Position numbers and translations under genes: made by a program. From assembly GCF_000025865.1 (NCBI RefSeq), contig NC_014002.1, positions 1,116,001 through 1,180,000 on the forward strand: a stretch of DNA of 64,000 nt. The letters run 5' to 3'. Each line of letters opens with the position of its first letter. Positions within the stretch are counted from its first letter, which is position 1. The notes below the pieces were generated by a model. It made no database searches. It was not told where the DNA came from and saw only the letters and a program-made list of their open reading frames with translations. Source of the stretch: Methanohalophilus mahii DSM 5219 (lineage in GTDB: Archaea; Halobacteriota; Methanosarcinia; Methanosarcinales; Methanosarcinaceae). Positions 1 through 64,000 of this stretch are shown in pieces.

Positions 1-730
1 GATCTATATGACCGCCGTTTTGCAATATTATTGTACTGCGCGTCTTGCCCCGGGATTCAACCTCGTCCACATTTTCAAAATTGACAAAAGCATCCATGAC
101 TTCTTCAGGATCCGAAGCAACAACCAGTATATCAATATCCCCAATCGTTTCCTTCATCCGCCGCAGAGATCCAGCGTAATCTATTTTTTTCAGGGTAGTA
201 TTTTCTTCCATATAGGATATAATTTCTTCAGCCAAATCCGTTGCTTTTGGCAAAAGCATGCGTTCATGGCTTTTTTCGTATTGGGAGATTGCTTTATCCA
301 GATTTTCTTCAGTCTTTTTTCCAAAACCTTCAAGTTTGCGAATTTCCTGATTGTTAATTGCCTCTTTCAGATCGGGGATTGATTGTATGTCAAGTTCATC
401 CATGAGTTTTTTTGCTTTTTTAGGACCAAGCCCTCTGATCTTTATGATATTACTGGCACCTCTGGGAGTTTCCTTTCTGATTTTTTCAAATTCCCGCACA
501 GACCCGGCTTCAATATATTCAACAATGTGGTCTGCAATACGGCTGCCAACACCGGGAATGTTTTCCAGTCCTTCCCTGCCCTTTTTTGAGTAAAGCCCTG
601 AGATGTCTTCCCTCATATCCCCTATTTTTCTGGCTGCTTTGCGGTATGCACGGGGTTTCCACTCTACTTCTTTATATTCAAATATATCCGCAATCTCATA
701 GAGCAGTTTGGCTATATCCCGATTGATCAT
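1..730 (-). CDS. polX: DNA polymerase X family protein (PolX), C-terminus outside window
   Basis: Partial gene: the first 243 residues are visible and the rest lies left of base 1. It starts at ATG 730 and overlaps the ligase stop in an ATGA arrangement. Helix-hairpin-helix motifs sit near residues 55-68 (NIPGVGSRIADHI) and 97-110 (IRGLGPKKAKKL). The nucleotidyltransferase active-site pattern GSLRR followed by GDIDIL is at about 187-202, with the metal-binding aspartates D198 and D200. Prokaryotic PolX proteins of about 570 residues add a C-terminal PHP exonuclease domain, which is off the window here. By family it fills short gaps in base excision repair. Coupling to the DNA ligase gene supports a repair operon, with gap filling followed by sealing. 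Confidence 0.93.
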   Translation of the reverse strand, partial: MINRDIAKLLYEIADIFEYKEVEWKPRAYRKAARKIGDMREDISGLYSKKGREGLENIPGVGSRIADHIVEYIEAGSVREFEKIRKETPRGASNIIKIRGLGPKKAKKLMDELDIQSIPDLKEAINNQEIRKLEGFGKKTEENLDKAISQYEKSHERMLLPKATDLAEEIISYMEENTTLKKIDYAGSLRRMKETIGDIDILVVASDPEEVMDAFVNFENVDEVESRGKTRSTIILQNGGHID

Positions 731-2436
731 TTCAGATGTTTCACCTCTTCAACTGTAGTGGCATCCCCAGGCCCTTTGTCATACCTTATTCTAAGGAAAC
801 GTGGAAAACGTAGCGCATATCCATTCCCGGAATTTTCCTGACCTGATGTATGAGAGGGACTTGAAGTAATCTCCGATCCAATTACTTCGATGACAACAGC
901 TGGTTCAATATAGTTATCTGGCTGCATATTACTGTCTATCAAGATGTTGACAGGTTTTTTTTCAATGGAGTATTTTTTTAGAAGATCGTTGATTTCCTCA
1001 AAGTCTTCATCTTTGAAACCCGTACCTACTTTAGCCAGAGTTTCATACCTTTTTTCACTTTCATTGAGCACAGCACATAACAATGCTCCAAATGAACCTT
1101 TGCGCCTTCCTTTACCATAATAACTTCCAACAATCACCAGATCAAAGGTTTCTCTTACATCTTCAATATATTCCTTTTTCCACTTGACCCACAACCAACC
1201 TCGTTTTCCCGGCCTGTAAGTGGATTTAGCCTTCACTGACTTGATAATTATACCTTCCATTCCCTTCTCCACACAATCATCGAAAAAATGCTGTATCCGG
1301 GAGAAATCTGCACTCACAACCCGACCTGCAAGTTTTACTTTTTCTGTCTCTACGAGATTTTCTTCCAAAACCTGCCTCCTTTCAGGATATGACCATTTCA
1401 TCAGAGATTTGCCATTGAGATATAAAACATCAAAGAAAAAAACGGTAACCGGGATTTTTTTCACGTATTCCTCAACATGGTACTTTCGCCTGCGCTGCAT
1501 AAGTTCCTGGAAGGGACGAAACTCCCCTTGCCTATAGGCAACTATTTCTCCATCTAAGACAATTTTTTCAGCTTTTACACTTTCGCGAGCAGCCTCGATG
1601 ACATCAGGAAACTGTGCAGAAATATAGGTCAACCGCCTTGAAAATGCCTTTATATTATCTCCGTCCACATGTACCTGAACCCTTTCACCATCATATTTTT
1701 CCTCAGCTGCCATTGTTCCGGAGAATTTCTCATTAAGCTCCTCCATAGTATCTACCCTGCTGGCTAGCATCATCTGGACAGGTCTGCCAATTTTAATGGA
1801 AAACTTACCCAGTGAATCCATCCCGTGATTTGCCAGAGATTCGCCGAGCTGACCGATATCAGTACATATATTGTATGTATCTTCCACTTTAGATGTATTA
1901 TCCCGGCTACCTGTAAAAGCCAGGGCCAGAGCTTCCAGAAGAAATTTCTCACCAAACCCGAGTCTCAGATTTCCCTGTGCAATACGCATTATATACCGGG
2001 ATTCCAAAGGCCTGGCCTTTGACAGAACTTCTGCGAGTAAGTTTATCTTTCTTTTTTGACTGCCCTTTCCCGAAATGTCCCTTATCTGCACAAAATGTTG
2101 AAAAACATAATTGAGTGTAAGTGAACTTCGCTGTCTCTCATTAAGAGCAGAAGCCACATCTCCCAGATCCCCTTGATTCCCAAATGCTATCTCTACTTTT
2201 TCCTTATCCACATTATAGGCCCGGGAGATGGCTTGTATACCGTATTTATCTCCAATTCCCAGGTCGATTTTTTCAAAACGGGGACCGATTGTACCCAGTG
2301 CAAGATATGCAGTTATTTTCACTTCTGCCGGCTCAAGACTTTGAAAATGCTCCGCCAGCAATTCAATTATTTTCATATGAGATGTGGAATTGTCTAGTTC
2401 TTCATAAAGTTCCACAAGTTTGCGAAATGATGCCAT
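727..2436 (-). CDS. lig: ATP-dependent DNA ligase
   Basis: Replicative and repair ligase of the archaeal/eukaryotic ATP-dependent type, 569 residues. The adenylated lysine is K247 in the motif EEKYDGERVQVH. The N-terminal helical DNA-binding domain occupies about 1-210, the nucleotidyltransferase domain follows to about 420, and the C-terminal OB fold contains VKWKKEY. The start was set at ATG 2436 because GAGGTG lies directly upstream, although the frame stays open to a TTG at 2448. Its stop overlaps the polX start, so the two are probably translated together. Length and motifs are normal for the family. Confidence 0.95.
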   Translation of the reverse strand: MASFRKLVELYEELDNSTSHMKIIELLAEHFQSLEPAEVKITAYLALGTIGPRFEKIDLGIGDKYGIQAISRAYNVDKEKVEIAFGNQGDLGDVASALNERQRSSLTLNYVFQHFVQIRDISGKGSQKRKINLLAEVLSKARPLESRYIMRIAQGNLRLGFGEKFLLEALALAFTGSRDNTSKVEDTYNICTDIGQLGESLANHGMDSLGKFSIKIGRPVQMMLASRVDTMEELNEKFSGTMAAEEKYDGERVQVHVDGDNIKAFSRRLTYISAQFPDVIEAARESVKAEKIVLDGEIVAYRQGEFRPFQELMQRRRKYHVEEYVKKIPVTVFFFDVLYLNGKSLMKWSYPERRQVLEENLVETEKVKLAGRVVSADFSRIQHFFDDCVEKGMEGIIIKSVKAKSTYRPGKRGWLWVKWKKEYIEDVRETFDLVIVGSYYGKGRRKGSFGALLCAVLNESEKRYETLAKVGTGFKDEDFEEINDLLKKYSIEKKPVNILIDSNMQPDNYIEPAVVIEVIGSEITSSPSHTSGQENSGNGYALRFPRFLRIRYDKGPGDATTVEEVKHLK

Positions 2437-2664
2437 GCCCCACCTCAAAAAATCCTGTATAATCCTTGTGTTTACTACCAGAAATAGTTTTAGATGGTCT
2501 CATAGGCGATAATTTTAACAACCATCAAAAAAGAATGATGTATGGAAGGTATGGGGATAATTTATAACTGCGGTGGAAGTAATTATTTCATTCTGGTTTA
2601 ACCGCAGGTGTCAGAAAGCATAATAGTCTATTCGCATGCCTTTCATTTAATAGGAGTGGGAAAC

Positions 2665-3009
2665 ATGAATGGAAGTGCACCTAAATTTTTATCAGCAAGT
2701 ACTATCGAAAAAGACAAAGTCGAAGACCTAAATGGTGAAGATATTGGCCATATAGAAGAACTGATGATTGATCTTGACTTTGGTACGGTTGCCTATGCAG
2801 CCCTTTCCTTCAAGGACAAGTTATTTGCAGTTCCCTGGGAAGCATTGTCTCTGAAAGAAGGAGAGCATAGGTTTGTATTTCATCACGACAGGTCTCTGCT
2901 TGAAGAGTCGGAAGGATTTGACAGAGATAATTGGCCTCTGTCCAATGAGCGCAAATGGCTGACAGATGTCTATTCAAAATATGGATTTGCTCCTTACTGG
3001 GAGAAATAA
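2665..3009 (+). CDS. PRC-barrel domain protein
   Basis: Small soluble protein of 114 residues. An N-terminal PRC-barrel beta domain is visible: LSASTIEKDKV, then GEDIGHIEELMIDL, then VAYAALSF and AVPWEAL. The start at ATG 2665 is preceded by AGGAGTGG at the usual spacing; an upstream GTG at 2608 has no ribosome binding site. PRC-barrel proteins in archaea are often implicated in RNA or protein interaction or in stress responses, but no specific function can be assigned. A TATA-like AATTTATAA lies near 2560. Confidence 0.75.
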   Translation: MNGSAPKFLSASTIEKDKVEDLNGEDIGHIEELMIDLDFGTVAYAALSFKDKLFAVPWEALSLKEGEHRFVFHHDRSLLEESEGFDRDNWPLSNERKWLTDVYSKYGFAPYWEK

Positions 3010-3464
3010 TCTCCCAGTTAAGGTTTGTACTGGATAGTATTTCTCACACTACACTTTGTTTTCCTATCAGAAGATCAGTGTACCAATAATACGTGCAATA
3101 CGATAAGTTTCTTACAAACAAAAAACAGCGTAAGCTCTGGCCTTTTGCATAGCATTGAATGAATTGTTAGTATAACTATATTTTTATTCAGAAAAAGCAA
3201 ACTTTAGAATAATACATACATATAATTTAAGGAAAGTATGAGATAGTGGGAACATCACCGCTATAATGTTCCCACTTTCGTACCACCACTCAATTCAGCC
3301 GCTCCTTCTCTAAAAACGATCGGCTTCACATATAGAGAGTTACATACCCACTACTCTCCTTATTATATGATGTGAATCCATCAATAAATAAATTATGGAC
3401 CATATTTATTAGAATGTTATTCTTTGGACAGCGAATGCTACTGAAAATTGTTTTTCAAATTCAG
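3010..3464. other. Intergenic region with one perfect inverted repeat
   Basis: No gene is supported in these 455 bases. It separates the PRC-barrel gene (+) from the convergent hydrolase gene (-). The only clear structure is the 11-bp inverted repeat at 3245-3276, listed separately. Confidence 0.6.
3245..3276. repeat. Perfect 11-bp inverted repeat, terminator or binding site
   Basis: AGTGGGAACAT at 3245-3255 pairs with ATGTTCCCACT at 3266-3276 across a 10-base loop. It lies between convergent genes, which suits a bidirectional terminator. However there is no strong T tract directly behind either arm, so a protein binding site is also possible. Confidence 0.5.
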
Positions 3465-4127
3465 TCAGTCCTTGATTAAATATTCCATAAACCAATTTCC
3501 TGCAACCTTAGCTACCTCTTCCAGTGCTCCTTGTTCCTCGAAAAGATGAGTAGCTCCAGGGATTATCTGGAGTTCTTTCTTGCAGTTTAACATTTTTAAT
3601 GCCTCACGATTCATATCTATAACCTGATAATCTTTCCCTCCAACTATCAGAAGGGTAGGTGTTTCTACATCCGGAAGTGCCTTTTCTGCCAGATCAGGTC
3701 TGCCCCCTCTGGAAACCACTGCACCAATTTTGTCTGAACGTTTACTGGCTGCACTAAGGGCAGCTGCAGCACCTGTACTGGCTCCAAAGTAACCGATATT
3801 CAAATTTTTGGTAGCCGGGTTTTGGAGGACCCAATCAGTGGTTCCTATAAGACGTTCAGAAAGAAGATCTATATCGAATCTCAAATGTGCAGTAACATTG
3901 TCGATTTCTTCCTCTTCTGGAGTTAATAGGTCAAAAAGAAGTGTGGCCATTTTGTTCTGCCGCAGCATTTTTGCAACAGTTTTGTTACGTATACTATGCC
4001 GACTACTTCCACTACCATGGGCAAATATCACAATTCCCTCAGCACCTTCAGGTATTTCCAAATCACCCTCAAGGATAAAAGAATCCATCTGGATACGTAC
4101 AGTTTCCTGGATTTCATTAACAACCAT
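3465..4127 (-). CDS. Alpha/beta hydrolase (dienelactone-hydrolase-like)
   Basis: Cytoplasmic hydrolase of 220 residues with the alpha/beta fold. Nucleophile S117 lies in the elbow GASTG, and the acid D166 in GGKDYQ and H194 in ATHLFE complete a catalytic triad; FAHGSGSS near 35-42 forms the oxyanion region. The gene follows the phosphoribosyltransferase gene by 2 bases. In many prokaryotes this same hydrolase family is neighbour to, or fused with, that phosphoribosyltransferase family, so the pair probably works together. The substrate is unknown. Confidence 0.85.
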   Translation of the reverse strand: MVVNEIQETVRIQMDSFILEGDLEIPEGAEGIVIFAHGSGSSRHSIRNKTVAKMLRQNKMATLLFDLLTPEEEEIDNVTAHLRFDIDLLSERLIGTTDWVLQNPATKNLNIGYFGASTGAAAALSAASKRSDKIGAVVSRGGRPDLAEKALPDVETPTLLIVGGKDYQVIDMNREALKMLNCKKELQIIPGATHLFEEQGALEEVAKVAGNWFMEYLIKD

Positions 4128-4129
4128 AT

Positions 4130-4792
4130 TTAGTCCTCCTCTGATTTTTGTAATGCCATACTTTTTTCCAGCATATCACAGACTTCCTCATCGGTTACCT
4201 GCCTGAACTCCTCATACCAGGCACCTACACCATAGAAAGGTTCCGGAGTGGCGCCACAAATTATATCGTCAACTTCCCTTTCAAAAGTCTTACATGTATC
4301 TAAGGAGGCAACAGGCACAGCAATTACTATCTTTGATGGGTTTTTGGAACGCAATGCTTTAACCGCAGCTAGCATAGTGGCCCCCGTAGCCAAGCCATCA
4401 TCAATCAGAATCACAGTACGATCCTTTACTTCTGGACGTTTACGGTCTCCCCTGTATAACCGTTCTCTTCTTTGAAGTTCTCCACGTTCATCAGCTGCAA
4501 CTTTGGCAATCGTTCTATCGGAGATACCAAAAGACCTGATTATATCCTGATTCAGTACACGGATATCTTCAGAAGCAATAGCGCCCATTGCCAGTTCTTT
4601 ATTCTCCGGGACTCCGAGTTTCCGAACCAGGAATATATCCATAGGTACATTCAGTTGTTTTGCAATTTCATATGCAACCGGAACTCCACCCCTGGGAAGA
4701 GCAAGCAAAATAACGTCCCTTCTGTTTGCATACTCACTTAATTCACCAGCCAGTTTGCGCCCGGCATCCACCCTATTCTTGAATATCTGCAT
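4130..4792 (-). CDS. Phosphoribosyltransferase family protein
   Basis: Type I phosphoribosyltransferase, 220 residues. The PRPP-binding loop VILIDDGLATGATM is at 127-140 and the N-terminal ALPRGGVPVAYEIA at about 31-44 is typical of the family linked to the alpha/beta hydrolase encoded next. The base or acceptor substrate is not known for this subfamily. It is the first gene of a two-gene operon; the start is ATG 4792. Confidence 0.87.
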   Translation of the reverse strand: MQIFKNRVDAGRKLAGELSEYANRRDVILLALPRGGVPVAYEIAKQLNVPMDIFLVRKLGVPENKELAMGAIASEDIRVLNQDIIRSFGISDRTIAKVAADERGELQRRERLYRGDRKRPEVKDRTVILIDDGLATGATMLAAVKALRSKNPSKIVIAVPVASLDTCKTFEREVDDIICGATPEPFYGVGAWYEEFRQVTDEEVCDMLEKSMALQKSEED

Positions 4793-5199
4793 GATCTACC
4801 CTCAACTCCCATATTGATGTGGGTGACACAGCTATTTAGGAATTGTCCATCAATAGATTACCTGTAATAATTATAAATGCAAATATTTTGAAATTGGAAT
4901 TCATAACTTTTTGCAGTATGGCTTGCAACGCGATTTCTGCTAACATTAGCCCAAATATACCAGCTTTTACTTGTACAATAGAACAAAACTTAAAATTGCA
5001 GATTTATGCTATTTTAACTGATAATTAGCAGCAACAACTTACAGCAAAAGCAGAGATATTATCAGTAGCATCTAGTATCCCTAATTCGATTAAAACAATC
5101 ACACAAAACTATATGCGGAAAATATGTGTCTATCATTAAAAAACGACAGGCAGCATCATTCCTGAATAAAAAAGAAAAAGATTTTTAAAAATAAAACAA
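4793..5199. other. Intergenic region with a possible gene remnant
   Basis: AT-rich spacer of 407 bases between two minus-strand operons. Bases 5037-5070 resemble bases 8238-8271 inside the small membrane protein gene at 8167-8514: a 16-base identical core followed by similar sequence, and the same frame gives LTAKAEILSV against LTAKAGILSV. The reading frame ends about 25 codons later, so this looks like a decayed paralogue. No intact gene is supported. Confidence 0.4.
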
Positions 5200-6246
5200 T
5201 TATGCCAGAGAATTATTCTTATCTGCTATTTCATCGTTTAGTGGATTAAGTTCATCGTGATATGATTCTATATAATTAGAAACCTCTTCTGCTTCTGGAT
5301 ATCTGGCAATATGATAGATAGCATCCCCTTCATGAACCAACGGCAGATTTGTCTTTCCGATTACAATCCCAAAAACTGAACTCATAACTTTTGTTTCAAA
5401 CTCACCCAGAGGGTCACCTACATATGCCAATAAGTCTCCTTTTTTAACCAACGCCCCCAGAGGAGAAATCGAACGTAATATTCCGCTTTTAGGAGATCGA
5501 ATCCATTGAGTTGATTTGGAAATGACAGTCTCGTAACCTTTCCTTTTTCTGGCCTTTGTCCTCATACCTAAATGATGCATAACTCCAAGTACACCCCTTA
5601 CACCTGCTCGAATTGCAACCTCATCAAAACGAAGGGCTTCACCTGCTTCATATAATAGAAATGGTATATTTTTCTCACGGGCGGCTTCACGCAATGAGCC
5701 ATCACGCAGTTCAGTATTAATTATGACCGGGACGCCAAAAGCACGGGCTAAAGATTCTGTTTCTGTATCATCTACCAGGCATGCACGTATCTGAGGTAAA
5801 TTATTCCGGGCAACAGCTCCCGTATGAAGATCGATTATATGACTGCAATGCTCTACTATTTCTATCATCAAGATGTTTGCCAGTCTGGATGCCATTGAAC
5901 CTTTTTTAGAACCCGGAAAAGAGCGGTTCAAATCCCGCCTATCCGGTAAATAACGAGACTGGGAGACAAAACCAAATACATTTACAATTGGTATGGTAAT
6001 AAGAGTGCCTTTGATATTATTGATTGTCTTATGTGCAAGGACACGACGAATAATTTCTACACCATTAATCTCATCCCCGTGAATAGCAGCACACACGAGT
6101 AGGCAGGGCCCGGGTTTGCGTCCATGTATAACATGAACTGGCATTGAAGCCGATGTATGGGTATAAAAGCTGGGAATCGGCAATTCGATGGATTTCCTTG
6201 TTCCTGGCTGGATCGTATACCCTGCTATTGTTATTGGTGGTTGCAT
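5200..6246 (-). CDS. Succinylglutamate desuccinylase/aspartoacylase family protein
   Basis: Zinc-dependent M14-like amidohydrolase, 348 residues. Zinc ligands are visible: H56 and E59 in AAIHGDEING, and H141 in IIDLHTGA; E200 in LLYEAGEA is the likely catalytic base. The C-terminal part (about 250-330) is a lipoyl-like beta barrel, as in the large aspartoacylase subfamily. It is third in an operon with a retropepsin-like protein and RimK (3-base gap to rimK). The set suggests addition and removal of amino acid residues on a peptide or protein. Substrate unknown. Confidence 0.88.
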   Translation of the reverse strand: MQPPITIAGYTIQPGTRKSIELPIPSFYTHTSASMPVHVIHGRKPGPCLLVCAAIHGDEINGVEIIRRVLAHKTINNIKGTLITIPIVNVFGFVSQSRYLPDRRDLNRSFPGSKKGSMASRLANILMIEIVEHCSHIIDLHTGAVARNNLPQIRACLVDDTETESLARAFGVPVIINTELRDGSLREAAREKNIPFLLYEAGEALRFDEVAIRAGVRGVLGVMHHLGMRTKARKRKGYETVISKSTQWIRSPKSGILRSISPLGALVKKGDLLAYVGDPLGEFETKVMSSVFGIVIGKTNLPLVHEGDAIYHIARYPEAEEVSNYIESYHDELNPLNDEIADKNNSLA

Positions 6247-6249
6247 CGA

Positions 6250-7155
6250 TTAACCTTTTCCTCTAGTTCTAGTCTTACCAAATTTACTGTTTTTCTCAAT
6301 ATAGTCTATTACCATGCCTGCGATATCTTTACCAGTAGTCGATTCTATACCTTCCAAACCGGGACTGGAGTTTACTTCCATCACCACAGGGCCGTGATTG
6401 GAACGTAAAAGATCAACACCTGCAACATTAAGCCCCATTATTTTTGCAGCACGCACAGCAGTAGAACGTTCTTCAGGTGTGATCCTTATAGAAGTTGCCG
6501 TTCCACCCCTGTGAATGTTTGAACGGAATTCACCTTTTGGCCCCTGTCTTTTCATGGATGCCACAACCTTACCCCCAATAACAAAACAGCGTATATCAAC
6601 TCCCTTGGATTCCTTTATGTATTCCTGCACCAGGATATTTGCATTTACACCCATAAATCCTTCAATAATACTTTCTGCGGCTTTTTGTGTTTCTGCAAGT
6701 ACTACACCTATACCCTGTGTACCTTCAAGAATCTTAACAACAAGTGGAGCGCCACCAACCATCTTCACCATATCTTTTACATCATCGGGTTTGCTTGCAT
6801 ACACAGTCACAGGCAAACCTATACCCCTGCGGGAGAGTAACTGTAAAGAGCGTAATTTATCCCTGGAACGGGTAAGCGCAACTGATTCATTCAAAGGAAA
6901 AACACCCATCATTTCAAATTGTCGCAAAACTGCAGCACCATAGAATGTAACAGATGCACCTATACGGGGAATTACCGCATCAAAATCGTTCAATTCTTCA
7001 CCTTTATAGTGAATGGAAGGTTTGTGAGAAGTAATATTCATGTAAGCACGCAATACATCTATAACCTGAATTTCGTGCCCTTTCTCTTCTGCTGCTTCAA
7101 TTAAGCGACGAGTTGAATAAAGTTTCTTATTCCTTGACAATAAAGCAATTTTCAT
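6250..7155 (-). CDS. rimK: RimK-family ATP-grasp alpha-L-glutamate ligase
   Basis: ATP-grasp ligase, 301 residues. The N-terminal domain ([18 protein letters not shown]) is followed by an ATP-grasp fold with [15 protein letters not shown] near 135-150, and metal and ATP-binding residues in [14 protein letters not shown] near 258-271. The family forms amide bonds, typically adding glutamates to a carboxylate: ribosomal protein S6 in bacteria, or coenzyme F420 and tetrahydromethanopterin analogues in archaea (MptN, CofF). Its start overlaps the upstream stop as ATGA. Company with a retropepsin-like and an aspartoacylase-like protein points to peptide tagging rather than cofactor synthesis, but that is inference. 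Confidence 0.88.
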
Positions 7156-7643
7156 TCGTTTACCTCAGGTTTTAGCCCATATAATTCATATAATGATCTT
7201 TTATCCAGTTTTCCACACATAAATGATGCAGTCGGATTTACCATTACTCTATTCTTAAGTGCATTACGCCCCAGTAACATCTTGAAACGCATAGTATCCC
7301 TGCCAGTAAGCGTTAGTTCAATGGGGTATATACAAGTGTCAAAAACAACAGGTGTTTCGATGACATAACGCATCTCCTTATGACCACCAGAATCGGTCAC
7401 CTGACGTCTATCCTTTAAAGGCGTTTTGCATTCGACATAGAAATTCAGGTTTTTTTGAATGGGGTGAACCAGAAATCGGACCATATCAATATTGTTCTCT
7501 CTGTAAAGCTCGATATCAAACGCATGTAATGCAGATGTTCTGGCACCTGTGTCGACTTTCGCTTTTATGGCATGCAGTCCTAATTCGGGTAGTGCAACCC
7601 ACTCTCTCCATCCAAGCATTAAAGCCTGTTCTTTTTTATTCAT
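7152..7643 (-). CDS. Retropepsin-like ATP-dependent zinc protease family protein
   Basis: Protein of 163 residues of the family often annotated ATP-dependent zinc protease and associated with RimK. The aspartyl-protease-like motif [13 protein letters not shown] is at 29-41 with D31 as the likely catalytic residue, and LLGRNAL near 143 matches the second conserved block. It is the first gene of the three-gene operon and overlaps rimK by 4 bases. By family it is thought to process the RimK product or substrate; direct function here is inferred from context. Confidence 0.85.
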
Positions 7644-8166
7644 AAGACATCTTCGCGGTGAAATTTTTTCGACCTATCATTCTATGGAAAAGGATCTACT
7701 CCTTAACAAAAATTATTTTTACACAGATCATATATCAATTTCTATAATTTTGAGATGCAAATCCAATTTGGAGTATATATATGTTTTTACAGGTGCATTT
7801 ATTGATTTGAATATACACTTAATTCAAAATGTTTAATAAAACAGGCGATGTCAGATATTGCAAAAAATCAGATTGTGGATAGAGTGGTAGTACGAGATAA
7901 AAGTTACTTTTCGTTTTGTTTATCGCCAATTGTGATATATCTATTGGAAATCGTGCCTCTAAGGAATCATAAGCCTGTACTTTATCTTATTGAAAGCATA
8001 GTAGCAGGATATTCACAAAATAGCAATTGTTTCAAAGACACAGGAGAAGAATAAGCCCCAATTGCACTATAATCCAATGAATTGTTCATGAATAATATTG
8101 TTCATAATTAATGAATCCAGATTTTTTTATATAGATGCGAATCCTAGTGTATATTATAGGAATTAT
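7644..8166. other. Intergenic region; upstream signals for two divergent genes
   Basis: AT-rich, 523 bases. An open frame at 7848-8054 lacks a ribosome binding site and recognisable features and is not called. Two copies of ATTGTTCAT (8081-8089 and 8097-8105) lie just before a TATA-like TTTTTTATATAG at about 8130, which fits a promoter with an upstream operator for the gene at 8167. Confidence 0.4.
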
Positions 8167-8514
8167 ATGTGGAAAATCATGATCCAAAAAAGCAAAAGCT
8201 CCGGAAAGGGCACTTTTAAAAGCCATCCAGCATGTTATCTTACAGCAAAAGCAGGAATATTGTCAGTAATATCCATATTTTTCTGGCACATATTTACACA
8301 TACAGGTGCTAAAATGGTCCATACTTTACAAGCTGCTGGTATCATGATAGAGCCCGCCATGTTTGGTGAACTGTTTCAGTATCCGATATACGCAGCAATA
8401 GGACTCTGTGCATGGGCAATGATTATAATTGCACTGGCAGCCACACCAATAATATTCAATAGTCGTTTATTCTCATACAGGAAAAATATTCCTATCATTC
8501 ATCCCGGAAATTAA
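8167..8514 (+). CDS. Small two-helix membrane protein
   Basis: Unrecognised protein of about 115 residues with two hydrophobic segments, one around AGILSVISIFFWHIF and one around YAAIGLCAWAMIIIALA. The start at ATG 8167 follows TAGGAATT; the frame is open upstream to 8098 and an alternative ATG lies at 8179. A TATA-like element about 30 bases upstream supports transcription. A short similar sequence occurs at 5037-5070. Function unknown. Confidence 0.5.
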   Translation: MWKIMIQKSKSSGKGTFKSHPACYLTAKAGILSVISIFFWHIFTHTGAKMVHTLQAAGIMIEPAMFGELFQYPIYAAIGLCAWAMIIIALAATPIIFNSRLFSYRKNIPIIHPGN

Positions 8515-8825
8515 GCCAATCTCCAGGAAATATGGGTATCATATTTTTGACGAAAATTTTCCATATTGCCTTTTTTATGATCAAAATCACTTTCACTGAA
8601 TTTCATAGTGAATGTACGATCCCATAATCACTCAATGAAGACTGAAAAGTGGTGAAATTGAGTGTTAACTAAATCCAACCAATGTTTTCCGCTAACTTCA
8701 TCAGGAAAACCGATGGAACATAATCAAAATTAACCTGAGTGGTATTGAAATATTAAACTACAGAACAGAAATAAAAATAGGGATTTGGGAAAGTACCCAA
8801 ATCTTTTTTTGAATGAACAGAAGAT
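8515..8825. other. Intergenic region between convergent genes
   Basis: About 310 bases without a gene. It holds an inverted repeat CACTCAAT (8629-8636) / ATTGAGTG (8657-8664) and the terminator hairpin at 8782-8810. Confidence 0.5.
8782..8810. terminator. Terminator hairpin after the TRAM gene
   Basis: GATTTGGG (8782-8789) pairs with CCCAAATC (8796-8803) across a 6-base loop. A run of seven T follows on the plus strand, and on the minus strand the hairpin is followed by CCTATTTTTATTTC. It can therefore stop transcription from either side. Confidence 0.75.
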
Positions 8826-9029
8826 TTAAACTACTTCACCGAATGCGAATTTACGCATTACTTTGGTGACTTTAACAGTAACTTCATCGCCGACTTCGGT
8901 GTTTGGAACAAAGATGACAAAGCCGCTAACTCTTGCGATGCCGTCTCCTTCTCTTGCGATATCTTCGATGGTCACTTCATAACTTTCGCCAGCTTCTACT
9001 GGTGCACTTGAATCCATATTGTTAAACAA
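8826..9029 (-). CDS. Small TRAM-domain protein
   Basis: A single TRAM domain, 63-67 residues, with the signature YEVTIEDIAREGDGIARVSGF and VGDEVTVKV split over residues 19-60. TRAM is an RNA-binding beta barrel. Free-standing TRAM proteins of methanogens act as cold-responsive RNA chaperones. The start is ambiguous: TTG 9029 sits 10 bases after AAGGA, while ATG 9017 begins MDSSAP without a clear ribosome site. It lies near a DEAD-box helicase gene, another RNA remodelling protein, in the same direction. Confidence 0.88.
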   Translation of the reverse strand: MFNNMDSSAPVEAGESYEVTIEDIAREGDGIARVSGFVIFVPNTEVGDEVTVKVTKVMRKFAFGEVV

Positions 9030-9204
9030 ATATTACACGTCCTTTCTAATGAAGCTTAAAACAGATAAATAACTAGTTGGAAAACATAGGAGAATAGTAA
9101 ATACGGTAAAAGTAAAAACGTATAAACCTAATATTTATCTCAGTAGCCTTAATCCATTGAAAGCAATTCTTAGTACGAGGTTATGGTATATATACCTTTT
9201 GAAT

Positions 9205-9231
9205 AGGGAGGTGTGAAAATAAAACCTCCCT
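9205..9231. terminator. Terminator hairpin after the DEAD-box gene
   Basis: AGGGAGGT (9205-9212) pairs with ACCTCCCT (9224-9231), 9 bases past the stop of the minus-strand helicase gene. The loop on the minus strand is TTTTATTTTCAC-like and A/T-rich sequence follows. Confidence 0.6.
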
Positions 9232-9240
9232 GTGGCAGGA

Positions 9241-10536
9241 TTATTTCTTCTCTTCCGACAACAGAATTTTCACAAGGGCAGCTGCAACATCTACTGAAGC
9301 ATAATCTTCTTCCAGTAAGTTTTCGACCCAGTGCTCATAATTGCCAATGTGTCCATAATCAATAATCTTCTTGACGTTTTGTGACAGCATTTCTGCTCTG
9401 ATATCTTCAACATCACTCTGGGAAGGAACATTTTTCCTTACGATCTTCACATTTGTGTGTTTCTGTATAGTTTTGATCTTACGAATGTCCTTACCAAAAG
9501 CAAAGGTGATTGCAACTCCCTCTTTGCCTGCCCTACCGGTTCTGCCTATCCTGTGGACATATGATTCCTCATCCTGGGGAATGTCATAGTTGAAAACAGC
9601 CTCAATACTCTCCACATCGATACCACGGGCAGCAACATCAGTTGCAACGAGTGTCTCAATTTCCCCTTTCCTGAAATTGGACATAACACGTTCCCTTTGT
9701 GCTTGCCTCATATCACCATGCATGCCATCTACAAGATAACCTCGTGCCTTGAGGGTTTCAACCTGTTTATCGACATTTTTCTTGGTATTACAGAAAACAA
9801 GAGATGACTTGAAATTGTAAATATCTATTAAACGGCACAAAACTTCGGTCTTTGCATTGTCTTTGACTTCAAAATAGTATTGTTCAATCTGGGGGACCGT
9901 GAGTTTCTTATGAACCGTCTTTACCATCTGGGGATTTTGCTGGTATTTCTTTGTGAGTTTAATGATTGGCTTGGGCATTGTGGCAGAAAATAGAACTGTC
10001 TGTTTCTTACCGGGAGCACGACTGAGAATGAATTCAATGTCCTCCCTGAAACCCATGTCAAGCATTTCATCGGCTTCATCCAACACCACCATTTTCACAT
10101 CATCAAGTTTCAATGTCTTTCTCTGGAGGTGGTCCATAATTCGCCCGGGAGTACCAATTACAATGTGTACTCCTCTTCTCAATGCCTTAATCTGCCTGTC
10201 TATTGGCTGACCACCGTAAACAGGTAACATTTTAGTATTCTGATATTTGGCAAGTTTGCTCATCTCCTCAGCAACCTGATTTGCCAGTTCTCTGGTTGGA
10301 CAGAGGACCAATACCTGGACTTTCTTACTCTTGACATCCAGCATTTCAAGAGCAGGTATCCCGAAGGCAGCAGTTTTACCGGTACCGGTTTGTGCCTGTC
10401 CGATTACATCCTTACCTTCCATAAGATAAGGAATCGATTGGGACTGAATAGGGGTGGGTTCCTCAAAACCCATGTCTTCAACTGCACGTTCAATGTCTTT
10501 CGATAAATTCAAATCTTTAAAAGTTAATGATTCCAT
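9241..10536 (-). CDS. deaD: DEAD-box RNA helicase
   Basis: ATP-dependent RNA helicase of 431 residues. Q motif near 10-34, Walker A AQTGTGKT at about 48-55, PTREL near 81, DEAD at 153-156, SAT at 184-186, and HRIGRTGRAG in the second RecA domain. The start at ATG 10536 has AAAGGA at the right spacing, although the frame stays open for 26 codons upstream. The domain layout resembles the cold-induced DeaD of Methanococcoides. A long leader with its own TATA box precedes it, which is typical for a cold-shock helicase gene. Likely role: unwinding structured mRNA or rRNA. Confidence 0.93.
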   Translation of the reverse strand: MESLTFKDLNLSKDIERAVEDMGFEEPTPIQSQSIPYLMEGKDVIGQAQTGTGKTAAFGIPALEMLDVKSKKVQVLVLCPTRELANQVAEEMSKLAKYQNTKMLPVYGGQPIDRQIKALRRGVHIVIGTPGRIMDHLQRKTLKLDDVKMVVLDEADEMLDMGFREDIEFILSRAPGKKQTVLFSATMPKPIIKLTKKYQQNPQMVKTVHKKLTVPQIEQYYFEVKDNAKTEVLCRLIDIYNFKSSLVFCNTKKNVDKQVETLKARGYLVDGMHGDMRQAQRERVMSNFRKGEIETLVATDVAARGIDVESIEAVFNYDIPQDEESYVHRIGRTGRAGKEGVAITFAFGKDIRKIKTIQKHTNVKIVRKNVPSQSDVEDIRAEMLSQNVKKIIDYGHIGNYEHWVENLLEEDYASVDVAAALVKILLSEEKK

Positions 10537-11294
10537 GTTAAAGTTCCTTTTATATTCTGTTATCACAGTATCCTGAAAAATTGCCTGACACAGAATAGGT
10601 GCCTGTATAGGCATCTTTAGGGATAATGATGATCAATTAAATGTACTTGTTCTAAATGTTTCTTTAAACAAAAAGAGGCATGGTCCATAACAACGGCAAG
10701 TATATAAAGGTTGCCGGTAAGCAAAGCAATCCCGTAAATTAATTTTACTAAACCCCTATATGTTTCATAACATTCCGCAAAATATTTATACCAAAGTAGC
10801 CAAACACACCAGTCTAAAAGCAAAATAAACAGGCAAACCTGGCTGGTTTAAAGTATTCTACCATTTTATTTGAGCGTTTTTTCTTTTTGCCATAAGACGA
10901 AAAACATTACCTCAGTATCCTTAGAATTCAAGATTGCCTCATCCTGTCACTGCACCTTTGGAACCGTAACATTCAACCAGAAGATTCGACCCTTTTTACG
11001 TAACCATCGATATAATCTACACTATGTAAACATAATCTTCTGGGAAGGATCACGTCATTTTCCCAATCCGTCACATGGATCTTGTTTCTCCTCAATCCCA
11101 TCAGTTTCAATGAGAGAATAATCCGAGAAACCCGGCGAGTTGCCAAATTTCCATTTGAATACCTTTCTAGAATTTCTTAGCCCTATCCACCTTATCCGAA
11201 GCCACATCAGAATGTACTATTGCAGGCATGCTTAATCCCAAACAAATTGAGTATTCTCGTATATAATACAGATGATACTCAACTGGACAAAATT
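10537..11294. other. Long leader and spacer upstream of the DEAD-box gene
   Basis: 758 bases without a supported gene; a 68-codon open frame at 10617-10823 is judged part of the leader. Nothing recognisable was found in 10860-11294. The 5' untranslated region inferred from the TATA box at 10701-10708 is about 135-140 bases and includes a small hairpin (TGCCT/AGGCA near 10600-10615). Confidence 0.5.
10701..10708 (-). promoter_or_regulatory. TATA box of the DEAD-box helicase gene
   Basis: TTTATATA read on the minus strand, in the context CAACCTTTATATACTTG. Archaeal transcription starts about 25 bases downstream, giving a start near 10675 and a leader of about 138 bases before ATG 10536. Similar leaders (about 113 bases) are known upstream of the cold-induced helicase of Methanococcoides burtonii. 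Confidence 0.55.
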
Positions 11295-12344
11295 TTATTT
11301 CAAAACAACGGGAACAAGACCCTTATATTCAGCAGCTGTCATTATACTGACATCCATTTCCTCTGCAATATCCCACACTTTTGCAGTCCGCTCCCTGTAA
11401 AGAGGATCCCTGAGCAGGTGATGGTCGTATATAATAAGCTCCGGGACACTTTCCTTAATAATCCGGATGATATTATTTATGCTGCGATCGAGATTTGTCC
11501 TGTTGAAAAGGTAACCCAATAGATAGGTTGGAGGACCATCAAGTATCAATATATCCGGATTTTCATCAATAATCCACTGAGCATGGTCTTCGATGACCGG
11601 CCCCTGCAGATCCGATGTATGAAGTAACTTTTTACCTCCATATTCTATAATAGTAGCAATCACCCATCCTGTAGCAGAATACTCGATCCCATGGAAAAGT
11701 GGACGGCTAAAGCGCACCCTGGTATTGCCAATTTTAAATTCACAGCCATCTGAAAAATGTATTTCAGCAGATACAGGTTCTACCCATTTCTCAGATGACC
11801 AGTACTTTTGCATTTTCACAAATCGTTTTCGCCATCTTGAAATTAATTCGTCTCGTCTTTTTTGGTAATCACCAAAATCCATGGAAAAAGCTAGAGGTAA
11901 ACATTCCACCGGATCTTTGTAATGACATTGCATCGGAGGAGAGTATTTTAGAGTGGTCCCTTTAAGCCGACTCAACGATTGCAGGAACTTACGGGACCTC
12001 CCCCACTGTGAATGGTTTATCCACCTGTTAGGATCCTTTATCCACATATTGCTATTGAGATATGTTTTACAGGAATCTTCATCCACCATATAATGATCAA
12101 AGTGATAATGACTGATTATGATATGTTCCGCTTCTTTCATTTCTTCTTTGATTTTATGTATAGCACTGCACAGATAGAACTGTTTTTGAGAATCCGAAAG
12201 CGGAAAACTCTTTTGCAAAATTGCAGCTCCAGGATCTATGAGTATACTTGTATCAGGAGTTTTTACAAAAATACATGATGATTTAGCTCCCATTGAATCA
12301 AAGGACACAAGCCGAAATTCCAGTTCACTCGCCTGATTCATCAT
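11295..12344 (-). CDS. UPF0282 family metallo-beta-lactamase-fold hydrolase
   Basis: Protein of 349 residues (348 if the second ATG is used). The metal-binding motif HYHFDH (H79, H81, D83, H84) of the metallo-beta-lactamase fold is present, with a later HTSDLQGP and DGPPTYL, and a C-terminal IIYDHHLLRDP block that is characteristic of the archaeal UPF0282 family. Substrate unknown; nuclease or hydrolase activity is possible. It stands alone as a single gene on the minus strand. Confidence 0.85.
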   Translation of the reverse strand: MMNQASELEFRLVSFDSMGAKSSCIFVKTPDTSILIDPGAAILQKSFPLSDSQKQFYLCSAIHKIKEEMKEAEHIIISHYHFDHYMVDEDSCKTYLNSNMWIKDPNRWINHSQWGRSRKFLQSLSRLKGTTLKYSPPMQCHYKDPVECLPLAFSMDFGDYQKRRDELISRWRKRFVKMQKYWSSEKWVEPVSAEIHFSDGCEFKIGNTRVRFSRPLFHGIEYSATGWVIATIIEYGGKKLLHTSDLQGPVIEDHAQWIIDENPDILILDGPPTYLLGYLFNRTNLDRSINNIIRIIKESVPELIIYDHHLLRDPLYRERTAKVWDIAEEMDVSIMTAAEYKGLVPVVLK

Positions 12345-12430
12345 AATACACCCCGTATGTAAATAACCGATTGCCGTTATACTATTAAATTCAAAACCGA
12401 TTTAAAATGGATTGAATCACTGAAAAATAA

Positions 12431-13213
12431 TCAAATACCCACAGACTCATCTTTCTTACTGCCTGTTTCCTGTTCTTTCACAACATCTTTCTGCTGTGCG
12501 ACTGCTTCTGCATGCGCAACTGCCCCACGAAGCCCTTTTCGCCTTCTGTCAAGGGAGCGCAAGGATTTACCTCTGCCGTATAGCAAGAGTACATCATTAA
12601 CTTCAATACGTGTGGATGCTACAGGGGCCCCAATATATTTACCCCCGGGTTTCTGGATACCAAGAATCAACACTCCCTCATCCACAAGGTTCAACTCCTT
12701 CAGGATTTTACCGGCCAGCCAGTCTTCAGAACCAACTTCCAGTTCTGAAACCTGATAATCCCCACCCAGATAAATCAAACTTGCAGAATCTGATGTCTGA
12801 ATGTCGGTCCATCTGGTAAGAGAAAAAGTGATAACACGACTGAGGAACCTATCAACTTTATTACTACGTGTAAAGATTAAAATTGATAACATACCAAGTG
12901 TAATGACTACGACATAACTTAGCAATGTATCAGAAGCAGGATTCAGGAAGACAAGTACCATAGAAGCCATCAGAGTAATTATTCCTGCATTCCCCACAAG
13001 CATAAGTAACATCAGTATCCTGCGGCGTACAGGATGATTCATTATTTTTTCGGATTCCGTGGTTGTAAATCCCGCACCTGAAAGTGCAGATCTCGCCTGA
13101 AAACGTGCGACTTCACGGGAAAGGCCGGTTAGGGTTAACGCAATCGTGGCTATACGATTGATAAAAAGAGACAAAATAATTACCGCAAAAACCGTAATAA
13201 ATGCCGTGATCAT
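12431..13213 (-). CDS. Membrane protein with TrkA-C (RCK_C) domain
   Basis: 260 residues. Three hydrophobic segments lie at about 2-28, 66-88 and 95-112. They are followed by a cytoplasmic TrkA-C ligand-binding domain from about 145 to 220 (YQVSELEVGSEDWLAGK, then DVLLLYGRG) and a charged tail. RCK_C domains bind small ligands and gate transport. The membrane part is too short for a complete channel, so it may be a regulatory subunit. No partner gene is adjacent. Confidence 0.75.
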   Translation of the reverse strand: MITAFITVFAVIILSLFINRIATIALTLTGLSREVARFQARSALSGAGFTTTESEKIMNHPVRRRILMLLMLVGNAGIITLMASMVLVFLNPASDTLLSYVVVITLGMLSILIFTRSNKVDRFLSRVITFSLTRWTDIQTSDSASLIYLGGDYQVSELEVGSEDWLAGKILKELNLVDEGVLILGIQKPGGKYIGAPVASTRIEVNDVLLLYGRGKSLRSLDRRRKGLRGAVAHAEAVAQQKDVVKEQETGSKKDESVGI

Positions 13214-13320
13214 TTCGAGTTTGCTCCTTGCATCCTATTAGAACTAAAGACATTTATCATTATCTAAATCAAAAAGAGCAATGAAATTTAAGAAAAATAA
13301 TAGGAGAGGAGGAAAATTAT

Positions 13321-13339
13321 GGCAATTCAGTGAATTGCC
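13321..13339. terminator. Hairpin after the 53-residue protein gene
   Basis: GGCAATTCA and TGAATTGCC form a near-perfect 19-base palindrome 9 bases past the stop of the minus-strand small gene. AT-rich sequence follows on the minus strand. Confidence 0.5.
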
Positions 13340-13348
13340 CTTTAATGA

Positions 13349-13510
13349 TCAGCCGATAAGATTGGCATAAGCGGTCAACCTGTACAGAGAAAACAATCCA
13401 AATGCCAGGATAACCATTATGAAAACCATCTCATTACTCATCATGCTATGGTTTGCCTGTCTGGTAAAATCCCCATTCTCAAGTACAGATTCATTTTGGT
13501 AAATTTCCAT
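13349..13510 (-). CDS. 53-residue single-helix membrane protein
   Basis: Short gene with a strong ribosome binding site: GGAGGT ends 6 bases before ATG 13510. The product has a polar N-terminus (MEIYQNESVLENGDF) and one hydrophobic segment at about 28-45 (MVFIMVILAFGLFSLYRL). A hairpin follows the stop. A palindrome ATCACA-N5-TGTGAT (13534-13550) lies just upstream of the ribosome site and may be an operator or mRNA hairpin. Not recognised; the translation signals make it a credible microprotein. Confidence 0.65.
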   Translation of the reverse strand: MEIYQNESVLENGDFTRQANHSMMSNEMVFIMVILAFGLFSLYRLTAYANLIG

Positions 13511-13823
13511 TTACTAACCTCCGTTTATCAATTATCACATATACTGTGATGTTTAATCATTACAAATATCTATAATGATTTATCATTAATAAACTTTTCT
13601 ACCTCTTATAAATCACACCAAAAATTTGCCGGTATCAGCAATTAAATACTGTGAAAAGCTCGCATGTATGCCATTTACAGATAATCCAATTTTTCTGTAT
13701 CCCAGAATGGCAACTACATTATGTGCAAAGCCTCATCAATTCGACAAAGGCTTAAGAAAAGATAGCAGCAAGCAAATCTTTGTGTCGAGTATGTATATCT
13801 GGAATAAATAAAAACAGTTATAC
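13511..13823. other. Intergenic region between divergent genes
   Basis: 313 AT-rich bases. Contains the palindrome at 13534-13550 and several ATGATTA-type repeats (13555-13590). A 61-codon open frame at 13626 has no supporting signals and was left out. Confidence 0.4.
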
Positions 13824-14702
13824 ATGGATAAATGGGGAAAATACCGAATCAATGATGCACATTGCCATTACGGAACAAACTCGATCTTCATGACAATGGC
13901 TTTAAGGCCCACCACCAGAATCAGTAATAACATACAGAGATTGCAGGAGAACATGGACAGGAATAATGTCAAAAACTGTGTTCTTTTTGCACAACCCGAA
14001 CCTTCAAACACTTTCGGACATTTCTGGAAAGGCCTATTATATCATCTCAAAAACAAATCTCCAGACCCTGATGAACCATACTCTGGCTGGAAGATAGATT
14101 ATACCAGAGCAAACGATGAAATATGGGCAATTGATGATGATCGGGTCGCGTTTATACCATTCATAGCTGCAAATGATAGTGCCAAAAATATTGCAAAATA
14201 TGAAGATGAAAACGAAAATCCTCCTGCAGGGATAAAGTATTACGGAATCTATGGAAACATGCCTGATGATTCAATTCTGAGTTATATGAATGAAAACTGT
14301 ATGAACCTTCTTTTGCACATCCCGATGGCGTGCAGTAAAAACCCTTATCGATTGCTGGATAAAGTAGAAAAATACCCGGATATTAATTTTCAGCTTGCAC
14401 ATCTGGGGGATGGTATCCCTGAAATTATAAAAGCAGTTGGCGATCTTGACAATCTCTATCTGGATACTGCAATGTCAAACCATGAAGCATACAGGTACAT
14501 GTACGAAAATAATGGCACGACTACTGAGGATATAATAACCAGCCAGCCCGAAGGAAAAGTCCTTTTTGGTTCAGATGAACCCTGGGGAAACCTGCAGGAA
14601 CAACTCCAGGTCATAATTAAACTACAGGAAGACGGAAACTTTTCAGCGAAGGATGTTGACAGGGTGTTGTACCAAAATGCAGCACATCTATGGGATTTCT
14701 GA
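13824..14702 (+). CDS. Amidohydrolase family protein (amidohydrolase_2)
   Basis: TIM-barrel metal hydrolase of 292 residues. The N-terminal metal ligands are in DAHCHYG (about 11-17), later conserved pieces are LLLHIPMA, FQLAHLGDG and the C-terminal FGSDEPWG with the metal-binding aspartate near 250. The family includes decarboxylases and lactonases; the substrate cannot be deduced. It starts at ATG 13824 and is followed 87 bases later by a small cysteine-containing protein in the same direction. Confidence 0.85.
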   Translation: MDKWGKYRINDAHCHYGTNSIFMTMALRPTTRISNNIQRLQENMDRNNVKNCVLFAQPEPSNTFGHFWKGLLYHLKNKSPDPDEPYSGWKIDYTRANDEIWAIDDDRVAFIPFIAANDSAKNIAKYEDENENPPAGIKYYGIYGNMPDDSILSYMNENCMNLLLHIPMACSKNPYRLLDKVEKYPDINFQLAHLGDGIPEIIKAVGDLDNLYLDTAMSNHEAYRYMYENNGTTTEDIITSQPEGKVLFGSDEPWGNLQEQLQVIIKLQEDGNFSAKDVDRVLYQNAAHLWDF

Positions 14703-14788
14703 ACTGCAGGATAACTTAAAATAATAGCACATCCCAAACTATTATTGCCGTACTCTATTTAATTATGATTCTTTAAAGGAGGATAAGT

Positions 14789-14941
14789 ATGGCAAAAAAG
14801 ATGTGTGCCTGGAAAAAAGATGATATAAAAGAAAATACGAAGGAATTTAAAAAACTGATCAAGAATCCATCTTATTACTGTATGAAATGTGGCCGGGCCG
14901 CAAAGGATGACAAGAACCTCTGCAAAGCCAAAAAACTTTGA
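14789..14941 (+). CDS. 50-residue cysteine-containing protein (zinc-ribbon-like)
   Basis: Small gene with AAAGGAGG 6 bases before ATG 14789. The basic product has a CMKCG pair at 31-34 plus C6 and C45, which could bind one zinc. The pattern (basic N-terminal helix then CxxCG and a final cysteine) looks like a conserved methanogen hypothetical protein, which is memory rather than a search result. It may form an operon with the amidohydrolase gene. Function unknown. Confidence 0.7.
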   Translation: MAKKMCAWKKDDIKENTKEFKKLIKNPSYYCMKCGRAAKDDKNLCKAKKL

Positions 14942-14976
14942 ACAGGTAGTCAAAAGTTACCCAAAACAGTGGATTA

Positions 14977-15900
14977 TCAGATATCCAGATCTTCTATGTT
15001 TTCCCTTATGCTTGCTGAAGATTCTTTTAGTGCATGTTCCTGTTCTTCTGTCAGTTCCAACTCTATTATACCTTCAATACCATCACAACCAATTTTGGCA
15101 GGTACACCGAAATATATTCCTTTCTGGCCGTATTCCCCTTGCAGGTAAGCAGAAACAGGCAGGATTCTCTTTTCATCTCTCAGGATTGATTCCACCATCT
15201 GCACTATGGCAGCTGAGGGCGCATAAAAAGCGCTACCCTGTTTGAGAAGAGCAACGATTTCAGCACCGCCATGAATTGTACGTTCTACAAGCCCTGCAAT
15301 AACATCTTCTCCAAGCAATTCTGGCAGAGGCGTCCCGAATACTGAAGAATGCTGGGGCAGGGGAAGCATCTGGTCCCCATGACCACCTATCACCATTGCT
15401 TCAACATCTCTTTTGGAGTAGGCAAGCTCATCGGCAATAAAACTGGCAAAACGTCCCGTATCAAGTATTCCACTCATTCCAAACACACGATTTGGTTCAA
15501 AGCCAGTTATTTCCAGGGCCACATAAGTCATGATATCAAGAGGATTGGTAACAGCAATAACAATCGATTTAGGTGCATATTGCTTGATTTTCTCACAAAC
15601 ATCTTTCATGATCTTAGTATTGATATTTATCAGATCAGCTCGGCTCATACCGGGTTTTCTTGCAGCACCGGCAGTTATGATTACAATATCTGAATCAACA
15701 ATGTCCGCATAGTCATTACTGCCTTTAATTTTAGTATCATATCCTACTATAGCTCCTGCCTGCATCAGGTCCAGGGCTTTTCCCTGAGGTAAACCTTCAA
15801 CTATATCCACAAGGACAATGCTACCGAACTCCATTTCGGCAAGTCTCTGCACAGTAGTTGCACCAACATTCCCTGCTCCTATTACTGAGATTTTAGCCAT
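14977..15900 (-). CDS. mdh: Malate dehydrogenase
   Basis: NAD(P)-dependent dehydrogenase of the lactate/malate family, 307 residues. The nucleotide loop GAGNVGATT is at 8-16 with D33 at the end of strand 2. Substrate residues R81 and R87 (ARKPGMSR, the malate-type loop), R150 and the catalytic pair D147/H174 (IGGHGDQ) are present. The loop composition favours malate over lactate. It interconverts malate and oxaloacetate for biosynthesis in methanogens. It is monocistronic. Confidence 0.94.
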   Translation of the reverse strand: MAKISVIGAGNVGATTVQRLAEMEFGSIVLVDIVEGLPQGKALDLMQAGAIVGYDTKIKGSNDYADIVDSDIVIITAGAARKPGMSRADLININTKIMKDVCEKIKQYAPKSIVIAVTNPLDIMTYVALEITGFEPNRVFGMSGILDTGRFASFIADELAYSKRDVEAMVIGGHGDQMLPLPQHSSVFGTPLPELLGEDVIAGLVERTIHGGAEIVALLKQGSAFYAPSAAIVQMVESILRDEKRILPVSAYLQGEYGQKGIYFGVPAKIGCDGIEGIIELELTEEQEHALKESSASIRENIEDLDI

Positions 15901-16096
15901 TGCAAAAGCACCTTTGATGTGATTTTATTAAGAGAATACCAAATTAGAATTTTTTATAATTAAACCTATTCTTTTGCTATTAATATTGCTTCTCCATATA
16001 TATAGAGGTGTTTTTTGAAAACATTGGTTTAAAATATGCAGAAAATATAACTGGAGATGGTATATCGAATGAGAATTAACCAAAAACGGTGATAAT

Positions 16097-17332
16097 GTGC
16101 AAGATATCCTGATTTTCGTAATAACCATCGTATTAATAACAATTCTTCTCTGGAAGATTAGATTGCCTCCTTTCCTTGTCCTGACAGGTGCAGCCCTTTT
16201 TTACGGTATATTCAGCGGGATGCAGCAAAACGCAATCGCAATGGCTACACAGGGTGCAGGCAGGATATTTGCACTCCTTGCAATTCCTATTTTTTCAGGG
16301 TCACTGATTGCCCTGGTAATAAGACAGGAAAATTTTGCTCAGCGGATCGTCTCGGATATGCAAAAAATATCCTCACGACCCACCCTCATATCTGCTATTA
16401 CAGGTTACCTGCTATCCATCCCCCTCATGTGTTGCCTGACAGCTTATGTGGTAATGATTCCTCTTGTTGAAAACCTGAAAGTAAACTCCGGGATCAGGAA
16501 GAAATGTTATTATGCGACCGCGATAGGAAGTACACTTTCATTTGTCCTTCTGTATCCCCTTCCTGTTATGTACAGTATTACAAGAAGTCTTAATTTTAAT
16601 GTTGATGCTGGCTTCAACCTGGCTGCGATCACTATATCTATACTTCTTTTTATCTTTGGATACCTGCTTATTTCAAAAAGAGGTAGCCACAAAGATAGAT
16701 GGAAAGAAAGAGAATTGACAGGAAAAGAGTCACCTATTGGTTGGGTTCCATTAATACTGCCCATTGTTTTCCTGACAATTGGCCATTTTTTGCCGGGAGC
16801 TTCACTACTGGCGGACATCAATCTTGCTATTATTATTGCAGCCAGTGCGTCCCTGTTACTGGTAAAAAAGGAAAATCTGGATATAGTTTTTGAAAAAGGC
16901 ACCCGCAACGCCGGCATTATATTGCTGGACCTTTGCGGTGCCGGGGCACTTGGAGGAGTGATTGCTGCAAGTTCATTTGCAGAAAATACCTATAATCTTA
17001 TCGGACACCTAATACCTGCTCTTTTCATTCCGTTTCTTTTCGCCGCAATAATCCAGACGGCGCAGGGCTCCAGGGCCGTTACTGCGATAATAACTTCATC
17101 CATACTCGCCTACAGCCCCTATGTTTCAGATGTGGCAACCATTCCCCTGATATTGATGATTTCAGCGGGCACAATGGTATTTTCCTATGTTACAGATCCG
17201 TTTTTCTGGCTGATCCAGAGAACCACGGGCGATGATGTGAAAACGGTAGTATCGAGTTATACTATTCCACTTGCCATACTGGGTATATTACTATTCACTT
17301 CAGTCCTCCTCCTTGATTACTTCCTGTTCTGA
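16097..17332 (+). CDS. DUF401 family permease (GntP/CitMHS-like)
   Basis: Integral membrane protein of 411 residues with about ten hydrophobic segments spread over the whole length. The recurrent small-residue turns (IPLMCCLTAYVV, ALGGVIAASSFAENTY and IQTAQGSRAVTAII) match the DUF401 anion permease family. The start GTG 16097 has GGTGAT just upstream. The transported compound is not known. The gene is followed 40 bases later by a macro-domain gene. Confidence 0.8.
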   Translation: MQDILIFVITIVLITILLWKIRLPPFLVLTGAALFYGIFSGMQQNAIAMATQGAGRIFALLAIPIFSGSLIALVIRQENFAQRIVSDMQKISSRPTLISAITGYLLSIPLMCCLTAYVVMIPLVENLKVNSGIRKKCYYATAIGSTLSFVLLYPLPVMYSITRSLNFNVDAGFNLAAITISILLFIFGYLLISKRGSHKDRWKERELTGKESPIGWVPLILPIVFLTIGHFLPGASLLADINLAIIIAASASLLLVKKENLDIVFEKGTRNAGIILLDLCGAGALGGVIAASSFAENTYNLIGHLIPALFIPFLFAAIIQTAQGSRAVTAIITSSILAYSPYVSDVATIPLILMISAGTMVFSYVTDPFFWLIQRTTGDDVKTVVSSYTIPLAILGILLFTSVLLLDYFLF

Positions 17333-17372
17333 AGTGACAACAAATATTAACCAGTAAAAAAGACCAAAGATT

Positions 17373-17894
17373 ATGGATAAACAAATAATCAAAATCATAA
17401 AAGGCGACATCACCGAACAGAAAGTTGATGTTATTGTTAATGCGGCCAACAATTCCCTGCTAGGCGGAGGAGGGGTTGATGGAGCAATACACAAAGCTGC
17501 AGGACCTAAACTGCTGGAAGAGTGCAGGGCACTGAATGGATGTCCAACAGGTGAAGCAAAAATCACACACGGCTATGACCTGCCGGCAAAATGGGTCATA
17601 CACACAGTGGGACCTGTCTGGCACGGCGGAAACAATGACGAGGACAAAATGCTGGCCAAATGTTACAGGAATTGCCTTAAGCTGGCGGCAGAAAAAGGAA
17701 TAAAAACAATCGCCTTCCCCTCAATAAGCACCGGAGCCTACCATTTTCCTATACAGCGGGCAGCTGAAATAGCGATAAATGAAGTGATCGATTTTCTGGA
17801 AGAAAAACCGGTTTTTGAGAAGATAGTATTTGTATGTTTTAACGATGAAGCATACAGTAATTTCAGCAGGACACTTGATGAGAGAATAAAATAA
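17373..17894 (+). CDS. Macro domain protein (O-acetyl-ADP-ribose deacetylase type)
   Basis: Single macro domain, 173 residues. ADP-ribose binding motifs are [19 protein letters not shown] (about 11-29), [14 protein letters not shown] (31-44) and [11 protein letters not shown] (about 114-124). The MacroD/YmdB pattern suggests hydrolysis of O-acetyl-ADP-ribose or mono-ADP-ribose from proteins. Single domain of normal length, probably expressed with the upstream permease. Confidence 0.92.
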
Positions 17895-18016
17895 ACAAAG
17901 CAGTATATAGAAATGATCGGAATTATTATGATTTACCTGCAATGTAACCTTCAGATAGAACAATGGATTGGACTTTCATACAGGAAATTCAACATAAAGC
18001 ATTATAAAAAGGAAAG

Positions 18017-18712
18017 TTAAGAAAGGAGTCCAGTGAATCTATTCAGCAAAAATGATTTTATTTCAGCCCACCTTCGTGGAAACATGTGAGGAAGTGTTAC
18101 AAACAAAATAACAATCATTGCAAATTTTGCGATATTCCAAATCAACCCAATTTGGATAGGAGATTTTGATACAATATCCACAACACCCGCTATACCTGCT
18201 AACATGGAGATGATGCCCTCTGCAAGTAAAAAAAAACTCTGAATAAGATGCTGATACCTTTCACCATTTAACTATTGAACTTTTTTAAGTTGAACCCCTA
18301 TTTGATCAATAAATGTGTTTTCAGTAGACGTTTGAGCGTCTCCATTATCCCACTCAAAGAGCTGATCAATCGCTGATTTCTCATTTATATAAATCTTTGA
18401 TCTGACAAACATAAGTGCAGACTCATAAATACTGAAAAATAAACAAAACAATGCCAAAACTATGAAAGCAAACGACCAAATCCCTATATTATTTTGTGAA
18501 TGTGTTATTGCTTCTAGGGTTTCTGTTAGTACTATGCTCAACGATGTTAAAAAGAAACCAATAATAACACTCGAGATTGTGGCAATATATTTGGCCTTAG
18601 TTTCTAAATTCCGGCCTCTTTCCCATTCCATTTGAAAAAGGTTAAATGCGCGATCATCTGCATCCACAATATCACTCACTTGATTCAGCAATTTGCTCAA
18701 AGTATATGTCAT
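18017..18712 (-). CDS. Membrane protein with in-frame amber codon, candidate pyrrolysine protein
   Basis: Two open frames, 18712-18272 and 18205-18017, lie in the same frame and are separated only by TAG at 18274-18272 and 22 sense codons. Read through, the product is 231 residues with the amber at 147. The N-terminal part has an amphipathic helix (ERGRNLETKAKYIATISS, about 31-48) leading into two membrane segments, a layout like 2TM effector domains such as SLATT. After the amber come two further hydrophobic stretches (LIQSFFLLAEGIISMLAGIAG and FAMIVILFVTLP). The first of these begins before the only downstream ATG. The genome encodes pyrrolysine in mtmB, and no other readable gene here ends in TAG. 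The gene overlaps the NYN gene by 41 bases. Alternative: a normal amber stop followed by a separate 62-residue gene (weak GAGGG before ATG 18205). Confidence 0.6.
18272..18274 (-). other. In-frame amber codon (UAG), possible pyrrolysine at residue 147
   Basis: CTA on the plus strand reads TAG on the coding strand, in the context GTT CAA TAG TTA AAT. The frame continues for 84 sense codons to a TAA at 18017-18019. Whether it is read as pyrrolysine or as stop cannot be settled from sequence alone. Confidence 0.5.
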
Positions 18713-19292
18713 CCAATAGATGGAATTGATCTACTTTATTCACCAACTTCTTGTTCAATCCATGCGAAAAAGCTGCCAAATATACCTGCTTACCCATCCG
18801 AATTGCTTCGTTGATTACCGGCAAATAGTCTCCGTCTCCAGCAAATAAATACACGGTATCAATGTTATTATTGTATACTTGAGATAAGATGTCTACAGTC
18901 ATTTGGATATCTACACCTTTGCTCTGCGCCCGTTTTTTCGGTTTCTTAAAAACCACTGGATAAAGGTTATGTGGTAGTTTGGACCTAGGGGGTCTCGCAT
19001 AGGCCAATTTCTTAATTTGATCTATTATGGTTTCATCGGATCCTGTAATATAGGTATAATAGTTTGCCCTGATAATTTCATGAAACTGTGGGTTGACAAC
19101 CGAATTAATGTGCCAAACAAAGACATCTTTTTCATGTTGAACAGGATCATTAGGTACTTTTCCATTCTTTAACAAACTTAGATAATTGAAGACAAGGTTT
19201 TCACCGTCTATGAATACCATCATTCTTCTGTAAGAAGGGACAGGGGTAGGTCCATATACAGGATTTGATAGTGGCAAAATGAGTACATCCAT
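18672..19292 (-). CDS. NYN domain (LabA/DUF88-type) nuclease-like protein
   Basis: 206 residues with a PIN-like NYN fold. Acidic active-site motifs are VFIDGENLVF (about 26-35), KGVDIQMTVDIL (about 125-136) and LFAGDGDYLPVI (about 149-160), giving the aspartates expected for a metal-dependent RNase. The gene overlaps the amber-containing membrane protein gene by 41 bases, so the two are probably translated together. NYN proteins often act in RNA turnover or in conflict systems; a nuclease plus a membrane protein fits the latter. The first in-frame ATG was chosen; ATG at about 19223 is an alternative. Confidence 0.85.
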   Translation of the reverse strand: MDVLILPLSNPVYGPTPVPSYRRMMVFIDGENLVFNYLSLLKNGKVPNDPVQHEKDVFVWHINSVVNPQFHEIIRANYYTYITGSDETIIDQIKKLAYARPPRSKLPHNLYPVVFKKPKKRAQSKGVDIQMTVDILSQVYNNNIDTVYLFAGDGDYLPVINEAIRMGKQVYLAAFSHGLNKKLVNKVDQFHLLDDIYFEQIAESSE

Positions 19293-19449
19293 AATTGATT
19301 GTATCTACATCAATAATACAATAATAACTAATTAATTTATCCTTAAATTGACCACTGTTAATTGTACAAAATTATTCAATATTACTACTCGTTTTAAAAT
19401 AGGACATATATACATAAAATTTTAATGTATGGAGTGATCAGTTTGTTAT

Positions 19450-20109
19450 ATGGTCATATGGAACAAAATTCGTCATTATCTAACAAGAAACAAAATTTTT
19501 TTTGAAACTTTGGTTATGGTTACAATTGCATTAATGTCAATTTGGGTAGGATTGAGTGCAAATGAAATCGCGGACAGTCAATTGCGAGTAGAAAAACTCA
19601 ATCATCAGCCTATTTTTGAATTTGATGAATACAAAGATTCCACAAAATCATTTATGTGGCTAAGCATTTACAACAATGGTTACCCAGTTGAAAGTATAGA
19701 AATTTGTGAACCAATTGTTCTATTTGAGATTCATTATAATGATGAAGATCAATTTGATAAAACCAAATCATTTGTGTTGAAAGGTTTCTATGATGTATCT
19801 AAGACAGTAAATCTCAATAATGGTGAATTATTCAGATTTGGAAACACTTGGAATGACCACACTTATAAAAACTTCAATTCTACCTATAAAGGAGAAGAGG
19901 GCAATTTTTATAAATACATGGAACTTGTACAAAATATATGTGAAGCTGATGAAGGAAACCACGTATATAGTTGTAGCATTTCCACTTTTATTCAAATAAA
20001 ATATACAGATATGTATGGTGATACATATGAAAGACTTTATTCCACTAATGGCGTGACTCTCTATAAAATAAATGATAATAATTTTAAAAATACAATGAAT
20101 TATATTTAA
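19450..20109 (+). CDS. Membrane-anchored protein of unknown function
   Basis: 219 residues, not recognised. One hydrophobic segment at about 17-36 (FFETLVMVTIALMSIWVGLSA) follows a basic N-terminus; then comes a soluble, beta-rich region of about 180 residues. The arrangement NEIADSQLRVEK...HQPIF after the membrane helix is common in bacterial and archaeal orphan proteins. It is unusually AT-rich and lies in an accessory island, divergent from the NYN gene. Confidence 0.6.
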   Translation: MVIWNKIRHYLTRNKIFFETLVMVTIALMSIWVGLSANEIADSQLRVEKLNHQPIFEFDEYKDSTKSFMWLSIYNNGYPVESIEICEPIVLFEIHYNDEDQFDKTKSFVLKGFYDVSKTVNLNNGELFRFGNTWNDHTYKNFNSTYKGEEGNFYKYMELVQNICEADEGNHVYSCSISTFIQIKYTDMYGDTYERLYSTNGVTLYKINDNNFKNTMNYI

Positions 20110-20391
20110 AAAATAAAAGATAATGGATATGTTATTGATCTCAACAATTATTCAACTGAACATCTACATAAAAATTTATAAGAATTGATTTGTTTTTATA
20201 CTACATATAAAATAAAATGCTAAACATGTGCAGCTTATGTAAATTACGATAATGGCGAATACGGTATAAAAATCACAAATGCGAGCTATGAATCTCGTTA
20301 TCCAATTCGTCTGACTTTAACAGAAACAATGAAAGCAGAGAAATTTAGGGGAAATGATAAACAACATCACGCAACAATGAAGGTTTTGTCA
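20110..20391. other. Intergenic region with possible gene remnants
   Basis: 282 AT-rich bases. Short open stretches (20121-20180 and 20230-20400) translate into protein-like sequence such as AAYVNYDNGEYGIKIT but lack starts or complete frames. They may be decayed pieces of a surface or membrane protein gene. No intact gene. Confidence 0.3.
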
Positions 20392-21153
20392 TCAAGTCCT
20401 TTTCCCATTCTTCACTTTCAAATATGCTCCACATGATTTTGCAAATGGGCATGTTTGACGGTCTTCTCGTTCAAACCAATCATAAGAATTACAAACTCCA
20501 CTATTGAAATCCGTTGCTTCATAAGGTGAAACTAACCTTTGATACAACAACCCTCCAAAGATTCCACAAAATTGAACTGTTTGGTTATCTTCTAGAGTTT
20601 TATTTAATTCATGAAAAATAGTATTAACAAACAAAATTATTTGCTTTTCATATGTTGTGAGGTCACGAAACACATCATTTGTCACAAGTGTGTTGGTAGG
20701 CATTTGAGCTATGTTGGTATGAAAGTATTCTATTTTTCCAGCTTTTCCTTTGCTACAATCACCAATTCCTTTATGCGTAATAGCCGTTCGGATTTTCCTT
20801 AATTCTAAAAACCAATCCTTATAGGCTTCTTTTAATGCTTTTCTTATTTTAAAAGGGACACGTTCATCAGTAATTTCTTCTGACGCATGCTTAAAGTATT
20901 TTGAAGTTTTGCGACCTTTCATACCATCGTATTTTCCATAAACAAGATTTAGTACTCGTGTTGTACAATCCAAAATGGAGTAAAGCTCACAGTACATTGT
21001 TTCAATGATTGCGGCTAGTTTTTTATGTTGAGAATAAGAACTAAAACCTTCTTTTTTCACTTGCTCAGTATCGATATCTAACGTAATCATCAAGTCATCT
21101 GCCATTTTTTTCAAAAAACTATATTTCAAATGATGGCCGCAAACTCCCTGCAA
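20392..21153 (-). CDS. HEPN-like protein with cysteine cluster, start uncertain
   Basis: At least 253 residues from TTG 21153, but the frame is open up to 21303 and the extra stretch (EEVEKINYGKITPPPPLLIH, then FCPEKWSEVDKY) looks like real protein, so the N-terminus probably extends there. No ATG, GTG or TTG exists upstream of 21153 in this frame; an ATG near 21309 is one base out of phase. The middle region is all alpha with RTAITH, which fits the R-X4-6-H pattern of HEPN ribonucleases. The C-terminus has C-X15-C-X5-C (NSGVCNSYDW to CPFAKSCG). Function unknown; possibly an RNA-targeting toxin or defence protein, possibly broken by a frameshift at its start. Confidence 0.5.
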   Translation of the reverse strand: MQGVCGHHLKYSFLKKMADDLMITLDIDTEQVKKEGFSSYSQHKKLAAIIETMYCELYSILDCTTRVLNLVYGKYDGMKGRKTSKYFKHASEEITDERVPFKIRKALKEAYKDWFLELRKIRTAITHKGIGDCSKGKAGKIEYFHTNIAQMPTNTLVTNDVFRDLTTYEKQIILFVNTIFHELNKTLEDNQTVQFCGIFGGLLYQRLVSPYEATDFNSGVCNSYDWFEREDRQTCPFAKSCGAYLKVKNGKRT

Positions 21154-21346
21154 TACTGAAGAAGCATCTGAATAAAGTGGATACTCATGTTGAGTAAATT
21201 TAACATATTTATCTACTTCACTCCATTTTTCAGGACAGAAGTGAATTAAAAGTGGTGGTGGTGGGGTTATTTTTCCATAATTAATCTTTTCTACTTCCTC
21301 ATTTTAAGTTTTTTAATGCTTCAAACTGAAAAAAACTAAAATTATT

Positions 21347-21727
21347 TTATTTTAAACCAATTTCCCCTCTTGAAAGTAGGTATCCAATTGCAGCGCCCAA
21401 AAATCCTACCAACGCTTGCCCCTCTACAATACCCCTTAATGCAAGAAATGATGCAGCAGCAATTATTCCAGCAACAAGAAGATACATGCCAATTAGATTG
21501 ATAGTCCTCTCTGTTGTTCCACGATGACCCCAATCCTTTATCAAATCGAGAACTTCATCCCACTTTATTTTATCAACCGCTGGCTGTAAATTGACTGCAG
21601 GAGCAGGACCATGGTTTAAATTACCTTTTTCGTCAATAAAGTAATTACCGGGTTCAAGCAAATGATAATCATTGTTTTCATCCACATAATATGTTCCAGA
21701 TTTAATCTGCTCTTGTGACTCAGCCAT
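21347..21727 (-). CDS. Small two-helix membrane protein
   Basis: 126 residues from ATG 21727, which has GGGGA at good spacing; ATG 21733 is an alternative. The N-terminal half is soluble, with a short repeat-like pattern (GTYYVDENNDYHLLEPGNYF then IDEKGNL). Two hydrophobic segments follow at about 78-96 and 102-118. Not recognised. It sits upstream of and in the same direction as the HEPN-like gene. Confidence 0.55.
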   Translation of the reverse strand: MAESQEQIKSGTYYVDENNDYHLLEPGNYFIDEKGNLNHGPAPAVNLQPAVDKIKWDEVLDLIKDWGHRGTTERTINLIGMYLLVAGIIAAASFLALRGIVEGQALVGFLGAAIGYLLSRGEIGLK

Positions 21728-21929
21728 GCTCATTCCCCGTTATTTTTAAATAGATAAACTTTAAACATTTTATATAAATGTTTTTGTGAAAATACATAAC
21801 GTGAATGTCAGTATTGTAGTTGTTTTCTCATCCTTCTAACACCCAACTAACCAGAAAACTCATTATATTGGCTTTTCATAGAGGAATATAGAAAGGAAAG
21901 TTGAAATAACTTTAAACAAATTTTGACAC

Positions 21930-22418
21930 ATGCTATATTGGTCAATGTTGAATGATAATTCAGGAGGAATAGTTGCAATCGCCACGGTAGTGCTTGTAGT
22001 TGTTACAATTGTATATGCATGGCTAACTCATGAAACAGTTGAACAATCAAAAAAACAGCAAAAGGCAGCATACATAGAAAAACAACTTGAGAAATTATAT
22101 TACCCATTGGATGACGTTATAAATTCAAACTATATGTTTTACCTCATCGACATGAACGCATATATTGAAGAGGAAAATCTTGGATGTTTAAACCCCAACA
22201 CTAAGTGGCATGATATTGATGATCTAGTCCAGTATCAACATCTTGCCAGTAGTCGCTTAGAAAAACCGCTTAATGAATTGTTAGAGATGCTACGAAAATT
22301 CAATCCACAGGAAGCTGCAGAGGGTACTCACTTGAAACACTGTGTCAATGAATTAAAACAAATAGTAGCCCAAGACATTAAAGAGCTAAAAGAAGAATTA
22401 CACAATTTAAATTATTGA
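21930..22418 (+). CDS. Membrane-anchored protein with coiled-coil tail
   Basis: 162 residues, unrecognised. One membrane segment at about 12-33 (GGIVAIATVVLVVVTIVYAW) is followed by a charged helix (THETVEQSKKQQKAAYIEKQ) and a helical cytoplasmic domain. The same architecture recurs in orphan proteins of methanogens. It is divergent from the 21347 gene and part of the AT-rich island. An internal ATG at residue 6 is another possible start. Confidence 0.6.
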   Translation: MLYWSMLNDNSGGIVAIATVVLVVVTIVYAWLTHETVEQSKKQQKAAYIEKQLEKLYYPLDDVINSNYMFYLIDMNAYIEEENLGCLNPNTKWHDIDDLVQYQHLASSRLEKPLNELLEMLRKFNPQEAAEGTHLKHCVNELKQIVAQDIKELKEELHNLNY

Positions 22419-23082
22419 TACAATCAAATCCTCATCCCATCAGTCGCATCAAATACCCCAGATAACTTCGGTACCCTCAACTTTTCACATTGAAAGTATT
22501 AAAAGCCTCGAAAAAGCATCTACATGATCATTGGTTGGCCTCTCCGGCAAGCCTTCTAGTTCTACAAGAAACCCATTATTCCAGAAGCCACGCACTATTT
22601 GAGATTCCTGTTTGAAACAATAGAAAGTAACAATGGATAACCAAAAATATTCAATTCGTGCCCTTCCACTCAATTGAAAACCAATTCATCTTACTTTTTG
22701 GAAAGAACAAAAATAATATTATTCCAGTGACAATTACTTCCAAAAACATAGAAGTTATATACGTATAAAATATTCAAAAGTTATTTATCTTAGGAACTCG
22801 TAGGGAGTATTGCAGATAAAGATAGCCTGCTCTATATGATGGGGGTATATGAGCGGGCTGGGGGAGTGGGGGTACTAAAAAAGATATTTTGTGCCCGCTC
22901 ATTAATGAGCTTAACAAGAGTATAGTAATATATATAGATTGTGATTTTATATTCATCAATTATAAGCCTGATATATTCAAGAGTTGTGACCCATTCATAG
23001 ACTACGCACATAGCACAATAAATAAAGTCATGCTGTAGTTGTAATTTCATGAAATCAGGCTGATAAAATATTATAGGAGTTG
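22419..23082. other. Intergenic region with G-rich inverted repeat
   Basis: 664 bases. A 62-codon minus-strand frame at 22485-22673 (TTG start, no ribosome site) may be a gene remnant but is not called. The notable part is 22770-22910, listed separately, preceded by TATA-like sequence near 22755 (ATACGTATAAAATATTC). Confidence 0.4.
22849..22910. repeat. Inverted repeat with nested palindrome, possible structured RNA
   Basis: ATGAGCGGGC (22849-22858) pairs with GCCCGCTCAT (22893-22902). The second arm also belongs to the palindrome GCTCATTAATGAGC (22897-22910), so two alternative folds exist. The loop is strongly G-rich (GGGGGAGTGGGGG) in an otherwise AT-rich region. A TATA-like element lies about 100 bases upstream. 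It could be a small RNA or a leader of the phosphodiesterase gene. Confidence 0.4.
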
Positions 23083-23592
23083 ATGATCTTAACACGAAAA
23101 TATTTGGGAATAATGGCTGATTCCCACGACAATTTAGATATGATACGCAAAGCTATGGACTTCTTCAATGAAAAACAGGTCTCTGCTGTGCTCCATGCCG
23201 GAGACCTCGTATCACCTTTCAACGTAAAAGGATTCACGGAACTGGAGGCTCCTCTTCACCTTGTATTTGGAAATAACGAGGGAGACAGGATTACTATAAA
23301 GGAATGGTTTGCAAAACAGGGAGCAAACGTATGTGGTGATTTTGGCACAATGGATATAGAGGGTTTGCATATTGCCCTCCTACACGGGATCAACGAAGAA
23401 GAAATTGAGGCTCTTGCTGCATCCGGTCATTTTGATCTCATTGTCAGGGGACATACCCACCAGGCAGGCAGCCACATGATCGGCAACACACGAGTGATAA
23501 ATCCCGGGGAAACTGCCGGAGTACTTACGGGAAAAGCTACTGTTGCACTGGTGGACCCCAAAACAAAGGAAACCGAGATAATTGAACTATAA
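23083..23592 (+). CDS. YfcE/MJ0936-type metallophosphodiesterase
   Basis: 169 residues of the calcineurin-like phosphoesterase fold. Metal ligands appear in order: DSHDN (about 14-18), GDLV (near 41), GNNE (near 64), the histidine of LHGI and GHTHQ (near 123). The small MJ0936 family cleaves phosphodiester bonds of artificial substrates; the natural one is unknown. AGGAG precedes the ATG closely (3 bases), and TTG 23080 is an alternative start. Confidence 0.9.
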   Translation: MILTRKYLGIMADSHDNLDMIRKAMDFFNEKQVSAVLHAGDLVSPFNVKGFTELEAPLHLVFGNNEGDRITIKEWFAKQGANVCGDFGTMDIEGLHIALLHGINEEEIEALAASGHFDLIVRGHTHQAGSHMIGNTRVINPGETAGVLTGKATVALVDPKTKETEIIEL

Positions 23593-23650
23593 AAGAAGGA
23601 AGGAGGCGTGGTCTGACAACAACGCCCTTTAAGGTCTGCAAAACAGACAT

Positions 23651-23680
23651 AGTATTACAAAAAATGTCTATTGTAATACT
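23651..23680 (+). terminator. Terminator hairpin after the phosphodiesterase gene
   Basis: AGTATTACA (23651-23659) pairs with TGTAATACT (23672-23680), followed by TAATTTTACTTTTCTG. It separates the phosphodiesterase gene from the symporter operon. Confidence 0.6.
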
Positions 23681-23812
23681 TAATTTTACTTTTCTGTTAT
23701 TTTTCGATAAATACCTTTTGGCCCGTTTGTTTAATCCCTGTTTATCCTGCTCTTTTCGAAAAGTTCAAGTATGTTACTTGCTAACACCCCCCATCATAAA
23801 AGAGGTGTAAAA

Positions 23813-23935
23813 ATGTTAGGCATAGAGGACCCCTACATATGGAGTGCATATGTTCTGTGCATAATAAGTGCCATCGCCTGCATGGCATATGGAATTGCAA
23901 AATGGAATGAAGAGGAGGAAGAGGATTGCCTGTAA
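23813..23935 (+). CDS. Symporter small accessory protein, 40 residues
   Basis: MLGIEDPYIWSAYVLC starts a one-helix protein with an acidic tail WNEEEEEDCL. It matches the class of tiny accessory proteins encoded before SSS-family symporters in methanogens. AGAGGTG lies 6 bases before ATG 23813. Its last ten bases overlap the TTG start of the symporter gene, and its own GA-rich 3' end supplies the symporter ribosome binding site, so the two are translationally coupled. It probably assembles with the symporter in the membrane. Confidence 0.85.
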   Translation: MLGIEDPYIWSAYVLCIISAIACMAYGIAKWNEEEEEDCL

Positions 23936-25524
23936 GCCCGGTAGTTCTTGGTGTAATCGTTCTGGTCTATCTGATGATAGTCTTCTATTGTGGATGGATA
24001 GCCTACAAACGTACAAGAGAAGTTGACGATTACATGCTTGCAGGGCGGAAAGTGCATCCTTACATACTTGCCCTTTCCTACGGAGCGACATTTATCAGTA
24101 CATCCGCAATCGTTGGTTTCGGAGGAGTTTCCGCAACGTTGGGAATGGGTACCCTCTGGCTTGTCTTTATGAATATCGTGGTCGGGATATTTGTGGCCTT
24201 TGTCCTTTTCGGATCACGCACACGGCGTATAGGTGTGAACCTGGGGGCCGTCACATTCCCCGAACTGCTGGGAAAACGTTTCAACTCAAAATTCATACAG
24301 GGTTTTTCGGGCACCCTGATCGGAGTGTTCATGCCCCTTTACGCAGGTATTGTACTCATCGGAGGAGCCCGGTTCATGGAAACATCCCTGGGAATCAATT
24401 ATGACGTGGCCGTATTTATCCTCACTATTATTGTTGCAGCCTATGTAATAACAGGAGGGTTGCTGGCAGTTATGTACACAGACGCCATGCAGGGAACCCT
24501 GATGCTTGGGGGCATGACTGTACTGCTCATACTAACCTATGTTAACCTCGGTGGAATTACACAAGCCCATCAGGCCCTCACCGACATGGCATCAATGATA
24601 CCGGCAGGTTTAGCCGCTGGTGGACATACTGGCTGGACATCAATGCCTGCATTTGGCACACCGATATGGTGGACAATGGTATCTACAATTATACTTGGCG
24701 TGGGAATCGGTGTACTGGCACAACCCCAGCTGGCCGTGCGATTCATGACAGTAGATAGTAAAAAATCTCTCAATAGGGCAGTATTTGCCGGTGGACCTTT
24801 TATTCTCATGATGGCCGGGGTTGCCTATATAGTAGGTGCCCTTTCCAATGTGTATTTCCTCGATACGCAGGGCCAGATTGCATTGGATGTGGCAGGAGGT
24901 AATATGGACCGCATCATACCGGAGTACATAAACAGTGCTACACCGGACCTTTTCGTTGCAATTTTCATGGTAACCCTGCTAGCAGCTGCTATGTCAACTC
25001 TCAGTTCCCAATATCATACCATGGGAACTGCTATCGGCCATGACTTTTATAAAGAATTCCTCAAGGGTGGTAGATCCGGAAAGACCATATCCGTAACCAG
25101 ACTGGGAATCGCTGTTACAATCATACTGAGTGTTATCCTTGCCTACATGCTACCAATCAGCATAATTGCCCGTGGCACAGCTATTTTCTTCGGCCTGTGC
25201 GCGGCTGCCTTCCTGCCCGCCTATGCAGGAGCGCTGTTCTGGCCTCGTATGACCAGGGAAGGAGCGATTGCAAGTCTTCTTGCGGGAACATTCAGCAGCC
25301 TTTTCTGGCTGACCTTTGTACATGCAAAAGAAGCCGCTCCCCTGGGGATATCAAAGGCTATTTTTGGAACAGAAACCCTACTTACCGGTACATGGACAGT
25401 TGTGGACCCGATACTTGTTGCAACTCCCATTGCTGCCATAACCGCCGTTTTAGTAAGCTTGGCTACCAGGCCAATGCCAGAGGAACATCTCGACAAATGT
25501 TACAGGGGATGTATCAAAAGATAA
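23926..25524 (+). CDS. Sodium:solute symporter (SSS family)
   Basis: 532 residues with about thirteen membrane segments. SSS hallmarks are the early DDYMLAGR motif (about 34-41), the GATFISTSAIVGFGG helix (about 53-67, sodium site region) and LLAAAMSTLSSQYHTMG (about 350-366). The start TTG 23926 overlaps the accessory gene and has GGAGG upstream. The substrate is not deducible from sequence; osmolytes, amino acids or organic acids are possible. Confidence 0.92.
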   Translation: MPVSPVVLGVIVLVYLMIVFYCGWIAYKRTREVDDYMLAGRKVHPYILALSYGATFISTSAIVGFGGVSATLGMGTLWLVFMNIVVGIFVAFVLFGSRTRRIGVNLGAVTFPELLGKRFNSKFIQGFSGTLIGVFMPLYAGIVLIGGARFMETSLGINYDVAVFILTIIVAAYVITGGLLAVMYTDAMQGTLMLGGMTVLLILTYVNLGGITQAHQALTDMASMIPAGLAAGGHTGWTSMPAFGTPIWWTMVSTIILGVGIGVLAQPQLAVRFMTVDSKKSLNRAVFAGGPFILMMAGVAYIVGALSNVYFLDTQGQIALDVAGGNMDRIIPEYINSATPDLFVAIFMVTLLAAAMSTLSSQYHTMGTAIGHDFYKEFLKGGRSGKTISVTRLGIAVTIILSVILAYMLPISIIARGTAIFFGLCAAAFLPAYAGALFWPRMTREGAIASLLAGTFSSLFWLTFVHAKEAAPLGISKAIFGTETLLTGTWTVVDPILVATPIAAITAVLVSLATRPMPEEHLDKCYRGCIKR

Positions 25525-25583
25525 GGCCAAAAGGCGCAATCTTAAAATCCTTTCCCTTTTCTTTTTTATACAGGTGATTTAAC

Positions 25584-26363
25584 CTGCCAACCCTAACAAT
25601 AATAGCCTGCAGGATGTTCGAAGATGAGATAACATGTCTCATAGAAGAGGACAATTCGGTAGACAATGTGATCATAGTCGAAAATGATGAATCATATGGC
25701 ATCAGGGATAAACTCAGCAAAGCAGGAGTGGACGTTGAAACAAAAACCATGGTGAGTTTGCTGAATAATCCATTGCCCGATAAACAATTCAATATAGTTA
25801 TCCAGATACTTGAATTTGCCCTGCATGCAACCCCAAAGAAACTCAAGGATGAGGTATACACAAATACCAGGAGATTGACACCCATATCTGATGGTATATT
25901 ACTTTTTTACGGTTTGTGTGGCAATGTACTGTCAGATATAGAGGAAGATTTTGCCGACCATCCATGTCCGGTAGGAATACTAAAAGAAAATAACGGGGAA
26001 ACAATCGATGACTGTATCGGTGCCGTGCTTGGCGGCAGACAGGAATATCTCGACACCCTCAAGAGTTTCAAAGGAGAAGGGGCTTTTTTCCTGACCCCTA
26101 TGTGGGCAGCCAACTGGAGGGATATGCTGGTTTCTTCAGGATTTAGCAAAGATAAAAACGACATTGAAAAATCGAGATATGTCTTTAATGAAGTCGGTTA
26201 CAAGCATGTAGCAAAGGTTGACACTGGATTTAATTATGAAAAGGATTTCCATCAAAAGGTCGATGAGTTCGCGGATTTATTTGACTTTGATATACTGCAT
26301 GTACCGCCAAACCTGAATACTTTGAGGCAGTGCTACAGTAATTTCAAAAAAGAATTATATTGA
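25584..26363 (+). CDS. DUF1638 family protein, probable CTG start
   Basis: A DUF1638 protein as found in methylotrophic methanogens. The first ATG is 25614, but the ten codons before it (LPTLTIIACR) form the usual conserved first strand of the family. A Shine-Dalgarno AGGTGAT (25572-25578) lies 5 bases before CTG 25584, and no ATG, GTG or TTG is available. The 259-residue product has conserved pieces LLFYGLCGN, DDCIGAVLGG and FFLTPMWAANWRDM. Biochemical role unknown; family members are often near corrinoid methyltransferase genes. Confidence 0.82.
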   Translation: MPTLTIIACRMFEDEITCLIEEDNSVDNVIIVENDESYGIRDKLSKAGVDVETKTMVSLLNNPLPDKQFNIVIQILEFALHATPKKLKDEVYTNTRRLTPISDGILLFYGLCGNVLSDIEEDFADHPCPVGILKENNGETIDDCIGAVLGGRQEYLDTLKSFKGEGAFFLTPMWAANWRDMLVSSGFSKDKNDIEKSRYVFNEVGYKHVAKVDTGFNYEKDFHQKVDEFADLFDFDILHVPPNLNTLRQCYSNFKKELY

Positions 26364-26442
26364 CCCAAAGGATACGGGTGTTTTCCATAAAGTTATTAAA
26401 GGTAATTCCTATTCTTTAGCGGACAATTAATCAGGTGATGAA

Positions 26443-26871
26443 TTGACACGCATACTTGCAACAGGAACCTTTGATATACTGCACCCGGGACATCTCTACT
26501 ATCTGGAACAGGCCCGGAAGTATGGTAATGAATTATACGTCCTTGTTGCACGGGACTCAACAATCGAACATAAACCTAAACCCATAGTTCCTGAAAAACA
26601 GCGGCTTGAAATGGTTAAAGCTTTAAGGGTTGTGGACCATGCCCTTCTGGGAAGTGAAGAGGATATGTTCAAACCTCTCAAAGAGGTACAACCTGATATT
26701 ATCGTACTGGGACACGACCAGGTATTCGATGAAAAAGAACTTGAAGATAAACTTCAAAAAAGAGGATTCAATACAAAGGTAGTACGCCTGGGAAAACCCC
26801 ATCAATGTACCCTTTGCAGCAGTGGTAGAATTATAAAAAGAATTCTGGAAAGGAAGAGAACAGAATTATAA
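26443..26871 (+). CDS. ribL: FAD synthetase RibL (cytidylyltransferase-like)
   Basis: 142 residues with the nucleotidyltransferase signature GTFDILHPGHLYYL (8-21) and a C-terminal RIIKRI segment. Archaeal RibL transfers AMP to FMN to make FAD; the CTLC cysteines near the C-terminus (about 127-130) are typical. The TTG start at 26443 follows GGTGATGAA. The 3' end overlaps the convergent aminotransferase gene by 6 bases. Riboflavin genes lie about 1 kb further on. Confidence 0.9.
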   Translation: MTRILATGTFDILHPGHLYYLEQARKYGNELYVLVARDSTIEHKPKPIVPEKQRLEMVKALRVVDHALLGSEEDMFKPLKEVQPDIIVLGHDQVFDEKELEDKLQKRGFNTKVVRLGKPHQCTLCSSGRIIKRILERKRTEL

Positions 26872-28008
26872 AAGGCAATTCTCAATCCTTTCAAGTGCCT
26901 CTCTTATCCTTTCCTGTGAAATAGCATATGAAAGCCTCACGAAATTGTTACCACTTGAACCGAAAGCTGAACCCGGGGTAGCGGCAACGTGGGCATCAGA
27001 AAGCAATTTCTCAGCAATCTCTTCACCATTCCCATATTCGCTTACATCCGCAAATGCATAGAATGCACCCGTGGGACGGTTACAATGTATACCTATATCA
27101 TTCAATCCATCTACAAGGATATCCCGGCGTTGCCTGAATTCAGCTACCATGTCCTCAACAGGTTGCTGGTCGCCTTCCAGTGCCTCAATGGCACCATATT
27201 GAGCAAACGTTGTAGCACTGCTGACAGAATGTGACTGGATTTTCTGGAAATCATGAAGGAAAGTTTCATTTGCAGCTAAATATCCTAACCTCCAGCCTGT
27301 CATCGCATAGGATTTGGAAAAGCCATTTACAGTAATAGTACGGTCCTGCATCCCTTCCATGGCACCGATACTGTAATGTTTTTCATCATAAAGTATCTTT
27401 TCATATATCTCATCAGAGAGGACCAGAAGATCATGATCAATAGCAAGATCTGCTATTTCCTTTAATTTGTCCTTGCCAAAAACACCACCTGTAGGATTGC
27501 ACGGGGAATTGACAACTATCAGACGTGTTTTATCTGTGATGTGATCTCCAATATCATAAGGAAGAAAGCCATTTTCCGGGTCTGTAGGCACCCATTTAGG
27601 GTTTGCTCCTGCAAGTTTGATGCATGGTTCATAGGAAACCCAAGCAGGATCGAACAGTATAGCCTCATCACCATCATCAAGTACAGACATCATCACTTCG
27701 AATATTGCCTGCTTGGCTCCCGGTGTGACCATCACATTGGATGCATCCAGATTCAGATTGTTCTCTGTTTGTAGTTTCTTGGCTATAGCTTCGCGCAGCG
27801 GTTTGATGCCCGGAGAGGGAGAATAATGAGTTTCTCCGCTATAAAGCGCCTTGCATGCAGCATCACTGATGTGTTTTGGTGTATCAAAATCAGGTTCACC
27901 CAAACTAAAGCTGATTACATCAATGCCATCCTGCTTGAGCTGATTTGCTATATTGGCTATACGGATTGTCGGGGATTCAGCCACACGGGCCAGTCTTGAA
28001 GATGCCAT
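26866..28008 (-). CDS. Class I PLP-dependent aminotransferase (aspartate/alanine type)
   Basis: 380 residues of fold type I. The Schiff-base lysine is K232 in NGFSKSYAMTGWRLGY; N171 in NSPCNPTGG and D199 in LSDEIYE bind the cofactor; the C-terminal arginine is in NNFVRLSYA. The sequence resembles archaeal aspartate aminotransferases, but substrate choice cannot be settled by eye. It is followed by ribH and ribC upstream on the same strand with short gaps. Confidence 0.9.
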   Translation of the reverse strand: MASSRLARVAESPTIRIANIANQLKQDGIDVISFSLGEPDFDTPKHISDAACKALYSGETHYSPSPGIKPLREAIAKKLQTENNLNLDASNVMVTPGAKQAIFEVMMSVLDDGDEAILFDPAWVSYEPCIKLAGANPKWVPTDPENGFLPYDIGDHITDKTRLIVVNSPCNPTGGVFGKDKLKEIADLAIDHDLLVLSDEIYEKILYDEKHYSIGAMEGMQDRTITVNGFSKSYAMTGWRLGYLAANETFLHDFQKIQSHSVSSATTFAQYGAIEALEGDQQPVEDMVAEFRQRRDILVDGLNDIGIHCNRPTGAFYAFADVSEYGNGEEIAEKLLSDAHVAATPGSAFGSSGNNFVRLSYAISQERIREALERIENCLL

Positions 28009-28029
28009 TGATAGCCCCTATGAATTTAT

Positions 28030-28434
28030 TTAGAGACGCCTGATAAGTTTTACCGCAGCCTCTACAGCCCTCTTGGAATAATCGACCCTCTGGTGAGCCT
28101 CCATACGACTCATACCGGGACCTGCAATGCCAAGAGTAACGGGCTTGTTGTATTCCAGAGACAGGTCAGTAATCTTTCTTGAAGCATGCTGGACCACTAT
28201 GTCATCGTGACCCGTTGCACCTTCTATCACCGAACCAATGGTTACAACTGCATCGATATCATCCTTTTCACAAAGTTTCTTGATTGCAAGCGGCATATCG
28301 TAAACACCGGGCACAAGAATGGTATCTGTCACTTCTGCCCCCAGGAATTTCGCATGTTCTATACCAAGCAATTCCATCTGGTAGGTAAGATCCCTGTTAA
28401 ACTCCGCTACCACAAATCCCAGTCTGATTGTCAT
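28030..28434 (-). CDS. ribH: 6,7-dimethyl-8-ribityllumazine synthase
   Basis: 134 residues. The ribityl-binding FNRDLT (about 11-16), [12 protein letters not shown] and the phosphate loop with catalytic histidine in GATGHDDIV (about 76-84) define lumazine synthase, the penultimate step of riboflavin synthesis. The start was set at ATG 28434, nine bases after GGAG; TTG 28449 is less likely. Its neighbour ribC catalyses the next step. Confidence 0.92.
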
Positions 28435-28497
28435 TATATTGTTCTCCAATGCAGATTTTGCTTCCTAATCATACTTATAAATTATAAAATCAATTTC

Positions 28498-28968
<471 letters not shown>

Positions 28969-30114
28969 TCATTTATCTAATACTTCAATTGCAGCTTCTG
29001 TTGCAGGACCCAGTTCTGAAACCACTCCACTCTTTTTGAACACTATCTCGACCTGCTGGAGAGTACTGAGAATATCCCTGTAACTTACATTGGCCATACT
29101 TCCAATACGGAAAATCTTGCCCTTAAGATGGGCCTGTCCGCCTGCAATTGTAATTCCGGCTTTCATCATTTCCTTTTTAAGGGTCTCACTATCCATACCC
29201 TCTGGGGCCTTCATTGCTGAAACAGTATTGGAATAAGCACTGTATTCATCGAGTTGTGGGAACATTTCGATACCCATTGCATCCATCGCTGCACGCACAG
29301 CAGCTGCACCAGTACAGTGTCTCTTTATCCTGGCATCCATTCCCTCTTCTTCAACTATATGAAGGGACTCCTGCAAGGCATAGAAAAGGGGAATAGCCGG
29401 TGTGTAAGGAGTTTGTGTTTTTTCCTTGTCAGCACTCTTTTTGCAGGCTTTGAGATCAAGATAATAGGGAAGGTTTTCTTTTTCCATTGCGTCAAATGCA
29501 GCTTCACTTACAGAAAGCATGGAAAGACCTGGTGGTGCACCAATACATTTCTGGGAACCAACCACTGCTACATCAACCCCCCAATCATCAACAAATACAT
29601 TATCTCCACCCAGTGAAGTCACACCGTCCATTATAAACAGGGCTCCATATTTCTTCGCAAGTTTGCCGACCTGTTCTGCAGGATTCAGGATACCTGTGGA
29701 GGTTTCGTTGTGAACCATGGTAACGGCCTTTGCTCCTTCCTTTAGTTGTGCTTCAATCAGATCCAGGTCCACTGAATTACCCCATTCAAACTCCAGGGGA
29801 ACAACAGAACCGTATCTTGAAGCAAGGTCTTTGAAACGCTCCCCGAATTTACCATTCTCAATGGAGATTATCCTGTCATTTTTGTCTGCGATACAACCTA
29901 CAGCAGCTTCCATAGAAGCGGTGCCTGAGCCGCTTAACACAAAAATGTCATTTTCTGTCTTGAAAACGTCAGCAAGGATTCGACGACAGTCATCATATAT
30001 TTCAGAAAATTGTGCTCCACGATGATTGATCATCGGCTTGGCCATTGCCCTGAGAACCCTGGGGGGTACTGGCACCGGGCCTGGCATCATTAATAGATTA
30101 TCTTCAAGGTCCAT
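28969..30114 (-). CDS. Alanine-glyoxylate/serine-pyruvate-type aminotransferase
   Basis: 381 residues, PLP fold type I class V. The cofactor lysine is K189 in GSQKCIGAPPGL; SGSGTASMEA (61-70) binds phosphate; D163 in IMDGVTSLGG stacks near the ring. The amino-acid pair cannot be predicted. It starts the run leading into ribC and ribH, so it may belong to the same operon. ATG 30114 lies 16 bases after a ribosome-like AGAGGAAAG. Confidence 0.9.
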   Translation of the reverse strand: MDLEDNLLMMPGPVPVPPRVLRAMAKPMINHRGAQFSEIYDDCRRILADVFKTENDIFVLSGSGTASMEAAVGCIADKNDRIISIENGKFGERFKDLASRYGSVVPLEFEWGNSVDLDLIEAQLKEGAKAVTMVHNETSTGILNPAEQVGKLAKKYGALFIMDGVTSLGGDNVFVDDWGVDVAVVGSQKCIGAPPGLSMLSVSEAAFDAMEKENLPYYLDLKACKKSADKEKTQTPYTPAIPLFYALQESLHIVEEEGMDARIKRHCTGAAAVRAAMDAMGIEMFPQLDEYSAYSNTVSAMKAPEGMDSETLKKEMMKAGITIAGGQAHLKGKIFRIGSMANVSYRDILSTLQQVEIVFKKSGVVSELGPATEAAIEVLDK

Positions 30115-30198
30115 AGACTTTCCTCTAATAGCTTTTTAACTAATCCACACCTAATGTAGCGCTAATATTTAACTGTAGTTAAACAGTCAGAATTAAGA

Positions 30199-30756
30199 TT
30201 AACCGTGTAGCAACTTTATTATATCGTGCTTGGTGATAAACCCGATAGCAACTCCTTTTTCAAGCACCAGGACTGCAGGATAGCGTTCCAGCAGTGTAGA
30301 TACAATACCAATATCAGCTTCAGGGGAAACTGCAGGGAAAGATTCACCCATCATATCCCCCACTTTCATTTTGGATATCATGGCGGTTTTGTTCTCAGCC
30401 ATTGACCTGACAAACATGTCCTCTGAAATACTGCCTACAGGCACACCATTATCGATCACAGGAACCTGAGAATAACCATGCTCCTGCATGATACTGACTG
30501 CATGGTCCACCGATTCATCAGAAGATACAAAAACCACAAGTGTATGCATGATGTCCCTGACACATATTTTTTCTTTTTCGGATTGGTCAAAAGCAGCAAA
30601 TATTTTTCTCAAGGTAGATAACCTTGGATCAACATCACCCGCCTCTATTCTTGCTATAAGGGGCTGACTGACACCGGCTCTTTTTGCCAGGCCGCTTTGT
30701 GTAAGTCCTAGCTCTATCCTCTGCTGCTTTATGGATTGGGCAGTTGGCAGTATCAT
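30199..30756 (-). CDS. XRE-type HTH regulator with two CBS domains
   Basis: 185 residues. A Cro/C1 helix-turn-helix occupies 1-55 (RIELGLTQSGLAKRAGVSQP), followed by two CBS motifs from about 62 to 185 (VRDIMHTL, YSQVPVID, VGDMMGES and GFITKHDIIKLL). CBS pairs bind adenosyl compounds, so this is likely a transcription regulator that senses energy charge or S-adenosylmethionine. Such HTH-CBS proteins are common in methanogens. Its target is unknown; the gene stands alone. Confidence 0.88.
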   Translation of the reverse strand: MILPTAQSIKQQRIELGLTQSGLAKRAGVSQPLIARIEAGDVDPRLSTLRKIFAAFDQSEKEKICVRDIMHTLVVFVSSDESVDHAVSIMQEHGYSQVPVIDNGVPVGSISEDMFVRSMAENKTAMISKMKVGDMMGESFPAVSPEADIGIVSTLLERYPAVLVLEKGVAIGFITKHDIIKLLHG

Positions 30757-30800
30757 TTAGTAATATTAATGTGAATTTTATTATTTAAGCAATTGCTTAT

Positions 30801-31757
30801 TTATTGCATATAGAAAAAGAAAAGGCCGCCTATATAGGCAATATAGGTGGCTAAGATAACAGCCCCTTCCCAGCGTGCAAGTTTGCGGCCTGTTAAACCA
30901 AAAACAACAATCATACCCATTATCAATAACATCGCCGGAAAATCGTAATATAAAGATTGCTCCTCTATCGGAAGATCACTGATAAGGGAAGAAACTCCCA
31001 GAATTAAAGCTATATCCATTGTGTTGGCTCCAAGTATGTTGCCAACTGCTAGATCATTATGGCCTTTTTTAGTAGCTGAAAGAGCAGTAACTAATTCAGG
31101 AAGTGATGTGCCAAATGCTATAAGGGTCAATCCGATAACCATCTCAGGAACACCAAGCCACATAGCAATATCAGTACCGGAATCAATCAGGATGCGACTG
31201 CCACCCACCACAAGAGCAGCACCCAGGACAAAAAAGGCCACATCTTTTGAAATAGAACCGGATACTTCTTCAAGGTCTTCATAAACTTCTTCATTCATCC
31301 CAAAGATCACAGATTGTCGTCTGTAATTGTAATACATAAAAGCGACAAAAACTACCAGTAAAAGCATACCATCAACAGGTGTGAGTACGCCATCAATGGA
31401 TGTTACAAGCAGCAACAAAGCCGATACAACCATAAATGCACCCCTTTTCAAAAAAGAGGAATCCTCTACAGGAATCGAGCGTAAGACTATTACGCCTCCG
31501 AGGATCAGGCCGGCGTTGCATATGGCAGAGCCCACAGCATTACCCACAGTCAACCCGGTCTGACCTAAATAAGCAGCATATACAGAAACTGTAAATTCGG
31601 GAGCTGTGGTTGCAAAACTTACAATTGTAGCCCCGATTAACATCTTGGGAATACCACTTTTTTGGGATATTGAGACTGCAGACTCAGTAAACCAATCAGC
31701 ACCTTTTGTAATAAGAATCAGACCTACTATAAAAAGAGGTAAAGTATATTGTTGCAT
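30801..31757 (-). CDS. Calcium/sodium antiporter (CaCA family)
   Basis: 318 residues, ten to eleven membrane segments in two inverted halves. Each half carries the alpha-repeat motif: TIVSFATTAPEFTVS (about 44-58) and TLIAFGTSLPELVTA (about 215-229), with the acidic residues that bind calcium. GNAVGSAICNAGLILG and GNILGANTMDIALILG follow each. The protein resembles YrbG-type exchangers. It expels calcium using the sodium gradient. Confidence 0.92.
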   Translation of the reverse strand: MQQYTLPLFIVGLILITKGADWFTESAVSISQKSGIPKMLIGATIVSFATTAPEFTVSVYAAYLGQTGLTVGNAVGSAICNAGLILGGVIVLRSIPVEDSSFLKRGAFMVVSALLLLVTSIDGVLTPVDGMLLLVVFVAFMYYNYRRQSVIFGMNEEVYEDLEEVSGSISKDVAFFVLGAALVVGGSRILIDSGTDIAMWLGVPEMVIGLTLIAFGTSLPELVTALSATKKGHNDLAVGNILGANTMDIALILGVSSLISDLPIEEQSLYYDFPAMLLIMGMIVVFGLTGRKLARWEGAVILATYIAYIGGLFFFYMQ

Positions 31758-31816
31758 TTTTGGGACCAGCGCAATATAGTTGATACAGAATATAAAATTT
31801 AACCTGTTAAAATATT

Positions 31817-32254
31817 TCAGTCATCGGAAGTGATGACAAGTACCGGCCCTATATCAGCAGCAATCAACCATCGTGTGAGACTTCCAAAGGGATCGCTACG
31901 CAATGATTCTGTCCCCATTACAGTAAGATCGATCTTGTTTTCCTGTGCAATTTTGATAATTTCACGACCCGGATTCCTACTCTCAACAACCTGTGTATGG
32001 ATAGCTATGCCTTGTATTTCAGCTTGCTTTGCCGCATACTCCAGATTGGCTTCTATACTTTTAATAAACAGATTGGCAAGTTTTTCATGAAACTCATCCG
32101 GAAATGATTTCAAGTTGCCTGGCTCTTCCACATAAATTATAATAATGCGCCCATTCTCCACAGATGCAATATGCAATGCGTTATCAATTACTTTTTTGGA
32201 AAGTTTCGTTTCATCAATTGGAACCAGAATGTTACGATAAGTTATGTCTTTCAT
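31817..32254 (-). CDS. Universal stress protein family (UspA)
   Basis: 145 residues from ATG 32254, which follows GGTGGT; the frame is open to 32284. The fold is recognisable from YRNILVPIDETKLS at the start and VMGTESLRSDPFGSLTRWLI near the end. The ATP-binding consensus G-2X-G-9X-G(S/T) is only loosely kept. It follows the VIT1-like gene by 16 bases on the same strand, so the two are likely co-transcribed. Confidence 0.86.
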   Translation of the reverse strand: MKDITYRNILVPIDETKLSKKVIDNALHIASVENGRIIIIYVEEPGNLKSFPDEFHEKLANLFIKSIEANLEYAAKQAEIQGIAIHTQVVESRNPGREIIKIAQENKIDLTVMGTESLRSDPFGSLTRWLIAADIGPVLVITSDD

Positions 32255-32270
32255 TTTACCACCATCCATC

Positions 32271-32795
32271 TCATGTAAGTCCAAAAGCAGTTACAACAAT
32301 AACAACAAGTATTCCAAGCCCAACCATCCTGACAGAATGTAGTATCAGGTTTTGCCGGGCTATTTTGCCGGAAAACATACCAAGAGCAGCCAAAACGATT
32401 ATACTTAATCCAACTGAAACTTCCAGTGCATAGTTTTCCAGAAATACAAACGGCAATATAGGCACAAGAGAACCAATCAGACTGGAACCGCCATGAGCCA
32501 GAGTGTCATACAATATATTATTGCGCGTTTCTTTTTCAAGACTTGTAGATCCAAGATTGCGTAAAAGAGGTTTTTCAAGGTCAGCAAGATGGCCATACTC
32601 TACCGCACTTTCTGCAAGGTAAGATCCAAGCCCATTGGTCATTGCAAGAGCAACCGCGCCACCTAAAGCAGCATTTATTATGAGATCAGGGTTAGAAGAG
32701 ACATTCGAAGCACCAATGACAACACCAAGTACTGCCAGTACTCCATCGATACTGCCAAGGATAATATATCTACTCTGATCGGGTTTTGGTTTCAT
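32271..32795 (-). CDS. VIT1/CCC1 family transporter
   Basis: 174 residues with about four to five membrane helices. The first helix begins GSIDGVLAVLGVVIGASN, the hallmark of VIT1/CCC1 proteins, with the metal-coordinating aspartate in it. A cytoplasmic charged region follows around 62-95. The family exports iron or manganese. A stress protein gene follows immediately. Confidence 0.85.
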   Translation of the reverse strand: MKPKPDQSRYIILGSIDGVLAVLGVVIGASNVSSNPDLIINAALGGAVALAMTNGLGSYLAESAVEYGHLADLEKPLLRNLGSTSLEKETRNNILYDTLAHGGSSLIGSLVPILPFVFLENYALEVSVGLSIIVLAALGMFSGKIARQNLILHSVRMVGLGILVVIVVTAFGLT

Positions 32796-32890
32796 TTAAG
32801 ACACTCAACAGTTTATGAGTATGTATCAAGACATAGATATATGATTACAAAAAATATAACAATTTTGCATACAGGATTCGATTTATTCTG

Positions 32891-33313
32891 TCATCCCAAC
32901 AAAGAACAAGAATCAGAAAATTCCAAAGAGCCGGAAGAGGATCTATATTCAGACAAAGCATCTTCTATCATAGTGCGCAGCTGTGAGTCATCAAAAGGTT
33001 TCATTATAGTCCCCACTGGTTTTAGTTCATGGACACGCTGCAAAATGGCCTTGTCAGATATACCGGTTAGGAAAATAAATTGGGTAGTCAACTTCTGTTT
33101 GATTACTTTGGCAGCTTCAATTCCGTCCATATTGCCTTTGAGAATAATATCCATCAAAATCAAATCCGGTTTCAAATGTGATGCCATATTTATAGCCGTT
33201 TGTCCGTCTGCCACAATTGCGCAAACAGTATACCCCATCTCCTCCAGTTTGAGTTTTATGCCCATTGCAACGATCATTTCATCCTCAACTACCAATATGC
33301 CCCCGGATTTCAT
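32891..33313 (-). CDS. Response regulator, receiver domain only
   Basis: 140 residues. Receiver domain with acidic pair ED in VVEDEMI (about 8-14), phosphorylation site D55 in LILMDIILKG, the threonine in FLTGIS and the lysine in MKPFDD. No DNA-binding output domain, as usual for archaeal receivers, which act by protein contact. The kinase is not adjacent. It closely resembles the receiver at 48233-48628. Confidence 0.9.
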   Translation of the reverse strand: MKSGGILVVEDEMIVAMGIKLKLEEMGYTVCAIVADGQTAINMASHLKPDLILMDIILKGNMDGIEAAKVIKQKLTTQFIFLTGISDKAILQRVHELKPVGTIMKPFDDSQLRTMIEDALSEYRSSSGSLEFSDSCSLLG

Positions 33314-33402
33314 GATTACTTCCTCTATTTACTAAATGCATTAAAAATTGTACAAAGTATATTTTTAGATGAGCTTTTCTTTTTGTTGCAATCAAATAAA
33401 AA

Positions 33403-33425
33403 AAGTACCGGCAAACCCGGCACTT
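33403..33425 (-). terminator. Terminator after the superoxide-reductase-like gene
   Basis: Minus strand reads AAGTGCCGG, GTTTG loop region, CCGGTACTT and then a T-rich run. The stem has nine pairs with one G-U. It lies 20 bases past the stop at 33445. Confidence 0.7.
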
Positions 33426-33444
33426 CAATTCCACATATAGATAA

Positions 33445-33915
33445 TTAAGCTTTCCAGCTGCATTTTTTGCCAGGCTTTTGTTTTGAGGACATAACTTCCA
33501 CTTCCATGGAAGATTCCCAGAGACCGTGGACATTGCAGCTTTCAATTGCTTTAAAGTCTGTAATTACAGAAGTTAGACCACAATCGCCGCAAACATTTAC
33601 ACCCCGGATGTGGCATACTTGAAACTCTGTGGCACCTATTAATTCCTCCTGAGGAGTTACATTAAAGGTTGCTTCTGCCTTTTCTGCCGATGGTCCCAGA
33701 TCCATCCTGCCTATCTTCTGATCTGCAAGATAGAGGTCTATCCATTCGATGTAGTGGTCTTCTTCCATTACATGCGGTTCAATTCCAACAGAAACCTTGA
33801 CCTCATATGTACCCCCTGCTGTCATCATTGAAGGACCTTCAATAACCGGTATATGTTTCTTTTCAGTCTCCGTTGGATTATCCTTGTCTTTTAGACGGTT
33901 GATATTATCAGTCAT
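33445..33915 (-). CDS. Class II superoxide reductase-like (SORL) protein with cysteine insertion
   Basis: 156 residues. All five ligands of a His4-Cys iron site are visible: H21 (KKHIPVIE), H48, H54 (EDHYIEW), C127 and H130 (SCNVHGLW). The family reduces superoxide to hydrogen peroxide without making oxygen. Unusual here is a segment before the final ligands with three more cysteines (VCHIRGVNVCGDCG, about 100-113), which could bind another metal or form a redox pair. It is next to the mtm operon but separated by a hairpin terminator, so it probably has its own promoter. Confidence 0.85.
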   Translation of the reverse strand: MTDNINRLKDKDNPTETEKKHIPVIEGPSMMTAGGTYEVKVSVGIEPHVMEEDHYIEWIDLYLADQKIGRMDLGPSAEKAEATFNVTPQEELIGATEFQVCHIRGVNVCGDCGLTSVITDFKAIESCNVHGLWESSMEVEVMSSKQKPGKKCSWKA

Positions 33916-33949
33916 CGCATCACCTACTTATATAATTTAAAATAATAAA

Positions 33950-33968
33950 TTGCCAGCAATGCTGGCAA
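33950..33968 (-). terminator. Terminator at the end of the mtm operon 1
   Basis: TTGCCAGC (33950-33957) pairs perfectly with GCTGGCAA (33961-33968) over a 3-base loop, right after the stop of the 83-residue gene. On the minus strand it is followed by TTTATTATTTTAAA. Confidence 0.75.
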
Positions 33969-33970
33969 CT

Positions 33971-34222
33971 TCAGAACCTGTAATTCTTAACCGAGTGGTA
34001 AAGTACCACTATAAAGAACAAAAGAATTACAGCAACCAGGCTGAAATAAGACACCGGGTCCCAGATGAATTTCATGCCTCCCGACTCTCCCCAGCCTACA
34101 AGGACGGTACCCTGCAGGATAACGGGTAGTACAACACAGATACCTGCCACAATGAAAATAAATAAAATGTCAAATATCTGCAGGAAAGCACTTCTTTCTT
34201 TTCCCCTGCTAGTAACTGCCAT
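33971..34222 (-). CDS. 83-residue two-helix membrane protein
   Basis: Two hydrophobic segments at about 15-37 and 58-77 with a short tryptophan-containing loop. GAGGA sits just before ATG 34222. It is the last gene of the mtmP run, 12 bases after the 98-residue membrane protein gene. Not recognised. Co-transcription with a methylamine permease suggests a role in transport or in the membrane environment of that permease. Confidence 0.65.
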   Translation of the reverse strand: MAVTSRGKERSAFLQIFDILFIFIVAGICVVLPVILQGTVLVGWGESGGMKFIWDPVSYFSLVAVILLFFIVVLYHSVKNYRF

Positions 34223-34234
34223 ATTTAATCCTCC

Positions 34235-34528
34235 TCAGTCATAATATCTGAATGTATACATGTGTTCCTTTATAGAACTATACACCCTTAGACATGCAGC
34301 GGTTCCGACACCCAGTACCAGTAGCAAGAACAGTACATAAACCGGGAATATACTCGAAAGTTCGGGTGTACTGTCCCATACCGTGGTAATTATGGTGTAG
34401 AAGATGAATGATTCTGAAAAGAACAATACACCCATCAACGCTACCACAACAAGGGCATCCTGTCGTAGTTTGCTCATATATCGTGCAGTGTCAACATTTG
34501 CTTCTGTTTGTTTATCGTCCAAAATCAT
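34235..34528 (-). CDS. 98-residue two-helix membrane protein
   Basis: Two hydrophobic segments (about 29-52 and 63-84) after a polar N-terminus. AAGGAGGTGATGATTTTG around the start makes TTG 34522 (MDDKQTEANVD) the best spaced start, with ATG 34528 overlapping the ribosome site. It lies 4-14 bases after the mtmP stop. Not recognised; probably part of the same transcription unit as the permease. Confidence 0.62.
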   Translation of the reverse strand: MILDDKQTEANVDTARYMSKLRQDALVVVALMGVLFFSESFIFYTIITTVWDSTPELSSIFPVYVLFLLLVLGVGTAACLRVYSSIKEHMYTFRYYD

Positions 34529-34535
34529 CACCTCC

Positions 34536-35921
34536 TTATGTCCTCACTGGTTCGGGCCAGCCCATCTCTTCGCCCCAGTCATGAGTGGATTCCAGGCTGC
34601 GGTATCTCCAGTTGAAATAGAAATACGCAATTGCATAGAACAACAGGCCAAATATCAGGTTATACCTGTATCCCCACTGTAGGGTTGACATGATCACAAT
34701 TGCCAGGAATATTGTGAAATATGCAATCCAGGGTTGCAACGGACCAACGAATGGACGCACTTTGTTGCTGTGCTGCGGGAACATCTTCCTGAAACGAATC
34801 AGGGAAAATGGAATCATCACATAGCATACAAGTCCGGATGTTATCGAAAATGTGATAACCTGATCCAGGAAACCACTGAATGCAAACGCAATCGCAATCG
34901 GCATGGTGAAAATAACAGCCCTGTAAGGTGTTCTATATTTCGGATGTACAGCAGAGAACCATGGTGTAAGGAATTGATCTTTTGAAAGGGCATACCATGA
35001 TCTGGATGAGTCACAAATAGTACCGTTGGCACTTGCAAGGCATGTAAAGAGAGTACCTATTGCAAGGAGTACTACAAGCAATTGCACACCACTGTTCGTG
35101 GCTGCCTCATATAGTGGATATACGGATACACCAAGTTGCTCGGTTGGTATAAGTCCAGAACATACATACAGAGTCATACCGGCTGCAAGCAAAAGAGTGA
35201 TCATCCCTGCCTGCTGGCCCAGAGGTACTGCTCTGGAAGGATGTTTGCATTCTTCTGCACTCATAGCCGCTCCTTCTATACCCAGATAGAACCAGGGACC
35301 AAATTGCAGTGCAGCAAAGATACCTATAAATCCGTTTGGAATAGCACCGGATATTAAGTTACCCGGATCCCAGATACCTCCAAAACCTGTTACACTCATG
35401 GCAAAGAACACAAGTATTGCCGCAAATGCAGTAAAGGTCAGTGCAAAGTTAAGATTAAGCGCTGCCACAACACCCCTGTAATTTACAAATGTCAGGAAAG
35501 TGATCACTAAAAGCGTGACCGGGAATACCTCTATCTCCGGGAATACTGATTCTGCTATTGATGCCACAACAATGGCATCTGCGGCTTCCAGAGCGATGTA
35601 TTCCATATAAACAGCAAGTCCAACCAGTGCCGCTGCACCGGGACCTACGAATAAACGTGCCCAGTCATAAGGCCCACCTGCACTTTTGGTAGATGCACCT
35701 AGTTCACTTGCACACAGAGAAACCATCAAATACATTGTACCGGCAACAAGTAATGCCAAAAGGGAACCAAGTATACCACCTTTGGCAACAGTAAAGTTCC
35801 ATCCCATATATTCACCCACCAGCACAATCCCGACACCAAGTGCCCATACATGGTATGGTCTTAGTGTCTTGACAAGGCCGGTGGATTCTTCCAAGGGATC
35901 TTTAGTAATTTCATCTGTCAT
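34536..35921 (-). CDS. mtmP: APC-family permease next to mtmCB, probable methylamine permease
   Basis: 461 residues with twelve membrane helices. APC fold signatures are GWNFTVAKGGILGSLLALLV near 40-60, GGPYDWARLFVGPGAAA near 82-98 and EAADAIVVAS. A permease of this family follows the monomethylamine methyltransferase genes in Methanosarcina and is called MtmP, so import of monomethylamine is likely here. It follows mtmB1 and a 31-residue gene in the same direction and is followed by two more small membrane protein genes. Confidence 0.88.
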   Translation of the reverse strand: MTDEITKDPLEESTGLVKTLRPYHVWALGVGIVLVGEYMGWNFTVAKGGILGSLLALLVAGTMYLMVSLCASELGASTKSAGGPYDWARLFVGPGAAALVGLAVYMEYIALEAADAIVVASIAESVFPEIEVFPVTLLVITFLTFVNYRGVVAALNLNFALTFTAFAAILVFFAMSVTGFGGIWDPGNLISGAIPNGFIGIFAALQFGPWFYLGIEGAAMSAEECKHPSRAVPLGQQAGMITLLLAAGMTLYVCSGLIPTEQLGVSVYPLYEAATNSGVQLLVVLLAIGTLFTCLASANGTICDSSRSWYALSKDQFLTPWFSAVHPKYRTPYRAVIFTMPIAIAFAFSGFLDQVITFSITSGLVCYVMIPFSLIRFRKMFPQHSNKVRPFVGPLQPWIAYFTIFLAIVIMSTLQWGYRYNLIFGLLFYAIAYFYFNWRYRSLESTHDWGEEMGWPEPVRT

Positions 35922-35935
35922 TCAATATTCCCCCA

Positions 35936-36031
35936 TTATTTTTTCGCTACCTTCATTGCATCAAGCAACATCCAGCCGATCATGGCGAAACATACCAGGT
36001 AAATGACGCCGTTAATTATAGTCCAGGTCAT
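35936..36031 (-). CDS. 31-residue membrane microprotein between mtmB1 and mtmP
   Basis: ATG 36031 is preceded by AGGAGGC at 6 bases, a strong ribosome site. The product is almost all one membrane helix (WTIINGVIYLVCFAMIGWML) with a basic tail KVAKK. The stop is 14 bases before the mtmP start. It resembles in concept the small accessory protein of the SSS symporter in this window, so a permease subunit is a good guess. It lies behind the hairpin that follows mtmB1. Confidence 0.7.
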   Translation of the reverse strand: MTWTIINGVIYLVCFAMIGWMLLDAMKVAKK

Positions 36032-36070
36032 TCGGATGCCTCCTATTTGTTTGTTATATCTCTACGAAAA

Positions 36071-36094
36071 AAAGAGCCATAAAAATGGCTCTTT
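36071..36094 (-). terminator. Strong hairpin directly after mtmB1
   Basis: AAAGAGCCAT (36071-36080) and ATGGCTCTTT (36085-36094) form a perfect 10-bp stem with a 4-base loop, followed on the minus strand by TTTTTTCG. Placed between mtmB1 and the microprotein/permease genes, it would let abundant mtmCB mRNA end here with partial read-through into the transport genes. Confidence 0.8.
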
Positions 36095-36099
36095 CACAC

Positions 36100-37476
36100 T
36101 CAGAATACCAGACCCAGTTCTTCGAGTTTCTTCTTTGCACCGTCATAGACCTTGACGTATTCTTCGGTCGGTGTCACGGTTGCAACATCATAGCATTCCT
36201 GGAAAGTCTTGCCTGCAGGTGCATTGGCATAGTCCTTCTCATAGCTTGCTACAAGTTTATCCAGAATCTGGTTGACAGTATTGATATCCATACCAGCGGT
36301 TGCACGTGCGACCTCACCCATCATACGGGCTTCCATACCGGTTGTCTTGTCAGTGATGACACCCTTGGCGGCTGCAACACCGGACAGGATCTCACGGCCG
36401 GATGCGGTATCTGTAATGGACTGGGCTGCAGCCTCAAGCAGGCACATCTCGGTACATGGACCGGCACATGGATAGTACTGGTTACCGGACAGAAGATCTG
36501 TGAACTCGGAGATGGTGGCACATGCCCAGCCTGCGATCATAAGGGTCTCACGAGTGTTGGTGGAACCCCAGCGGATGTGGACAGGACCATCAAGATGCCA
36601 GCTGGCACTGCTCATGACCATGGAGTTGAGGTGAGTTGCGACATCGACTATGGTTGTTTCCTCTACACCGCCGGCGTAACCACCAAAGATGGGCATCTGT
36701 TCATCCATGATGATGTCGCTGTTACCCTTGTAGTGGGCAATGACAGCGATTGCGTCAAGATCGATCTTGAGCTCGTTCAGCTGGGAGACTTCGTGGCTGT
36801 CGTTGGAGTTCATACCACCGACACAGTCTGCACCGATGTTACCCTGTGCAGACAGGGAAGTCTCAGGGCCCTAAACAGCCATACCTGGACGACCTGCCAT
36901 GGAAGCGGCGGTCCTGATCTGGCGGGTTTCGGATTTGGATGCAAGAACTTCGTAAGGACTGCCGGGGACAGGAGATTTACCACGGGCAGAGGTCATTACA
37001 CCGTTGACGATGGTATCACATTCTTTCTCAAGAGCGTAACTCATGTGCACGGGCATGAAGACATCTTCGGAGATTGGGGAACCGGTTGGACCACCCTGTA
37101 CGATTGGTTTGACCTTGTCACCCACACTGCGCTTGCGGCAGTAAACGGCGTCACGACCACTGCCAAGCTGGAATTCCCTGTGTGGATTGTTGATTGCATC
37201 CCAGATCTCGTCTTCTGTGTATTTGACGATACGATGGGTGTCTGTACACCAGATACCACATTCAAGAAGCATCTCGAAACCGGCTTTGAACAGCCTTTCC
37301 ATCTGATCCTTGTCGGTTGGAACGAATTCCTTACCAAAGTCAAGGTTGTATTTCTGCTTCAGTTCCATTGCCTTCATTGGAATGGTCATCAGGTCCCAGT
37401 CATCCTGGGTGCATTTCTCACCGGTCTGGGCACGGTCATAAAAATCATAGCAAGTTACGGATTTGGTAAATGTCAT
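36100..37476 (-). CDS. mtmB1: Monomethylamine methyltransferase MtmB1 with pyrrolysine at 202
   Basis: 458 residues when the amber codon at 36871-36873 is read as pyrrolysine (O202) in the context PGMAV-O-GPETSLSAQGNIGA. It transfers the methyl group of monomethylamine to the corrinoid of MtmC, the first step of methanogenesis from methylamine; pyrrolysine activates the amine in the TIM-barrel active site. Length, amber position and flanks match MtmB of Methanosarcina. Near-identical to mtmB2; differences cluster around residues 124-143. GGGAGGA precedes the start. It follows mtmC1 by 16 bases. Confidence 0.97.
36871..36873 (-). other. Amber codon decoded as pyrrolysine in mtmB1
   Basis: TAG in the context GCT GTT TAG GGC CCT. 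The open frame continues for 256 more codons with MtmB sequence, so it must be sense. Established for this family. Confidence 0.97.
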
Positions 37477-37492
37477 AAATTATCCTCCCGGT

Positions 37493-38146
37493 TTATTTTT
37501 TCATTAATTCAAGAGCAACGTTGGCTGCCTCAGCTGCGTTTTCTGCTGTTGCGTCAGCACCGATTTCCTTAATCCAGGAATCTGTGACCGGAGCGCCACC
37601 GAACATTACTTTCACAGAGTCCCGCAGACCTTCTTCTTCAAGCAGACGCATGACGTCTTTCTGACCGAGCATGGAAGTGGTCATAAGGGCAGAGCCGGAG
37701 AGCATAAGTTTCTCGCCTTTGTGGGCTGCTACTTCTTCAATGACCTTGTCGTTGGGTACGTCTACACCCATGTCGATAACGGTGAAACCGTTTGCACCGA
37801 GCATGGTTGCAACAAGCCTGTGACCGATGTCATGGATGTCGCCTTCCTGGACGAACTTGATGCAGGTTCCGACGGATTCTGAGGTCTCATCCTCTGCAAG
37901 GATCGGATCAAGAATCTCCATGGCGGCTTTCATGGCCTTGGCAGACATCATGATCTGTGGAAGGTAGACTTCGGCGGCTTCGAATTTGTCACCGATGATC
38001 TTCATACCGACAGACAGACCATCATTGATGATCTCGAAAGGAGTAAAACCTGCATCCAGGGCTTCCTGGACGAGGGGGCCAGCACCATTGATGTCCTGGT
38101 TGACAATCGCATCTCTGAGTTTATCATACATTTCCTGTTTTCCCAT
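37493..38146 (-). CDS. mtmC1: Monomethylamine corrinoid protein MtmC1
   Basis: 217 residues. An N-terminal helical cap (1-85) is followed by the Rossmann-like cobalamin domain, with the base-off ligand H105 in EGDIHDIGHR. SGSALMTTS and FGGAPVT bind the nucleotide tail. It accepts the methyl group from MtmB and passes it to MtbA for coenzyme M methylation. ATG 38146 has GGTGAT upstream; the frame is open to 38278 but that part is leader. The protein is identical by eye to MtmC2. Confidence 0.96.
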   Translation of the reverse strand: MGKQEMYDKLRDAIVNQDINGAGPLVQEALDAGFTPFEIINDGLSVGMKIIGDKFEAAEVYLPQIMMSAKAMKAAMEILDPILAEDETSESVGTCIKFVQEGDIHDIGHRLVATMLGANGFTVIDMGVDVPNDKVIEEVAAHKGEKLMLSGSALMTTSMLGQKDVMRLLEEEGLRDSVKVMFGGAPVTDSWIKEIGADATAENAAEAANVALELMKK

Positions 38147-38588
38147 TAAATCACCTATATCTAACTGTACAACAGCTGTCATATCATGGACTGCTGTTAC
38201 CATGAATTTAAAAAGCAATTGTATATAACCTAGCCGACCACGATTTTTCAATCTACATAAAAATAGTAGACACTTCAATAATTCAAAAAGTAATTCAAAT
38301 TGACAGACGTTAACAAAGCGATCATGGCATTAAAATCGACAACGTTTTTTAAAAACTAAGATACAGCCATTTCACTATAAAGTAGGATTTGTAACCAATT
38401 TCTGATATGGAATTTCTGGAGACTAAGTAAAAATAGGGATTATGTACAATCCATAATAAGCAAACACTTATCCATAAAACCGAAACGAATATGTATCGTT
38501 CTAACTGTATCATTTGTACTTGTTAGATTTACATTAAAGTAATCTAAAAGTATATGGTTAATTCGTGAAAATATCCACGGGTGATAAT
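38147..38588. other. Divergent promoter region between mtmC1 and mch
   Basis: About 440 AT-rich bases. On the mtmC1 side there is a TATA box at 38221-38228 and a leader of roughly 50 bases holding AACAGC/GCTGTT arms. On the mch side a TATA-like AAGTATATGG lies near 38549. No gene was found. Confidence 0.6.
38221..38228 (-). promoter_or_regulatory. TATA box of mtmC1
   Basis: Read on the minus strand as GGTTATATACAATTG; about 75 bases before ATG 38146, so transcription should start near 38197. The leader contains AACAGC and GCTGTT arms 16 bases apart and the Shine-Dalgarno GGTGAT. Confidence 0.55.
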
Positions 38589-39548
38589 GTGATTAGTGTT
38601 AATGAAAAGGGACTTGCAATAATTGATGAAATGCTGGACTGGGAAGATGAGATCAATGTCGAATCCAAACAGCTCGAAAATGGCGCTACAATAATTGATT
38701 GTGGAGTCAATGCCCAGGGGGGGTATGACGCAGGCATGTATCTTTCACGCCTCTGTCTTGCCGATCTTGCAGAAATTACCTACACCAAATTCAACCTAGA
38801 CGGACTCCCTGTGCCTGCAATTCAGGTCGTAACCGATCATCCTACAATCGCTTGTATGGGTTCCCAGTATGCAGGCTGGAGAATTTCTGTTGGTAAGTAT
38901 TTCGGAATGGGCTCAGGTCCTGCACGTGCCCTTGGACTCAAACCAAAGGAACTTTACAAGGAAATCGATTATCAGGATGATGCCGAAGCTGCCGTACTTG
39001 TAATGGAATCCGGCAAACTCCCGGATGAGGGAGTCGTAGAATATATCGCCAAACACTGCAGCGTTGACCCGGAAAACGTCTATATCGCTGTAGCACCTAC
39101 TGCATCCATTGCAGGTTCAGTCCAGATCTCTGCCCGTATAGTGGAAACAGGTATCCACAAAATGGAATCCGTAGGTTTTGATATCAACACAATAAAGAGT
39201 GGTTTCGGTGTGGCACCAATAGCACCTATTGTTGGAGACGATACAAAATGCATGGGTTCAACCAATGACTGCGTAATCTACTGCGGAGAGACCTACTACA
39301 CAGTGGACTACGGACAGGATGATCTTGAGGAATATGTCAAAAAGACACCATCCACAACTTCCAGAGACTTTGGTAAACCTTTCTATACAACATTCAAGGA
39401 AGCAGAATTCGACTTCTTCAAAGTAGATGCAGGTATGTTCGCCCCGGCAAGAATTACCGTAAACGACGTTGCATCCAAAAAATCATACACTGCAGGGCGT
39501 ATCAATCCCGGGATCCTGCTCGAATCCTTTGGAATCAAGGAGGTATAA
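38589..39548 (+). CDS. mch: Methenyltetrahydromethanopterin cyclohydrolase
   Basis: 319 residues starting at GTG 38589 ([11 protein letters not shown]), five bases after GGTG; the open frame reaches 38565. The enzyme interconverts formyl- and methenyl-tetrahydro(sarcina)pterin in the C1 branch of methanogenesis, used oxidatively during methylamine growth. Conserved blocks are [41 protein letters not shown] and DAGMFAPA. Its position divergent to mtmC1 couples methyl oxidation genes to methylamine genes in the map. Confidence 0.96.
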
Positions 39549-39556
39549 TCCTCCTT
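39537..39556 (+). terminator. Terminator overlapping the mch stop codon
   Basis: AAGGAGG (39537-39543) pairs with CCTCCTT (39550-39556), with the stop codon TAA in the loop, followed by TTAATTTTGG. The downstream DUF2124 gene begins 18 bases later, so this may attenuate rather than fully end transcription. Confidence 0.5.
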
Positions 39557-39574
39557 TTAATTTTGGTGATCTAA

Positions 39575-40048
39575 GTGGAAATACTTGAAAAATCCGAAGG
39601 AATAGGTGCATTGTTGAAAAATTTTGCATCCCTGGCCAGAGAATCGCAAAAAATCATTTTTATTGGAACTCCGGGTTTTTGTACTCCTTTTGCAGAAATT
39701 GCCGCTTATTCCCTGCGTAAAAGTTCCAAGCAAATGGGATTTATAGGCAATACTGATATCGAAAATGCAAAACAACTAATTCCCACGGATATGGGAATGC
39801 AACTCGGTGATACTATTGATTATCATGCTGATACGGTCGTATTGCTTGGTGGGCTTGCCATGCCCAAAATCGGAGTGGAACCAGAAGAATTGAAAACGAC
39901 TCTTGATTCGATATTTGAAAAATCGCAAAAGAAATTGCTTATAGGCATCTGTTTCCAGTCGATATTTGAAAATCAGGGATGGACCGATACCCTGGATTTC
40001 GATTACATAATTGATTCGGACATGACAGTTTCCCTGAAGAAAATATAA
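39575..40048 (+). CDS. DUF2124 family protein
   Basis: 157 residues starting at GTG 39575 after GGTGATC. The sequence has a Rossmann-like pattern: IIFIGTPGFCTPFAE near 27-41 and TVVLLGGLAMPKIG near 89-102. DUF2124 proteins are methanogen-specific and often next to mch, as here. Function unknown; association with the C1 pathway is contextual. Confidence 0.82.
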   Translation: MEILEKSEGIGALLKNFASLARESQKIIFIGTPGFCTPFAEIAAYSLRKSSKQMGFIGNTDIENAKQLIPTDMGMQLGDTIDYHADTVVLLGGLAMPKIGVEPEELKTTLDSIFEKSQKKLLIGICFQSIFENQGWTDTLDFDYIIDSDMTVSLKKI

Positions 40049-40058
40049 TAAATCATCT

Positions 40059-41081
40059 TTACCATATACGTGCGTCCACGACAACATGCCAGACACCCGG
40101 TGAATATTTTTTTATACTCCGACACTCCATAATCTCCACAGTTCTCCCCTGCATTTTTGCTTCCTTTTTAATCTGCCCAATCGGCCTCTCAAACATTAAA
40201 TTTTCAGCCAGTGCTTCATGAAAATGCAATATGCCCCCATTTTTACTTAATGCACCAATTGCAGCAGGCAAATAATCCGCTGTTCCTCCTACATATCCCA
40301 TAATTACCCGGTCAGCAACTCCCTTTGGCGTAATTTCTGCACAATTGCCATGCAGGGGTTGTACAATATGTTGTACATTATTCAACCTTATGTTATCTTT
40401 GAGGTAGCCAAATGAGACAGGATTCAGTTCAATCGAATATATTTGTTCAGGTTGGGAATGCACTGCCATAGGGAGGCTGAAATAACCAATTCCGGCAAAC
40501 ATATCAACAACAATTTCCCCGGTTCCAAGTTTACTCATCCTGTTTTTTTCCCTGAGGTTGCCTTTGGAATACATGACCTCCGTCACATCAAGTTTGAAAT
40601 AACAGCCGTTCTCTTTGTGTATTGTTTCTGTGGTATTGCCAATCACAAGCTGTCTTTTTGGCTGGCGTAAACTTCCCTTGATACCCAAATCCCTTACAAC
40701 AGTGTCACAGGCAGGATACATATCCAATAATTCTTCAGCAATTTCCAGTCTCCTGTGTATTATTTTTTCAGAAATGGTAACTACTATAATGTTTCCAAGG
40801 ATTTGCCAGCCGGATGGGATTATTTCCAGTTCCTCCGGATTCATTTTTCCGGCAAGCCTTTCTTTCAGACTCATTTGTTGACGGTAGAACTCCGGTTGTT
40901 CCTGAAGTTTTATTTCATATCCACTTACCAAATCTGTGACGGGAATTTCAACAAAACTTCCACCTTCAACAATGCGAGATACGAATTTTCGTCTCCGGTC
41001 CAGCAACCCCCTGGATTGTAATTCAAATCTTACTTTTTCAGTATCCCTGGCGGGTACTATAACTGCAAAATTTTCTTCCAT
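40059..41081 (-). CDS. taw2: tRNA wybutosine-synthesis transferase Taw2 (TYW2/Trm5 family)
   Basis: 340 residues. The SAM-binding loop DMFAGIGYFSLP (about 193-204) and IELNPVSF identify the Trm5/TYW2 fold. The motif after DRVIMGY is GGTADYLPA, unlike the NLP motif of Trm5 methyltransferases, so the aminocarboxypropyl transferase Taw2 is favoured. It would transfer the aminocarboxypropyl group of SAM to 4-demethylwyosine at G37 of tRNA-Phe. Convergent with the DUF2124 gene. Confidence 0.8.
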   Translation of the reverse strand: MEENFAVIVPARDTEKVRFELQSRGLLDRRRKFVSRIVEGGSFVEIPVTDLVSGYEIKLQEQPEFYRQQMSLKERLAGKMNPEELEIIPSGWQILGNIIVVTISEKIIHRRLEIAEELLDMYPACDTVVRDLGIKGSLRQPKRQLVIGNTTETIHKENGCYFKLDVTEVMYSKGNLREKNRMSKLGTGEIVVDMFAGIGYFSLPMAVHSQPEQIYSIELNPVSFGYLKDNIRLNNVQHIVQPLHGNCAEITPKGVADRVIMGYVGGTADYLPAAIGALSKNGGILHFHEALAENLMFERPIGQIKKEAKMQGRTVEIMECRSIKKYSPGVWHVVVDARIW

Positions 41082-41118
41082 TCAGTTCATTGAGAGGTAT
41101 GTTTTATTATAAAATTCA

Positions 41119-41134
41119 TTCGGAATGGAGCGAA
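41119..41134 (+). promoter_or_regulatory. Putative MsvR operator
   Basis: TTCG-N8-CGAA (TTCGGAATGGAGCGAA) lies immediately upstream of the TATA box of the msvR gene. The spacing equals that of the published MsvR box of Methanothermobacter (TTCGTA-N4-TACGAA). Further half sites TTCG (41198-41201) and CGAA (41181-41184, 41205-41208) lie in the start of the gene. Autoregulation is the natural reading. Confidence 0.6.
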
Positions 41135-41136
41135 CA

Positions 41137-41144
41137 TTTATATA
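41137..41144 (+). promoter_or_regulatory. TATA box of msvR
   Basis: TTTATATA, 27 bases before ATG 41171. With initiation about 25 bases downstream, the mRNA would be nearly leaderless, which agrees with the missing ribosome binding site. Confidence 0.6.
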
Positions 41145-41170
41145 CACCACTCCCCTTATAATTCATCTGG

Positions 41171-41905
41171 ATGAACGCTACGAACCGCACGGCCCTTTTC
41201 GCTACGAATAATGGTTTCATTGCAATTAACGGTGCCGTTAAATTGCAGATAATGGATTTACTGGACAAAAGGCCATGTTCTTTCGATGAAATTGTCCAAA
41301 ATACAGGGAAGGCCAAATCCACTGTATCAGTACATCTTAACGATCTTAAAAAAGCAAACCTATTGAGAGAATCAGTAGATGCGGTGGATAGGCGAAAAAA
41401 GAATTATAATTTATCCTCAAAATACGTAGCTTGTTCACAAAAACCTCTGGATACTCATTACTACCAAAGCCTGGAAAATTTCTCCAGCACATTTTCCGGT
41501 GAAACTGATTTTTTCCAGAATGTTTTCTGCGCTTTCAAGGCAGGCTTTGAAGCCCAGGGTATTAATCATAATCCTATCGTCAAACATATAGGAAGTGACA
41601 TCGGCACACAGATCGCAAATACTTTTGAGCAAGGGGATTTCTTTGACAGCCTTGAAGAGGTACGTTCTTTCTGGGAATGCTATAAATTGGGAAAAGTACA
41701 GATCGAAGATACAGATCCTCTTACTATCGAAGTGAAAGATTGTTTTGAATGTATGTCAATGCCTGTTATTGGTCACCCAATATGCTCTTTTGATGAAGGA
41801 ATGCTGGAAGGCATCTTATACAAGATCACCGGTGAGAGGCATTCAATAAAAGAAATAGAGTGTTATGCAACAGGGGATAACCATTGCCTTTTCATCAAGG
41901 TATGA
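41171..41905 (+). CDS. msvR: MsvR-type redox regulator (HTH + V4R domain)
   Basis: 244 residues. A winged helix of ArsR type covers about 15-85 (KAKSTVSVHLNDLKKANLL), followed by a V4R domain (about 100-244) rich in cysteines: C120, C170, C191, C194, C205, C231 and C239. Methanogen MsvR proteins sense oxidation through V4R cysteines and repress oxidative-stress genes and themselves. The operator-like box and near-leaderless start support this assignment. Which cysteines switch cannot be told here. Confidence 0.85.
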   Translation: MNATNRTALFATNNGFIAINGAVKLQIMDLLDKRPCSFDEIVQNTGKAKSTVSVHLNDLKKANLLRESVDAVDRRKKNYNLSSKYVACSQKPLDTHYYQSLENFSSTFSGETDFFQNVFCAFKAGFEAQGINHNPIVKHIGSDIGTQIANTFEQGDFFDSLEEVRSFWECYKLGKVQIEDTDPLTIEVKDCFECMSMPVIGHPICSFDEGMLEGILYKITGERHSIKEIECYATGDNHCLFIKV

Positions 41906-42592
41906 TTACTTTTCTGAACGGATTACACCCATATCAGCATTGAGTTTTGGACCAATCTCTGCAACAATACCCGGCCCATCCGTATTTTCCCTGCATATAA
42001 CGCAATGTTCCATAATTCCCAACCTTTCAGTACCATAAATATCCCTGCTATGACCTGTTTTTTTCAGCACAGACTTAAGCTGGGAGCGTGTAACTGAATT
42101 CACAATAATCCTGTCCGTAGAAGATTTCTTCCATTCCCATAATTTATCGACCTGTTGACCGGTAAATCGTACCTGTTCACCTTCATTTGTTTTGACAATT
42201 TCCACTTTAACAGGCATATATGGAATCAGACCAAAACGAGTTGCTACCTGATCCGGACTGCCGGTTCCCAGATTTTTCAGTCCGTTTGCAGTGATGGAGA
42301 ACTTTTTACCAATATCTACAACAATTTTATCTTCTTTTATGGATTGTATGTAGCCGCGGTATTTTTTCCCTGCTACTGGTTCATATACCGGAGTGCCATA
42401 TTTTTCCTTCAGGAAATGAATCGCAAATTCCGCATCATCTCCATCCACATCCACGACAACCCATTTATTTTTAGAAAAATCTATTCCCAACTTCACGTCA
42501 AGGTCCTTAAGGTCATCTGCAAATTTAGCAGCAATTGCATCAAGGTTCTGTTCAGTATTTGAATACACTTTTATTGCCAGTTCGGTTTGCAT
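41906..42592 (-). CDS. DUF2110 family protein
   Basis: 228 residues from ATG 42592; GTG 42604 is an alternative start and ribosome signals are weak. An OB-like segment (GKKYRGYIQSIKEDKIVVDI) and a conserved C-terminal HCVICRENTDGPG are seen. DUF2110 is an archaeal family of unknown function, with features of RNA or nucleic acid binding. It follows an HTH gene on the same strand by about 27 bases. Confidence 0.8.
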   Translation of the reverse strand: MQTELAIKVYSNTEQNLDAIAAKFADDLKDLDVKLGIDFSKNKWVVVDVDGDDAEFAIHFLKEKYGTPVYEPVAGKKYRGYIQSIKEDKIVVDIGKKFSITANGLKNLGTGSPDQVATRFGLIPYMPVKVEIVKTNEGEQVRFTGQQVDKLWEWKKSSTDRIIVNSVTRSQLKSVLKKTGHSRDIYGTERLGIMEHCVICRENTDGPGIVAEIGPKLNADMGVIRSEK

Positions 42593-42619
42593 ATAATCCC
42601 GCACAAGAGAAGTAAAAAA

Positions 42620-43207
42620 TTATTTCCTGCCCAGCAGTTTATCGAGGACATCTTTGGTGTTACTGTAAGCAATGAGGACATCATCATGTATGGGCTCCTC
42701 TGAATTTTCAATTCTATCACCTATCATATGTATTTCCCTGCTGAAAGGCCCCAGTTTCAATTTAATACGGTCTTCACTGGCATTTGCTTCTACCAGTTGT
42801 CCGTAGATATCCTCTATCTTACTTCTTAATGTTTTAATACGTTCCAGTATTTCTCTGGACTCCCGATTAAGTTGTGTTCCTTCACTCTCTTCTTCCTCAA
42901 CTGCTTCAACCAGTTCACTGTACTTTTCAGGAAGATTATCCCCAAGTGTTATAATAAAATCCCTGAGAGTTGTTACTACATCTACACCATATTCTGTCAG
43001 TTCTACATATTTTATTCTTCCTTCAGATGTGAACTGTACCAGCCCCATATCAGCCATCTTGGAAATGATTTTTGTAGTATGTGCAAAAGTCGAATTGATT
43101 TGTTTTGTAATAACAGAAGCGTACGTCTTTTTAAGAGACCATATAGTAAGGAGTGCCAGAGTTGGTTTTTCCTGAAGGAACAGGTTTTCTACTTCTTCGC
43201 GGGACAT
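42620..43207 (-). CDS. Winged-helix protein with coiled coil
   Basis: 195 residues. A MarR/ArsR-like winged helix spans about 10-85 (TLALLTIWSLKKTYASVI, then HTTKIISKMADMGLVQF). A long charged helix follows (about 115-155: SREILERIKTLRSKIEDIYG) that should form a coiled-coil dimer. TTTTGATTTTCTAATGT surrounds the start. A putative archaeal transcription regulator, possibly co-expressed with the DUF2110 gene. Confidence 0.8.
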   Translation of the reverse strand: MSREEVENLFLQEKPTLALLTIWSLKKTYASVITKQINSTFAHTTKIISKMADMGLVQFTSEGRIKYVELTEYGVDVVTTLRDFIITLGDNLPEKYSELVEAVEEEESEGTQLNRESREILERIKTLRSKIEDIYGQLVEANASEDRIKLKLGPFSREIHMIGDRIENSEEPIHDDVLIAYSNTKDVLDKLLGRK

Positions 43208-43283
43208 TAGAAAATCACCTGATGATATCTTGAGGACTACCTCAATGCCTATTCTTTATATATATCTTTTTGTTGTATATATA

Positions 43284-44444
43284 TCAATACATATTAGAGA
43301 GTATTTGCTTAATCACACTGATAGGGGCATTCGTCTTAAAGGACATCCCACTGAAATGTGTCCTGCTGGCCTCATACCCTTTATCCCTCAGGTCCTCAAT
43401 GGTTTTTTCAATACGTGGAGCTGCCACAGAAAGCTGTTTGCATAGCCTGTGCTGATCATAAAAGAAGGGAATATCAAGTTCATCCAAACAGGTCTGGATT
43501 ATTTTACAGGCTTTTTTCTTCTTGCCAAGTGGTCTTTTTTCAATTTCTTCCATGACCTTTGAACAAAAAATATTCTCATGCAACTTCCCAAGCCAGAGAA
43601 GTCCCCCGGAATTCATTTCATTTCCACATTCCGGGCAGGTTTGTTCCATGAAAACAGAGTAGCCTTTTTTCCATTCACGGTAACTACAATTGCCACAATG
43701 TGTGACATAACCCAGCTCTTTAAGTGTGCGATCAGCGTTTTTGGCCCCGCTTTTAATTCCTACATAAGCCCTTACATAATGGCGCGTGGCGTGAGAGAGC
43801 AATACTTCCATTCCTTTCTCATGGCGTGCCAGATGACGGGCAATAGACCCCAGAAGGATCCTCAGTCCCATTTCACTGTGATATTCATTGTTAAGTGCAA
43901 CTGCAGCGTACTTACGAATGCCGGAATTCAGATGAGCCCCGCAGAGAGGAGCAGTGTCAGTAGCTGTAACCTCCAGCAGGTGTACAGCAGAGCGACTGGC
44001 AGCATCCAGATAGGGAGCAGGACTTCCGAAAGGGTCCAGATCCACGATATTGAATCGTTTTTCATGGAGGAGGGCATTTGCATTTCTGCAGGATGTTTCA
44101 GCAATGTCGGACAGGCCATTGAGTTCAATGTTTTGCTCGATAAACTCACAGGCCTCTGCATCCCAGTCATTAAGTGTCGTCCTGAGACATATCTCATTTG
44201 CTATGCGCAGCCCTCTGATTCCGGAAGCTGCCATTGCATCCACATAATCGATCTCTGAAGGAGGTCTTTCTTCAAAATCGAAATGTTCCTTAACAAAAAC
44301 AGAAGTTGCTGCCACGGTAATATCCCGGTTAAGTTCCATATGGGAATTATAGAATACCGGTGAGTTCACAGGCAGTTTGTCTTCAATAGCAGCAGAAGGA
44401 ACCTCCACTTCGGTGGTCCCTTCTGTTATTTTTCTTGTATCCAT
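43284..44444 (-). CDS. trm1: tRNA (guanine26-N2)-dimethyltransferase
   Basis: 386 residues from ATG 44444 (GTG 44453 is in frame). Trm1 hallmarks are NRDITVAA (substrate), AMAASGIRGLRIA (SAM site), VDLDPFGSPAPYLDAA (catalytic, about 113-128) and a CGNC...CPEC zinc pair near 243-270. It methylates G26 of tRNA. Length and motifs are normal. Confidence 0.95.
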   Translation of the reverse strand: MDTRKITEGTTEVEVPSAAIEDKLPVNSPVFYNSHMELNRDITVAATSVFVKEHFDFEERPPSEIDYVDAMAASGIRGLRIANEICLRTTLNDWDAEACEFIEQNIELNGLSDIAETSCRNANALLHEKRFNIVDLDPFGSPAPYLDAASRSAVHLLEVTATDTAPLCGAHLNSGIRKYAAVALNNEYHSEMGLRILLGSIARHLARHEKGMEVLLSHATRHYVRAYVGIKSGAKNADRTLKELGYVTHCGNCSYREWKKGYSVFMEQTCPECGNEMNSGGLLWLGKLHENIFCSKVMEEIEKRPLGKKKKACKIIQTCLDELDIPFFYDQHRLCKQLSVAAPRIEKTIEDLRDKGYEASRTHFSGMSFKTNAPISVIKQILSNMY

Positions 44445-44467
44445 GTCTTCCACATGACATGGTTTTT

Positions 44468-44929
44468 TTATTTAACCGTAATTGTCACATTCATGCCATT
44501 CCAGGGAGGAACATAGGCTTTGAATTGGCCGGTTTCGTTGAATGTATAACGGAAAGTTTTGCCAAAAGCCAATTTCTGGTCGTCCCAAAGGCCTTCTTCA
44601 CTTTTGATTGTGAAAAATCTCTTGGGATCGGACTGTTCATTTCTCCAGATAACCGTATCTGTCCTGTTTATATCCAGTGACCTGGGAATTGCATTGTAGT
44701 TTTTCAAAAGAATTCTGTATTCCTGCGGAGTATATTCCTCCAATTCCGTTTCATCGGCTTCACTTACATTATCTTCTCCATTCACATCTTCATCTGGCTG
44801 GTAATCTTCATCTGACTGATTATCCTCACCATTTACAGGAACCTGCTCACCCTGATCTGTAGCATCCTGTGTTGTACAGCCCAACCCCAGCAGGGATATT
44901 ACAATTAAAAGTATGATTATTTTTTTCAT
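44468..44929 (-). CDS. Cupredoxin-like lipoprotein lacking copper ligands
   Basis: 153 residues. A signal peptide ends in the lipobox LLGLGC (C18), so the protein is probably lipid-anchored outside. An acidic low-complexity linker (EDNQSDEDYQPDEDVNGEDN) follows to about 65. The C-terminal beta domain (DTVIWRNEQ, KTFRYTFNETGQFKAYV) looks like a cupredoxin, but the His-Cys-His-Met copper ligands are not visible, so it may not bind copper. A weak relation to trm1 (same strand, 15-24 bases upstream). Confidence 0.75.
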   Translation of the reverse strand: MKKIIILLIVISLLGLGCTTQDATDQGEQVPVNGEDNQSDEDYQPDEDVNGEDNVSEADETELEEYTPQEYRILLKNYNAIPRSLDINRTDTVIWRNEQSDPKRFFTIKSEEGLWDDQKLAFGKTFRYTFNETGQFKAYVPPWNGMNVTITVK

Positions 44930-45081
44930 CCGACCACTCCTCTAATTATTTGTTAAATAATAATTATCTCTACAGTTATCAAACTTTCTGGCAGAAATAA
45001 ACAGCAGAGATATCTATTTAAATATATATGTCAATTTGTGCCGCGGTCATTTTCATTAATGTATAAAAGGAGAATGCATCA

Positions 45082-45654
45082 ATGTCTGTAAAAAACCCCC
45101 TCGGCGAAAAGATAAGCCAGCTCAGACAATCCAGGGAGATGTCACAGGAAGAACTGGCAAAAGCAAGTAACAACGATGTTGAACTGATAGATAAACTGGA
45201 AAACGGAGCTCTTGTTCCCTCACTGACACCTCTTTTTAACATTGCAAGAGCCCTGGGCGTCCGACTTGGCACTTTCCTTGATGATGCACCCCAGAACGGC
45301 CCGGTACTTGTAAAATCAGGTAAATCAAAACATGTTGTCCGCTTCTCCGGCAAATGTTCCAATTGCAAAGAGAGTTCACTTGAATTCAACTCACTGGCAG
45401 CTGACAAACAGGACCGTCATATGGAACCTTTCATAATTGATGTACATCCACAAAAAGGAGAACATCCCCTATCATCCCACGAGGGAGAAGAATTTATTTA
45501 TGTGCTGGAAGGTGAAATCGAGATTCTCTACGGAAAAGAAACCTACAATCTTGAAGCCGGTGACAGTATCTACTACGATTCCGTAGTTCCCCACGACCTG
45601 CATGCGGTTGATGAAGATGCAAGAATAATGGCAGTTGTATACACCCCTTACTAA
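45082..45654 (+). CDS. XRE-family HTH regulator with cupin domain
   Basis: 190 residues. HTH at about 8-63 ([20 protein letters not shown]) and a cupin barrel at about 110-188 ([38 protein letters not shown]) with metal-ligand histidines. It is the first gene of a three-gene operon with a thioesterase and an acyl-CoA synthetase, and probably regulates it in response to a small ligand. Confidence 0.9.
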
Positions 45655-45663
45655 GGAATTCCT

Positions 45664-46068
45664 ATGTTCACACTAACAGTTGCTCCGCGTTTTGGAGATA
45701 TTGACGGACTTCGTCATGTAAATAATACCGTAATTCCCGAATGGTTCGAAATGGGGAGAAATCCCATATTCCGGATATTTACTCCCGATCTGGACCTCAC
45801 TCCGGAAAAATGGCGTCTTATTATGGCTCGCACAGAATTCGATTTCCTGGGAGAGATGTATTTTGACGGGGATGTCGAAATACGCACCTATATTGCCCGC
45901 CTGGGTAATTCTTCTTTTACAATCGGGCATGAAGCCTGGCAAAGAGGAGAATTAAAAGCAAAAGGTAAAGCAGTAATTGTACATTATGATTTCATGGAAA
46001 AGAAGTCTTTACCAATTCCACCTGAGATACGTACAAAGCTCGAGGAACACCTGATAGAGGAACAGTAA
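45664..46068 (+). CDS. Acyl-CoA thioesterase (4HBT hotdog fold)
   Basis: 134 residues. The hotdog signature with catalytic aspartate is [20 protein letters not shown] (about 10-29). It would hydrolyse acyl- or hydroxybenzoyl-type CoA esters. It starts 9 bases after the regulator stop and precedes the acyl-CoA synthetase, so acid activation and release are encoded together. Confidence 0.88.
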
Positions 46069-46087
46069 ACATAAAGGAGCTGGTACT

Positions 46088-47743
46088 ATTCGTTTTGAAA
46101 ACGAGACTATAACAGATGTCTTCGAAGAGATGGTAAAAAAATATCCTCAAAAGGATTTTATGGTTTATCCAGACCGGAATCTTCGTTTTAATTACAGTCA
46201 ATTCAATGAGCGTGTGGATGACCTGGCAAAAGGTTTGCTTGCCCTGGGACTTAAAAAGGGAGATCACATAGGCATATGGGCACGTAATATTCCCGACTGG
46301 CTGACTTTCTTTTTTGCCGCTTCCAAGATCGGTGCAGTACTTGTAACTGTAAATACCGCATACCGAAGCCACGAACTTGCGTATGTGGTAAAACAGTCCG
46401 ATATGAAAGCACTGGCTATAATTGATGGATTCAGGAATGTTGACTATGTTCAAACTGTATATGACATTGTGCCTGAACTCAAAACACAGCAAAGAGGCAA
46501 TCTTAACAGCAAGGAATTCCCCGAACTGAATCATGTTATCTATATCGGACAGGAAAAACACAGGGGTATGTACAATACCCGTGAATTGCTTCTGCTTGGA
46601 AAACATGGTTCTGACGGCGAACTTGCAAAAATAAAGGCATCCACTACCGCTGATGATGTGGCCAACATGCAGTACACATCCGGTACAACCGGTTTCCCAA
46701 AAGGGGTAATGCTGACCCACAAAAATATCCTCAACAACGGTTATTACATCGGTGAAAAACAAAAATTCACAGATCAAGATCGCCTGTGCCTGCCTGTGCC
46801 CCTATTCCACTGTTTTGGGATTGTCCTCGGGGTACTTGCAGCGCTGAGCCATGGGGCAACGCTGGTGATGCTTGAAACATTTGATCCGCTCCTTGTACTT
46901 GCAGCGGTCCAGAAGGAGAAATGTACGGCCCTCTACGGCGTACCTACCATGTTCATTGCAGAACTCAACCATCCAATGTTCGACATGTTTGACCTGTCAT
47001 CACTGCGTACAGGAATCATGGCTGGTTCACCGTGTCCCATCGAAACCATGAAGAAGGTCATTTCGGATATGCACTGTGATGAGATCACAATTGCTTACGG
47101 TCTCACGGAAGCCTCTCCGGTAATGACCCAGACCAGTACCGATGATACCATTGAAAGGAGAGTCAGTACCGTTGGTATAGCAATGCCACAAATAGAAGTT
47201 AAGGTCGTTGATCCGGATACAGGAGAAAAACTCGGCCCGGGACAGCAGGGCGAAATCTGCTGCCGTGGATACAATATAATGAAAGGTTACTACAAAATGC
47301 CTGAAAAGACAGCCGAAACAATCGATAAAGATGGATGGCTTCACAGCGGTGATCTGGGGACAATGGATGAATATGGATACTACAAGATAACCGGACGTAT
47401 CAAGGATATGATCATTCGCGGCGGGGAAAATATCTACCCAAGAGAGATAGAAGAATTCCTGTACACCATAGACGGTGTCCGGGATGCACAGGTGATAGGT
47501 ATCCCGGATGACAAATACGGTGAAATCGTGGGTGCTTTTGTAATGATTCAGGAAGGGTCTGACCTGAGCGAAGAAGACATACGTGATTACAGTATGCAGA
47601 AAATTGCAAAATATAAGGTTCCAAAACACGTCTTCATCGTGGATGAATACCCAATGACAGCAAGCGGTAAGATCCAGAAATTCAAGTTGCGCAAGATGGC
47701 GACTGAGTTACTGGAAAAGAAGCAGAAAGAAGAGCAAATTTAA
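46088..47743 (+). CDS. AMP-forming acyl-CoA synthetase, possible ATT start
   Basis: ANL-superfamily ligase. The ATP-binding P loop is [11 protein letters not shown] (about 197-207 from ATG 46130), followed by YGLTEASP, the hinge region [19 protein letters not shown] and the C-terminal GKIQKF. The first ATG is 46130, but the 14 codons before it ([14 protein letters not shown]) look like the normal N-terminal helix of the family. AAGGAG (46074-46079) lies 8 bases before ATT 46088, with no standard start in frame, so ATT initiation is possible. It activates a carboxylic acid with ATP and CoA; substrate unknown. Confidence 0.88.
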
Positions 47744-47761
47744 TTCTCGCTCTTTCTATTT

Positions 47762-48157
47762 TTACTCATAAAGCGATATATCATAATCCAGCGCCGTTGT
47801 TCTTTTAGCACATTCACTGCCATTATGTATCATTTCATCTATACTTCTTTTCAAATTGGCAGGATGCATGGCTCCAACATGTGTTTTTATGAGATTTCCA
47901 TCGCAGAAGTAGAGAAATGTGGTAGTGCCCCGAATATTATATCTTGTTGCAATACCGGGATTTTCTCTGGGGTTAACCATCACAAAATTAACTGAATCCC
48001 CATACTGTTTTGAATACTCTCTGAAATGAGGTTCAATAGCCCTGCAATGAGAGGACATGTGGGCAGGAATGCCATAACAAGGGTCGGTTTTTCTCTCTGT
48101 GCAACAATATCCAGCAGTGTACTGTCGGTGGCAGAAGCTATTGATTGATTGATTCAT
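47762..48157 (-). CDS. Thioredoxin-fold protein with two compensating frameshifts
   Basis: The 131-residue frame is open, but only its last two thirds (HCRAIEPHFREY onward, with NIRGTTTFLYF) look like thioredoxin. Between 48140 and 48050 the thioredoxin-like sequence is in another frame (ASATDSTLLDIVAQ, KPTLVMAFLPTCP). Removing 4 bases from the AATC repeat at 48140-48154 and 2 from GAGAGG at 48049-48054 restores a continuous protein with the CPHC redox centre. The present reading therefore lacks the first active-site cysteine. It may be a pseudogene, a phase-variable gene or hold sequence errors. Confidence 0.6.
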   Translation of the reverse strand: MNQSINSFCHRQYTAGYCCTERKTDPCYGIPAHMSSHCRAIEPHFREYSKQYGDSVNFVMVNPRENPGIATRYNIRGTTTFLYFCDGNLIKTHVGAMHPANLKRSIDEMIHNGSECAKRTTALDYDISLYE

Positions 48158-48232
48158 CACTTAATTCTTTTGTATGAACAAAGATAAAGTTTTCTCAAAC
48201 CTTCAGGCATCATCCCGGGAATTATAATGTTC

Positions 48233-48628
48233 TCAATTTTCTTTTTCTTTACGGAATTTGTGAAGCGCGATCTCAATGGTAGTACTTAGATCCTTTTCAG
48301 TAAAAGGCTTAAGTATATATCCATCCGGATCTGTTTCTTTAGCTTTTTTAAAAGTTACATCATCCGAATGGGCCGTAAGATAGACCACCGGAAGGGAAAA
48401 TCTATCTCTGATTATTTTGGTTGCTTCGATACCATTCATGTCCCCTTTAAGCCTGATATCCATAAGCACCAAATCCGGGAATGTCCCTTCTACCTTAGTA
48501 ATAGCATCCCTTCCTGTAGAGGCAACGCCTGAAACAATATAACCCAGATCTTTCAAACGGCGTTTTATTACCATTGCCACTATAGCTTCATCTTCTACAA
48601 CCAGTATTCGTGATTTATTCAATATCAC
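48233..48628 (-). CDS. Response regulator, receiver domain only
   Basis: 131 residues. VVEDEAIVA at the start, phosphorylated aspartate about D56 in LVLMDIRLKGDMNG, threonine in YLTAHSDD and lysine in LKPFTEKDL. Its ATG overlaps the stop of the histidine kinase gene (ATGA), so it is the kinase partner. It has no output domain and should act through protein contact, possibly with the Msr regulators encoded upstream. Confidence 0.92.
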   Translation of the reverse strand: MILNKSRILVVEDEAIVAMVIKRRLKDLGYIVSGVASTGRDAITKVEGTFPDLVLMDIRLKGDMNGIEATKIIRDRFSLPVVYLTAHSDDVTFKKAKETDPDGYILKPFTEKDLSTTIEIALHKFRKEKEN

Positions 48629-50808
48629 ACCTCTTTTTCCCTAAAAGTAATCCTGAAACAGGTCCTGTAATCTGTAGTATCAAGTTCAATATCCCCATCG
48701 ATCTGGCTTACAAGATTGGAAACAAGTTGTAAGCCCAGTGAGTCGGTATTTCTGAAGTCGATATCAGCCGGGAAGGCACCTCCCGAATCTTCAACCTTTA
48801 GTATGAATTGACCTGCATACTTAAAAAAGTCAATGTTAATAACTCCATTCTCACCCTCAATAAAAGCATGTTGCAAAGCATTTGAAGTCAATTCATTAAT
48901 GATAATGCCCAGAGGTACGGCAGAATCCATATCCAGATATAGATTCTCGACATTAAGATGAATTTTGATAGTATCCTCGTCAACATTATAGGAATTGATG
49001 AGATGTTCAACAAGATCTTCGACATAATCCGATAAATTGAGACTGGTGAGGTTTTCTGAATGATACAGCTTTTCATGGATCAGGGCAATTGAACGTACTC
49101 TGTTCTCACTTTGCTTGAAGGCCTCCATAACTTCATCCGATTTAAAATTGAGAGATTCAAGGTAAAGAAGACCGGAAACGACCTGCAAATTATTTTTAAT
49201 CCTGTGATGGATCTCCTTAATTCGAATCTTTTCCATCTTTTTCAAAGTCTCTTCGGCCTTTTTACGTTCATTGATATCCAGAATAATCCCCTGTAATTTA
49301 TTTGATGAATTTGCAGAAAAACTACCAATAAAAGTTCTCTCCTCAACCCACTTGACCTCTCCGTCCCTTGTAATTATGCGATATTCATAATTAAATTCCT
49401 TATCGCCTCTGTTAACTGCTTCAAGGAGTTTTTGCTCAACATTTTCAAGATCTCCAGGCACTACTATATCCGCATAGGTAATATGACCATTTGTAAACTC
49501 ATCCTGAGTATAACCAAACTGGGAAATGTTCCTGGATACAAATTCTACCGGCCAATTCTTCTGGGACTTCCACTTGAATACGACTACAGGGCTGCGGTTT
49601 ACTACAGCTTCCATTTCTGCACGCAACCGGTTTGCGTCCTGCAAGCTATCAAGGACCTCATTGAGTCCTTCCGGAATCTTCTTGAAATCAATGTCTACAT
49701 CAGTATTTGCCCTGATGTCAAGATCGCCTTTAAGAGCTGAATCCGAAATAGTCCTGAACTCATCCACAATCCCGTTTATCCGATTGGTAAAAGAGGCTGC
49801 AATAAGATATGCCATCAGTCCCATAAAAACGATGGAAAATGTATAGATCGTGAACAACATCGACCTTAAGGAAGCTACACCTGCAAATATTTCATCCTTC
49901 GGAACAGAAAGAAGAATTGAATAATTGCCCGTGGATATGGGTTCATAAAAGAGTATCACATCTTCCCCATTTGACGGGTCAATGATATCGACATGACCAT
50001 TTTTGCCCTTTTCAATATCACTGGCAACCTCATGAAAGACGGGATTGTCAAAGTCCCTGAGCGTTTTGGAACTAATCCAATCCTTCCTTGTTGGATGGGA
50101 AACAATAATCCCCGTATTACTTACCATAAACAGATAACCGGTCTCAAACGCTTTGACACTACTAACCGTATTGTCTACGTAATCCAGACTTACATCCACC
50201 CCGCCTATACCTATGAATTCATCGTTCTCAATTATCGGAGAGACATAACTCACAAGAAATGCACCCTGATAATAATAGGGTTCGGTTAATTCATCCTGTT
50301 TTGTCCGTTTGGGCAACTGGTAATAATCTGATGTACTGTAATCAACAAGCGGCTCAACATCTACATCCCCCCCAATCCTGTTCCAGTAGGGAAGAAACCT
50401 GCCCGTTTTATCATGAGCGATGGTATTTATGTACCGTTCATCCTCTCCATCAAAAGCATCAGGCTCAAAGCCACTATAAGTTCCTATCAGCTGAGGATTA
50501 TCCTCAAGTATACAGCGTATTACATCGCTGGCTTCCTCTCTTGTAGAAGAGTCATGAATAACGCCCATTGTGGTGGCTATATCCCTTGCAATGGCCATAT
50601 TGGACTTCATATCTGCATTGAATTGATTGGCATAACTTTGTGCCATTTTAGAAGACTGGTCATAAGCAAGCTGTTCCTCCTGAAAAGTAACCGTTGATAT
50701 GACTACTGAAGATGAAATAGACAGGATCAGAAAAACACTTACCACAATATACAGAACAAGTTTAAACCTGAGTGACAGGTCTTTCCATGCCAAATCACTC
50801 ACTTCCAT
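48625..50808 (-). CDS. Cache-PAS histidine kinase, linked to Msr regulators
   Basis: 727 residues. A membrane helix at about 15-38 leads to a large extracellular dCache sensor (about 45-310), a second helix at about 318-342, a HAMP-like linker, a PAS domain (about 405-520) and a HisKA_2-type kinase with EIHHRIKNN (phospho-histidine 534 or 535), N box INELTSNAL near 639 and VEDSGG near 672. It senses an external small molecule. It overlaps the upstream Msr gene by 14 bases. In Methanosarcina acetivorans kinases MsmS and RdmS sit beside Msr genes, but those use GAF/PAS haem sensors. The mtmCB2 context makes methylamine a candidate ligand, which is inference. Confidence 0.9.
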   Translation of the reverse strand: MEVSDLAWKDLSLRFKLVLYIVVSVFLILSISSSVVISTVTFQEEQLAYDQSSKMAQSYANQFNADMKSNMAIARDIATTMGVIHDSSTREEASDVIRCILEDNPQLIGTYSGFEPDAFDGEDERYINTIAHDKTGRFLPYWNRIGGDVDVEPLVDYSTSDYYQLPKRTKQDELTEPYYYQGAFLVSYVSPIIENDEFIGIGGVDVSLDYVDNTVSSVKAFETGYLFMVSNTGIIVSHPTRKDWISSKTLRDFDNPVFHEVASDIEKGKNGHVDIIDPSNGEDVILFYEPISTGNYSILLSVPKDEIFAGVASLRSMLFTIYTFSIVFMGLMAYLIAASFTNRINGIVDEFRTISDSALKGDLDIRANTDVDIDFKKIPEGLNEVLDSLQDANRLRAEMEAVVNRSPVVVFKWKSQKNWPVEFVSRNISQFGYTQDEFTNGHITYADIVVPGDLENVEQKLLEAVNRGDKEFNYEYRIITRDGEVKWVEERTFIGSFSANSSNKLQGIILDINERKKAEETLKKMEKIRIKEIHHRIKNNLQVVSGLLYLESLNFKSDEVMEAFKQSENRVRSIALIHEKLYHSENLTSLNLSDYVEDLVEHLINSYNVDEDTIKIHLNVENLYLDMDSAVPLGIIINELTSNALQHAFIEGENGVINIDFFKYAGQFILKVEDSGGAFPADIDFRNTDSLGLQLVSNLVSQIDGDIELDTTDYRTCFRITFREKEV

Positions 50809-51616
50809 TTATGATTTCAGCCAGCATCTCAGAGGAAACAGGAACAGAAAGATCACAACAATAAACAAATAGTTGTGTCCCCCATTCAATTGAACCTTCA
50901 GTGAAACTTATTATGTCCCTGTGGTCATACATATGTGATTTATTGAAAAAACAGAAGTAAGTAAAATCGTCACCAATAGTTAATGAAGGAATGTAGTCGT
51001 TTTCCCGCAAAAGCCTGACATCAACATTTGACCGCTCGATCAATTTTTGCATATCTGAAGGCGATTGTGCCAGTATTCTCTCCATTACTGAACCCGTAAA
51101 AACCAATTCCAGATTCTTGCCTTGAGAAGAGAGGGAATTAAAAACTTCAACATGATCAGGATGGAAAAAAGAAATCAGAGATTTAATGTAGTTGGATTTA
51201 AGCATATTTGAATGCAACTGCGGCTGCAGATCATACATGTGGTCAAGATCGGGTTCAATGACTTCAACTGCACCCAACTGACCTATATTTTCCAGTAAAT
51301 GACGGGGAATTACATCCATATCACGTGTTTCCCAGTAATATTCTTTGGAATCAAAAACATCAAGCATACATACAAGGGGTGACAGGTTTTCAACTATTAA
51401 CCGCCCGGTAGTCGTAAGATCATAGATTCCCTCGTCATCTTTGGAGACAAGACCTTTTTCCCTTAGTTTTTTGATTTGAGGAAGAATGGAGGATGAGGTT
51501 ACATTAAGGTGGTTTTTTACCTTTTTAATATCAGTGGGACCTTCAAGCAAGAGCAAAAGGAATCTTTCCCTCTTGTCGGAAAGAAATATAGTGTCAATAA
51601 GTTCCTCTGGAGCCAT
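50795..51616 (-). CDS. Msr-type methyltransferase regulator (HTH + FilR1/DUF1724)
   Basis: 273 residues. Winged helix at about 10-75 (DIKKVKNHLNVTSSSILPQI), then the DUF1724 methanogenesis-regulator domain to the end. This is the Msr family that controls methanol and methylsulfide methyltransferase genes in Methanosarcina. It is adjacent to a second Msr gene (10-base gap) and to the kinase, downstream of mtmB2, so regulation of mtmCB2 is likely. Confidence 0.88.
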   Translation of the reverse strand: MAPEELIDTIFLSDKRERFLLLLLEGPTDIKKVKNHLNVTSSSILPQIKKLREKGLVSKDDEGIYDLTTTGRLIVENLSPLVCMLDVFDSKEYYWETRDMDVIPRHLLENIGQLGAVEVIEPDLDHMYDLQPQLHSNMLKSNYIKSLISFFHPDHVEVFNSLSSQGKNLELVFTGSVMERILAQSPSDMQKLIERSNVDVRLLRENDYIPSLTIGDDFTYFCFFNKSHMYDHRDIISFTEGSIEWGTQLFVYCCDLSVPVSSEMLAEIINGSE

Positions 51617-51626
51617 TCAATATCCC

Positions 51627-52409
51627 TCAAATTTCAATCTTTTCACAAAGAGAGCAATAATAGTCGAAAAGCTCCCCTCCCCATTTCAGGGCACTCTCAT
51701 CAAAACTCATTATATCTTTATGATCATAACGGCCGTTTTTATCAAGAAAACTTATGTAAGTAAAACGATCTGAAGTGTCAAGGCCCGGGGGTCTGCAATT
51801 TTCCGGGAAAATATACACATGAATATGTGGAGCCCTTATAAGACGGGCCATTTTAGAATCACAGGACTGTTTCATTCTTTCAAAAACCGGTGGCGTCATG
51901 ATCAAAGACATGCTCTCTGCATGTTCCATTAATTCACAATAAATATCAGGATATTCCGGTCGGTAAAAGGAGATTATCGATTTTATATTTTTGGACTTGA
52001 GCAGGTTTTCAGTGAATTCCCGGGGGATTTCAAATGTATGGTTTAAATCAGGTTCAATCAAAAGGTAATTCCCAAGTTCATACAGTCTGCGAAATAATTT
52101 TGGTGGTAGTTCACTTAAGTCATGTGCTTCCAGATAGGTATCATCATTGCTCACCATCTCTATCGTATTCAAAAGAGGAAGCATTTTCTCAACAATTAGT
52201 TCTCCGATGGTGGAAAGACAGTATTGTTCATTCTCTTCGACTATAAGGTACTTCTCTTTCAGTTTTTTAATCTGGGGCATCATCCCCCTGGAAGTCACAT
52301 TCAGAGATGTCTTTATCTGATCGATGTTCCTGGGGCCTTCCATTAAAAGAAGCAAGAGATTCAATCTCTTATCGGAAAGCCAAACTGTATCACTTAGCGA
52401 AGAACCCAT
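51627..52409 (-). CDS. Msr-type methyltransferase regulator, second copy
   Basis: 260 residues from ATG 52409 (MGSSLSDTVWLSDKRLN); the frame is open to 52502. Same architecture as its neighbour: winged helix (NIDQIKTSLNVTSRGMMPQI) and DUF1724. The two are paralogues but clearly diverged. A TATA-like TTTTTTATACAG sits about 50 bases upstream, inside the mtmB2 terminator region, so the regulator-kinase unit has its own promoter as well as possible read-through. Confidence 0.88.
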   Translation of the reverse strand: MGSSLSDTVWLSDKRLNLLLLLMEGPRNIDQIKTSLNVTSRGMMPQIKKLKEKYLIVEENEQYCLSTIGELIVEKMLPLLNTIEMVSNDDTYLEAHDLSELPPKLFRRLYELGNYLLIEPDLNHTFEIPREFTENLLKSKNIKSIISFYRPEYPDIYCELMEHAESMSLIMTPPVFERMKQSCDSKMARLIRAPHIHVYIFPENCRPPGLDTSDRFTYISFLDKNGRYDHKDIMSFDESALKWGGELFDYYCSLCEKIEI

Positions 52410-52470
52410 TATATCAGAATAGCTGTTGGAAGTGGATATTATTAATAGTTTCTGTATAAAAAAGGAAAAA

Positions 52471-52497
52471 CAAGATCGGTATATGACACCGATCTTG
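52471..52497 (-). terminator. Hairpin after mtmB2
   Basis: CAAGATCGGT (52471-52480) pairs with ACCGATCTTG (52488-52497), a perfect 10-bp stem, followed on the minus strand by TTTTTCC. It is placed like the hairpin after mtmB1. Confidence 0.78.
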
Positions 52498-52507
52498 ATC
52501 AATGGTC

Positions 52508-53884
52508 TTAGAATACCAGACCCAGTTCTTCGAGTTTCTTCTTTGCACCGTCATAGACCTTGACGTATTCTTCAGTCGGTGTCACGGTTGCAACATCATA
52601 ACATTCCTGGAAAGTCTTGCCTGCAGGTGCATTGGCATAATCGCCTTCATAGCTTGCTACAAGTTTGTCCAGAATCTGGTTGACAGTATTGATATCCATA
52701 CCAGCGGTTGCACGTGCGACCTCACCCATCATACGGGCTTCCATACCGGTTGTCTTGTCAGTGATGACACCCTTGGCGGCTGCAACACCGGACAGGATCT
52801 CACGGCCGGATGCGGTATCTGTAATGGACTGGGCTGCAGCCTCAAGCAGGCACATCTCGGTGCATGGACCGGCACATGGATAGTACTGGTTACCGGACAT
52901 AAGGTCGGTGAACTCGGAGATGGTGGCACATGTCCAACCTGCGATCATAAGGGTCTCACGAGTGTTGGTGGAACCCCAGCGGATGTGGACAGGACCATCA
53001 AGGTGCCAGCTGGCACTGCTCATGACCATGGAGTTGAGGTGAGTTGCGACATCGACAATGGCTGTTTCCTCTACACCGCCGGCGTAACCACCAAAGATGG
53101 GCATCTGTTCATCCATGATGATGTCGCTGTTACCCTTGTAGTGGGCAATGACAGCGATTGCGTCAAGATCGATCTTGAGTTCGTTCAGCTGGGAGACTTC
53201 GTGGCTGTCGTTGGAGTTCATACCACCGACACAGTCTGCACCGATGTTACCCTGTGCAGACAGGGAAGTCTCAGGGCCCTAAACAGCCATACCTGGACGA
53301 CCTGCCATGGAAGCGGCGGTCCTGATCTGGCGGGTTTCGGATTTGGATGCAAGAACTTCGTAAGGACTGCCGGGGACAGGAGATTTGCCACGGGCAGAGG
53401 TCATTACACCGTTGACGATGGTGTCACATTCTTTCTCAAGAGCGTAACTCATGTGTACGGGCATGAAAACGTCTTCGGAGATTGGGGAACCGGTTGGACC
53501 ACCCTGCACGATTGGCTTTCTCTTGTCGCCTACTTCACGTTTTCTCATGTAAACGGCGTCACGACCAGTACCAAGCTGGAATTCCCTGTGTGGATTGTTG
53601 ATTGCATCCCAGATCTCGTCTTCTGTGTATTTGACGATACGATGGGTGTCTGTACACCAGATACCACATTCAAGAAGAAGTTCGAAACCGGCTTTGAACA
53701 GCCTTTCCATCTGATCCTTGTCGGTTGGAACGAATTCCTTACCAAAGTCAAGGTTGTATTTCTGCTTCAGTTCCATTGTCTTCATTGGAATGGTCATCAG
53801 GTCCCAGTCATCCTGGGTGCATTTCTCACCGGTCTGGGCACGGTCATAAAAATCATAGCAAGTTACGGATTTGGTAAATGTCAT
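52508..53884 (-). CDS. mtmB2: Monomethylamine methyltransferase MtmB2 with pyrrolysine at 202
   Basis: 458 residues with the amber codon at 53279-53281 read as pyrrolysine. Same reaction as MtmB1. Amino-acid differences from MtmB1 are few and mostly in one patch: SGRDAVYCRKRSVGDKVK in MtmB1 against TGRDAVYMRKREVGDKRK here; the rest is nearly identical also at DNA level, which indicates recent duplication or gene conversion. It follows mtmC2 by 17 bases and is followed by Msr regulators instead of a permease. Confidence 0.97.
53279..53281 (-). other. Amber codon decoded as pyrrolysine in mtmB2
   Basis: Same context as in mtmB1, GCT GTT TAG GGC CCT, followed by 256 sense codons of MtmB. Confidence 0.97.
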
Positions 53885-53901
53885 AAATTATCCTCCCGGT
53901 T

Positions 53902-54555
53902 TTATTTTTTCATTAATTCAAGAGCAACGTTGGCTGCCTCAGCTGCGTTTTCTGCTGTTGCGTCAGCACCGATTTCCTTAATCCAGGAATCTGTGACCGG
54001 AGCGCCACCGAACATTACTTTCACAGAGTCACGCAGACCTTCTTCTTCAAGCAGACGCATGACGTCTTTCTGACCGAGCATGGAAGTGGTCATAAGGGCA
54101 GAGCCGGAGAGCATAAGTTTCTCGCCTTTGTGGGCTGCTACTTCTTCAATGACCTTGTCGTTGGGTACGTCAACACCCATGTCGATAACAGTGAAACCGT
54201 TTGCACCGAGCATGGTTGCAACAAGCCTGTGACCGATGTCATGGATGTCTCCTTCCTGGACGAACTTGATGCAGGTTCCGACGGATTCTGAGGTCTCATC
54301 CTCTGCAAGGATCGGATCAAGAATTTCCATGGCGGCTTTCATTGCCTTGGCAGACATCATGATCTGTGGAAGGTAGACTTCGGCGGCTTCGAATTTGTCA
54401 CCGATGATCTTCATACCGACAGACAGACCATCATTGATGATCTCAAAAGGAGTAAAACCTGCATCCAAGGCTTCCTGGACGAGGGGGCCAGCACCATTGA
54501 TGTCCTGGTTGACAATCGCATCTCTGAGTTTATCATACATTTCCTGTTTTCCCAT
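53902..54555 (-). CDS. mtmC2: Monomethylamine corrinoid protein MtmC2
   Basis: 217 residues, by eye identical to MtmC1, including H105 in EGDIHDIGHR; only scattered synonymous base changes were seen. It carries the methyl group from MtmB to the coenzyme M methyltransferase. GGTGAT lies before ATG 54555, preserved from copy 1, but the sequence beyond diverges at once, so the two copies have different promoters. Confidence 0.96.
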   Translation of the reverse strand: MGKQEMYDKLRDAIVNQDINGAGPLVQEALDAGFTPFEIINDGLSVGMKIIGDKFEAAEVYLPQIMMSAKAMKAAMEILDPILAEDETSESVGTCIKFVQEGDIHDIGHRLVATMLGANGFTVIDMGVDVPNDKVIEEVAAHKGEKLMLSGSALMTTSMLGQKDVMRLLEEEGLRDSVKVMFGGAPVTDSWIKEIGADATAENAAEAANVALELMKK

Positions 54556-54583
54556 TAAATCACCTTATTTTTCATATTATAGA

Positions 54584-54658
54584 TAACCGGCGCGTCGTTA
54601 AAAGAAACTATTTACCGGCTAACAACTACTAAGAATCTGATTATTTATTTTATATAAA
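54584..54658 (-). promoter_or_regulatory. mtmC2 promoter region with TATA box and short repeats
   Basis: A palindromic TATA element TTTATATAAA (54649-54658) gives an expected start near 54625 and a leader of about 70 bases. The leader holds two ACCGGC copies (54586-54591 and 54614-54619), which may be regulator sites. Nothing like this is seen before mtmC1. Confidence 0.5.
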
Positions 54659-54710
54659 TGTTTTCATTATTGAACATAACTTTTTATACTTAAAAACGCA
54701 ATCAAAGGAC

Positions 54711-55121
54711 ATGTCAAAAAAAGAAATGTATCCTATTAAAGAAAAGATGAGCATGGAAAGCCTGGAAAAAAGGATAAGATACATTGAATACCTTACAAAA
54801 GTTTTGACCAGATTGTACTTCATAAAATATCGATACAAAGGTTTTTCAGTGGAAGAATCTGCAAAAAAAACAGGCGTCACAAAAAGGATTGGCTACATAT
54901 GGCAGAGAAGATGGAATCGTGATGGATATCCCGGATTATTCCCAAAATATGGGGGTGGCAGACCTTCAAAGCTCAGTGAAGAACAGAAATACGAACTGAA
55001 AAATATACTTCGGGAAAAAAAGAAATGGAAAACTTCTGATGTAAAGGCAATTATAAAAGAAAACTTTAATGTGGATTATTCATTAAAACAAGTAAAAGTG
55101 ATAATTGATTCCTTATCCTGA
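54711..55121 (+). CDS. HTH protein like the N-terminus of IS630-type transposases
   Basis: 136 residues with two helix-turn-helix units (FSVEESAKKTGVTKRIGYIW and WKTSDVKAIIKENFNVDYS) separated by the GGGRPSKLS linker. This is the DNA-binding half of IS630-family transposases; the DDE catalytic half is missing after the TGA. Either a domesticated stand-alone regulator or a transposon remnant. It starts at ATG 54711 (after AAAGGAC) and is divergent to mtmC2. Confidence 0.7.
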   Translation: MSKKEMYPIKEKMSMESLEKRIRYIEYLTKVLTRLYFIKYRYKGFSVEESAKKTGVTKRIGYIWQRRWNRDGYPGLFPKYGGGRPSKLSEEQKYELKNILREKKKWKTSDVKAIIKENFNVDYSLKQVKVIIDSLS

Positions 55122-55382
55122 TAGTATACGAAGTTACGTGATATACAGATTAAAATTAATTAAAAACTAAGTGATGGCATTATTATCAAATTCAGAATCC
55201 AGAGTTCTTACTAAATGTTAAAGCCAAGCCGTAAAGAACATATCATAAACTACAAACAAAGTTTGGATTAAACCCATTAAAATCCTGTAAATTGTATTAT
55301 ATCTAACAGAGCAGGAAGTAAAGAAGGATAAAGTTTTAAAATATCTTTTCGCCTATTCCAAGGGCATATTCATAAAACCTGG

Positions 55383-56267
55383 ATGAAAACAATGAAAATG
55401 GACCCACGCTGTACTTACTGCCTTCTTTCAAGAGTACACTACGAAGCAGAACTTGCAACAGACGACAAAGATAAAATTTACAGGGCGATTACAGAATGCA
55501 TGGATGTAATGCGGAATACCTACAAGCCGGGTGTTGCTGCAGGAGTGGTATCAACAGCCGTACACAGAAAAGCCTATGAAATAATTGAAAACAACGATCC
55601 ATATTATAACTTAAAGGAACTTAGCAACAGCACTGCACAAAAAGTATATCCTGCTGCTAAAGACCTTATCTATCAAAATGAACCATCCCTGAAAGAAGCA
55701 TTCAGAAGAGCGATACTTGCAGCGGTCATAGGAAATTATTTTGATTTTGGTGTCATGGGTTTTGATGTTGGAGAGGATGTTTTTGATGAGACATTCATGA
55801 ACGTCTTTTACAAAGGACTTGACGTTGACGATACATCCGAAATGTTCAAAATGCTTGATAACGTGGTTTATGTAGCGGACAATTGCGGCGAAATTATTCT
55901 TGATACATTTGTTTTTGACCTCATCAAAAAGACAGGAGGAAATATAACACTTGTCGTTCGGGGAGAACCAATATTAACCGATGTAACTATGGCAGACGTC
56001 AGGCAGCTCAATCTGGAAGATAAAGTAGACAGGGTTTTGACTACAGGATGTAATGCAATTGGAGTTGCTTTTGATGAGGCACCGCAAGAATTACTGGAAG
56101 CCTTTGACAAAGCAAGTCTTATTATCAGCAAAGGTATGGCAAATTACGAAACACTTTCAGAAAGGAAAATGGGCCCCATTGCCTACCTGCTGCAGACAAA
56201 ATGCGAAAGTGTTGCCCAAGACATGGGTCTTGAGAAGGGTTATTCGGTTGCCAAACTCATGAGGTGA
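55383..56267 (+). CDS. ARMT1-like DUF89 family phosphatase
   Basis: 294 residues of the DUF89/damage-control phosphatase family, AF1104 subgroup. The N-terminus carries CTYCLLSR; the metal site is in YVADNCGEIILDTF (about 161-174), with VVRGEPILTDVT and the conserved lysine of SKGMANYETL. Family members hydrolyse damaged phosphometabolites. It is 6 bases before the cooT-like gene, so the two are co-expressed. Confidence 0.87.
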   Translation: MKTMKMDPRCTYCLLSRVHYEAELATDDKDKIYRAITECMDVMRNTYKPGVAAGVVSTAVHRKAYEIIENNDPYYNLKELSNSTAQKVYPAAKDLIYQNEPSLKEAFRRAILAAVIGNYFDFGVMGFDVGEDVFDETFMNVFYKGLDVDDTSEMFKMLDNVVYVADNCGEIILDTFVFDLIKKTGGNITLVVRGEPILTDVTMADVRQLNLEDKVDRVLTTGCNAIGVAFDEAPQELLEAFDKASLIISKGMANYETLSERKMGPIAYLLQTKCESVAQDMGLEKGYSVAKLMR

Positions 56268-56273
56268 GTTTAT

Positions 56274-56468
56274 ATGTGTGAACTAAAAGCAGTTCTGGAA
56301 AGTGGAGAAGGAAATAGAGACATTATTATAGAATCGGCTACACGCGTGGTTGTGGAAGGAGACGAAATTGAACTTACAGGCATATTCGGTGAAAAAGAAA
56401 ATGTGCAGGGTTCGATAAAGGAAATCAATTTCTCAAAGGGAGAACTTATAATACTCGGAAATGATTAA
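56274..56468 (+). CDS. CooT-family nickel-binding protein
   Basis: 64 residues starting MCELKAVLE. CooT is a small dimeric nickel chaperone for CO dehydrogenase, with the metal bound through the N-terminal Met-Cys (here C2). The rest is a small beta barrel (GEKENVQGSIKEINF). A CO dehydrogenase gene, cdhA, starts about 6 kb downstream, which gives it a plausible client. Confidence 0.82.
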   Translation: MCELKAVLESGEGNRDIIIESATRVVVEGDEIELTGIFGEKENVQGSIKEINFSKGELIILGND

Positions 56469-56541
56469 ATATCAAAATCGGGGGATAGTAACAAATCCCT
56501 TTAACTGCAGATATAGCCGACATTACAGGGAGGTACATAAA

Positions 56542-57546
56542 ATGACAGTCAAAGTTGCAATTAACGGTTACGGAACTATCGGAAAGAGAGTTGCAGACGC
56601 TGTAAGCGTCCAGGACGACATGGAAATTATTGGTGTGGCAAAAACCCGCCCTAATTTTGAAGCTTTTATGGCAAAGAAAAAGGGATTTGATGTATTTGCA
56701 CCTGAAGATAGAATAAGGGGAATGGAAGAGGCAAACCTTGAGGTTGAAGGTTCCATTGACGATATGATTGAAAGAGCAGATGTCGTTGTAGACTGTACCC
56801 CCGGTGGAATTGGTGAAAAGAACAAACCAATTTATGAAAAAGCAGGCGTCAAAGCTATCTGGCAGGGTGGGGAAGACCACGAACTTGCAGGTTGTTCATT
56901 CAATGCACAAAGCAATTATGAAGAAGCACTCGGAAGGGATTTTGTGCGAGTGGTTTCCTGTAATACGACTGGACTCTGCAGGGTCATCAAACCTCTTGAT
57001 GACGAGTTTGGAGTGAACAAAGCAAGAGTAACCCTTATGAGAAGGGCTGCGGATCCCGGAGATATCAAGAAAGGACCAATCAATGCTATTGTTCCCAATC
57101 CCATAAAGCTACCTTCCCACCATGGCCCGGATGTCAAAACCGTCCTCCCAGGCATCGATATCGCTACTACAGCTGTGAAACTTCCTACAACCCTTATGCA
57201 CCTGCACACTGTCAACATGGAACTAAATAGCGAATGTACGGCAGAAGAAATAGAAGATTTACTGGCCAAACAATCACGTGTGCGCTTTGTTGGACAGGGT
57301 ATCACATCCACGGCCGAGGTCATGGAATTGGCTCGTGACATGAACCGCCCAAGATGTGACATGTGGGAAAACTGTGTGTGGAACGAATCCATCACGATAT
57401 ATGAAGGAGAACTCTACTTCTTCCAGGGAATTCACCAGGAATCAGATGTAATTCCCGAAAATGTCGATGCAATAAGGGCTATGATGGAAATTGAAAAGGA
57501 CGGAACAAAATCCGTAGCAAAAACTAACAAAGCAATGGGTATCTAA
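56542..57546 (+). CDS. gap: Glyceraldehyde-3-phosphate dehydrogenase, archaeal type II
   Basis: 334 residues from ATG 56542 after GGGAGGT; the open frame reaches 56461. NAD(P) loop AINGYGTIGKRVA (5-17); catalytic cysteine in SCNTTGLCR (about 140). LHTVNMELNS and MWENCVW are typical for the archaeal enzyme. It acts in gluconeogenesis in methanogens. The next gene, an FBPase/IMPase type, suits the same pathway. Confidence 0.95.
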   Translation: MTVKVAINGYGTIGKRVADAVSVQDDMEIIGVAKTRPNFEAFMAKKKGFDVFAPEDRIRGMEEANLEVEGSIDDMIERADVVVDCTPGGIGEKNKPIYEKAGVKAIWQGGEDHELAGCSFNAQSNYEEALGRDFVRVVSCNTTGLCRVIKPLDDEFGVNKARVTLMRRAADPGDIKKGPINAIVPNPIKLPSHHGPDVKTVLPGIDIATTAVKLPTTLMHLHTVNMELNSECTAEEIEDLLAKQSRVRFVGQGITSTAEVMELARDMNRPRCDMWENCVWNESITIYEGELYFFQGIHQESDVIPENVDAIRAMMEIEKDGTKSVAKTNKAMGI

Positions 57547-57560
57547 TACCCATCTTTTTT
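57535..57560 (+). terminator. Terminator overlapping the gap stop codon
   Basis: ATGGGTAT (57535-57542) pairs with ATACCCAT (57546-57553), then C and TTTTTT. The stop codon lies between the arms. The next gene starts at 57561, so read-through must occur or it has its own promoter. Confidence 0.6.
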
Positions 57561-58373
57561 ATGCAATCGATACAAAGTCTTCTTGAAGTTTGCAATCATG
57601 CTTCAAAAGAGGCTAACAAGTCCATTAAAGACCTTGTCGGAAAAAGAAAAGCATACAAATTTGTCTATATGGGAGCAGACGGGACCCGTACAAGGCTGAT
57701 CGATGACAGGGCTGAAAAGGCAATTTTTGAAGTGTTAAAAAGTTATGGCAATTGTCGCATCCTCAGCGAAGAGTATGGGGAATACATTCCTGATAAAAAG
57801 CCTGAAATCACTTTTGTAATTGACCCTCTTGACGGCACATATAATGCAGCCCATGGAATCCCGTTTTATTCAACTTCCATTGCTGTTGGCAATGCAGACC
57901 TTTCTTCTATCTACTTTGGATATGTCAAAAATCTCTGCACGGGTGATATATACCATGCATATAAGGGAAAAGGCGCATATCTAAATGGAAAACCGATAAA
58001 TACATCCAACCGAAAACTGTTAAAAAATTTCAGTGTCAGCCTTTATGGTTACCATAATAATGTAGAAGATACCCTGGAGCTTTCCAGAAAAGTAAGAAGG
58101 GTTCGAATACTGGGAAGTGTGGCCCTGGAACTGTGCTATGTTGCCTGCGGCAAACTTGATGCTTTTGTAGATATCAGGAATTCACTGAGACTCATTGATG
58201 TTGCCGCAGGAAAACTTATCCTTGAGGAAACAAATGGAAAAGTAACCAACGGAAAAGGTACAGAGTTATACCTTCAGGACAGTGTTGTAAACAGGCTTTC
58301 CTTGATAGCATCAAACGGACATGCCCACAGGGACATACTTAATTTTGTGGGGAGAAAAGATGAAAGTAAATAA
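57561..58373 (+). CDS. suhB: Bifunctional fructose-1,6-bisphosphatase/inositol monophosphatase
   Basis: 270 residues of the archaeal IMPase/FBPase family. Metal-binding EEYGEYIP (about 69-76) and DPLDGTYNAAHGIPFY (about 91-106), and a third acidic site in RLIDVAAGK (about 214-222). In methanogens it makes fructose 6-phosphate for gluconeogenesis and may make inositol. It overlaps the NAD kinase gene by 14 bases. Confidence 0.9.
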   Translation: MQSIQSLLEVCNHASKEANKSIKDLVGKRKAYKFVYMGADGTRTRLIDDRAEKAIFEVLKSYGNCRILSEEYGEYIPDKKPEITFVIDPLDGTYNAAHGIPFYSTSIAVGNADLSSIYFGYVKNLCTGDIYHAYKGKGAYLNGKPINTSNRKLLKNFSVSLYGYHNNVEDTLELSRKVRRVRILGSVALELCYVACGKLDAFVDIRNSLRLIDVAAGKLILEETNGKVTNGKGTELYLQDSVVNRLSLIASNGHAHRDILNFVGRKDESK

Positions 58374-59196
58374 AATCGGTATAATCTCCAAATATGATAG
58401 CCCAAAAGCCCTGAAAATGGTTGAGACTATTGTGAAAAGGTTCACTTCACAAATCCAAATTGTGCTGGACGAAGAATCTTTTGATATGCTAAATCTTCCT
58501 GAAACAGAACGACTGCCTGTGGAAAAAATGGAAAAAGCAGGTGTCAACCTGATAATTTCAATTGGAGGAGACGGGACAGTTCTGCGCAGCATATCCAGGA
58601 TGGATGATCCACTGCCACTTATGGGAATTAACATGGGCATGCTGGGTTTCCTTGTAGATGTGATGCCTGATGAGGCAATTCCTACAATCGAGAAAGTACT
58701 GGAAGGATTCGAATACACCGAACGTTGTCGTATTGCAGTCAACCTTAACGGAAAAGAATTACCCTGTGCCACCAATGAAGTTGTACTGACCACAGCCAGA
58801 CCTGCCAAAATACTGACATTTCGGGTGACTGTTGACGAATGTATGATAGAAGAATTCAGATCAGACGGAGTAGTAATCGCAACCCCCACAGGTTCCACAG
58901 CCTATGCTATGAGTGCAGGGGGACCTATTCTGGACCCCAGGGTCAATGCTACCCTTATAGTCCCTCTCGCACCCTTCAAACTTTCAGCCCGGCCCTGGGT
59001 GGTACCTTCTGACAGACCCATAAAGGTCGAAATAACTATTCCGGAAAAGGAAGCTGCTGTTGTTATTGATGGACAGCATACTTACACAATGAAAAAAGAA
59101 GATGCCATTCATCTTACAAAAGCAAAAAATCCTGCTCGTTTTGTAGTGACTGAACGTAGTGGTTTCTATGAAAAAGTACAGTCAAAACTTCGATGA
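58360..59196 (+). CDS. nadK: NAD kinase
   Basis: 278 residues from ATG 58360 after GGGGAG. The motif SIGGDGTVLRS (about 68-78), the NMGMLGFL segment and TPTGSTAYAMSAGGP (about 176-190) define NAD kinase, which makes NADP. The ATG lies inside the end of suhB, so translation is coupled; in many archaea the two genes are neighbours or fused. Confidence 0.95.
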   Translation: MKVNKIGIISKYDSPKALKMVETIVKRFTSQIQIVLDEESFDMLNLPETERLPVEKMEKAGVNLIISIGGDGTVLRSISRMDDPLPLMGINMGMLGFLVDVMPDEAIPTIEKVLEGFEYTERCRIAVNLNGKELPCATNEVVLTTARPAKILTFRVTVDECMIEEFRSDGVVIATPTGSTAYAMSAGGPILDPRVNATLIVPLAPFKLSARPWVVPSDRPIKVEITIPEKEAAVVIDGQHTYTMKKEDAIHLTKAKNPARFVVTERSGFYEKVQSKLR

Positions 59197-59250
59197 TACA
59201 AACACATATCTTTAAATATAAAAGTAAAGATAGGACCGGAAAGCGATAAC

Positions 59251-60438
59251 ATGGCTCCAAATAAAGAGTATTCCAGAAATGAAATGATGGATTTTATTGA
59301 TATCGAACCTCTTGACATAGAGATATGTGATGTTACCCTCAGGGACGGCGAACAAACCCCTGGTGTTGCATTTACCAAAGAAGAAAAAATTGACCTGGCA
59401 AATGAACTGGATGCAATTGGTGTCGAGGTTATTGAAGCCGGATTCCCTGTCGTTTCTTCTTCTGAAAAAGAAACAGTTAAGGAAATTAGCAATATGGGCC
59501 TGAATGCAAAAACGTGTTGCCTGGCCCGATCCATCATAGGGGATGTGGATGTTGCTATTGATTGTGATGTTGATATAGTAAGCATATTTATAGCTCTTTC
59601 AGACCTTCACTTAAAACACAAATACCACCGCTCCTGCAGCGATGTACTTAGTTGCTCGATGGAAGCAGTAGAGTATGCAAAAGACCATGGACTCCAAGTA
59701 AGGTTTGCCGCAGAGGATGCCACTCGTACACCCATACCCACCCTGCAACACGCATTCCAGGAAGCGGAAAAATACAATGTTGATTATGTGAGCATCGCTG
59801 ATACCATCGGAATATTAAATCCTTCTACTACCAAATACCTGGTTGAAAAGGTAAAAGAAAAGGTACATACACCCATATGCATTCACTGTCACAATGATAT
59901 CGGACTTGCCACTGCAAATACTTTAGCAGCAGCCGAAGCAGGGGCAAAGCAACTTCATACCACCGTAAACGGTATCGGAGAAAGAGCGGGAAACGCTCCT
60001 CTTGAAGAAATACTTGTAGCCCTTCGTGTCCAGTACGGAATCGAAAACTACGATATCACACATCTTAACGGCCTTGCAAGGAAAGTTGAAGATTATTCCG
60101 GCCTGACGACCCCCGTAAATAAAGCTATTGTGGGCAAACATGCCTTCACGCATGAATCCGGGATACACGTGATGGCAATCCTGGAAGAGCCGCGGACTTA
60201 CGAACTCTTTTCCCCGGAGATGGTTGGCGGGGTCCGAAACCTCATAGTAGGTAAGCATACAGGCTTGAAGGCCTTAAAAGGGATAATTAAGGACATGAGA
60301 ATTTCCCTTGAACACGAAGAATTATGTGCATTAATGGAAAAAGTAAAGAATTGTACAGAAATCAAACGTGGAATCTCAAGACCACGTCTGGAAGAAATGA
60401 TCGATGATATTAGGTCCTGTAAAAGAGATGATGAATAA
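59251..60438 (+). CDS. aksA: Homocitrate synthase family (AksA type)
   Basis: 395 residues of the DRE-TIM metallolyase family. CDVTLRDGEQTPGV (about 26-39) holds the catalytic DRE-like residues, and HCHNDIGLATANTLAA (about 213-228) the metal histidines. Methanogen AksA condenses acetyl-CoA with 2-oxo acids to build the chain of coenzyme B. Isopropylmalate and citramalate synthases are close relatives; the C-terminus is short, without a LeuA regulatory domain, which favours AksA. Confidence 0.85.
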   Translation: MAPNKEYSRNEMMDFIDIEPLDIEICDVTLRDGEQTPGVAFTKEEKIDLANELDAIGVEVIEAGFPVVSSSEKETVKEISNMGLNAKTCCLARSIIGDVDVAIDCDVDIVSIFIALSDLHLKHKYHRSCSDVLSCSMEAVEYAKDHGLQVRFAAEDATRTPIPTLQHAFQEAEKYNVDYVSIADTIGILNPSTTKYLVEKVKEKVHTPICIHCHNDIGLATANTLAAAEAGAKQLHTTVNGIGERAGNAPLEEILVALRVQYGIENYDITHLNGLARKVEDYSGLTTPVNKAIVGKHAFTHESGIHVMAILEEPRTYELFSPEMVGGVRNLIVGKHTGLKALKGIIKDMRISLEHEELCALMEKVKNCTEIKRGISRPRLEEMIDDIRSCKRDDE

Positions 60439-60439
60439 T

Positions 60440-60949
60440 TCAAGACATCTCTTCTTCAGGTATCGAAACCTCTCCTGTATTCAAAATTACAACATAGTCA
60501 GAAGAATTTCTAAGGGCAGTTGAAAATCCAGGTTCTACACCAAAGATTATAGTTTCTTTGCCGTGTTCATTTGCTTTATTTAACAAGGGTTTAAAGTCGG
60601 CATCCCTTGTCACAAGTGCAAGAGTATCAATATTGGGGTTATGAACAAGATCCATTCCCTCAACAGCAAGCCTTACATCCACATCGCTTGAACAAATAAC
60701 AGGTTCAAAACCATTGTTTTCCACGGCTTCTACAAGTTTATTAGAAGCATATTGATTCAGGAAAACACGTCCTATCTTGACATTACCGTACTCTTTCAAT
60801 ACATCCCTTATTTCTTCTAAATTTACATCAAATTCCTTTCTCAGGACATTGGGACCATCTACAAGAAGTCCAATACTCCTTCGTCCCACTTCCTTTTTAG
60901 TACTCAGGTATTTGACTATGGAACTAAATCCGGTTTTTACATTCTGCAT
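60440..60949 (-). CDS. NYN domain protein (TIGR00288 type)
   Basis: 169 residues from ATG 60949 after AGAGGC; the frame is open to 61015. NYN nuclease signatures are LLVDGPNVLRKEFD (about 28-41), SSDVDVRLAVEGMD and ALVTRDADFKPLLN (about 108-121). Archaeal single-domain NYN proteins may be RNases in RNA turnover. Distinct from the NYN protein at 18672-19292. Ends 1 base after the convergent aksA gene. Confidence 0.85.
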   Translation of the reverse strand: MQNVKTGFSSIVKYLSTKKEVGRRSIGLLVDGPNVLRKEFDVNLEEIRDVLKEYGNVKIGRVFLNQYASNKLVEAVENNGFEPVICSSDVDVRLAVEGMDLVHNPNIDTLALVTRDADFKPLLNKANEHGKETIIFGVEPGFSTALRNSSDYVVILNTGEVSIPEEEMS

Positions 60950-61067
60950 ATTGCCTCTTATTGCAGGTATAAACATTATAATAACACATACATGCAACCA
61001 TAGTATCAGCAACAATCAACCATAATTACAAATAATGACTATAATAACAACTAAGGACCTGCAAACC

Positions 61068-61484
61068 TTATAATCTTTCAGCAAGCAACCATTCATTTAC
61101 ATTCTTTTTGGAATATGAATCGTCCACAAGTACGAAATAGTTTTTGTACCTCCTTCCTTCTTTCTTTCTCCTGTACCTAATCTCTCCCCTGTATAAGAGA
61201 AATTTGTTGAAAATATCCTCAAATTGCATTCTTTCGTCATTTGTCAACTCAATGATAGATTGACCATCACGGTACCAGTTATACACCCTTAAAACAAATA
61301 CTTCTCTTATTCTTTTTAATCCTTCGGCCTGTTCAAAAGCTTCAAAGTATAAAGTCTTTCTAATTTCAGGTGACCAAGCTGCAATCTTTTTTTCCATATC
61401 GATTAACTGTACAGGAATTTCTTCCCCTTCACGGGGCTTGGGATATAGCAAAGAAAGATGCTTGGTGGAGCCCAATATCACCAC
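61068..61484 (-). CDS. Unrecognised 138-residue protein
   Basis: A basic, mostly helical protein (KKIAAWSPEIRKTLYFEAFE, YRRKKEGRRYKNYFVL). No signal peptide or membrane helix. Its start overlaps the rhomboid gene end by 7 bases, so it is co-expressed with the protease. Family unknown to me; a DNA or RNA contact through the basic C-terminal part is possible but not supported by a motif. Confidence 0.65.
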   Translation of the reverse strand: MVILGSTKHLSLLYPKPREGEEIPVQLIDMEKKIAAWSPEIRKTLYFEAFEQAEGLKRIREVFVLRVYNWYRDGQSIIELTNDERMQFEDIFNKFLLYRGEIRYRRKKEGRRYKNYFVLVDDSYSKKNVNEWLLAERL

Positions 61485-62356
61485 CGCCTGTAAAAAGAAC
61501 CCCGGGAAACTTTTAGGTTCTTCTTAAGTCTGCGCCCCACAATGATACCGACAAAAACTCCGCTCAAGTGGGCTGCATGAGCTATCATATCCCCGGAAAT
61601 ATTCACGTACATGAAAAATAAGTCCACAATCACAAAAAGTATTAGGGCAGATTTGATAGTCATCGGGAAGAAAAAAACATACACTGGCAAATTTGGTTCA
61701 AGAACTGCAAGAGTTGCAAAAACACCCATTATTGCCCCACTGGCTCCGACCATGGGGTAACTAGTAGAGGTCGTTGCAATGAAACCCAAAGCTGCAACTA
61801 CCCCGGAAATGAAATACAGGTAGATAAACATTGAATTGCCAATGCGCCTCTCCAGTATCCTGCCAAAGAAATAGAGAACAAGCATGTTGAAGAACAGGTG
61901 ACCAAGACTTGCATGGAGAAACATATGAGAAATCAAAGTCCAGGGCCGTGATAGGATATTACCCGGTTCAAGCTGGAATAAAGTGTAATAAGGCTGGCCC
62001 AGCAGGAGCTCCAGGAAAAAGGAAAATATACATATAATTATTATGGCCATCGAAGGGCTAGCATAAAAGGAGCGTTTAGTCCTGTTAAATGCACTCCCAG
62101 CCGCACCCTTTGCAGCATTTTTGGTGGCTTCTTTTAAAAAATCCTTCACAATTTTATCTGAACCGGAAGTACTGCGGTCTCTACTACCACCACTTCCTGC
62201 TGCACCTTGTGGAGAGTGGAAACGTGTTCCATCGTCCAATCCTTCACATCCGTGTCTTTCAGGAAGGCGGTGGTCAGAACAGAAGGTTTTGCCACAATAG
62301 CGGCAGTTATACATCACAGGCTCTTTCTTACCGCATATCCAGCATTGATTATCCAA
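61478..62356 (-). CDS. Rhomboid-family intramembrane protease with AN1-type zinc finger
   Basis: 292 residues. The N-terminal zinc finger (CWICGKKEPVMYNCRYCGKT, then FCSDHRLPERHGC, about 5-37) is of AN1 type. A glycine/serine-rich linker follows, then six membrane helices. The catalytic serine is in GASGAIMG (about 206-213) and the catalytic histidine in HAAHLSG (about 264-270). The TTG start at 62356 has GGAGGA 5 bases upstream. It cleaves substrates inside the membrane; the zinc finger probably recruits them. Confidence 0.9.
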   Translation of the reverse strand: MDNQCWICGKKEPVMYNCRYCGKTFCSDHRLPERHGCEGLDDGTRFHSPQGAAGSGGSRDRSTSGSDKIVKDFLKEATKNAAKGAAGSAFNRTKRSFYASPSMAIIIICIFSFFLELLLGQPYYTLFQLEPGNILSRPWTLISHMFLHASLGHLFFNMLVLYFFGRILERRIGNSMFIYLYFISGVVAALGFIATTSTSYPMVGASGAIMGVFATLAVLEPNLPVYVFFFPMTIKSALILFVIVDLFFMYVNISGDMIAHAAHLSGVFVGIIVGRRLKKNLKVSRGSFYRRW

Positions 62357-62486
62357 AATATCCTCCTACCTAAACACATATGCAAAAGTAAATAAATCTA
62401 TTTCCATAATCAGAAAGCAGTTTGAATTAACGCCGCAAACAAATAAAAAGATTTGTCTATTATAATCATGATAAATACCAGAAAGA

Positions 62487-62496
62487 CTTATATATT
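62487..62496 (+). promoter_or_regulatory. TATA box likely for cdhA
   Basis: CTTATATATT, about 125 bases before ATG 62621; transcription would start near 62518, giving a leader of about 100 bases with arms ACAGT/ACTGT (62517-62532). Long leaders before cdhA are known in Methanosarcina. Confidence 0.5.
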
Positions 62497-62620
62497 GGAT
62501 ACACAATAGTTATGTCACAGTCGATTAACTGTATAAATTATTACGAAATGATTTATTTGTAACACTCCCTTTTGTCACCATACATTTATGACAATGGGAT
62601 ACCCAGGAGGACATACACAG

Positions 62621-64000
62621 ATGAGTGAACTAAAAACAGGGACTTTCTCTATCAGTGATCTGGAAAATGTCCAGATCAATATCGGCAGCATTGTAGGTGC
62701 TATCGAAAAAACCGCCGCTGAAGAAGGAGAAGTCGGACCCACTGTAAAACCCAATATCTCCGGCCTGAGGGATTGGGACTACAAACTTTTTGAAAGATAT
62801 AATGCAGTCTACACACCAATGTGTGACCAGTGCTGCTACTGTACATTCGGTACCTGTGACCTTACCGGGAACAAGGAAGGTGCATGTGGTATCAATATGG
62901 AAGGCCATAACGCCAGGGAGTTCATGCTGCGTGTGATCACAGGAGCATCAGCCCACTCCGGTCATGGAAGACACCTGCTTCATCACCTGATAGACAAATA
63001 CGGGGCAGATTACCCGCTTAAAGTTGGGCAAACAAATATAATTGCTCCCAATGTCCAGATGGTAACAGGTAAAAAACCTGAAACCCTCGGCGACCTTGAA
63101 GACGCCTTGAGTTATGTCGAGGAACAGCTCGTCCAGCTTCTTGCATGTGTCCATATGGGGCAGGAAGGAGAAGCAATCGACTTCGAATCCAAGGCAATGC
63201 ATGGTGGTATGCTCGATCATGTGGGAATGGAAGTCTCCGATATCGCTCAGGTTTCCTGTCTGGAAATGCCAAAAGCGGATGAAGAATCACCATTGTCCGA
63301 AATTGGTATGGGAACCATCGACTCCGAAAAACCTGTCCTGCTTGTAATCGGCCATAACGTTGCCGGAGTAACCGACATTATTGACTATATGGAAGATAAT
63401 GACCTGACCGAAAATATGGAACTTTGTGGTCTGTGTTGTACCGCCCTGGACATGACAAGATACAGAACCGAAGGAGGAGACGTTCCAAAGGCCAAGGTTG
63501 TCGGAACCCTTGCCAAGGAACTCAAGATGATACGCTCCGGTGTTCCTGATGTTATTGTTGTTGATGAGCAGTGTGTACGCGCCGACGTGCTAAGGGAAGC
63601 ACGGGAACTGATGATGCCTGTCATCACAACCAATGACAAGATTATGTATGGACTGCCTGACAGGTCCGAAGATGATGTTGAAGATATCATAGATGATCTC
63701 AAATCCGGCAGGGATGACGGTGCCCTAATCCTTGACTTTGAAAAACTTGGTGAAGTTGCCCCCAGACTTGCACAGGAAATGTCAAAAATACGCAAGGAAA
63801 AAGGTGTTGTATCCCTACCTACTGAAGAAGAGTTCAACGAACTTACCTCCAGATGTGTACATTGTCTTGCATGTGAACTCGAATGCCCGACAAACCTGCC
63901 AATCAGCGATGCCATGAACGCCGCTGAAGAAGGTGATCTAAGACCTTTCGAAATACTTCATGATAAATGTGTAGCCTGTGGCAGATGTGAACAGGCGTGT
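62621..64000 (+). CDS. cdhA: CO dehydrogenase/acetyl-CoA synthase alpha subunit, truncated by window end
   Basis: First 460 codons of a gene that runs off the right edge (family length about 800). AGGAGG lies 10 bases before ATG 62621. Cysteines for the B and D clusters appear in [15 protein letters not shown] (about 67-81) and the ferredoxin-type clusters in [13 protein letters not shown] and [12 protein letters not shown] (about 413-460). CdhA binds the Ni-Fe-S C cluster and oxidises CO or reduces CO2 in the acetyl-CoA decarbonylase/synthase complex. Other cdh genes should follow to the right. Confidence 0.97.

Follow-up and report, generated by a model that had tools for sequence, protein, structure and literature searches.

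A putative methylamine-sensing kinase module with paired Msr regulators beside a monomethylamine methyltransferase operon of Methanohalophilus mahii

How does a methanogen notice methylamines and adjust its methane-making genes? Methylamines are a major non-competitive source of methane in saline sediments, and Msr control is known for the enzymes of methanol and methylsulfide; to our knowledge, the switching-on of methylamine enzymes is poorly understood. Within the window – the whole stretch of 64,000 nucleotides of the M. mahii DSM 5219 genome that was analysed – one locus is likely, judging from its sequence, to be the cell's means of doing so.

On the minus strand, head to tail, lie mtmC2, mtmB2, two msr genes, a gene for a dCache-PAS-HisKA_2 kinase and a receiver-only gene (Table 1). 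Gaps of 17 nt (mtmC2/mtmB2), 98 nt (mtmB2/msr-1) and 10 nt (msr-1/msr-2) are followed by overlaps of 14 nt (msr-2/kinase) and 4 nt (kinase and adjoining receiver gene, on the same strand): the order and spacing claimed in a preliminary description are thus confirmed from the coordinates, at +98 to -14 bases. An in-frame UAG (pyrrolysine) stands at codon 202 of mtmB2, TAG read-through gives 458 aa, and a PYLIS_1 match lies inside the gene at 53182-53281. For msr-1, a mechanically called TTG start at 52502 was rejected as too long, relatives beginning MGSSLSD. Four other genomes of the genus keep the order and spacing of all six genes, as does a fifth over the matched part of its locus, so the arrangement is not due to chance; in other genera the module still adjoins mtm genes, while orientation and intervening genes vary. 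The synteny comparison proposed earlier has therefore come out in favour of the linkage.

Table 1. Features of the locus and of the second mtm copy (window positions)
Feature	Position	Strand	Remarks
mtmC1-mtmB1, second operon copy	36100..38146	-	
CGGCTAGGTTATATA element before mtmC1	38222..38236	-	several genera have it at one of their mtm copies
Receiver-only response regulator	48233..48628	-	Response_reg 8e-25
Sensor histidine kinase, membrane-anchored	48625..50808	-	Pfam dCache_1, PAS_3, HisKA_2, HATPase_c
msr-2, 'mtm_second' type, winged HTH + FilR1_middle	50795..51616	-	PF08350 8e-29, HTH_5
msr-1, 'mtm_first' type, winged HTH + FilR1_middle	51627..52409	-	PF08350 2.5e-35
TATA-like box CTATTAATAATAT of msr operon (putative)	52436..52448	-	27-39 nt before msr-1 ATG
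Terminator-like 12-bp hairpin + U-tract, directly 3' of mtmB2	52459..52497	-	stem 52497-52471
mtmB2, monomethylamine methyltransferase	52508..53884	-	MtmB family match at site
mtmC2, monomethylamine corrinoid protein	53902..54555	-	Pfam B12-binding_2 + B12-binding
Small HTH_32/HTH_23 protein, divergent from mtmC2	54711..55121	+	Pfam; rival candidate regulator

The six genes had also been described as one unit. This holds for strand and position but probably not for transcription: the hairpin after mtmB2 (-16.1 kcal/mol, z = -4.1; none of 200 shuffles as stable) is kept in six genomes of the genus, with analogous hairpins elsewhere, and comparison of gap sequences shows that the TATA-like box before msr-1, the predicted promoter of the msr operon, is kept across the genus. 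Hairpin, U-tract and box together suggest that mtmCB2 is probably transcribed apart from msr-msr-kinase-receiver, and the conserved hairpin makes a single operon from mtmC2 through the regulators unlikely. A scan for sigma-70-type promoters returned matches at shuffle level; such a consensus is not meaningful for archaea.

What might the kinase sense? Both the dCache sensor (dCache_1, about residues 38-318) and the HisKA_2 core noted earlier are recognised by Pfam, and the H-box, KEIHHRIKNNLQ, is intact. The sensor is ~60% identical to 3LIB, from R1 of M. mazei (match 2e-110), which by ITC binds DMA (KD 0.53 uM), TMA (10 uM) and MMA (35 uM), a ~66-fold preference for DMA over MMA (PMC10104139). 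In the pocket region 32 of the 33 inspected residues are the same as in 3LIB; the remaining one is Leu for Met. The dCache_1AM motif has as its reference R103, D133, W155, F188, S217 and D235 of PctD; its equivalents in the kinase (R90, D120, W142, Y162/Y163, S187, D205) are identical to 3LIB, these positions being mapped by constant offsets, not superposition, with either Y141 or W142 as the counterpart of W155. The kinase thus combines a dCache_1 domain with the residues of the amine motif. Given the identity to an amine-binding sensor and the kept pocket residues, the earlier guess that an outside ligand is sensed, with methylamines as the candidate, is well supported and likely to be right; for this particular kinase a methylamine is the predicted ligand. 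Among the inspected positions, none separated mtm-linked from mtb-linked sensors. The 3LI8-type and barkeri-type sensors of Methanosarcina have Cys (one Tyr) at 142, which makes amine binding by those proteins doubtful.

R1 itself (WP_011034866.1) resembles the window kinase in sensor family, pocket residues, HisKA_2 type and location beside a methylamine methyltransferase operon. It is, however, longer, lies behind mtbCBP (dimethylamine) and has no adjacent msr, whereas the window kinase is mtm-linked and accompanied by two Msr and one receiver. Because clustering of R1, a dCache_1AM amine sensor, with mtb in M. mazei has been published (Cerna-Vargas et al. 2023, PMC10104139), linkage of amine sensors to methyltransferases in general is not new; for mtm-linked dCache/Msr modules we found no report in the open-access literature. 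The redox sensor kinases MsmS/RdmS are of another kind – cytosolic, with PAS/GAF domains, and in RdmS without an H-box – while the window kinase is membrane-bound, with a dCache ectodomain and the H-box intact.

Throughout the family, HisKA_2 dCache kinases are as a rule linked to methylamine genes. A survey of 83 related kinases from Methanosarcinaceae comprised 66 of HisKA_2 and 17 of HisKA type: mtm/mtb genes or genes for their permeases are found no more than 8 kb away in 56/66 of the former and 0/17 of the latter, counts that stem from related genomes and are not independent tests. Five of the ten HisKA_2 exceptions are at contig ends. Msr, kinase, receiver and nearby methylamine genes occur together at 48 of the 66 HisKA_2 loci. 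Modules with only mtmCB alongside always have two Msr (label Mtm with 2 Msr, n=19), and those with only mtbCB at most one (label Mtb with 1 Msr, n=23). The Msr tree, in which msr-1 forms its own clade, separates mtm-first, mtm-second and single types with 4 label changes, as against 36.5 for shuffled labels. When GTDB genomes were scanned with the kinase alignment, the H-box peptide dominated the outcome; among the matches listed were two near relatives, both Methanomethylovorans. Could the adjacency be inherited genome order without functional meaning? All loci come from one family, and near relatives share order by descent; yet the mtm-linked kinases fall in three clades, so that adjacency persists across separate kinase lineages while orientation, side and intervening genes change. 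This explanation is disfavoured, and we hold it to be very improbable indeed.

By what route might a signal reach the mtm genes? Both Msr proteins (260 and 273 aa) have the winged HTH and FilR1_middle/DUF1724 of their class, with PF08350 above cut-off, and are without a receiver domain; REC is encoded by the separate gene behind the kinase, as also in relatives. Its product (131 aa) has PF00072 at residues 8-118 and no further domain, and carries the acceptor Asp of receiver-only regulators (the sequence has D57, T85 and K107). The reading that we favour, with moderate confidence, is of a methylamine-sensing two-component system whose output to methyltransferase operons runs through a receiver and Msr, together a 'split FilR1'; the version with two Msr would serve monomethylamine alone. 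The extracytoplasmic dCache domain would bind a methylated amine; by way of the membrane and the PAS domain, the signal would reach the HisKA_2/HATPase core; the receiver-only protein, once phosphorylated by the kinase, would act on both Msr, which together would switch the mtm operon(s).

Apart from the amine-binding relative with its kept pocket, and the contrast between HisKA_2 and HisKA loci, this proposal draws on two precedents. Msr pairs are known to act jointly, as MsrA and MsrB do on mtaCB1 (PMC3960522). In Methanosaeta harundinacea, FilI/FilR1/FilR2 likewise comprise a membrane kinase, a REC-only protein and a wHTH-DUF1724 regulator, FilR1, that controls methanogenesis genes (PMC3991700); FilR1 has the architecture wHTH-DUF1724-REC, and the REC-only FilR2 is a protein of its own (PMC5847659, PMC3991700). 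As in FilI/FilR, the REC-only gene adjoins the kinase gene on the same strand. FilI differs in having CHASE4 and HisKA where the window kinase has dCache and HisKA_2, and FilR1 in carrying a receiver on the same chain as wHTH and DUF1724; Msr plus REC at the window locus would be its split form. MsrA-H of Methanosarcina acetivorans are also wHTH-DUF1724 proteins beside methyltransferase genes, often paired and with a kinase nearby, but the genes that they are known to control are those for methanol and methylsulfide.

Phosphotransfer from kinase to receiver and, by analogy with FilR1, contact between receiver and Msr are presumed here, as is the kinase-to-Msr link as a whole. Alternatively, inputs may run in parallel: the Msr pair would be one-component regulators of mtm whose cytoplasmic effector is the corrinoid or thiol state, the kinase and receiver would feed a different process (taxis, for instance, or a phosphorelay hub), and clustering would reflect a shared role in growth on methylamines. 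Besides the missing receiver domain, the AlphaFold model of msr-2 (pLDDT 89) speaks for this: in a fold search it resembles TrmBL2/TrmB and PLD-like folds (a sequence search against the PDB gave mostly HTH matches), and TrmB binds ligands through that domain (2f5t is the TrmB sugar-binding domain), so Msr may answer such an effector instead. Preliminary data also exclude Msr from the MA4377 hybrid-kinase phosphorelay of M. acetivorans (PMC11784639), and MsrC has been tied to the heterodisulfide state (PMC11619418). Against parallel inputs, the Msr, kinase and receiver genes overlap or nearly so and stay together at most HisKA_2 loci, and FilR1 has the same parts fused to REC; we think this reading unlikely.

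If the two-component reading is right, the locus would show a route from an archaeal receiver-only protein to a DNA-binding regulator – a question for archaeal two-component systems. It is a compact candidate that has a ligand-binding homolog and, for the next substrate, a paralog to match; the Msr-number rule (two with mtm, one with mtb) predicts target specificity. More tentatively, and with rather less than even confidence, we suggest that Methanosarcinaceae outside Methanosarcina possess an MMA-dedicated dCache_1AM HisKA_2 circuit, in which the receiver acts non-covalently on a TrmB-fold Msr pair to control mtm, and a paralogous single-Msr circuit for dimethylamine (mtb), so that the cell would read individual methylamines before import. 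The preference of R1 for DMA counts against the two-component reading that we favour.

Adjacency suggests that these Msr regulate a methyltransferase operon, but which? The coding DNA of mtmCB1 is 97.4% identical to that of mtmCB2, their promoters are unrelated, and the presumed target promoter may be that of mtmCB2, mtmCB1 or both. The terminator between mtmCB2 and the module, and mtmCB1 as an equally good target, weigh against a circuit aimed at mtmCB2. Indeed, mtmCB2 might be a mere neighbour of a module that senses amines but acts chiefly on other genes (mtmCB1P, mtb/mtt, pyl or transport genes). Consistent with this, CGGCTAGGTTATATA, possibly a regulator site joined to a TATA box, recurs in mtmC1-type promoters across genera while mtmC2 promoters differ, and in sister lineages the module sits between both mtm copies, as it does in g3 and G006. 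In g3, and in every member of the genus whose upstream part was matched, however, the module is downstream of the mtmCB2-type copy, and we give targets elsewhere a low, though not negligible, probability. In M. mazei an ArsR-type regulator, MM2441, has been proposed for mtmB2C2, mtmC1 and mtbC1; it differs in being controlled by an sRNA (sRNA162) and in having no described linked kinase (PMC3510493). Finally, mtmCB2 could be controlled by the divergent HTH_32 protein, the msr/kinase module being unrelated to it. That gene, 155 nt from mtmC2, is kept in the genus and in g3, at the same place in G001, G004, G005, G006, G007 and the g3 genomes. We think such control improbable: HTH_32/HTH_23 resemble transposase DNA-binding parts, and in g5, g14 and g7 the mtm loci retain the msr/kinase module while this gene was not seen there.

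Along the minus strand the genes follow the order given in the preliminary description, which put gaps and overlaps at -14 to about 100 bases: from mtmC2 to the receiver the spacings are +17, +98, +10, -14 and -4.

Genes of the mtmCB2 locus in the window (G000:C1:1116001-1180000; genome size 2.01 Mb)
Feature	Position	Strand	Remark
mtmC2	54555-53902	minus	
mtmB2	53884-52508	minus	UAG at codon 202, PYLIS_1 hit
msr-1	52409-51627	minus	
msr-2	51616-50795	minus	
kinase	50808-48625	minus	727 aa
receiver	48628-48233	minus	131 aa

A thioredoxin-like gene (47762-48160) follows the receiver and has a counterpart at this position in four members of the genus, with an identity (52-88%) far below that of the flanking genes. 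Divergent from mtmC2 stands a small HTH_32/HTH_23 protein (54711-55121), conserved in the genus and in genomes of a second genus, g3; it looks like the DNA-binding part of a transposase become a resident gene.

Kinase residues 38-319 match the M. mazei kinases of PDB 3LIB and 3LI8 (E 1e-110 to 1e-109), with about 59% identity between the sensor and 3LIB. Cerna-Vargas et al. (PMC10104139) studied 3LIB as target R1 and found that it binds dimethylamine (KD 0.53 uM), trimethylamine (10 uM), ethylamine (19.6 uM) and methylamine (35 uM), and neither choline nor betaine. Of 33 positions inspected in the pocket region, the window kinase equals 3LIB at all except one (Leu185 for Met), and the PctD amine motif (R103, D133, W155, S217, D235) falls on R90, D120, W142, S187 and D205, as mapped by constant sequence offsets and alignments with PacA and 9HEH rather than by superposition. 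Read from sequence, methylamines would be the likely ligands. In Methanosarcina sensors of 3LI8 and barkeri type (loci L182-L191 and L173, L175-L179, L181, L190) Trp142 of R1 is replaced by Cys (one Tyr), and amine binding may be lost or altered.

Of 112 Methanosarcinaceae genomes searched with the 3LIB domain, 96 gave a match. From regions of a selection of these, 83 dCache kinases were tabulated and labelled according to which methyltransferase genes lie within 8 kb and how many same-strand msr genes there are: 19 had mtm and two msr, 23 mtb and one, four both and one, and five mtb and none; with no methyltransferase nearby, 20 had no msr, 11 one and one two. Among these 83, no module (msr, kinase, receiver) beside mtm alone carried a single Msr, and none beside mtb alone carried two. 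Of 66 kinases with a HisKA_2 H-box, 56 lie near mtm/mtb genes or the permeases that go with them; of the 17 lacking it, none does (Fisher p 4e-11, to be taken as a description only, since the rows are related); five of the ten exceptions are at contig ends (L054, L055, L057, L182, L203). In the sensor tree, mtm-linked kinases form three clades: the window genus plus g3 (99/96 support), genera g5 plus g14, and g7. The window's own genome holds a paralogous msr-kinase-receiver set divergent from mtbC-mtbB (L038; MtbB by PF09505) and two further dCache kinases, of HisKA type, without such neighbours (L041, L043). At L041:6290-10839 (G000:C1:1496289-1500838) the first of these kinases stands with a receiver-like gene and a divergent gene of Msr type next to a cobalamin biosynthesis cluster; the pairing of this kinase with an Msr gene on the opposite strand is also seen in G003, G006 and G007. 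In M. mazei (G110, 100% match to 3LIB) R1 immediately follows mtbCBP, and the same region has the 3LI8 kinase within an msr-kinase-REC-REC set; no Methanosarcina locus examined has a module beside mtm. Cerna-Vargas et al. (PMC10104139) noted that R1 is encoded with the dimethylamine methyltransferase and is probably its regulator; the mtm-linked module, the two-Msr/one-Msr rule and the HisKA_2 association did not turn up in the open-access literature searched.

Directly 3' of the mtmB2 stop is a terminator-like structure, made up of a 12-bp hairpin and a U-tract (52497-52459; -16.1 kcal/mol, z -4.1; 0 of 200 shuffles equally stable), common to six genomes of the genus, including the window's; G006 and g3 genomes have a differing but equivalent hairpin at the corresponding site. 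A TATA-like box, CTATTAATAATAT, lies 27-39 nt upstream of the msr-1 ATG. Thus mtmCB2 and the module are probably not one operon. The synteny comparison proposed earlier finds the mtm neighbourhood kept in g3, g5, g14 and g7, in varying arrangement: mtmB and msr-1 are 0.9-3 kb apart in g3, in most with an mtmP-like permease between, and in g5, g14 and g7 module and mtmC point away from each other. The 'one unit' of the preliminary description therefore stands as a neighbourhood, which is what is conserved, rather than as a shared transcript.

Msr proteins fall into three types – mtm-first, mtm-second and single (mostly mtb-linked) – with 4 label changes against a shuffled mean of 36.5. Msr pairs act jointly in M. 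acetivorans: MsrA with MsrB on mtaCB1, MsrD with MsrE on mtaCB2 (PMC3960522). The AlphaFold model of msr-2 (pLDDT 89) is similar to TrmBL2 and TrmB, both archaeal regulators, and to PLD-like folds, a likeness of fold class only since TM-scores are about 0.4; fold comparison gave no likeness to receivers. FilR1 of M. harundinacea joins wHTH, DUF1724 and REC in one protein (PMC5847659) and its partner FilR2 is REC-only (PMC3991700), so that what FilR1 combines is split over several genes in the window module. It is chiefly on this ground that contact of the receiver with Msr would be predicted; phosphotransfer within the module is putative too. Against such contact, preliminary work excluded Msr from the MA4377 relay (PMC11784639).

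The operon nearest the module is mtmCB2 in the window genus; in g3 and G006 the module is flanked by the two mtm copies. CGGCTAGGTTATATA occurs at the TATA box of one mtm copy in several genera (window 38222-38236, before mtmC1) and, with small changes, upstream of one mtmC copy in G006 and g3 genomes; in this comparison it is absent before mtmC2. The module may control one mtm operon or both, through a putative promoter target. For MM2441, an ArsR-type regulator of M. mazei, repression of mtmB2C2 together with activation of mtmC1 and mtbC1 has been proposed (PMC3510493), and by analogy opposite control of the two mtm copies is possible. The copies (52508-54555 and 36100-38146) are 97.4% identical in coding DNA and have unrelated upstream regions, a pattern suggestive of gene conversion and separate regulation. 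A third MtmB-family gene of this genome (L231:8987-10360; G000:C1:1403986-1405359) lacks the amber codon, has Val at the Pyl site as judged by eye, and adjoins a divergent gene resembling a BCCT-type betaine transporter; it may be a methyltransferase that does without pyrrolysine and acts on another amine.
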